Source: Caryophanales bacterium
Lineage (GTDB): Bacteria; Bacillota; Bacilli; Exiguobacteriales; Exiguobacteriaceae
Direction of reading: 5' to 3'
Length of the DNA stretch: 23,496 nt
Assembly (NCBI GenBank): GCA_902362975.1
Contig: CABIYO010000039.1
Span: 1 to 23,496, forward strand
Shown here in pieces: positions 1 through 23,496 of this stretch (the first letter of the stretch is position 1; each line of letters opens with the position of its first letter). A program made the position numbers and the translations under genes. Under the pieces are notes generated by a model. That model saw only the letters and a program-made list of their open reading frames with translations, was not told the DNA's origin and made no database searches.

Positions 1-163
1 CCCGTGAGCGAACAAGTCGCTCACGGGGGCCTTTTGTCATTTTTATGGGTTCGTGCATTTCAGACTAAACAGAAAAGAAGGGGTCCGGCTACCGAAAATC
101 GGTGACCAGACCCCTCTTTTTATCAAAAATCTTTAAAAGCGGCTAGTTATGTCCCAGCCTCTT
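1..163 (-). repeat. Structured repeat, copy 1 (cut by window edge)
   Basis: This is the reverse-orientation copy of the element at 6546-6755. It shares the terminal sequence GTTATGTCCCAGCCTCTT (146-163), the central GC-rich hairpin near 88-118 and the hairpin at 1-27. On the minus strand it begins 10 nt after the stop of the PstS-like gene, so it should act as that gene's transcription terminator. The other end lies outside the window. No ORF is evident in it. Confidence 0.85.
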
Positions 164-173
164 CTGCTTTGTA

Positions 174-1346
174 TTAATCGAGACGGACATAGCCCGTCTT
201 CTCAACTAACGTCTGCCCATCCTCGCTTTCGAGCCATTTTAGAAATTCTTCATATCGTTCTGCCTTCTGTTCCGTAGTCACCGCATAAAATCTAGAAGTC
301 AGTGGATACGATCCATCCTGAATCGTTTCAACGGTCGGTTCGATTCCTTCTATACGAAGTAACTTGATTTCATGGTCCTTTACCATTTCTGTCGCATAGT
401 ATCTAAATGAGAATCCAATCGCATTTTTATGGTTCCGATAGGATGAAGTTTGTTGAACGATTCCACCCATCCCTTCAGGAACATCTTCTGCCGGCGCCTC
501 CATGAGCTTTTGTTCGCCCATCATCTTTTGTAACGCCGTTTGACTGCCACTATCCTCCGGTCGTTGAAAAGCACGAATGGATTCCGAGTCCCCTCCGACC
601 TCTTCCCAATTCCGAATATCTCCCGAATAAATCCCCCGAACTTGTTCCATCGTCAAAGAATCGACCGAGTTATCTTCATGGACAAAGAAAACAAATGCTT
701 CCCTTCCAATCGGCGTCATATGTAAAGAAACGTTTTTTTGTTTCGCAACCTTCAATTGACGGTCAGATGGACCAGCGACGAAAATCAAGTCGGTCTGATC
801 GTTCATCAGTCGGCTGTAGGCTTCCGGTGTTGTCGTTGATACGACTTTACTTGTTTGATCATTATATGGATCATACGTTTCCGAGTCCGGATAGACTGCT
901 TCCACGAATGAAGCATACATCGGATAGAGCGCTGTCGCTCCGTCTAATCGCGGCAAACCTTCCTCAAACTTCACCGAAGCCTCGTGATCGAGTCTCGCCA
1001 ATTGTTCTGAATCCGTGAACGGCTGATAATCCATCAACTCCACACCGCGTTCCTCAATCTTCAAACTATCTTGATACATATAATATCCTTTCACAGAAGC
1101 GAAGAGGACAACACCGACCAACGTACCCCAGCCGAGAACTTTTCGAATCTTTTGTTTTGAAAAGGACGAGAAATCACAGAGTCCCATACATACGATTAGT
1201 AGAACGGCCATATACCATATCGTCCAAAGAATCGGTCGCCCGAGTGTGATGGGGTCTCCCATCGTAAAAAGGGCGACGAAGACTGAAATCACCATCGTGA
1301 CAAATAAAATAAAAACGGTTCCCACACTAAATTTCAATAGTTTCAT
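174..1346 (-). CDS. Membrane-anchored PstS-like substrate-binding protein
   Basis: The 390-residue protein has three predicted N-terminal membrane segments (about residues 5-29, 36-57 and 69-88), followed by a PstS-type periplasmic-binding domain (about 125-390). Supporting motifs are DGATALYP near 135, the stretch GIYSGDIRNW near 238-247, and RPEDSGSQT at 262-270, which matches the phosphate-contacting R-x3-SGS loop of PstS. There is no lipobox cysteine; the usual PstS is a lipoprotein with one signal peptide. It presumably binds phosphate or a similar oxyanion outside the cell. No pstC, pstA or pstB gene is adjacent, so a sensory role is possible. It follows ygxA by 39 nt on the same strand, which suggests cotranscription. 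GAGGAG lies 12 nt before the ATG. The fold call is firm; ligand and role are inferred. Confidence 0.8.
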   Translation of the reverse strand: MKLLKFSVGTVFILFVTMVISVFVALFTMGDPITLGRPILWTIWYMAVLLIVCMGLCDFSSFSKQKIRKVLGWGTLVGVVLFASVKGYYMYQDSLKIEERGVELMDYQPFTDSEQLARLDHEASVKFEEGLPRLDGATALYPMYASFVEAVYPDSETYDPYNDQTSKVVSTTTPEAYSRLMNDQTDLIFVAGPSDRQLKVAKQKNVSLHMTPIGREAFVFFVHEDNSVDSLTMEQVRGIYSGDIRNWEEVGGDSESIRAFQRPEDSGSQTALQKMMGEQKLMEAPAEDVPEGMGGIVQQTSSYRNHKNAIGFSFRYYATEMVKDHEIKLLRIEGIEPTVETIQDGSYPLTSRFYAVTTEQKAERYEEFLKWLESEDGQTLVEKTGYVRLD

Positions 1347-1385
1347 ATAACTGATTTTCTCCTCGTTGTTCCTAGGAAAGGGAAG

Positions 1386-2258
1386 TTAAGTAATCTCATA
1401 AAGCACTGCCTCTACCCCGACTCCTTTTGTCGGTCTCGTGACCGTACGAACATACCCTTTTTTCACTAAAAAACCAATGATGCTCCCAAGGTCGACACGG
1501 AGCTCGTTCAAATTCGGATGTTCCATCAATTCCGGGAACGTCCACGCGCCGTCTTTCTCCTGCATCGTCTGAAGTAATAACAACGTCCCCGGCAACACTT
1601 TCGATTGAATCAAATGTTCCATGCCAATGACGACAAGGTGGATGCGCTGTTCAAGCGATTCTTGTCCTCCGACCAATTCCTCGTGCAACTTATAAATTTC
1701 GAGGTCAATGGCTCGTACCTGTTCCCACAATACGATTTCCGGATGAATCCCCGCCTCAAGAATCGAGAGGCGTGCCAGGTGAGTGAGCGCATGATGAATC
1801 TGAGTGAAGGCGTCTTGGAACTCCCCTTCTAAAAATAGATAACGTCCGTCTTCAAACCGACGCAACAACTTTGCGAAAGAAATCGAGAGTTGTAAACGTT
1901 GTTCCCGATTCGTTAAATTACGGTTGCGTTGTCGCAACTCTAAAATGTACTCATTCCGTTCGAACAAAACGATTCCGTCTTCAATCCAATGAATGGCTCG
2001 CCGATTTTCATTCAAGACAATCCACCGATCCATCATCGAGTCACTGACTACGTGCAGGACGATTTTTTCTTGACCGACCTGATAGTGTTTCACCGTCCAA
2101 AACGGTTCTGGTTTTGCTTCAATCACAATGAGCAGGCGATCCGATTGATCCGTCAACGGATCACGTGCCCGCTTTTTCTTCACTTCAATAATCCCGAGCG
2201 TCGTTTTTAATGCAGCATATTCTGAATAAATGGTGCGAGTCGCATATTCCATCGTCAT
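1386..2258 (-). CDS. ygxA: YgxA-like nucleotidyltransferase-fold protein
   Basis: The protein is 290 residues from the ATG at 2258, which has AAGGGG five nt upstream. A longer frame runs to 2327, but the start at 2258 places the family-like text TIYSEYAALKTTLGI at the N-terminus, as in B. subtilis YgxA. The family is described as nucleotidyltransferase-like with a C-terminal winged-helix-like part; its substrate is not established. The C-terminal section (LRVDLGSIIGFLVKKGYVRTV) fits such a domain. Its position beside ygzB and perR matches B. subtilis. It is divergent from ygzB and probably cotranscribed with the downstream PstS-like gene. Confidence 0.8.
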   Translation of the reverse strand: MTMEYATRTIYSEYAALKTTLGIIEVKKKRARDPLTDQSDRLLIVIEAKPEPFWTVKHYQVGQEKIVLHVVSDSMMDRWIVLNENRRAIHWIEDGIVLFERNEYILELRQRNRNLTNREQRLQLSISFAKLLRRFEDGRYLFLEGEFQDAFTQIHHALTHLARLSILEAGIHPEIVLWEQVRAIDLEIYKLHEELVGGQESLEQRIHLVVIGMEHLIQSKVLPGTLLLLQTMQEKDGAWTFPELMEHPNLNELRVDLGSIIGFLVKKGYVRTVTRPTKGVGVEAVLYEIT

Positions 2259-2429
2259 CTGGACCCCTTCTCTCCCAATCGCAAGTTGACTATATATATG
2301 ACGATTGTCATTTTCGATACGAACCAAATTCGACCTCTTTTCAAAAAAATCCTGCCGAAAAAGTGCAGGAACTTCTCACTCGTATGAAGATGAGCTATGA
2401 TAGAAACAGACTATTGGAGGGATTCACTC

Positions 2430-2789
2430 ATGAAAAAACGGGGGAACAAAATCAACCGCGCACGTAATATAGCATTACTTCTTATCTTCGGCGGGATCGG
2501 GGTCATGTATCTCGGTCTTCTCGCCAAATCCATCACCTGGCTCATGATTATTTTCATGCTTCTTGGATTTGTCATGGTACTTGCGAGCTCTGCTCTTTAC
2601 TTCATCGTCGGGATGGCCTCGACAAAAGCCATCATCGTGACTTGTCCGAACTGTGAAAAAGAGACGAAGATGCTCGGACGCGTCGACTTATGTATGCACT
2701 GCGACGAGCCGCTCACAATCGACCGTTCACTCGAAGGAAAAGAATTCGATGAGAAATATAACAAACGTCAGTCACAACAAACGGACTAA
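2430..2789 (+). CDS. ygzB: YgzB family membrane protein with zinc ribbon
   Basis: The 119-residue protein has two membrane segments (about residues 14-30 and 36-60) and then a small zinc-ribbon-like domain with CPNC and CMHC pairs, ending in EGKEFDEKYN. The whole pattern, including GGIGVMYLGLL and KMLGRVDLCMHC, matches YgzB of Bacillus. Function is unknown. The start at 2430 is chosen because GGAGGG precedes it with good spacing; the in-frame ATG at 2397 lacks a site. It converges on perR and shares its terminator. Confidence 0.88.
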   Translation: MKKRGNKINRARNIALLLIFGGIGVMYLGLLAKSITWLMIIFMLLGFVMVLASSALYFIVGMASTKAIIVTCPNCEKETKMLGRVDLCMHCDEPLTIDRSLEGKEFDEKYNKRQSQQTD

Positions 2790-2792
2790 CTT

Positions 2793-2828
2793 AAAAAAAC
2801 ACATCCGACTGCTCGGATGTGGTTTTTT
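2793..2828. terminator. Bidirectional terminator between ygzB and perR
   Basis: A 9-bp perfect stem, CACATCCGA (2800-2808) and TCGGATGTG (2813-2821), has a CTGC loop. It is flanked by seven A on the left and six T on the right, so it can stop transcription from both convergent genes. Confidence 0.92.
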
Positions 2829-3270
2829 AATGTGTTTGCGATTGTTCAGACTGACAAGACGGGCACGTTCCGTACACTTCAAGACGGTGACGATCAACTT
2901 TGAATCCAGTCAATTGAGATGCAACCGATTCGATTTCATCTAATACAGGATAGTTAAAGTCGACGACTTTTCCACACGTGTCACAGATGATGTGATAGTG
3001 CTTCGACGTCACAAAGTCAAAACGACTCGAGGCGTCCCCATAGTTCATCTCTTGAACGAGACCCACTTCTTTAAAAACACGCAAGTTGTTATATACAGTG
3101 GCCACACTCATATTTGGAAACCGTGCGGCAAGTGCCTTATAAATGTCATCCGCTGTCGGGTGACTATGCTCCGTGACGAGGTACTCCAAAATGGCCTGGC
3201 GCTGAGGCGTCATTCTGACTCCATGTTCCCGGAGCGACTGAACAGCATGGTCAAGCATTTCGCTTCCCAC
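2827..3270 (-). CDS. perR: Peroxide-responsive repressor PerR
   Basis: This Fur-family metal-dependent repressor of 147 residues senses hydrogen peroxide by metal-catalysed histidine oxidation and represses peroxide defence genes. An N-terminal winged helix contains [15 protein letters not shown]. With the GTG start at 3270, the residues known from B. subtilis PerR fall at identical numbers: regulatory-metal ligands H37, D85, H91, H93 and D104, and structural zinc cysteines C96, C99, C136 and C139. D104 is the residue that separates PerR from Fur, which has Glu there. The agreement also supports the GTG start, which has GAGGG upstream. It is divergent from hemL and convergent with ygzB, as in Bacillus. 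Confidence 0.95.
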
Positions 3271-3336
3271 GTCAATCCCTCATTTCTTCTATAAAATTCA
3301 TGCGAAATAGTTTTGAACATTAACTTATTTCTTACA

Positions 3337-3351
3337 TAGTAATCTTTATAA
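3337..3351 (-). promoter_or_regulatory. PerR-box-like operator
   Basis: On the minus strand the site reads TTATAAAGATTACTA. It matches 11 of the 14 specified positions of the B. subtilis Per box TTATAATNATTATAA. It overlaps the predicted perR transcription start, just downstream of the -10, a good place for autorepression. Confidence 0.6.
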
Positions 3352-3353
3352 AT

Positions 3354-3382
3354 AGTGTACTGATTTCTCAACTACTCGTCAA
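3354..3382 (-). promoter_or_regulatory. perR promoter
   Basis: A sigma-A type promoter on the minus strand: -35 TTGACG (3377-3382), a 17-nt spacer, -10 TACACT (3354-3359). The predicted start is near 3347, giving a leader of about 77 nt. Confidence 0.65.
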
Positions 3383-3409
3383 ACACTGAGCTTATGCGGT
3401 TGACGGCTA

Positions 3410-3418
3410 TGATACAAT
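3410..3418 (+). promoter_or_regulatory. hemL extended -10 promoter
   Basis: TGATACAAT is an extended -10 (TGn plus TACAAT at 3413-3418). It lies about 30 nt before the hemL ATG. No good -35 exists at 17 nt, which is common for extended -10 promoters. Confidence 0.5.
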
Positions 3419-3449
3419 AAGTGCGAATTTGAATAAGGAGGCAATACAT

Positions 3450-4748
3450 ATGACTACTTCATCAAATCGTCAGTCATCCGATGCATTATACCAAGATGCA
3501 CTCACTCACATCGTCGGAGGTGTCAACAGTCCATCCCGCTCATTTAAAGCAGTTGGTGGCGGCGCCCCTGTTTATATGGAACGCGGCGAAGGGGCCTATT
3601 TTTATGATGTAGACGGCAATCGTTACATCGATTATTTGGCGGCATATGGTCCAATCATTACCGGCCATGCCCATCCACACATTCATGAAGCGCTTATGAA
3701 CGCTTCTTCAAAAGGTTTATTATACGGGACACCACACCGTCTTGAGGTTGAATTTGCGAAGAAACTAAAACAAGCCATCCCTTCGATGGATAAGGTACGA
3801 TTCACCAACTCCGGAACAGAAGCCGTCATGACGACGGTACGAGTCGCCCGCGCTTACACCGGTCGTGAACTCGTTGTGAAATTCAGTGGTTGTTACCACG
3901 GACATTCGGATCTCATGCTGATTGCAGCAGGTAGTGGTCCAGCGACGCTCGGTTCTCCTGACTCAGCAGGTGTGACGAAAGCCACTGCCAAAGAAGTCAT
4001 CACCGTCCCATTCAACGACGTCGAAGCGTATCGTAAGATGATGAAAGAATGGGGAGACCAGGTCGCATGTGTCCTCGTCGAACCGATTGTCGGAAACTTC
4101 GGAATCGTTGAACCGAAGCCAGGTTTCCTCCAAGCTGTCAATGACATCACACATGAACACGGCGCACTCGTCATCTATGATGAAGTCATCACGGCGTTCC
4201 GTTTCACATACGGAAGTGCCCAACAAATGTATGGCATCGAACCGGATATGACAGCGCTCGGTAAAATCATCGGTGGTGGTCTACCAATCGGTGCTTACGG
4301 CGGGAAGGCTGAAATCATGGAGACGGTCGCCCCACTCGGACCTGCATATCAAGCCGGTACGATGGCCGGTAACCCTGCCTCGATGGCGACAGGAATCGCT
4401 TGCCTGGAAGTGCTCGAGCAACCTGGTGTCTATGAGAAATTAGACGCACTCGGTGCGAAACTGGAAGCCGGCATCCGTGAGGCAGCGGAGAAGCATGACG
4501 TCACAATCACGCTCAACCGCTTGAAGGGGGCACTCACCGTTTACTTCACGGATGAAATCGTCACCGACTATGAAGGTGCGGAAAAGTCAGACGGTGAGAA
4601 GTTCGGACGCTTCTTCAAGTTGATGCTTGAGAATGGCGTGAACTTGGCTCCATCAAAATATGAAGCCTGGTTCTTGACGACAGAGCATACGGAACAAGAT
4701 ATCGAAGAGACGATCGAAGCGGTCCACCGCTCGTTTGCTCAATTGTAA
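3450..4748 (+). CDS. hemL: Glutamate-1-semialdehyde 2,1-aminomutase (GsaB type)
   Basis: This PLP enzyme converts glutamate-1-semialdehyde to 5-aminolevulinate in the C5 route of tetrapyrrole synthesis. It has 432 residues, the usual length. Class III aminotransferase marks are NSGTEAVM (120-127), the DEV at 244-246, and the PLP-binding lysine K272 in [17 protein letters not shown]. The start at 3450 follows AAGGAGG with 8 nt spacing; a longer TTG start at 3429 would place this site inside the gene. Bacilli often carry two copies, hemL in the hem operon and gsaB near perR; by position this is the gsaB type, so a second copy may exist elsewhere. Confidence 0.94.
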
Positions 4749-4754
4749 GAGAGG

Positions 4755-4780
4755 GAGATGCGCGAGCATCTCTTTTTTTT
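4755..4780 (+). terminator. hemL terminator
   Basis: Stem GAGATGC/GCATCTC (4755-4761 and 4766-4772) with GCGA tetraloop, followed by an eight-T run. It begins 6 nt after the hemL stop. Confidence 0.92.
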
Positions 4781-4787
4781 GTAAAAG

Positions 4788-4817
4788 GGGACATCTTTAA
4801 AAAAAGTGTCTCTTTTT
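4788..4817 (+). terminator. Possible second, weaker hairpin terminator
   Basis: GGGACA (4788-4793) can pair with TGTCTC (4807-4812), with one G-U pair, and is followed by five T. The 13-nt A-rich loop makes it weak. It may back up the hemL terminator or attenuate the MFS gene. Confidence 0.35.
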
Positions 4818-4865
4818 ATCATGTACCGTCCCCCATTACAGTAGAACCAAGGAGGTGCTCACCAT

Positions 4866-6098
4866 ATGAAATTTAAAGATTTTCCATTAAATGTCCGTTT
4901 GCGACTCGTTTGCGGATTTTGTATTCGAATCGTCGGATCAGCCATTTTCCCATTCATGGCACTCTATTTCTCAGAAGAGTTGGGGAAAGTCCCCGCTGGA
5001 ATCATCATGACGTCATTCGTTATCGTCTGTTACTTGACCGGTCTATTCGGTGGGTACTTTTCCGATCGGTTCAATCGGAAGGTTGTCTTACAGATTGGTC
5101 AGGTGATTCAAATCATCTGTTTTCTTGGGATGACCATCGCCATTCACCCATCGAATAACTGGGCACTCGTCGTCGCAATCCTCTACTTCGGACATGCCGT
5201 TTCGAACGGATTGAACCATCCAGCTCTCGAGGCAATCGTCATCGACTCCATGGAAGAATCAAATCGAAAAGCCATCTACGTGTATGACTACTGGCTCGTC
5301 AACTTGGCTATTGCCGGAGGCGTCATGCTCGGCGGCGCCTTTTATCGCGACCATCGCTTCGCTCTCTTTATCGGTATGACGATCATTCTCACTGTGACCA
5401 CCATCATTCTTCAACGTTTCTTGGTCGACACATATACTGGCAACCGCTCAACACCGTCAAACCCGATTCATGGTGTCATCGAAAACTATAAAATCGCGTT
5501 ACGCGACCGCCGATGGATCACATTCGTATTTGGAAGTATGCTCGTCTTTTCGACCGAGTTTCATATGGCGAACTACATCGGTGTCCATTTAGCAGAGTCA
5601 TTCGAAAGTCGTCAAATTCTCGGAATTCCTTTTGATGGGGTACGCATGATGGCGTTTATGCAACTAGAGAATACCTTGCTCGTCGTCGCCATCACGTTTG
5701 CGGTCACCACTTTCGTCAAACGTTTCAAAGAGAAGACCGTGTTTTTCATTGGTTTATCGTTATATATCACAGCATACACCGCCATTACCTCGATGAACTC
5801 CTTTATCGTCCTGGCCACACTCGCAATCATCTTCACAATCGGCGAACTCCTCTACTCTCCGATTCGGCAAGTGAAACAGGTTGACCTCCTCGACCCTGAA
5901 CGTCGGGCTTCCTACCTTGCGTTCGGCGGGCTCACATTCCATGGAGCTAAATTGGTCGCTGCGGCAGGAATTGTCGTCGGCGCGTTCATCGGTCCGGTCT
6001 TGATGAGCGGTTACATGTTTGTCTTCGGTGCCCTCGGTGCTTACTTGTATTATGTATCGCTCTACAAGATGCAACCTGCTCGCCAACTCGCTGCTTGA
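4866..6098 (+). CDS. MFS transporter, DHA1/MdtH-like
   Basis: The 410-residue protein is very hydrophobic and fits 12 membrane helices. The loop after helix 2 carries the major facilitator motif A as GGYFSDRFNRK (about residues 61-71). The N-terminus RLVCGFCIRIVGSAIFPFMALY resembles drug-efflux MFS proteins of the DHA1 type. Substrate unknown. AAGGAGGTG precedes the ATG with 8 nt spacing. It lies between hemL and the DCC gene, where B. subtilis has ygaE, to which I see no resemblance. Confidence 0.85.
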   Translation: MKFKDFPLNVRLRLVCGFCIRIVGSAIFPFMALYFSEELGKVPAGIIMTSFVIVCYLTGLFGGYFSDRFNRKVVLQIGQVIQIICFLGMTIAIHPSNNWALVVAILYFGHAVSNGLNHPALEAIVIDSMEESNRKAIYVYDYWLVNLAIAGGVMLGGAFYRDHRFALFIGMTIILTVTTIILQRFLVDTYTGNRSTPSNPIHGVIENYKIALRDRRWITFVFGSMLVFSTEFHMANYIGVHLAESFESRQILGIPFDGVRMMAFMQLENTLLVVAITFAVTTFVKRFKEKTVFFIGLSLYITAYTAITSMNSFIVLATLAIIFTIGELLYSPIRQVKQVDLLDPERRASYLAFGGLTFHGAKLVAAAGIVVGAFIGPVLMSGYMFVFGALGAYLYYVSLYKMQPARQLAA

Positions 6099-6151
6099 CG
6101 TTTAACATGAAGACAAAACGGTAAAAAAGTACGATGAAGGAGGCGAAGTAC

Positions 6152-6547
6152 TTGCCTGCGATTGTTTTATTTGATGGCGATTGCAACTTCTGTGATGCTA
6201 GTGTTCAGTTCATCATTCGTCATGATCGACACGCCTCGATTCACTTTGCTTCGCTCCAAAGCGAGGTCGGTCAGTCGCTCCGAACACGACACCGGATTCC
6301 GGAATCAGTCGACAGCATCGTCTATATTGAGGAAGGGGTTCCTTACTTAAAATCAGACGCTGCGATTCGAATTGCCGAACACCTTGATGGCCGTTGGCGC
6401 CTGCTTCGACTCATTCGTTTCATACCTAGACCGATTCGTGATCATGGATATACGTTGTTCGCCAAATATCGGACACGTCTATTTGGGAAAAAGGAAGTGT
6501 GCACACTCCCTTCACCAGATGTTCGTAAACGATTTTTAGACCGCTAA
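6152..6547 (+). CDS. DCC-family (DUF393) thiol-disulfide oxidoreductase-like protein
   Basis: The 131-residue protein opens with the family signature DGDCNFCDASVQF, which contains the D-x-x-C-x-x-C thioredoxin-like redox pair, and has VYIEEGVPYLKSDAAIRI in the middle, as in YuxK-like proteins. The precise partner is unknown. The start is set at TTG 6152: AAGGAGG at 6137-6143 lies 8 nt before it, whereas the ATG at 6134 would put the ribosome site inside the gene. The short gap after the MFS gene suggests coexpression. The structured repeat begins on its stop codon. Confidence 0.85.
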   Translation: MPAIVLFDGDCNFCDASVQFIIRHDRHASIHFASLQSEVGQSLRTRHRIPESVDSIVYIEEGVPYLKSDAAIRIAEHLDGRWRLLRLIRFIPRPIRDHGYTLFAKYRTRLFGKKEVCTLPSPDVRKRFLDR

Positions 6548-6755
6548 AAGAGGCTGGGACATAACTAGCCGGTTTTAAAGATTTTTGATAAAAAGAGGGG
6601 TCCGGTCACCGATTTTCGGTGGTCGGACCCCTTCTTTTCTGTTTAGTCCGAAATGCACGAACCTATAAAAATGACAAGAGGCCCTCGTGAGCGAACAAGT
6701 CGCTCACGGGGGCCTCTTTTTTAGAAAATTAATGGGTTATGTCCCAGCCTCTTTT
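6546..6755 (+). repeat. 210-bp structured repeat, copy 2, with terminal inverted repeats
   Basis: A 20-nt perfect inverted repeat bounds the element: AAAAGAGGCTGGGACATAAC (6546-6565) and its complement (6736-6755). Inside are two large hairpins, about 6595-6635 and 6676-6718. It fills the whole gap between the convergent DCC and ygaD genes, touching the first stop codon and lying 2 nt from the second. The terminal motif resembles a GAGGCTGGGACATAA sequence I recall between genes in several Firmicutes. No ORF is evident, so it may be a MITE-like or RNA-level repeat. Confidence 0.88.
6676..6722. terminator. Strong hairpin terminator within the repeat
   Basis: A 19-bp stem with a single T-G pair (arms 6676-6694 and 6700-6718) and loop ACAAG is followed by six T. 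It should stop transcription leaving the DCC gene. The upstream hairpin near 6595-6635 is a second candidate and may serve ygaD on the other strand. Confidence 0.85.
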
Positions 6756-6757
6756 CA

Positions 6758-8506
6758 TTATTCAACTACAGCTAAATCTTGAATCATATACAGATCGTAA
6801 TACGCCCCGCGACGACGCATCAGCTCTTCATGCGTACCCGTCTCCATGATTTGACCGTTATCCACGACGACGATTTGATCGGCGTCCGTAATGGTCGACA
6901 AGCGGTGGGCGACGATTAACGTCGTCCGTCCTTTAGTCAGACGGGCCAGCGAGTCTTGAATCATCGCTTCACTTTCTAAATCAAGCGCACTCGTCGCCTC
7001 GTCTAAAATCAAGATCGGTGGATTTTTCAAAAAGACACGTGCAATCGCAAGCCGCTGTTTCTGTCCACCAGACAATTTGACACCTTTCTCCCCGACCGGT
7101 GTCGCATATCCGTCCTGTAGTTTCGAGATGAACTCATGGGCGTTCGCTGCCTTGGCCGCCGCAATGACTTCCTCATCCGTCGCATCCGGTTTCCCCATTC
7201 GAATATTCATGGCGACCGATTCGCTGAAGAGGACCGAATCCTGCATGACCATCCCAATCTGGTCGCGGAGTGCACGTAATTTGAAATCACGCACATCGAC
7301 GCCGTCGATTTTGATGCTTCCATCCGTCACGTCATAGAAACGCGGAATCAAACTGACGAGTGTCGACTTCCCTCCGCCGGACATTCCGACAAACGCCACG
7401 CGTTCCCCGGAACGGATGTGAAGGTTCACATCGTTCAACGCTCGTGCCCCGTCCTGTTCATACGAAAAACTCACATGTTCAAGGTCGATTTTACCGGCTG
7501 TCGACAACGGGACGAACCCGTTCGGTTTCTCCTCGATATCATATGTCTCATCCAAGAACTCAAAGACACGGTCCATCGAAGCGACAGACTGCGTGAGTGT
7601 CGTCGCCGAGTTGACGAGACGACCGAGCGGCGCATAGAGTCGGTCGATATATGCGATGAACGCGACGAGCGTCCCGAGCGATACCGTTTCTTGAATGACG
7701 AGCCACGATGCCGTCGTGAAAATGAGGATCGGCGCGATGTCAGTGATCGTCGATACAACGACATACGTCTTGGCGTTCCAACTCGTATGTTTGAGTGCCG
7801 CGTTCAAGAAGCCACCGTTCTGTTGTTCGAACGCCTTGTTCTCATATGGCTCTAGCGCAAAACTCCGAATGACCGCCATCCCGTTGACGCGCTCTGTCAA
7901 ATGACCTTGTAGGTCAGCGAGTGCCGCCGACCGTTCACGCGTCAAGCGACGCAACCGTCCATAGAAATAGCGGACTGCGATCGCATAAAACGGAAGTGGT
8001 AAAATCGCGATCAGCGTGAGTTGCGGGTCAATCGTATACATGATCCCGATGGCGATAAGAATGGTAATCATGTCGAGCCAAATATTCATCAGACCGGTGA
8101 TGACGAAGTCTTTCGTCTGTTCGACGTCGTTGATGATCCGTGAAATGATTTGTCCCGTCTTATTGTTTGAATAATAGCGGAGTGACAACTTCTGGACGTG
8201 GTCGAATAACCGGTTCCGCACATCGAACAAGACACGCGTCGCGGCCCACTGCGCCAAATATTGACGCAAATACTCGATTGGCGGCTTGAGGACCAGGAAG
8301 ACGAAGAAAACGATGCTGAACAACCAGATGAGCGTTGTATAGTCCTGCCTCGGCGCATCGTCCGTCAAATAGTGATCGATGACATATCTATAAAGTAACG
8401 GTAATCCGAGCGGGATGGAAAACTTCAAAATCCCGACGAAAATGGTGAGGGCAATTTGTTTCTTATACGGACGAACAAACTGCAAATAACGTTTAATACT
8501 ACCCAT
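6758..8506 (-). CDS. ygaD: ABC exporter, YgaD-like (MsbA type)
   Basis: A half-transporter of 582 residues: six membrane helices (about 20-300) fused to a nucleotide-binding domain. Walker A GMSGGGKST is at 374-382, signature LSGGQ at 478-482, Walker B ILILDE at 498-503 with catalytic E503, and switch H534. All ATPase residues are intact, so a homodimer is expected. Substrate unknown; relatives export lipids or drugs. AGGAGG precedes the ATG. It follows ygaC, as in B. subtilis, but an intrinsic terminator lies between them. Confidence 0.9.
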   Translation of the reverse strand: MGSIKRYLQFVRPYKKQIALTIFVGILKFSIPLGLPLLYRYVIDHYLTDDAPRQDYTTLIWLFSIVFFVFLVLKPPIEYLRQYLAQWAATRVLFDVRNRLFDHVQKLSLRYYSNNKTGQIISRIINDVEQTKDFVITGLMNIWLDMITILIAIGIMYTIDPQLTLIAILPLPFYAIAVRYFYGRLRRLTRERSAALADLQGHLTERVNGMAVIRSFALEPYENKAFEQQNGGFLNAALKHTSWNAKTYVVVSTITDIAPILIFTTASWLVIQETVSLGTLVAFIAYIDRLYAPLGRLVNSATTLTQSVASMDRVFEFLDETYDIEEKPNGFVPLSTAGKIDLEHVSFSYEQDGARALNDVNLHIRSGERVAFVGMSGGGKSTLVSLIPRFYDVTDGSIKIDGVDVRDFKLRALRDQIGMVMQDSVLFSESVAMNIRMGKPDATDEEVIAAAKAANAHEFISKLQDGYATPVGEKGVKLSGGQKQRLAIARVFLKNPPILILDEATSALDLESEAMIQDSLARLTKGRTTLIVAHRLSTITDADQIVVVDNGQIMETGTHEELMRRRGAYYDLYMIQDLAVVE

Positions 8507-8523
8507 AATGCCTCCTGACTTAA

Positions 8524-8554
8524 GAAAAAAAGCGGAGATGAGGAATCATCTCCG
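8524..8554 (-). terminator. Terminator between ygaC and ygaD
   Basis: On the minus strand CGGAGATGA and TCATCTCCG form a 9-bp perfect stem with loop TTCC, followed by C and seven T. It overlaps the ygaC stop and ends only about 18 nt before the ygaD start, leaving no room for a separate promoter. Confidence 0.85.
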
Positions 8555-9088
8555 GTAACGTGCTTCGTATTCGCGATACCATTCATCGACGAATGTTGGG
8601 TTGAACGGCCCTTTCCGTCCTCGAATCCAGTTGATCAGTTCTTGCACGTTCTGCTTCAAGATTCGATCAATCGCTTTCGGATAATTCATCTCGCGACGAT
8701 GCCGTTCATATTCATCTTCATCTAAAATCGTATACGACATATCCGGGAACACCTTAATGTCCAAATCGTAATCGATATATTTGATGGCACGTTCTTCCCT
8801 ATCAAATGTAGTCGGCGAACCTAGATTACAGTAGTAGTAAATCCCGTCTTCGCGAATCATACAGATGACATTGAACCAATACTCAGATGAAAAGTAGCAA
8901 ATTGCCGGCTCTCGCGTTCTCCATTGCCGACCGTCTGACTCGCTGACCATAATGCGATCATTGAATCCGATCATATCCGTTTTTGACGACTGAAGGACGA
9001 GCGTTTCTTCCCAAACGCGATGCAAAGTTCCGTTGTGCTTGTAGCTCTGTATCTCGATTTTGCTACCTGCTTTGGGAAATAAGCTCAT
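8546..9088 (-). CDS. ygaC: YgaC-like DUF402 nucleoside tri/diphosphatase
   Basis: The 180-residue protein matches the DUF402/Ntdp family, whose characterised members hydrolyse nucleoside tri- and diphosphates in a metal-dependent way. Conserved text includes [13 protein letters not shown] and [13 protein letters not shown] with clustered acidic residues, then an acidic C-terminal helix. The length is normal. AAAGGAGGAG precedes the ATG. It has its own predicted promoter at 9133-9161 and lies before ygaD, as in B. subtilis. The enzyme role is inferred from the family. Confidence 0.85.
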
Positions 9089-9132
9089 AAGCTCCTCCTT
9101 TCCGCTATGGTGCTATACAATTCTCATATTTA

Positions 9133-9161
9133 ATTATAGCGACTTTCAGAACCAATGAAAA
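9133..9161 (-). promoter_or_regulatory. ygaC promoter
   Basis: On the minus strand, a perfect -10 TATAAT (9133-9138) lies 17 nt after a weak -35 TTTTCA (9156-9161). The leader would be about 38 nt. Confidence 0.55.
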
Positions 9162-9177
9162 AGGAAATCTCTTATTT

Positions 9178-9603
9178 TCATGAATTTAGTGTTTTTTGGA
9201 AGACCCGTGCCCGTTCTTGGAACATCAGACGAAGCACGAAATACTCGACGAGTATGTTCGAAACATAGCTATCGAACGTTACTTCGTCGATCATGACCGC
9301 CTTACCATCACGCGCCTCGACCCGATGCACGTGTGTGAACCGCTTGAACGGAAACGGTAATGTCTTTCCTTGATCGCAGAATGCCTGGTTTCCCACCACG
9401 GTGATGGCACTGGTCCATGGCAGTTCCACCGGACCGACCCCAACGAACAACTTCACTTCATTCCCTTCGACCGAGGCGCCGTCCCCCTCTAAGCGTACTT
9501 TAGGAAACTTCGTCAGCTTCGTCAAAAGCGAGGCATCCTGTAACAAATCCCAAAGCGAATCGACCGTCGTATCATATGTCGACTCTACATCAAATCGTCT
9601 CAC
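9178..9603 (-). CDS. SRPBCC (START/CoxG-like) family protein
   Basis: About 141 residues with the SRPBCC fold pattern: an N-terminal strand RRFDVESTYDTTVDSLWDLLQD, then alternating strands and a final long helix. Such proteins bind hydrophobic ligands; no ligand can be named. The gene overlaps the end of mutY. GTG at 9603 is preferred because AGGTG lies 6 nt before it; GTG at 9612 is also possible. It should be cotranscribed with mutY. Confidence 0.72.
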   Translation of the reverse strand: MRRFDVESTYDTTVDSLWDLLQDASLLTKLTKFPKVRLEGDGASVEGNEVKLFVGVGPVELPWTSAITVVGNQAFCDQGKTLPFPFKRFTHVHRVEARDGKAVMIDEVTFDSYVSNILVEYFVLRLMFQERARVFQKTLNS

Positions 9604-10624
9604 GTTCGTCACCTACCAATCGTTCTAATTTTTGTTGAGCAACAGAAACCGTCTTCACCTCGCGTTCCGAAGCGTCTAGCCAGACGACGTCATCCGTCGG
9701 AAGCGTATCGACGCGATATAAATCGATATACCAGACGATATGAGAGAAGACATGCTTCACTTGCCCGAGATACGTTCCGTTAAGTTGTTCCCCCGTTCCT
9801 CGATCCATAAGCGGGTATTGCCACATCCCAGCAAGCAATCCCTTATCCGCTCGTTGCACATAGGCGACTTTCCCCTCTTTCTCGATCCAAAGGGCATCGT
9901 ACATCTCGACGCGTACCGCTCCCTTTTTCGTCTTCACCGGCAATTCTTCTTGAACATTATGCGTATACGCATAACACGTGTCTTGCACGGGACAGAGTGA
10001 GCACATCGGATTTTTCGGTGTACAGACCGTCGCACCTAACTCCATCACGCCTTCGTTAAAATCGGATGCATGAGTCGGGTCCATCAATCGACGAACGACT
10101 TGTTCAAAGATTTTGCGCGTCTTCGGCAACGCGATATCGTCATAGATTCCGAATTGACGGGACATGACGCGCATGACGTTCCCATCTACAGCCGGTTCCG
10201 GTTGATTGTACGCAATCGATAGTACGGCTCCCGTCGTATATGGTCCGACCCCTTTCAGTTTCTCAAAACGTTCCTTCTCTTCCGGGACGACCCCCTCGTA
10301 AACGGAAGCGACTTCTTTGACCGCTTCGTGTAAATTTCGGACGCGAGAGTAGTAACCAAGCCCTTCCCAATACTTTACGACCTCATCCGTATCAGCAGCC
10401 GCAAGATCCTCGAGCGTCGGAAAGCGTTCCATGAACCGGTTGTAATATGGGATAACCGTATCGACTCGTGTCTGTTGCAACATGACCTCACTCACCCACA
10501 CGCGATAAGGATTTTTCGCATGACGCCAAGGTAAATCACGCTTTTCGCGATTGAACCACGTGACGAGTTCCTCGTTGAAATGGTGAATATTATAATTTGT
10601 GAACAATTTATCGAGATTAAGCAT
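9590..10624 (-). CDS. mutY: A/G-specific adenine DNA glycosylase MutY
   Basis: MutY removes adenine mispaired with 8-oxoguanine in base excision repair. The 344-residue protein has the helix-hairpin-helix LKGVGPYTTGAV (123-134), catalytic E46 in VSEVMLQQT and catalytic D147 in AVDGNVMR. The iron-sulfur cysteines are C201, C208, C211 and C217, with the standard 6-2-5 spacing. A NUDIX-like 8-oxoG recognition domain forms the C-terminus. GAGGGG precedes the ATG. It is divergent from yfhP, as in B. subtilis, where it is called yfhQ. Confidence 0.95.
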   Translation of the reverse strand: MLNLDKLFTNYNIHHFNEELVTWFNREKRDLPWRHAKNPYRVWVSEVMLQQTRVDTVIPYYNRFMERFPTLEDLAAADTDEVVKYWEGLGYYSRVRNLHEAVKEVASVYEGVVPEEKERFEKLKGVGPYTTGAVLSIAYNQPEPAVDGNVMRVMSRQFGIYDDIALPKTRKIFEQVVRRLMDPTHASDFNEGVMELGATVCTPKNPMCSLCPVQDTCYAYTHNVQEELPVKTKKGAVRVEMYDALWIEKEGKVAYVQRADKGLLAGMWQYPLMDRGTGEQLNGTYLGQVKHVFSHIVWYIDLYRVDTLPTDDVVWLDASEREVKTVSVAQQKLERLVGDERETI

Positions 10625-10712
10625 TGTGTTTCCCCTCGTTTTAAAAATATTGTATGATTAATAAAAATAGATGACGTAATTCTTTCATGATTGATGGAGG
10701 TGCTGACGCACA

Positions 10713-11696
10713 TTGGATACTGCGACACACATTGGTATGGGACTTGGTTTAAGTGCCATCGCGACGCTCAGCCCGGAAGTGTCGGGTGATGCACAACTGT
10801 TTTTAGCGATGACAGCCACGGCTCTCGTTGGCTCGCATGCACCAGACTTCGACACCGTCTTTAAGTTAAAAGGAAATAGTACGTATTTACGCCAGCATCG
10901 TGGTCGTTCACATGGAATCACCGCGCTTCTCGCTTGGCCAATCATCGTCAGCGCTGTCATCGGGACGGTCCTCGGTGTCAATCCTGCCTCCCTATGGGTC
11001 ATGGCACAAATCGCCGTGTTGCTTCATATCACAGTGGACTTATTCAATGCCTATGGGACGCAAGCGCTACAACCTTTTTCGAAAAAACGGATCGGCTGGG
11101 GCGTAATCGGGACGTTTGATCCGTACTTGTTCTCCGCTTATTATGGTGCATATGCATTATGGATGATAACGGGTGCGACTGTCCCTATTTTTGCACTGCT
11201 CATTGCGCTTGTCATCAGTTACTATGCCATTCAGTTTAAATTACGTAACCGCGCGCTCGCTACCGTGGCGAGACACTTTGCAGGGGCACATGAATTGTTC
11301 ATCTCTCCAGGAATTGGTTGGGATGACTGGCACGTCGCCGTCCGCTTCCGCGATGGTCTCGGAGCCGTAAAAGTGAAAAAAGGCAAAGTCATCGAATGTG
11401 GTCGCTTCCGCGACAAACCAATGCCAGGAGAAGAAGATCAACATTTCGTAGAGGCTCGGAAAAATGCAGACTTACAGGCGTTCCTCGAGTTTTCTAAAAT
11501 TCACACGTACACCGTGACACGTCATAACGGGATGATTGAATACCGCTTTACAAACTTGCGTTATTTCTCTAAAAACATGTATCCGTTCATTGCGGTCGTC
11601 ATCGTCGACGAGCAGACGAATGACGTGTTGTCATCCTTTACGGGGTGGGTGTTTAGTGAGGACAGTCTTCAGAAAAAATTGGTATACGAACAATAA
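10713..11696 (+). CDS. yfhP: YfhP-like membrane metal-dependent hydrolase (DUF457)
   Basis: The 327-residue protein begins MDTATHIGMGLGL and contains SHAPDFDTVFKLKGN and RQHRGRSHGI, the histidine and aspartate-rich loops of the YdjM/DUF457 family, followed by four or so membrane helices and a soluble C-terminal half. B. subtilis YfhP is a membrane protein reported to affect expression of neighbouring genes; the chemistry is unproven. The start is TTG at 10713, with GGAGGTG 10 nt before it. It is divergent from mutY with 88 nt between. Confidence 0.82.
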   Translation: MDTATHIGMGLGLSAIATLSPEVSGDAQLFLAMTATALVGSHAPDFDTVFKLKGNSTYLRQHRGRSHGITALLAWPIIVSAVIGTVLGVNPASLWVMAQIAVLLHITVDLFNAYGTQALQPFSKKRIGWGVIGTFDPYLFSAYYGAYALWMITGATVPIFALLIALVISYYAIQFKLRNRALATVARHFAGAHELFISPGIGWDDWHVAVRFRDGLGAVKVKKGKVIECGRFRDKPMPGEEDQHFVEARKNADLQAFLEFSKIHTYTVTRHNGMIEYRFTNLRYFSKNMYPFIAVVIVDEQTNDVLSSFTGWVFSEDSLQKKLVYEQ

Positions 11697-11721
11697 AAAG
11701 TCGCTCACCTGAGCGACTTTT
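11696..11721. terminator. Bidirectional terminator between yfhP and yceI
   Basis: AAAAGTCGCTCA (11696-11707) pairs perfectly with TGAGCGACTTTT (11710-11721). It overlaps the yfhP stop and ends 1 nt before the yceI stop, so it serves both genes. Confidence 0.88.
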
Positions 11722-11722
11722 C

Positions 11723-12256
11723 TTATGCCTCCGATTCAGTGAATTGGAGCTCGAACTCGAATTTGACTTTCTTATCGACGAGGACACCGCCCGCCTCAAG
11801 CGCTTGGTTCCAAGTCAATCCATAGTCCTCACGGTTGAGCGACCCTTCTCCGGAGAAGGCGTGCTTCGTGTTGCCCCATGGGTCTTTTGCGCTTCCTTCA
11901 TACTCCACTTCGAACGTCTCTTCCCGAGTCGTTCCTCGAATCGTTAAATCCCCTGTCACTTCGAATTTTCCGCCCCCTTTTGGACGGAAAGAAGTTGAAT
12001 GAAAGACGAGATGCGGATGTTCTTCGACATTGAAGAAATCTCCTGAACGAAGGTGGTTATCCCGATCTGTGTTATTGGTGTCAATCGATGCTGCCTGAAT
12101 CGTCACTTTCACACTCGCATTCGCTAGATCGCTCGGCTCACCGTTCACCTTAATATCAAATTCTTTGAACTCGCCCTTCACCTTGGAAATCATCATGTGC
12201 TTGACCGTGAACGTGATCGAACTATGCGCTAGGTCAACTTGATATGTCTTAGCCAT
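11723..12256 (-). CDS. YceI-family lipid-binding protein
   Basis: The 177-residue protein has the YceI pattern: YQVDLAHSSITFTVKHMMIS at the N-terminus, SIDTNNTDRDNHLRSGDFF in the middle and LTIRGTTREETFEVE later. This fold is a lipocalin-like barrel that binds isoprenoid-type lipids. There is no signal peptide, so it is probably cytoplasmic, unlike E. coli YceI. AAGGAG precedes the ATG. It belongs neither to the conserved yfh block nor obviously to the pot operon. Confidence 0.88.
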   Translation of the reverse strand: MAKTYQVDLAHSSITFTVKHMMISKVKGEFKEFDIKVNGEPSDLANASVKVTIQAASIDTNNTDRDNHLRSGDFFNVEEHPHLVFHSTSFRPKGGGKFEVTGDLTIRGTTREETFEVEYEGSAKDPWGNTKHAFSGEGSLNREDYGLTWNQALEAGGVLVDKKVKFEFELQFTESEA

Positions 12257-12341
12257 CGTGAGTCACTCCTTATGGATAAATTAATGTGTACAATCTAATC
12301 ATTTCCACAAATCTTAAGTTCAAAACGTATTTAAAAAGATT

Positions 12342-12355
12342 GACAAATTATTGTC
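12342..12355. promoter_or_regulatory. Palindrome upstream of yceI, possible operator
   Basis: GACAA-ATTA-TTGTC is an inverted repeat with 5-nt arms. On the minus strand it overlaps a possible -35, TAGACA, that lies 17 nt before TTAAAT. It is about 90 nt upstream of the yceI start. Confidence 0.3.
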
Positions 12356-12514
12356 TAAAAATTTTGACTTTTATCACATCATACCGTTACGATGAAAAAA
12401 GGGAGACGTTCGCTTGCTGAAAAAAATGTAAGCGCATACACAACTCCTCCACACAAGTCGACACGACCGTCACCTTGAAACATATCGAAGACATCAAATC
12501 GACAATCAAGCAGT

Positions 12515-12553
12515 AAACAAACATCCCCGTACTCATGATGAGCGCGGGGATGT
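12515..12553 (-). terminator. pot operon terminator
   Basis: ACATCCCCG (12521-12529) pairs with CGGGGATGT (12545-12553), with additional inner CTCAT/ATGAG pairing. On the minus strand it is followed by TTGTTT. It starts 4 nt after the potD stop. Confidence 0.82.
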
Positions 12554-12557
12554 TTCG

Positions 12558-13628
12558 TCATTTACTCTGCATTTTAAAACGTAAATACAGCTCGTTATAG
12601 TAAGCGTTCATGCGCTTCCCTAGGTTTTCATATACTTCAAGGTCTTGTGTCACTTCACGAGACGGGTAGAACCGTTCATCCGATGTGACTTCTTCATCCA
12701 AGAATTCGAGAGCCGCTTCGTTCGGTGTCGAGTATCCGACATAATCCGTGTTACGTGCTGCAATCTCAGCATCTAACATAAAGTCGATGAACTGATGTGC
12801 CCCGTCCACGTTTTGTGCCGTACTTGGGATGACGAGGTTATCAAACCAGAGATTCGTACCTTCTTCCGGAATGACATACGTCAGTTCTTCGTTCTCATAC
12901 ATGATTTCTGACGCATCCCCGGACCAGACGACGGCTGCCGCTGCTTCACGGTTCGCCATCAGCATTTTGATTTCGTCTCCGACAATCGCTTTGATGTTCG
13001 GCCAAAGCGTCGTTAACTTTTCTTCCGCCTCAATCAACTCATCTTTATTCGTCGTGTTGAGGGAATACCCAAGCGAGTTCAGGCCGAAGCCCATCACTTC
13101 ACGTGTCCCGTCCGCAAGGAGAATGTCGTTCTCGAGCGGCATTTCCCATAGGTCGTTCCATGAAGTGATCTCACCATCGGCTAGTTCAGGATTGTAGACG
13201 ATCCCGACCGTGCCCCAGAAATAAGGAACCGAGTACTTGTTACCCGGGTCGAACGATTTATCGAGGAAGCGCGGATCGATATTATCAAAGTTTTCGAGTT
13301 TATCGTAATCGATCGGGAGAAGGAGATTCTCCTCTCTCATCTTACTGATCGCATAATCGGATGGAACGGCGACATCAAAGGCCGTCCCGCCTTGCTCAAT
13401 TTTCGTGAGCATCGCTTCGTTCGAGTCGAACGTTTGATAAACGACCTTCAACCCGCTCTGTTCTTCGAACTCACTAATCAATTCTTCATCGATATAGTCT
13501 CCCCAGTTGTAGACGACCAGTGTGTTGTCGCCGCCGAATCCTTGCGCAGCATTCAGTTGCTGAATCCAAAGAAGGAGACCAAAGCTGACAATCAATGGCA
13601 CAGCCAATATGATGACTAGTTTTTTCAT
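12558..13628 (-). CDS. potD: Polyamine-binding protein PotD
   Basis: This extracellular binding protein of 356 residues captures spermidine or putrescine for PotABC. After one N-terminal hydrophobic segment (about 3-22) comes LVVYNWGDYIDEELISEFE, the usual start of mature PotD-type proteins, then FDVAVPSDYAISKM and VPYFWGTVGIVYNP. No cysteine is found near the N-terminus, so it lacks the lipobox normal for Gram-positive binding proteins and is probably held by an uncleaved helix or is secreted. It overlaps potC by ATGA and is last in the operon. Confidence 0.9.
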   Translation of the reverse strand: MKKLVIILAVPLIVSFGLLLWIQQLNAAQGFGGDNTLVVYNWGDYIDEELISEFEEQSGLKVVYQTFDSNEAMLTKIEQGGTAFDVAVPSDYAISKMREENLLLPIDYDKLENFDNIDPRFLDKSFDPGNKYSVPYFWGTVGIVYNPELADGEITSWNDLWEMPLENDILLADGTREVMGFGLNSLGYSLNTTNKDELIEAEEKLTTLWPNIKAIVGDEIKMLMANREAAAAVVWSGDASEIMYENEELTYVIPEEGTNLWFDNLVIPSTAQNVDGAHQFIDFMLDAEIAARNTDYVGYSTPNEAALEFLDEEVTSDERFYPSREVTQDLEVYENLGKRMNAYYNELYLRFKMQSK

Positions 13629-14419
13629 CGTCTAACCTCCTTTGATCCTCGTTGCGCCAACACATAATATCCGATGACAAGGATGAGCGTGAAGAGGAAC
13701 AGAATCGCAGACAACGCATTGATTTCAAGCGAGATACCTTGACGTGCCCGCGAATAAACTTCTACGGCGAGCGTCGTGAAGCCGTTTCCTGTCACGAAGA
13801 ATGTGACAGCAAAGTCGTCTAACGAATAGGTGAGTGCCGTGAAGAAACCGGCAAATACCCCCGGCGTGATATATGGCAGAATGACTTTCGTCAATACGTC
13901 CCACGTGCTGGCACCTAGGTCACGTGACGCATCAATCAACGTCGGACTCATCTCTTGGAGTTTTGGCAACACCAAGATGACGACAATCGGAACCGAGAAG
14001 GCGATGTGCGACAAGAGGACCGAGTAAAAGCCTAACTGAATCCCAAGCATCGTGAAGAGAATCAAGAAGGAGGCTCCAATGATGACGTCCGGGCTCACGA
14101 TTAAGACGTTGTTCAATGATAAGAGCGACGTCTTCGTATACTTTTGTTTCGCCGTATAGATGGCGAGTGCCCCGATGACACCGAGCACGGTCGAAATCGT
14201 CGCTGAGAGCAGCGCGATGACGATCGTATTCAAGACGATGACGAGAAGTCTCGTGTCCGTGAAGAGCGCCTTGTACCATTCGAGGGTGAACCCTTCGAAG
14301 TTACTCATCGTTCCACCACTGTTGAATGAGTAGAAGACCAAATATAGAATTGGCGCATATAAGATGAAGAACACGGCCGCCAAGTATAAGTTTGATAATT
14401 TGAATCGTTTACGTTTCAT
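13625..14419 (-). CDS. potC: Polyamine ABC transporter permease PotC
   Basis: A 264-residue inner-membrane permease with about six helices. The EAA loop that docks on the ATPase is visible as [20 protein letters not shown]. The start overlaps the potB stop (ATGA) and the stop overlaps the potD start in the same way, so the four genes are translationally coupled. It should pair with PotB to form the channel. Confidence 0.92.
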   Translation of the reverse strand: MKRKRFKLSNLYLAAVFFILYAPILYLVFYSFNSGGTMSNFEGFTLEWYKALFTDTRLLVIVLNTIVIALLSATISTVLGVIGALAIYTAKQKYTKTSLLSLNNVLIVSPDVIIGASFLILFTMLGIQLGFYSVLLSHIAFSVPIVVILVLPKLQEMSPTLIDASRDLGASTWDVLTKVILPYITPGVFAGFFTALTYSLDDFAVTFFVTGNGFTTLAVEVYSRARQGISLEINALSAILFLFTLILVIGYYVLAQRGSKEVRR

Positions 14420-15237
14420 CGACGCACCGCTCCTTTCGCACCCCAGTCACGTGTGACGACCATGACAAGAACCATCGCCAAGATGAGGAAGACGGCAATC
14501 GTCGAGCCCATTCCCCAGTTTTGTGTGACAAGGAATTGTTGTTCAATCGCTGTACCGAGTGTGATGACTCGGTTCCCGGCGATGAGTCGGGTGATCATGA
14601 AGAGCGATAATGCCGGAATAAAGACGATTTGAATCCCTGACTTGACGCCGTCAAGCGTCAACGGGAAGATGACACGTCGGAATGTCGTCCAGTTCGATGC
14701 ACCTAAATCACGGGATGCGTAGACGAGTGATGGCGGTAACTTCTCAATGGCGTTGTAGATTGGCAAAATCATGAACGGGATGAAGATGTATACCGAAACA
14801 AAGACGAAACTGAAATCGGTGAATAGAATCTGTTTCGTCCCAATACCGATGGCTTCTAAAAATTGATTCGTAATCCCGTATGTCCCAAAAATTCCAAGGA
14901 ACGCATACGCCTTTAACAATAAGTTAATCCATGACGGCAGCAAGATAAGTAAGAGCCAAAGCTGTTTATGCTTCGTCTTCGTCAACAAATATGCCGTCGG
15001 ATACCCGACGAGTAACGAGAAGAACGTAATGAGGAACGCATACCAGAACGACGAGAGCGTCATCGACAAATACGTCGACGTGAAGAACGTCTGATAGTTT
15101 TCTAAACTCAAGTTCCCATCGATATCAAAAAATGAGTAGTAGACGACGAGGACGAGTGGTGCGATGACGAACAAGGCAATCCAAATCCAATAGGTCGTCA
15201 AATATACCGTCTTTGCGGTCTGATTAGTTTGATTCAT
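14416..15237 (-). CDS. potB: Polyamine ABC transporter permease PotB
   Basis: A 273-residue permease with about six helices and the EAA loop [20 protein letters not shown]. The start is ATG at 15237 (MNQTNQTAK), with GAGGAGG 7 nt before it. An 18-codon longer frame exists but lies within potA and lacks a site. It overlaps potA by 14 nt. Confidence 0.92.
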
Positions 15238-16330
15238 GAGGGACCTCCTCGTAGGATTCGAGACGACGGTCAAATTCTTCTTCTGTTTCACCTAGTCGCA
15301 TGACGTGAATCGCTTCTTCGTCAAACGTCAATCCGATTTTTGATCCGACGATTGATTTCTTCGTCGAGTGGACGAGCCATTCGTTTCCTTCTTGGTCATA
15401 ACAGCAAATCTCGTAGTGGACACCTCGGAACAATTGAGAATCGACGTCGACAACGAGTTTCGCTGCATCGACCGATGTCATCTCTAAGTCTTCCGGACGA
15501 ATGATGACCTCAACTTTTTCATTGCGATCAAATCCTTGGTCGACACAGTCAAACGTTTTACCAGCAAACGTGACGATATTGTCTTCCGGCATGACACCCG
15601 GCACGATATTCGATTCACCGATAAAGTCTGCGACGAAACGGTTGATCGGTTCATCGTAAATATCAGTCGGTGTCCCACTCTGAACAATTTTCCCGTTGTT
15701 CATGACGAAAATCACATCTGACATGGCGAGCGCCTCTTCTTGGTCGTGTGTGACGAAAATAAAGGTAATGCCAAGACGCTGTTGTAACTCACGAAGTTCA
15801 TATTGCATCTCCGTGCGAAGTTTCAAGTCCAAAGCAGAGAGTGGTTCATCGAGGAGAATGACCTCCGGCTCGTTCACGATCGCACGCGCGATGGCGACAC
15901 GTTGGCGTTGTCCACCTGACATTTCATCAATCTCACGCGCCCCGTAGCCCTCTAAGTTAACGAACTTTAAAGCTTGCTCCACTTTCGCTTTCACATCTGC
16001 TTCTTTCATTTTTTTAATCCGGAGACCGAATGCGACATTCTCAAATACGTTTAAATGAGGAAACAGCGCATAATCTTGGAACACGGTATTCACTTGTCGT
16101 TTATTAGCCGGCACATCGTTGATTCGTTTCCCGCTGAAGTGAATATCTCCTTCGGTCGCATCGGTAAATCCGGCGATGAGACGCAAAATCGTCGTCTTCC
16201 CACATCCCGATGGACCGAGAAGCGTATAAAACTTCCCACGCTCAATCTCAAAACTAATATCTTCAAGGACGACTGTGTCGTCGTAACGCTTTGACACGTG
16301 GTCAAAGCGAATAATTGTCTCTGCATTCAT
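15224..16330 (-). CDS. potA: Polyamine ABC transporter ATPase PotA
   Basis: The 368-residue ATPase powers PotBC. Walker A is GPSGCGKTT (39-47). The signature is MSGGQ rather than LSGGQ, a common variant, and Walker B is [13 protein letters not shown]-terminal TOBE-like domain (about 280-360) is typical of the spermidine/maltose importer group. GAGGAGG precedes the ATG, 21 nt after the regulator stop. Confidence 0.94.
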
Positions 16331-16351
16331 GCTGTTTCCTCCTCTGTTGAC

Positions 16352-16891
16352 TTATAAATATGAATGGGTCGCGACGATGAGACATTCACTCTCTCCATCG
16401 TTATCGTTTACGAGTTGATGCGAATCCGAGGCGACATAATAAAGGGTTTCCCCTGTCTTGGCAAAATATGTGTGGTTCCCTAATTTCAAGGCGATTTTGC
16501 CGGACAAGACGTAAACGAGCGTCTCCGAACGCGAAGGCTCATATTGTTTGAACTCTCCATGTTTGAAAAATGTGACAAGGATTGGCTCCATCTCTTTTTC
16601 ATTCGATTCCGGGATGAGCCATTCTGTCCGATATTTACGTTCTTCATCTGTATAGATGGTGCGATCGTCAACGGTGTACACCACTTTTTGATTCAACTCT
16701 TCATCAAAAAACTCTTTCGGGGAACTCCCGAGAACATTCAATAAATCGAATAACGTTTCTAGTGAGGGAGAGCTTAAATCCCGCTCGATTTGAGAAATAT
16801 AGCCTTTACTCAAATCGGTACGTTCCGCCAGCTCCTCTTGGGTCAATCCTTTTTTGATCCGGAGCCGCTTAATGTTTTGACCTACTTCCAA
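16352..16891 (-). CDS. XRE-cupin regulator of the pot operon
   Basis: The 179-residue regulator has an N-terminal XRE helix-turn-helix (about 7-61, LTQEELAERTDLSKGYISQI) and a C-terminal cupin domain (about 105-175, ETLVYVLSGKIALKLG). Such two-domain proteins often control the adjacent amine or amino acid genes, and the cupin may bind a ligand. The start is TTG at 16891 with AAGGAGG 9 nt upstream; the frame extends to 16933, but that would bury the site. It is first in the operon, so it probably controls its own promoter and uptake of polyamines. Confidence 0.88.
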   Translation of the reverse strand: MEVGQNIKRLRIKKGLTQEELAERTDLSKGYISQIERDLSSPSLETLFDLLNVLGSSPKEFFDEELNQKVVYTVDDRTIYTDEERKYRTEWLIPESNEKEMEPILVTFFKHGEFKQYEPSRSETLVYVLSGKIALKLGNHTYFAKTGETLYYVASDSHQLVNDNDGESECLIVATHSYL

Positions 16892-16912
16892 AGACTGAAC
16901 GCCTCCTTCTTG

Positions 16913-16938
16913 TTTAGTGAAACATGAGTTCAACTAAA
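16913..16938. promoter_or_regulatory. Inverted repeat in the pot leader, possible operator
   Basis: TTTAGTGAAAC (16913-16923) and GTTCAACTAAA (16928-16938) are 11-nt arms agreeing at 9 positions around a 4-nt centre. The repeat lies between the predicted promoter and the regulator start codon, a place suited to autorepression. It could instead be a weak RNA hairpin. Confidence 0.45.
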
Positions 16939-16985
16939 GAAAGTTTATCTATACTATACTTTAAAACAAACTATTAGCGTCCTTC

Positions 16986-17013
16986 ATTATAACGAATTGT
17001 TGAAGAATTGCAA
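16986..17013 (-). promoter_or_regulatory. pot operon promoter
   Basis: On the minus strand: -35 TTGCAA (17008-17013), a 16-nt spacer, and a perfect -10 TATAAT (16986-16991). The start would be near 16979, giving a leader of about 88 nt. The -35 directly abuts the yfhJ terminator. Confidence 0.68.
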
Positions 17014-17040
17014 TAAAAAAATCACGCCCCAAGGACGTGA
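17014..17040 (-). terminator. yfhJ terminator
   Basis: On the minus strand TCACGTCC pairs with GGGCGTGA (8 bp, one T-G pair) with loop TTG, followed by seven T. It begins 1 nt after the yfhJ stop. Confidence 0.85.
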
Positions 17041-17041
17041 C

Positions 17042-17311
17042 TCAGTGTAAGTTCCGTTTAGACATCAAATGCTTGAACTTTTCGTTTTTCGTTTGGAACA
17101 AATGGAGCTGTGCCCCATATGCATCAATCTGTTGAATGACGTATTGGAAAGCCTTTGCCTCTCCCGGATACGGTTCGCCCGCCTTGGCAAGTGTTGTCTC
17201 AAAATCTTCCCATAACACTTCGACCCACGTCACCGCTTCTGAATCGTTCAAGACGTCATTTTTCTCTTTTAGAATGACCGCAAGCCGTTCATACTGTTCG
17301 TTCCGGTTCAT
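17042..17311 (-). CDS. yfhJ: YfhJ-like WVELL-motif protein
   Basis: A small 89-residue protein whose centre reads WVEVLWEDFETTLAKAG, nearly the WVELL signature that defines the YfhJ family in Bacillus, followed by YGAQLHLF. Function unknown; it appears soluble and helical. The start overlaps the yfhH stop by ATGA, so the two are translationally coupled. Confidence 0.85.
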   Translation of the reverse strand: MNRNEQYERLAVILKEKNDVLNDSEAVTWVEVLWEDFETTLAKAGEPYPGEAKAFQYVIQQIDAYGAQLHLFQTKNEKFKHLMSKRNLH

Positions 17312-17622
17312 CGCTTCACCTCCGACAATTCTGAGAGCGGGATGGCCCGTTCTGTCATCTCGCCTTCAAACGTCCCCCAGCCCATAACGCCGTTAACGAA
17401 TTTCAAGCGAAACGGAAGGTCATTGTAATTGACGACATATGTTTCACCTGGACGAAACGATGATGGGTCAATCAAATAGCTTTCGGCAATCGCAATCCGT
17501 CGAAGGACGACTTCAATTTCGCTGACCATGCCCATCTGTTCAGCCTTTCGTTTCCGTTCATGTAATGCTTGAATCTCTTGCTCTAACTCATATTTCGATA
17601 AGTCACTTAACCGCTTTTCCAT
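17308..17622 (-). CDS. yfhH: YfhH-like DUF1811 protein
   Basis: A 104-residue protein starting MEKRLSDLSKYELEQEI, with RKAEQMGMVSEIEVVLRRI, AESYLIDPSSFRPGETY and NGVMGWG, the recognisable pattern of YfhH. The N-terminal half is helical and the C-terminal half forms a small beta domain. Function unknown. ATG 17622 is preferred: GAGG lies 8 nt before it; a GTG at 17631 overlaps that site. It lies 69 nt after rtcB. Confidence 0.85.
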   Translation of the reverse strand: MEKRLSDLSKYELEQEIQALHERKRKAEQMGMVSEIEVVLRRIAIAESYLIDPSSFRPGETYVVNYNDLPFRLKFVNGVMGWGTFEGEMTERAIPLSELSEVKR

Positions 17623-17656
17623 ATCGTTCACCTCGATGTAAGCGTATCAGATTTTA

Positions 17657-17696
17657 CGAAAAAAAGAAAAAGACGAGACTGAGTACGTGACTCAGT
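17657..17696 (-). terminator. Possible rtcB terminator
   Basis: On the minus strand ACTGAGT and ACTCAGT form a 7-bp perfect stem that overlaps the rtcB stop. The T-rich run starts about 6 nt later, so termination may be incomplete and some transcripts may reach yfhH. Confidence 0.5.
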
Positions 17697-18870
17697 TCGC
17701 CTTGAAGTTGTAAAGTGGCTTGATGATTTGATTGATTCGAACGGTCGGTTCGATATAACGAACAATCTCTTTCATCGACTTATACACGAATGGTGATTCA
17801 TCGATTGTCGATGGGCGAACGGATGTCGACCAGACACCTTCCATCGAACGTTTGAATTCTTTGAAATCGACGCGTTTCCGCGCGGCCGAACGAGACATGA
17901 TCCGACCTGCGCCGTGTGGACCCGAGAAGTTCCAGTCTGGATTCCCTTTCCCCGTACAGATGAGCGAACCGTCTCGCATGTTCATCGGAATGATGACTCG
18001 CTCTCCTTCTTGAGCGGAGATGGCACCTTTTCGCAGGATCATCGCATCATGGTCGATATAGTTATGGACGGTATCGAATTGATCGACGATGTTCCAATGC
18101 ATCGCTTCGACGATCACATCCGTCATCGCACGACGGTTCGCCGCTGCATATTGTTGAGCGATGCGCACGTCATGCATGTAATCGTCCATATCTGCCCCCT
18201 CCACATAAGCCAGGTCTCGAAATGGTTTCCGTGACGCCCGCTCTGTTTCCAGATAAGCCGAGATGTCTTGTTGTCGACCTGAGACCTTCAAACGCTCAAT
18301 TTCTTCTTTTACATCATGTGTTTCCATCATGTGTTGAATCGCTCGCTCCTGATAGTGATCGGCAATCTGCACCCCAAGATGGCGCGAACCGGAATGAATG
18401 ACAAGAAACGTACGTCCCGATTCATCTCGGTTCACTTCAATAAAGTGGTTCCCCGAGCCGAGCGACCCGACCGAGCGCAAGGCTCGGTCGAGTTTATACG
18501 GCGCTCGCACCTCTTCTAATGGAAGTTCAGATGCGTATGGATGAACCTTCTCACGAATGTTCATTCCACTCGGAACCTGTTCACGAATGATGTCGTCGAG
18601 TCGTTGAAAATCGATCCGCTTGGCTTTGATCTCCGTACAAAGCATCCCACATCCTAAATCGACACCGACCAGGTTTGGCACGACTTTGTCTTGAATCGTC
18701 ATCGTCGTCCCAACGACCGACCCTTTCCCCGCATGCATGTCCGGCATGATCCGAATCGATGCCCCTTGTGTGAACGGTTGGTCGAGCAATGTTTCAATTT
18801 GATTCCGCGTCATATCATCGATTCGTTCGTTGAACACTTTAGCACGGTTATATTTCCCCTTGATTTCCAT
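17692..18870 (-). CDS. rtcB: RNA ligase RtcB
   Basis: RtcB joins RNA ends bearing 2',3'-cyclic or 3'-phosphate to 5'-OH, using GTP and manganese. The 392-residue protein has the metal ligands in DLGCGM (D71, C74), GSGNHF (N141, H142) and HSGSRHLG (H159), and GPHGAGR (H319), the site expected for the guanylated histidine. It is of the short bacterial type. No archease, RtcA or RtcR gene is visible. It starts 9 nt after bmrD, and its AGGAGG directly follows the bmrD stop, so it should be cotranscribed and translationally coupled with the exporter. The likely job is repair of tRNA, rRNA or mRNA cut by ribonucleases. Confidence 0.93.
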   Translation of the reverse strand: MEIKGKYNRAKVFNERIDDMTRNQIETLLDQPFTQGASIRIMPDMHAGKGSVVGTTMTIQDKVVPNLVGVDLGCGMLCTEIKAKRIDFQRLDDIIREQVPSGMNIREKVHPYASELPLEEVRAPYKLDRALRSVGSLGSGNHFIEVNRDESGRTFLVIHSGSRHLGVQIADHYQERAIQHMMETHDVKEEIERLKVSGRQQDISAYLETERASRKPFRDLAYVEGADMDDYMHDVRIAQQYAAANRRAMTDVIVEAMHWNIVDQFDTVHNYIDHDAMILRKGAISAQEGERVIIPMNMRDGSLICTGKGNPDWNFSGPHGAGRIMSRSAARKRVDFKEFKRSMEGVWSTSVRPSTIDESPFVYKSMKEIVRYIEPTVRINQIIKPLYNFKAN

Positions 18871-18879
18871 GTGACCTCC

Positions 18880-20925
18880 TTAACTGATAGCTTGTTGTTT
18901 ACTCTGTAATTCATGCATTCGGGCGTAGACACCACCATATTCGATCAGTGACTGATGAGTGCCTCGCTCAATGATTCGACCGTGGTCGAGAACGAGAATC
19001 TGGTCCGCTTCCCGGATCGTCGAGAGTCGGTGCGCGATCACAAATGTCGTCCGACCGTACGTGAGTGTTTTGAGCGCGTCTTGAATCAATGCCTCCGTCT
19101 CCGAGTCGACGCTTGCTGTCGCTTCATCGAGGACGAGGATGGCCGGGTCGAAGACGAGGGCGCGTGCGAAACTGATCAACTGTCGTTCTCCACTCGAGAG
19201 TGAAGCTCCACGCTCAATCACCGGCTCATCGATGCCTTGCGGTAGCTGCTTCACGAAACGGTCTGCCCCGACGGCCGTGAGTGCTTTCCATACCTGTTCG
19301 TCCGTAATCGTCTCATCGCCAAGCGTGACGTTCGTGCGAATCGTGCCCGTGAACAGGAACGGGTCTTGTAAGACGATCCCGAGATGGTCTCGTACCGCCT
19401 GCGTCGGTAGTTTAGTCACGTCCATGCCATCGATTCGAAGGACTCCGGACGAGGGGTCATAGAAACGCATGAGCAAGTTCATGATTGAACTCTTCCCGCT
19501 TCCGGTATGCCCAACGAGTGCGACCGTCTCACCAGGAGCTGCGTGCAGATCAATCTGTTGCAACACCGGTTTCCCTGCTTCATAACTGAACGTGACATCA
19601 TCAAAGACGACATCCCCTTTAAAGCGTGGAAGACGTTCCGATGAGACCGGTTCCCCTTTTTCGTCGAGCAGTTGGAACATCCGGTCGGCCGAGACGAGCG
19701 CTTGTTGGAGTGGTGACAATTGGTTCATAATCTGTGTCACCGGCTCAAAGATTCGCGAGACGTAGTCGATATACGCGTACAGAATCCCCAGTGTCAGGAC
19801 ACTTCCTGTACCGAGCGTTTGGACCCCGACAAACCAGATGAGCAAGGCGAGCGCCATGTTTCGGAAGAAGTTGACGAGGTTGTGGCTCATCAACGCATCC
19901 AATTTCAACAACTTCCGTCTCGTTTGGAAGTTGTCGCTGTTCTTCTCATTGAACTCGTCATAAACGAGATTTTCGCGGACGTATGATTGAATGATTGGCA
20001 TCGTTTGAATGCTCTCGTTCAACTGCGCGTTCATATCCGCGACGAGGGCGCGGACACGGAAGTTATTTTTTGTCGAGAAGCGTTGGAACAACTTGATCCA
20101 GACGATGACGACGGGAATGATAATGAGCGAGACGAGTCCTAGACGCACGTCTAGGAAGAACATCGCAATGAGTACCCCGATCATCATGACGACACTTTGG
20201 AAGACGCGAGCGAGCACTCCTAAATACAGGTCGCGTATCGTCTCGGTGTCATTCGTGACACGACTGACAATCTTCCCGATTGGTGTCTGATCAAAATAAC
20301 GTACCGGAATCGTTTGAAGATGCTTCATCACGTCAAGACGCATTGTCTTGACGATTTTATGCGCGGATCGTTGTAGGAGCATCTGTTGTCCCCAGTTCAA
20401 TCCGGCCGCAAATAGTAACAGGACGACGTACAATCCCGATAAAAGAAGGACTGCTCGTAAATCCGTTTGATAGAACTGGAATACGTCGGTCGACGAGAGC
20501 GCGACAATATTGTCATATGTCGCCGTTTCGTCTCCTCTTGAAATCGTCAGCACGTCGCCTTCGACTTCACGGACGCCTCCGCTTATAACAGCATCAGGTA
20601 CGAGATAGTACCCATCGGTCGTTTGGACGATTGAGACCGGCTGAATCACCTCTTGCCCATCTAGTCTCGTTTCTTTCTCATAAGAATCTCCATTAAAGGA
20701 AACACTACCGCCGGATTCGACTTGAACCCAGTCACGTTCGATGGCGACGATATGCTCATCGATAATGATTTTGGCGATATACGGTCCGGCCAGTTCTGCA
20801 CCGACCGCTAAAAAGAGTAATGTCAGTCCGAGGAAGATGGAGCGCTTCACTTGCTTGGCATAACCAACGAGTGAGCGGATCGTCTTCTTCCGGCGGACCG
20901 GATCTAATTCATATTGATCGATCAT
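18880..20925 (-). CDS. bmrD: Heterodimeric ABC exporter, large subunit (BmrD/YheH type)
   Basis: The 681-residue half-transporter has an extended region of about 90 residues between helices 1 and 2 (about 62-150), as in B. subtilis BmrD (YheH). Walker A is GHTGSGKSS (472-480), the signature is LSSGE (576-580, a variant of LSGGQ), and Walker B LVLDE keeps catalytic E601, with H632. With BmrC it should form one full and one degenerate ATP site. The start at 20925 is favoured by the upstream GGGGG; a longer frame begins at 20994 inside bmrC. It follows bmrC by 22 nt. Confidence 0.88.
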   Translation of the reverse strand: MIDQYELDPVRRKKTIRSLVGYAKQVKRSIFLGLTLLFLAVGAELAGPYIAKIIIDEHIVAIERDWVQVESGGSVSFNGDSYEKETRLDGQEVIQPVSIVQTTDGYYLVPDAVISGGVREVEGDVLTISRGDETATYDNIVALSSTDVFQFYQTDLRAVLLLSGLYVVLLLFAAGLNWGQQMLLQRSAHKIVKTMRLDVMKHLQTIPVRYFDQTPIGKIVSRVTNDTETIRDLYLGVLARVFQSVVMMIGVLIAMFFLDVRLGLVSLIIIPVVIVWIKLFQRFSTKNNFRVRALVADMNAQLNESIQTMPIIQSYVRENLVYDEFNEKNSDNFQTRRKLLKLDALMSHNLVNFFRNMALALLIWFVGVQTLGTGSVLTLGILYAYIDYVSRIFEPVTQIMNQLSPLQQALVSADRMFQLLDEKGEPVSSERLPRFKGDVVFDDVTFSYEAGKPVLQQIDLHAAPGETVALVGHTGSGKSSIMNLLMRFYDPSSGVLRIDGMDVTKLPTQAVRDHLGIVLQDPFLFTGTIRTNVTLGDETITDEQVWKALTAVGADRFVKQLPQGIDEPVIERGASLSSGERQLISFARALVFDPAILVLDEATASVDSETEALIQDALKTLTYGRTTFVIAHRLSTIREADQILVLDHGRIIERGTHQSLIEYGGVYARMHELQSKQQAIS

Positions 20926-20947
20926 GAGAGATTCCCCCTTTCCCGGA

Positions 20948-22672
20948 TTACTCCGTCTCTCCTTGTCGAATAAATTGTTCATAGTACCAACCATGTCGTT
21001 CCATCAGTTGGTCGTGGGTGCCGCGTTCGGTGACTCGTCCATCTTGAAGGACGAGGATTTGGTCGGCATGTGCCACCGCAGAAAGACGGTGCGCCACGAT
21101 AAAGGTCGTCTTCGCCTCACGGCTCGTGCGGACCGAATCGATTATGCGAGATTCCGTCTTCGCATCGACTGCTGAGAGTGAATCGTCAAGAAGCAGAATC
21201 TCAGGATTTTTCAGTAAGGCGCGTGCAATCGATAATCGTTGTTTTTGTCCACCTGACAGCATGACCCCTTGCTCCCCAACGACGGTATCGAGACCGTTCT
21301 CTAAGTGTTCGATGTCTGTATCGAACGCCGCGAGATGAATGGCTCTGTCGAGTGCTTCATCCGAAGCATCATCCACTCCGAAACAAATGTTATCACGCAC
21401 CGTTTTTGAGAATAAGAGATGCTCTTGTGACACATAGCCGCTCCAGCCACGGACCGTTTCAAGTTTAATGTCCGAGATTGGCACCCCGTTCACGAGAAGG
21501 GAATCGTCAATCGGATACTCCCGGAGCAATTGACGTAACAACGTCGTCTTCCCAGCTCCAGTCGGTCCGACAATTCCAATCGTCTCACCACGCGAGACGT
21601 GCAGGACGATGTCCTCTAACGACTCCCGATTCGCGTTTGGATAACGGAATGAGAGCGATTTGAAGGTGATCTTCTCCGGTACATCGATGTGAACCGTTCC
21701 GGTTGACGAAACGTCCGGTACCTCATTCATCGTTGTCTCAATCCGTTCCAAGCTCGCCGTTCCACGTTGGACGACGTTGATGAGTTCCCCGAAGGCATAC
21801 ATAGGCCAAATCAACATCCCTAAATAAATGTTGAAGGAAACGAGTTGACCGAGCGTGATGTCGTTCGTAAAGACGAGATATGTCCCGAATGAGAGTCCGA
21901 TCAAATAGCTGAGTCCAACGAGTAATTTGATAACCGGCTCAAACAAGACGTCGATTTTAGCGACATGCATGTTTTTCGCCATCACGTCATCCGTAATGTC
22001 ATCAAATTTTTTCGTATCCGCCTCTTCTTGGACGAAGGAGCGGACGACCCGAAGACCAGAGATGGATTCAACGACTTGGTCGTTCATCACGCCGAACGAA
22101 TCTTGGGCTGCCGTGAAACGTGTATGAATCTGACTCCCAAGTTTATTCATCGACCAGGCGAGAATCGGCATCGGCAAAAGTGCTGCGAGCGTCAACTTCC
22201 AATCGATGAACACGCCCATAATCGTCAAGGCGATGAGCGTCATGTTGAACGAGTCGACTAATGTCATGACCCCAAATCCCGCTGTCCGTTCCACTGCTTT
22301 TAAATCATTCGTCGCAAGTGCCATCAAGTCTCCTGTGCGATGTTGTTGATAGAAGCGCGGTGTTTGTTTGAGGAGGTGACCAAAGAAGCGACCTCTCAAT
22401 TTCTTTTCAAGTAAAAAAGCTGTCCCGAACAGTCGAGCAATCCACAAGTACGACAACACGTACGATAACACCATGATGCCGAGTAGCGACGATACAATCA
22501 GAATCAATCGCTCTGTCGTCAAACTTCCTTCACGAATCGCATCGATTGCCTGACCGATAATCCAAGGTGGTAGCATATCTACAACCCCTGTGATGATCAG
22601 TAAGATGATCGCAATCACATACGTTCGTTTCTGTCTTTTAATAAACCAATCCAATTGCTTAATCAGTTTCAT
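20948..22672 (-). CDS. bmrC: Heterodimeric ABC exporter, small subunit (BmrC/YheI type)
   Basis: The 574-residue half-transporter has six helices and an ATPase domain. Walker A is GPTGAGKTT (369-377), signature LSGGQ (472-476), and Walker B LLLDD (493-497), in which Asp replaces the catalytic Glu. This marks the degenerate subunit of a heterodimer, partner to BmrD. The start at 22672 follows AAGGAGGAG with good spacing and shares ATGA with the end of the leader ORF. Drug substrates in B. subtilis include several ribosome-targeting antibiotics; the substrate here is inferred. Confidence 0.88.
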   Translation of the reverse strand: MKLIKQLDWFIKRQKRTYVIAIILLIITGVVDMLPPWIIGQAIDAIREGSLTTERLILIVSSLLGIMVLSYVLSYLWIARLFGTAFLLEKKLRGRFFGHLLKQTPRFYQQHRTGDLMALATNDLKAVERTAGFGVMTLVDSFNMTLIALTIMGVFIDWKLTLAALLPMPILAWSMNKLGSQIHTRFTAAQDSFGVMNDQVVESISGLRVVRSFVQEEADTKKFDDITDDVMAKNMHVAKIDVLFEPVIKLLVGLSYLIGLSFGTYLVFTNDITLGQLVSFNIYLGMLIWPMYAFGELINVVQRGTASLERIETTMNEVPDVSSTGTVHIDVPEKITFKSLSFRYPNANRESLEDIVLHVSRGETIGIVGPTGAGKTTLLRQLLREYPIDDSLLVNGVPISDIKLETVRGWSGYVSQEHLLFSKTVRDNICFGVDDASDEALDRAIHLAAFDTDIEHLENGLDTVVGEQGVMLSGGQKQRLSIARALLKNPEILLLDDSLSAVDAKTESRIIDSVRTSREAKTTFIVAHRLSAVAHADQILVLQDGRVTERGTHDQLMERHGWYYEQFIRQGETE

Positions 22673-22785
22673 GACTGATCTCCTCCTTCCGCCTTCCCCA
22701 TCCAAGCACGCAAAAAAGCGCACTCCACCTGATTGTGCAACCAATCAAATGAAGCGCGCTTGAAGTAGTCTTCAGTCTTTTGCAT
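22669..22785 (-). CDS. bmrB: Leader ORF of bmrCD (BmrB-like attenuator peptide)
   Basis: A 38-codon ORF begins MQKTEDYFKRASFDWL and ends GGDQS, with its stop overlapping the bmrC ATG (ATGA). The terminator hairpin (22717-22760) lies inside the ORF. B. subtilis bmrB is a similar short leader ORF upstream of bmrC whose translation controls attenuation. The ribosome site before the ATG is weak (only AGGGG about 20 nt upstream), which is the main doubt. I have no sequence alignment to B. subtilis BmrB; the identification rests on position, length and the overlapping terminator. Confidence 0.6.
   Translation of the reverse strand: MQKTEDYFKRASFDWLHNQVECAFLRAWMGKAEGGDQS
22712..22760 (-). terminator. 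Intrinsic terminator/attenuator inside the bmr leader
   Basis: On the minus strand a 19-bp stem (arms 22742-22760 and 22717-22735; 4 G-U pairs, no mismatches) with a 6-nt loop is followed by six T. It ends about 40 nt before bmrC. A small competing hairpin TGAAG/CTTCA lies just upstream (22762-22775), and the same TGAAG could pair with the terminator's 5' arm. Confidence 0.78.
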
Positions 22786-22832
22786 GGTCAGAGAAAGGAC
22801 ACTACCCCTATCCAGCTGCCAATGTCACGCAG

Positions 22833-22953
22833 GTGAACTACTCGCCACTTATTTGCTTCACAAATTGAAGGGGGAGCTTCTTGGGAAAACCATGCTTTTA
22901 CTAGCCACGATTGTTTACCAAGCTCACCGGGCAGTCCCTGCCCTGAATGGTTG
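22833..22953 (-). ncRNA. Putative omega RNA (guide RNA) scaffold at the right end
   Basis: In this family the RNA that guides TnpB is made from the 3' end of tnpB and the right end. Here I see a hairpin GGGCA-loop-TGCCC (22929-22943) and an imperfect right-end hairpin (about 22837-22875) before GTAGTTCAC. The guide would be the flanking DNA just beyond. Exact ends cannot be set by eye, and the RNA probably also extends into tnpB. Confidence 0.5.
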
Positions 22954-23496
22954 TCAGTCGGCCAACATCAACAGGTTGATGCTCGCGTTGATGTCACGGT
23001 CATGGTGCGCGCCACAGGCACACGTCCATTCGCGGACATCTAATTTTTCCTTCTCGCCTTTTGCTCCGCAAGAAGAACAGATCTGGGTCGATGCGAACCA
23101 GGGGTCTGCCTTGATAAGCGTCCGTCCGTAGAAGGTGCATTTGTATTCCAACTGTCGGACGAACTCGTACCAGCTGACATCCCCGATGGATTTCGCTACC
23201 TTGTAGTTCTTCATCATGTCCTTCGATGTCAATGTCTCCACGACGATGACTTGGTTCTCGTCAACGATCCGTCTCGACAGGTTGTGAAGGAAGTCCTGGC
23301 GGTGGTTGGCGATCTTTTCGTGTTTTTTAGCTAAAAGTAATTTGGCTTTTTCACGATTCTTGCTTCCGATCTTCTTGCGTGACAGCGCGCGCTGTGCCTT
23401 CTTGACCTTCGCTTCGGACTTCCGGAGGAGTCGGGGGTTGTCAATCTTCTCCGAGACCATCGCGTCGTTCGTCATGACGGCGAAGTGCTCCAGGCC
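22954..23496 (-). CDS. tnpB: TnpB RNA-guided nuclease (C-terminal part)
   Basis: The frame is open to the window edge, so the N-terminal half is missing. The visible 180 residues start with GLEHFAV, the text that normally follows the first catalytic Asp (just outside). Then come NPRLLRKSEAKVKKAQR, RRIVDENQVIVVETL (second RuvC acid, E), the zinc finger CSSC and CAC, and HDRDINASINL (third RuvC acid, D). Visible catalytic residues look intact. TnpB is a transposon-encoded RNA-guided endonuclease that promotes retention of the element. Confidence 0.9.
   Translation of the reverse strand, partial: GLEHFAVMTNDAMVSEKIDNPRLLRKSEAKVKKAQRALSRKKIGSKNREKAKLLLAKKHEKIANHRQDFLHNLSRRIVDENQVIVVETLTSKDMMKNYKVAKSIGDVSWYEFVRQLEYKCTFYGRTLIKADPWFASTQICSSCGAKGEKEKLDVREWTCACGAHHDRDINASINLLMLAD

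Follow-up and report, generated by a model that had tools for sequence, protein, structure and literature searches.

The DNA analysed here, a window of 23,496 nt, carries three genes arranged head to tail on the minus strand in the order bmrC, bmrD and rtcB. bmrC (20948-22672) and bmrD (18880-20925) each encode one half of an ABC exporter based on Pfam and PDB matches, and their top PDB matches are YheI and YheH of B. subtilis, respectively (both E 1.1e-204). rtcB (17692-18870) encodes a member of the RNA 3'-phosphate ligase family, as recognized by Pfam (PF01139, 208.7 bits, cut-off 27) and structure alignment. The motifs MPDxHxG, GxDxxCG, GSGNHF, HxGSRxLG and HGAGRxxSR, which we take to be the metal-site and guanylylation motifs of catalysis, align with 1uc2, with one motif region lying outside the alignment. 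The start of bmrC falls within a 4-nt overlap (ATGA) with a small open reading frame, bmrD follows bmrC after 22 nt, and rtcB follows bmrD after 9 nt with its ribosome site AAGGAGG on the bmrD stop. These reading frame coordinates agree with the spacing described in an earlier sequence-only reading of the locus. The terminator that this reading had placed ahead of bmrC was recovered as a hairpin with a T run at 22716-22761 (minus strand). With 20 counted pairs, it is the longest of 10 terminator-like sites in the region, a number that is not in excess given 7.0 (sd 2.6) sites in shuffles. A separate rtcB promoter inside bmrD with no drug response had been named as evidence against joint expression, and a simple scan found no promoter-like site in bmrD upstream of rtcB. 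Downstream of rtcB lies a weaker terminator-like hairpin (17678-17696, minus strand; 7 pairs, 3 G-C). A hairpin and T-rich stretch in the same position were seen by eye in three of four relatives inspected, L035 being the exception. A scan of the window at the Rfam gathering threshold returned no family.

The small open reading frame at 22669-22785 (minus strand) had been proposed as the leader through which the operon senses drugs. Comparison with 19 relatives indicates that it is probably spurious, because it has no ribosome site and neither its end nor its frame is conserved. No Shine-Dalgarno sequence precedes it, and TGTCCTTTCCCTGACC stands 5' of it in 19/19 relatives. The frame closes within the bmrC overlap in 11 relatives, meets an early stop in three and continues beyond the start of bmrC in five, and the reading frame in its middle differs among relatives. 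A BmrB-like leader spanning its own terminator would have a precedent in B. subtilis, where bmrB likewise contains its terminator according to the accessible parts of Reilman 2014 (PMC4191407), and the ATGA overlap with bmrC in the window would fit such an arrangement. The missing ribosome site and the unconserved end and frame nevertheless make this explanation very improbable.

The leader of the relatives lies further upstream. A leader ORF of 22-23 codons with its ribosome site precedes the terminator in 19/19 relatives and is missing in the window, where only the last 8 nt (CT GCG TGA, 22825-22832, minus strand) are left beside the attenuator. The ORF ends in ...TSYGYSYLTA* in all 19 relatives, and its N-terminal half is variable with in-frame indels. 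A GAGGAG-type ribosome site and a TTGACA promoter-like site are located 5' of the ORF. The ORF ends 144-152 nt ahead of bmrC, and the RNA between its end and bmrC is conserved and can form alternative hairpins. In the sister genus, another leader ORF occupies the same place in 11/11 loci fetched. A response of the window strain's operon through the leader first named is not supported; the real leader lies upstream and is here cut by an insertion sequence.

The interrupting sequence belongs to a TnpB-type IS200/IS605 element on the minus strand, whose 3' part extends from 22833 to the window end at 23496; the element continues beyond. Coding sequence of tnpB occupies 22954-23496 and is truncated by the window end, and a non-coding right end (22833-22953) precedes it in coordinates. 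The encoded protein matches Pfam PF07282 and PF01385 as well as the NCBIfam model guided_TnpB above its cut-off. The RuvC domain start of tnpB lies off the window. In relatives, more than 30 matches stop at query base 664, equivalent to 22833, and 18 of the 19 fetched copies end at this very base, with L107 ending one base earlier. The window match to 12 genomes of the genus resumes at query base 665 (22832), and the element splits the leader's Thr codon after its first base. TTTAA is found at the left end in 7/18 copies, and the nearest relatives carry TTTAA at this leader position. The insertion in the window is known from the right junction alone, with the left side beyond the window end. 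The sequence-only reading had missed that an IS element ends inside what is the leader ORF of the relatives. A plasmid search with 22700-23496 gave no match.

The TnpB domains, the common right end and TTTAA at the readable left ends are as in known IS200/IS605 elements with TnpB. The element is an ordinary multi-copy one, and its landing place alone is notable. We suggest that it transposed into the leader ORF in the window genome. The idea that TnpB has been exapted to repress the operon through RNA guidance was set aside, as the multiple copies and shared right end fit ordinary transposition. An assembly chimera was also set aside, because a junction exactly at the element's right end and at the TTTAA site of the nearest relatives is as expected of a true insertion.

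The RNA downstream of the leader ORF can adopt alternative folds. Region 2 (GCAGCTGGATAGGGGTAG, 22802-22819, minus strand) is invariant in 19/19 relatives and is predicted to pair either with the last leader codons, referred to as region 1 (hairpin H1), or with region 3 (22782-22798, minus strand; hairpin H2). Alternatively, region 3 can form an antiterminator with the distal segment of the terminator's 5' half. In the nearest relative, H1 is far stronger than in shuffles (z -4.3, 1/300); the energies of H2 (z -0.5) and of the antiterminator (z -0.5 to -1.6) are similar to shuffles. H1-like folds are clear in the sister-genus leaders of G029 (z -2.3) and G035, and not in G031 (z -0.1). Across the 19 relatives, 94.2% of 380 cells in the terminator are paired with no double-sided change in any pair, and antiterminator helices 1 and 2 are paired in all cells and never vary. 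Within the genus, neither covariation nor compensatory change was found for H1, the antiterminator or the terminator.

Folding with a ribosome modelled early in the leader gave H1 probabilities of at least 0.66 in 18/19 relatives and antiterminator probabilities of at least 0.72 in 14/19, and covering region 1 reduced the antiterminator to 0.00 in 19/19. The antiterminator with an early ribosome is weak in the window's own clade (0.01-0.72; 0.29 in the nearest relative, G001) and drops to 0.00-0.34 in all 19 relatives with 6 nt more transcript, so that the model requires a kinetic switch. In the window itself, the predicted antiterminator probability is about 2e-5 and H2 forms in the relatives' register at only 0.10-0.12. 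Since the folds predict no antiterminator there, leader-mediated induction is probably lost in the window strain.

Together, these features suggest a model in which bmrC, bmrD and rtcB are co-transcribed as one unit from a TTGACA-type promoter through the 22-23 codon leader ORF and the attenuator. Ribosomes running through or sitting on the last leader codons would cover region 1, regions 2 and 3 would pair, and the terminator would form. If ribosomes were held early in the leader, as large-subunit drugs may do, region 1 would pair with region 2. This would leave region 3 free for the antiterminator, the putative ON fold, and exporter and RtcB would be made together. In the window genome, the insertion in the leader would leave the attenuator without an adjoining region 1, ribosome site or promoter, and transcription of the operon is expected to terminate for the most part, with no induction via the leader. 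We see an even chance that this explanation holds as a whole, with an attenuated unit at the lineage level and a disconnected leader in the window strain. At the lineage level, it is plausible that rtcB is governed by an efflux leader that senses ribosomes, which fits E. coli Rtc biology. The earlier proposal that rtcB follows the attenuator signal is supported insofar as rtcB is the third gene of a lineage-conserved, attenuator-type bmrCD operon, but not by way of the small ORF. The sense of the switch conflicts with B. subtilis, where blocking bmrB translation lowers expression and abolishes induction (accessible parts of PMC4191407), whereas the model is ON when region 1 is uncovered.

The genes form a real efflux and RNA-repair set that, judged from sequence, is common to one Exiguobacterium lineage. 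The bmrD-rtcB pair occurs in 17/19 genomes of the window's genus-level lineage (16/16 flanked loci and G006). It was not found at 16 sister-genus loci with flanks or in 10 other Bacilli, and is therefore lineage-specific; conservation of the pair, whose absence the sequence-only reading had named as a refutation, is present within the lineage and was not found outside it. The narrow distribution could mean that rtcB came to lie behind bmrD by chance relocation, as a cheap passenger or with an undetected promoter, and is functionally unrelated to drug stress. A DUF1811 gene follows bmrD in 5/5 sister-genus regions inspected, which would fit such a relocation, and rtcB is 25 codons shorter in G006/L040. 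The loss of rtcB in G011 and its absence in G002 show that the link to bmrCD is dispensable. Two observations speak against a passenger: 17/19 lineage genomes keep rtcB 9 nt behind bmrD with its ribosome site on the bmrD stop, and the simple scan detected no promoter-like site in bmrD ahead of rtcB. E. coli Rtc is moreover itself a response to translation inhibitors and aids survival of tetracycline, as far as the accessible parts of PMC5175333 and PMC12606134 report. We regard a passenger rtcB as unlikely, though it is the most serious of the competing explanations. A distant transfer of rtcB was set aside, since the rtcB genes of both Exiguobacterium genera group in a tree (97/97, with one outside row, L113, within), making relocation likelier.

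The element might alternatively drive the operon of the window strain, if tnpB or right-end RNA transcripts enter bmrC and provide constant expression with a dispensable leader. TnpB guide RNAs extend past the right end of their elements, and tnpB and the operon share orientation. The bmrC ribosome site (22682-22686, minus strand) reads GGAGG in the window vs GGGGG in 19 relatives. This is one of three window bases that differ from every one of the 19 relatives; base 22792 in region 3 also differs from all of them. However, three base changes are few, the terminator is intact, folding predicts no antiterminator, and the simple scan of the minus strand found no promoter-like site from the IS end to bmrC or across 22716-23496. 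Constant expression from the element appears distinctly unlikely. A fuller version of the attenuation model, in which the leader senses early-held ribosomes and switches on RNA-repair ligase and exporter lineage-wide by attenuation instead of RtcR, would have the TnpB element disconnect the sensor in the window strain with a guide RNA, read from sequence beyond its right end, that matches the intact leader of sister strains. This version is tentative and somewhat short of an even chance.

The attenuation model shares with B. subtilis bmrBCD (yheJIH; accessible parts of PMC4191407) two orthologous exporter halves, encoded in the same order, and a translated-type leader ORF and terminator with alternative hairpins ahead of bmrC. 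The relatives' leader ORF has 22-23 codons vs 53 in B. subtilis and ends well upstream of the terminator, whereas the bmrB terminator is inside the coding sequence. Here rtcB is added as third gene, and in the window strain an IS element interrupts the leader. E. coli rtcBA under RtcR similarly ties an RtcB-family gene to translation-machinery stress, but control is by a CARF-domain sigma-54 activator (accessible parts of PMC12606134 and PMC5175333), in place of which a transcription attenuator and a co-expressed exporter would act here if the model holds. Premature terminators commonly precede genes for ABC transporters (Naville and Gautheret 2010, PMC2965389); the text of that survey mentions neither Exiguobacterium nor yheI, and its passages on such leaders showed no link to rtcB. 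Titles and abstract openings in the open PMC literature yielded no rtcB in an efflux operon.

The locus illustrates that an ORF beside a terminator, read by eye, can be spurious and that the real leader can be missing from the strain examined. The split allele provides a natural contrast for locating the ribosome-sensing part of the leader. If the model holds, a Gram-positive lineage would have its RNA repair wired to the ribosome's drug response, and the operon would offer a simple system for identifying the targets of RtcB repair under antibiotic stress.

The operon order bmrC-bmrD-rtcB proposed by the sequence-only reading is found in the window and, judged from gene order, is real and conserved in the Exiguobacterium genus to which the window belongs (19 relative genomes). 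The three minus-strand genes are bmrC (20948-22672; best PDB match B. subtilis YheI), bmrD (18880-20925; best PDB match B. subtilis YheH) and rtcB (17692-18870; Pfam family PF01139), with E. profundum PHM 11 as the closest named record to the window RtcB (97%). Intergenic gaps are 22 nt between bmrC and bmrD and 9 nt between bmrD and rtcB, so short that the stop of bmrD falls within the ribosome site of rtcB. The window RtcB is matched in 41 of 61 relatives, including 17 of the 19 genus genomes. The bmrD gene lies immediately 5' of rtcB in all 16 genus loci with flanks and in G006 (17/17), as well as in 12/12 named Exiguobacterium loci, which are mostly the same genomes. The two genus genomes missing rtcB are G002 and G011. 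In G011, some 20 nt from the 3' end of rtcB survive together with the downstream hairpin, which points to a loss of the gene. G002 carries no trace of rtcB, hence loss and an older state are not distinguishable there. An in-frame shortening of rtcB by 25 codons near residues 186-206 occurs in G006 (locus L082, 4544-5644) and in locus L040 (7001-8101). The spacer between rtcB and the DUF1811 gene in locus L035 (8180-8733) exceeds that of the other named relatives by about 0.5 kb and differs from it in sequence. Elsewhere in the window, positions 6758-8506 encode another ABC exporter half (ABC_membrane and ABC_tran), separate from bmrCD. An HTH-cupin regulator (PuuR-like, under cut-off) beside ABC importer genes and an extracellular binding protein (12558-16933) probably represents a polyamine-type uptake operon, the polyamine name being assigned by eye.

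RtcB is also found at 56-61% identity in 17 of 18 genomes of the second Exiguobacterium genus (sister genus). Neither bmrC nor bmrD lies beside rtcB in any of the 16 sister-genus loci with flanks (L017-L030, L110, L122). A LysR-like gene, recognized by eye, lies upstream of rtcB in the three loci read, and in 5/5 regions read the next gene after bmrD is the DUF1811 gene, with no rtcB. The rtcB match in sister-genus genome G024 consists of two pieces about 2.5 kb apart (contig C33, 19890-23594) and looks split, as if by insertion. With E 1e-80 as the threshold, 30 of 250 Bacilli encode this RtcB (12 in the genus, 8 in the sister genus and 10 others). The ten others show no bmrC or bmrD match near rtcB within flanks of up to 1.5 kb, one of them cut by a contig end, and the adjacent pair is absent from all seven other Bacillota loci. 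Both Exiguobacterium genera cluster with one outside row in the RtcB tree of 39 rows (97/97). The distribution of the pair indicates that the bmrD-rtcB linkage is old within one lineage and elsewhere not seen in the sample examined.

The leader upstream of bmrC is probably placed differently from the initial suggestion. All 19 genus genomes carry a TTGACA site, called as the leader promoter by eye; behind it come a GAGGAG-type ribosome site and an ORF of 22-23 codons, with a variable first half containing in-frame indels and a constant end, TSYGYSYLTA. The 11 sister-genus loci fetched (of 18 genomes) all have an unlike ORF in the corresponding position behind TTGACA, e.g. MKKPIGFTHIQQLNTTETLEHV. 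The leader ORF chosen earlier (22669-22785, minus strand) lies downstream of the relatives' leader, is without a ribosome site and overlaps bmrC in 11/19 relatives, and was probably the wrong choice. The window ends within a TnpB-type IS200/IS605 element and contains its 3' part (22833-23496, minus strand), so the sequence to the left of the element falls beyond the window. More than 30 matches of this part in relatives stop at query base 664 (22833), and homology upstream of bmrC restarts at base 665 (22832) in 12 genus genomes and at base 675 or 677 in six more. The right end was read in 19 copies, 18 of which stop at the base equivalent to 22833; the copy in locus L107 stops one base short of it, and its last base differs. 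Left parts compared in 18 copies break at TTTAA in seven and are unreadable at the left end in 11. In the nearest relatives, the leader ORF contains TTTAA at the very point where the window homology restarts. The shared right end, the homology restart and the TTTAA site together place the element inside the leader ORF, which by this alignment is split at a Thr codon between bases one and two, with the right junction within the window and an ORF remnant of 8 nt (22825-22832). A simple scan from the element to bmrC found no minus-strand promoter-like site. Beyond the junction, the window has three bases unlike all 19 relatives, one in region 3 (22782-22798) and the other two within or next to the ribosome site of bmrC, against 0-1 private changes per relative; the excess fits a changed constraint, but with small numbers.

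A terminator-like hairpin with 20 counted pairs and a T run lies upstream of bmrC (22761-22716, minus strand), and a weaker one lies 3' of rtcB (17696-17678, minus strand). The region's 10 terminator-like sites are no excess over chance (7.0, sd 2.6), the hairpin upstream of bmrC being the longest. Four pairings, each excluding the next, are predicted in the relatives. H1 would pair region 2 (22802-22819) with the last leader codons (region 1), H2 would pair region 3 with region 2, and an antiterminator would pair the distal half of the terminator with region 3; the fourth pairing is the terminator itself. H1 in the nearest relative is much stabler than shuffles (1/300 as low), H2 is no better (75/300), and the antiterminator is not below shuffles (93/300 in the nearest relative, 19/300 in G012). 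With a modeled ribosome early in the leader, H1 reaches at least 0.66 in 18/19 genus relatives, and in 14/19 the antiterminator is 0.72 or higher. The antiterminator is weaker in the window's own clade (0.01-0.72; nearest relative 0.29) and falls to 0.00 in 19/19 once region 1 is covered. Lengthening the transcript by 6 nt reduces it to 0.00-0.34, hence such a switch would need to be kinetic. Across the genus, no predicted pair has changed at both of its bases, thus the structures are based on energy and conservation. In the model, the ON state would correspond to a ribosome stalled early in the leader. In B. subtilis, making bmrB untranslatable lowers expression and abolishes induction (PMC4191407), which argues against a simple transfer of this parity. 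Folding of the window sequence puts the antiterminator at about 2e-5, with H2 at 0.10-0.12 in the register that the relatives use. Induction via the leader has probably been lost in the window strain, the leader being split by the mobile element.

Lincomycin, erythromycin and chloramphenicol induce B. subtilis bmrCD via a translated leader (PMC4191407). In E. coli, translation-targeting agents induce rtcBA, and tetracycline survival is impaired without Rtc (PMC5175333, PMC12606134). It is sensible to infer that one leader might govern both the exporter and RtcB. Searches of open PMC papers turned up no report of an efflux operon with rtcB. TnpB takes its guide from the sequence past the right end of its element. 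If the TnpB is active, a guide read across the junction (22833/22832) would match the unbroken leader in those sister strains that have TTTAA at this site.
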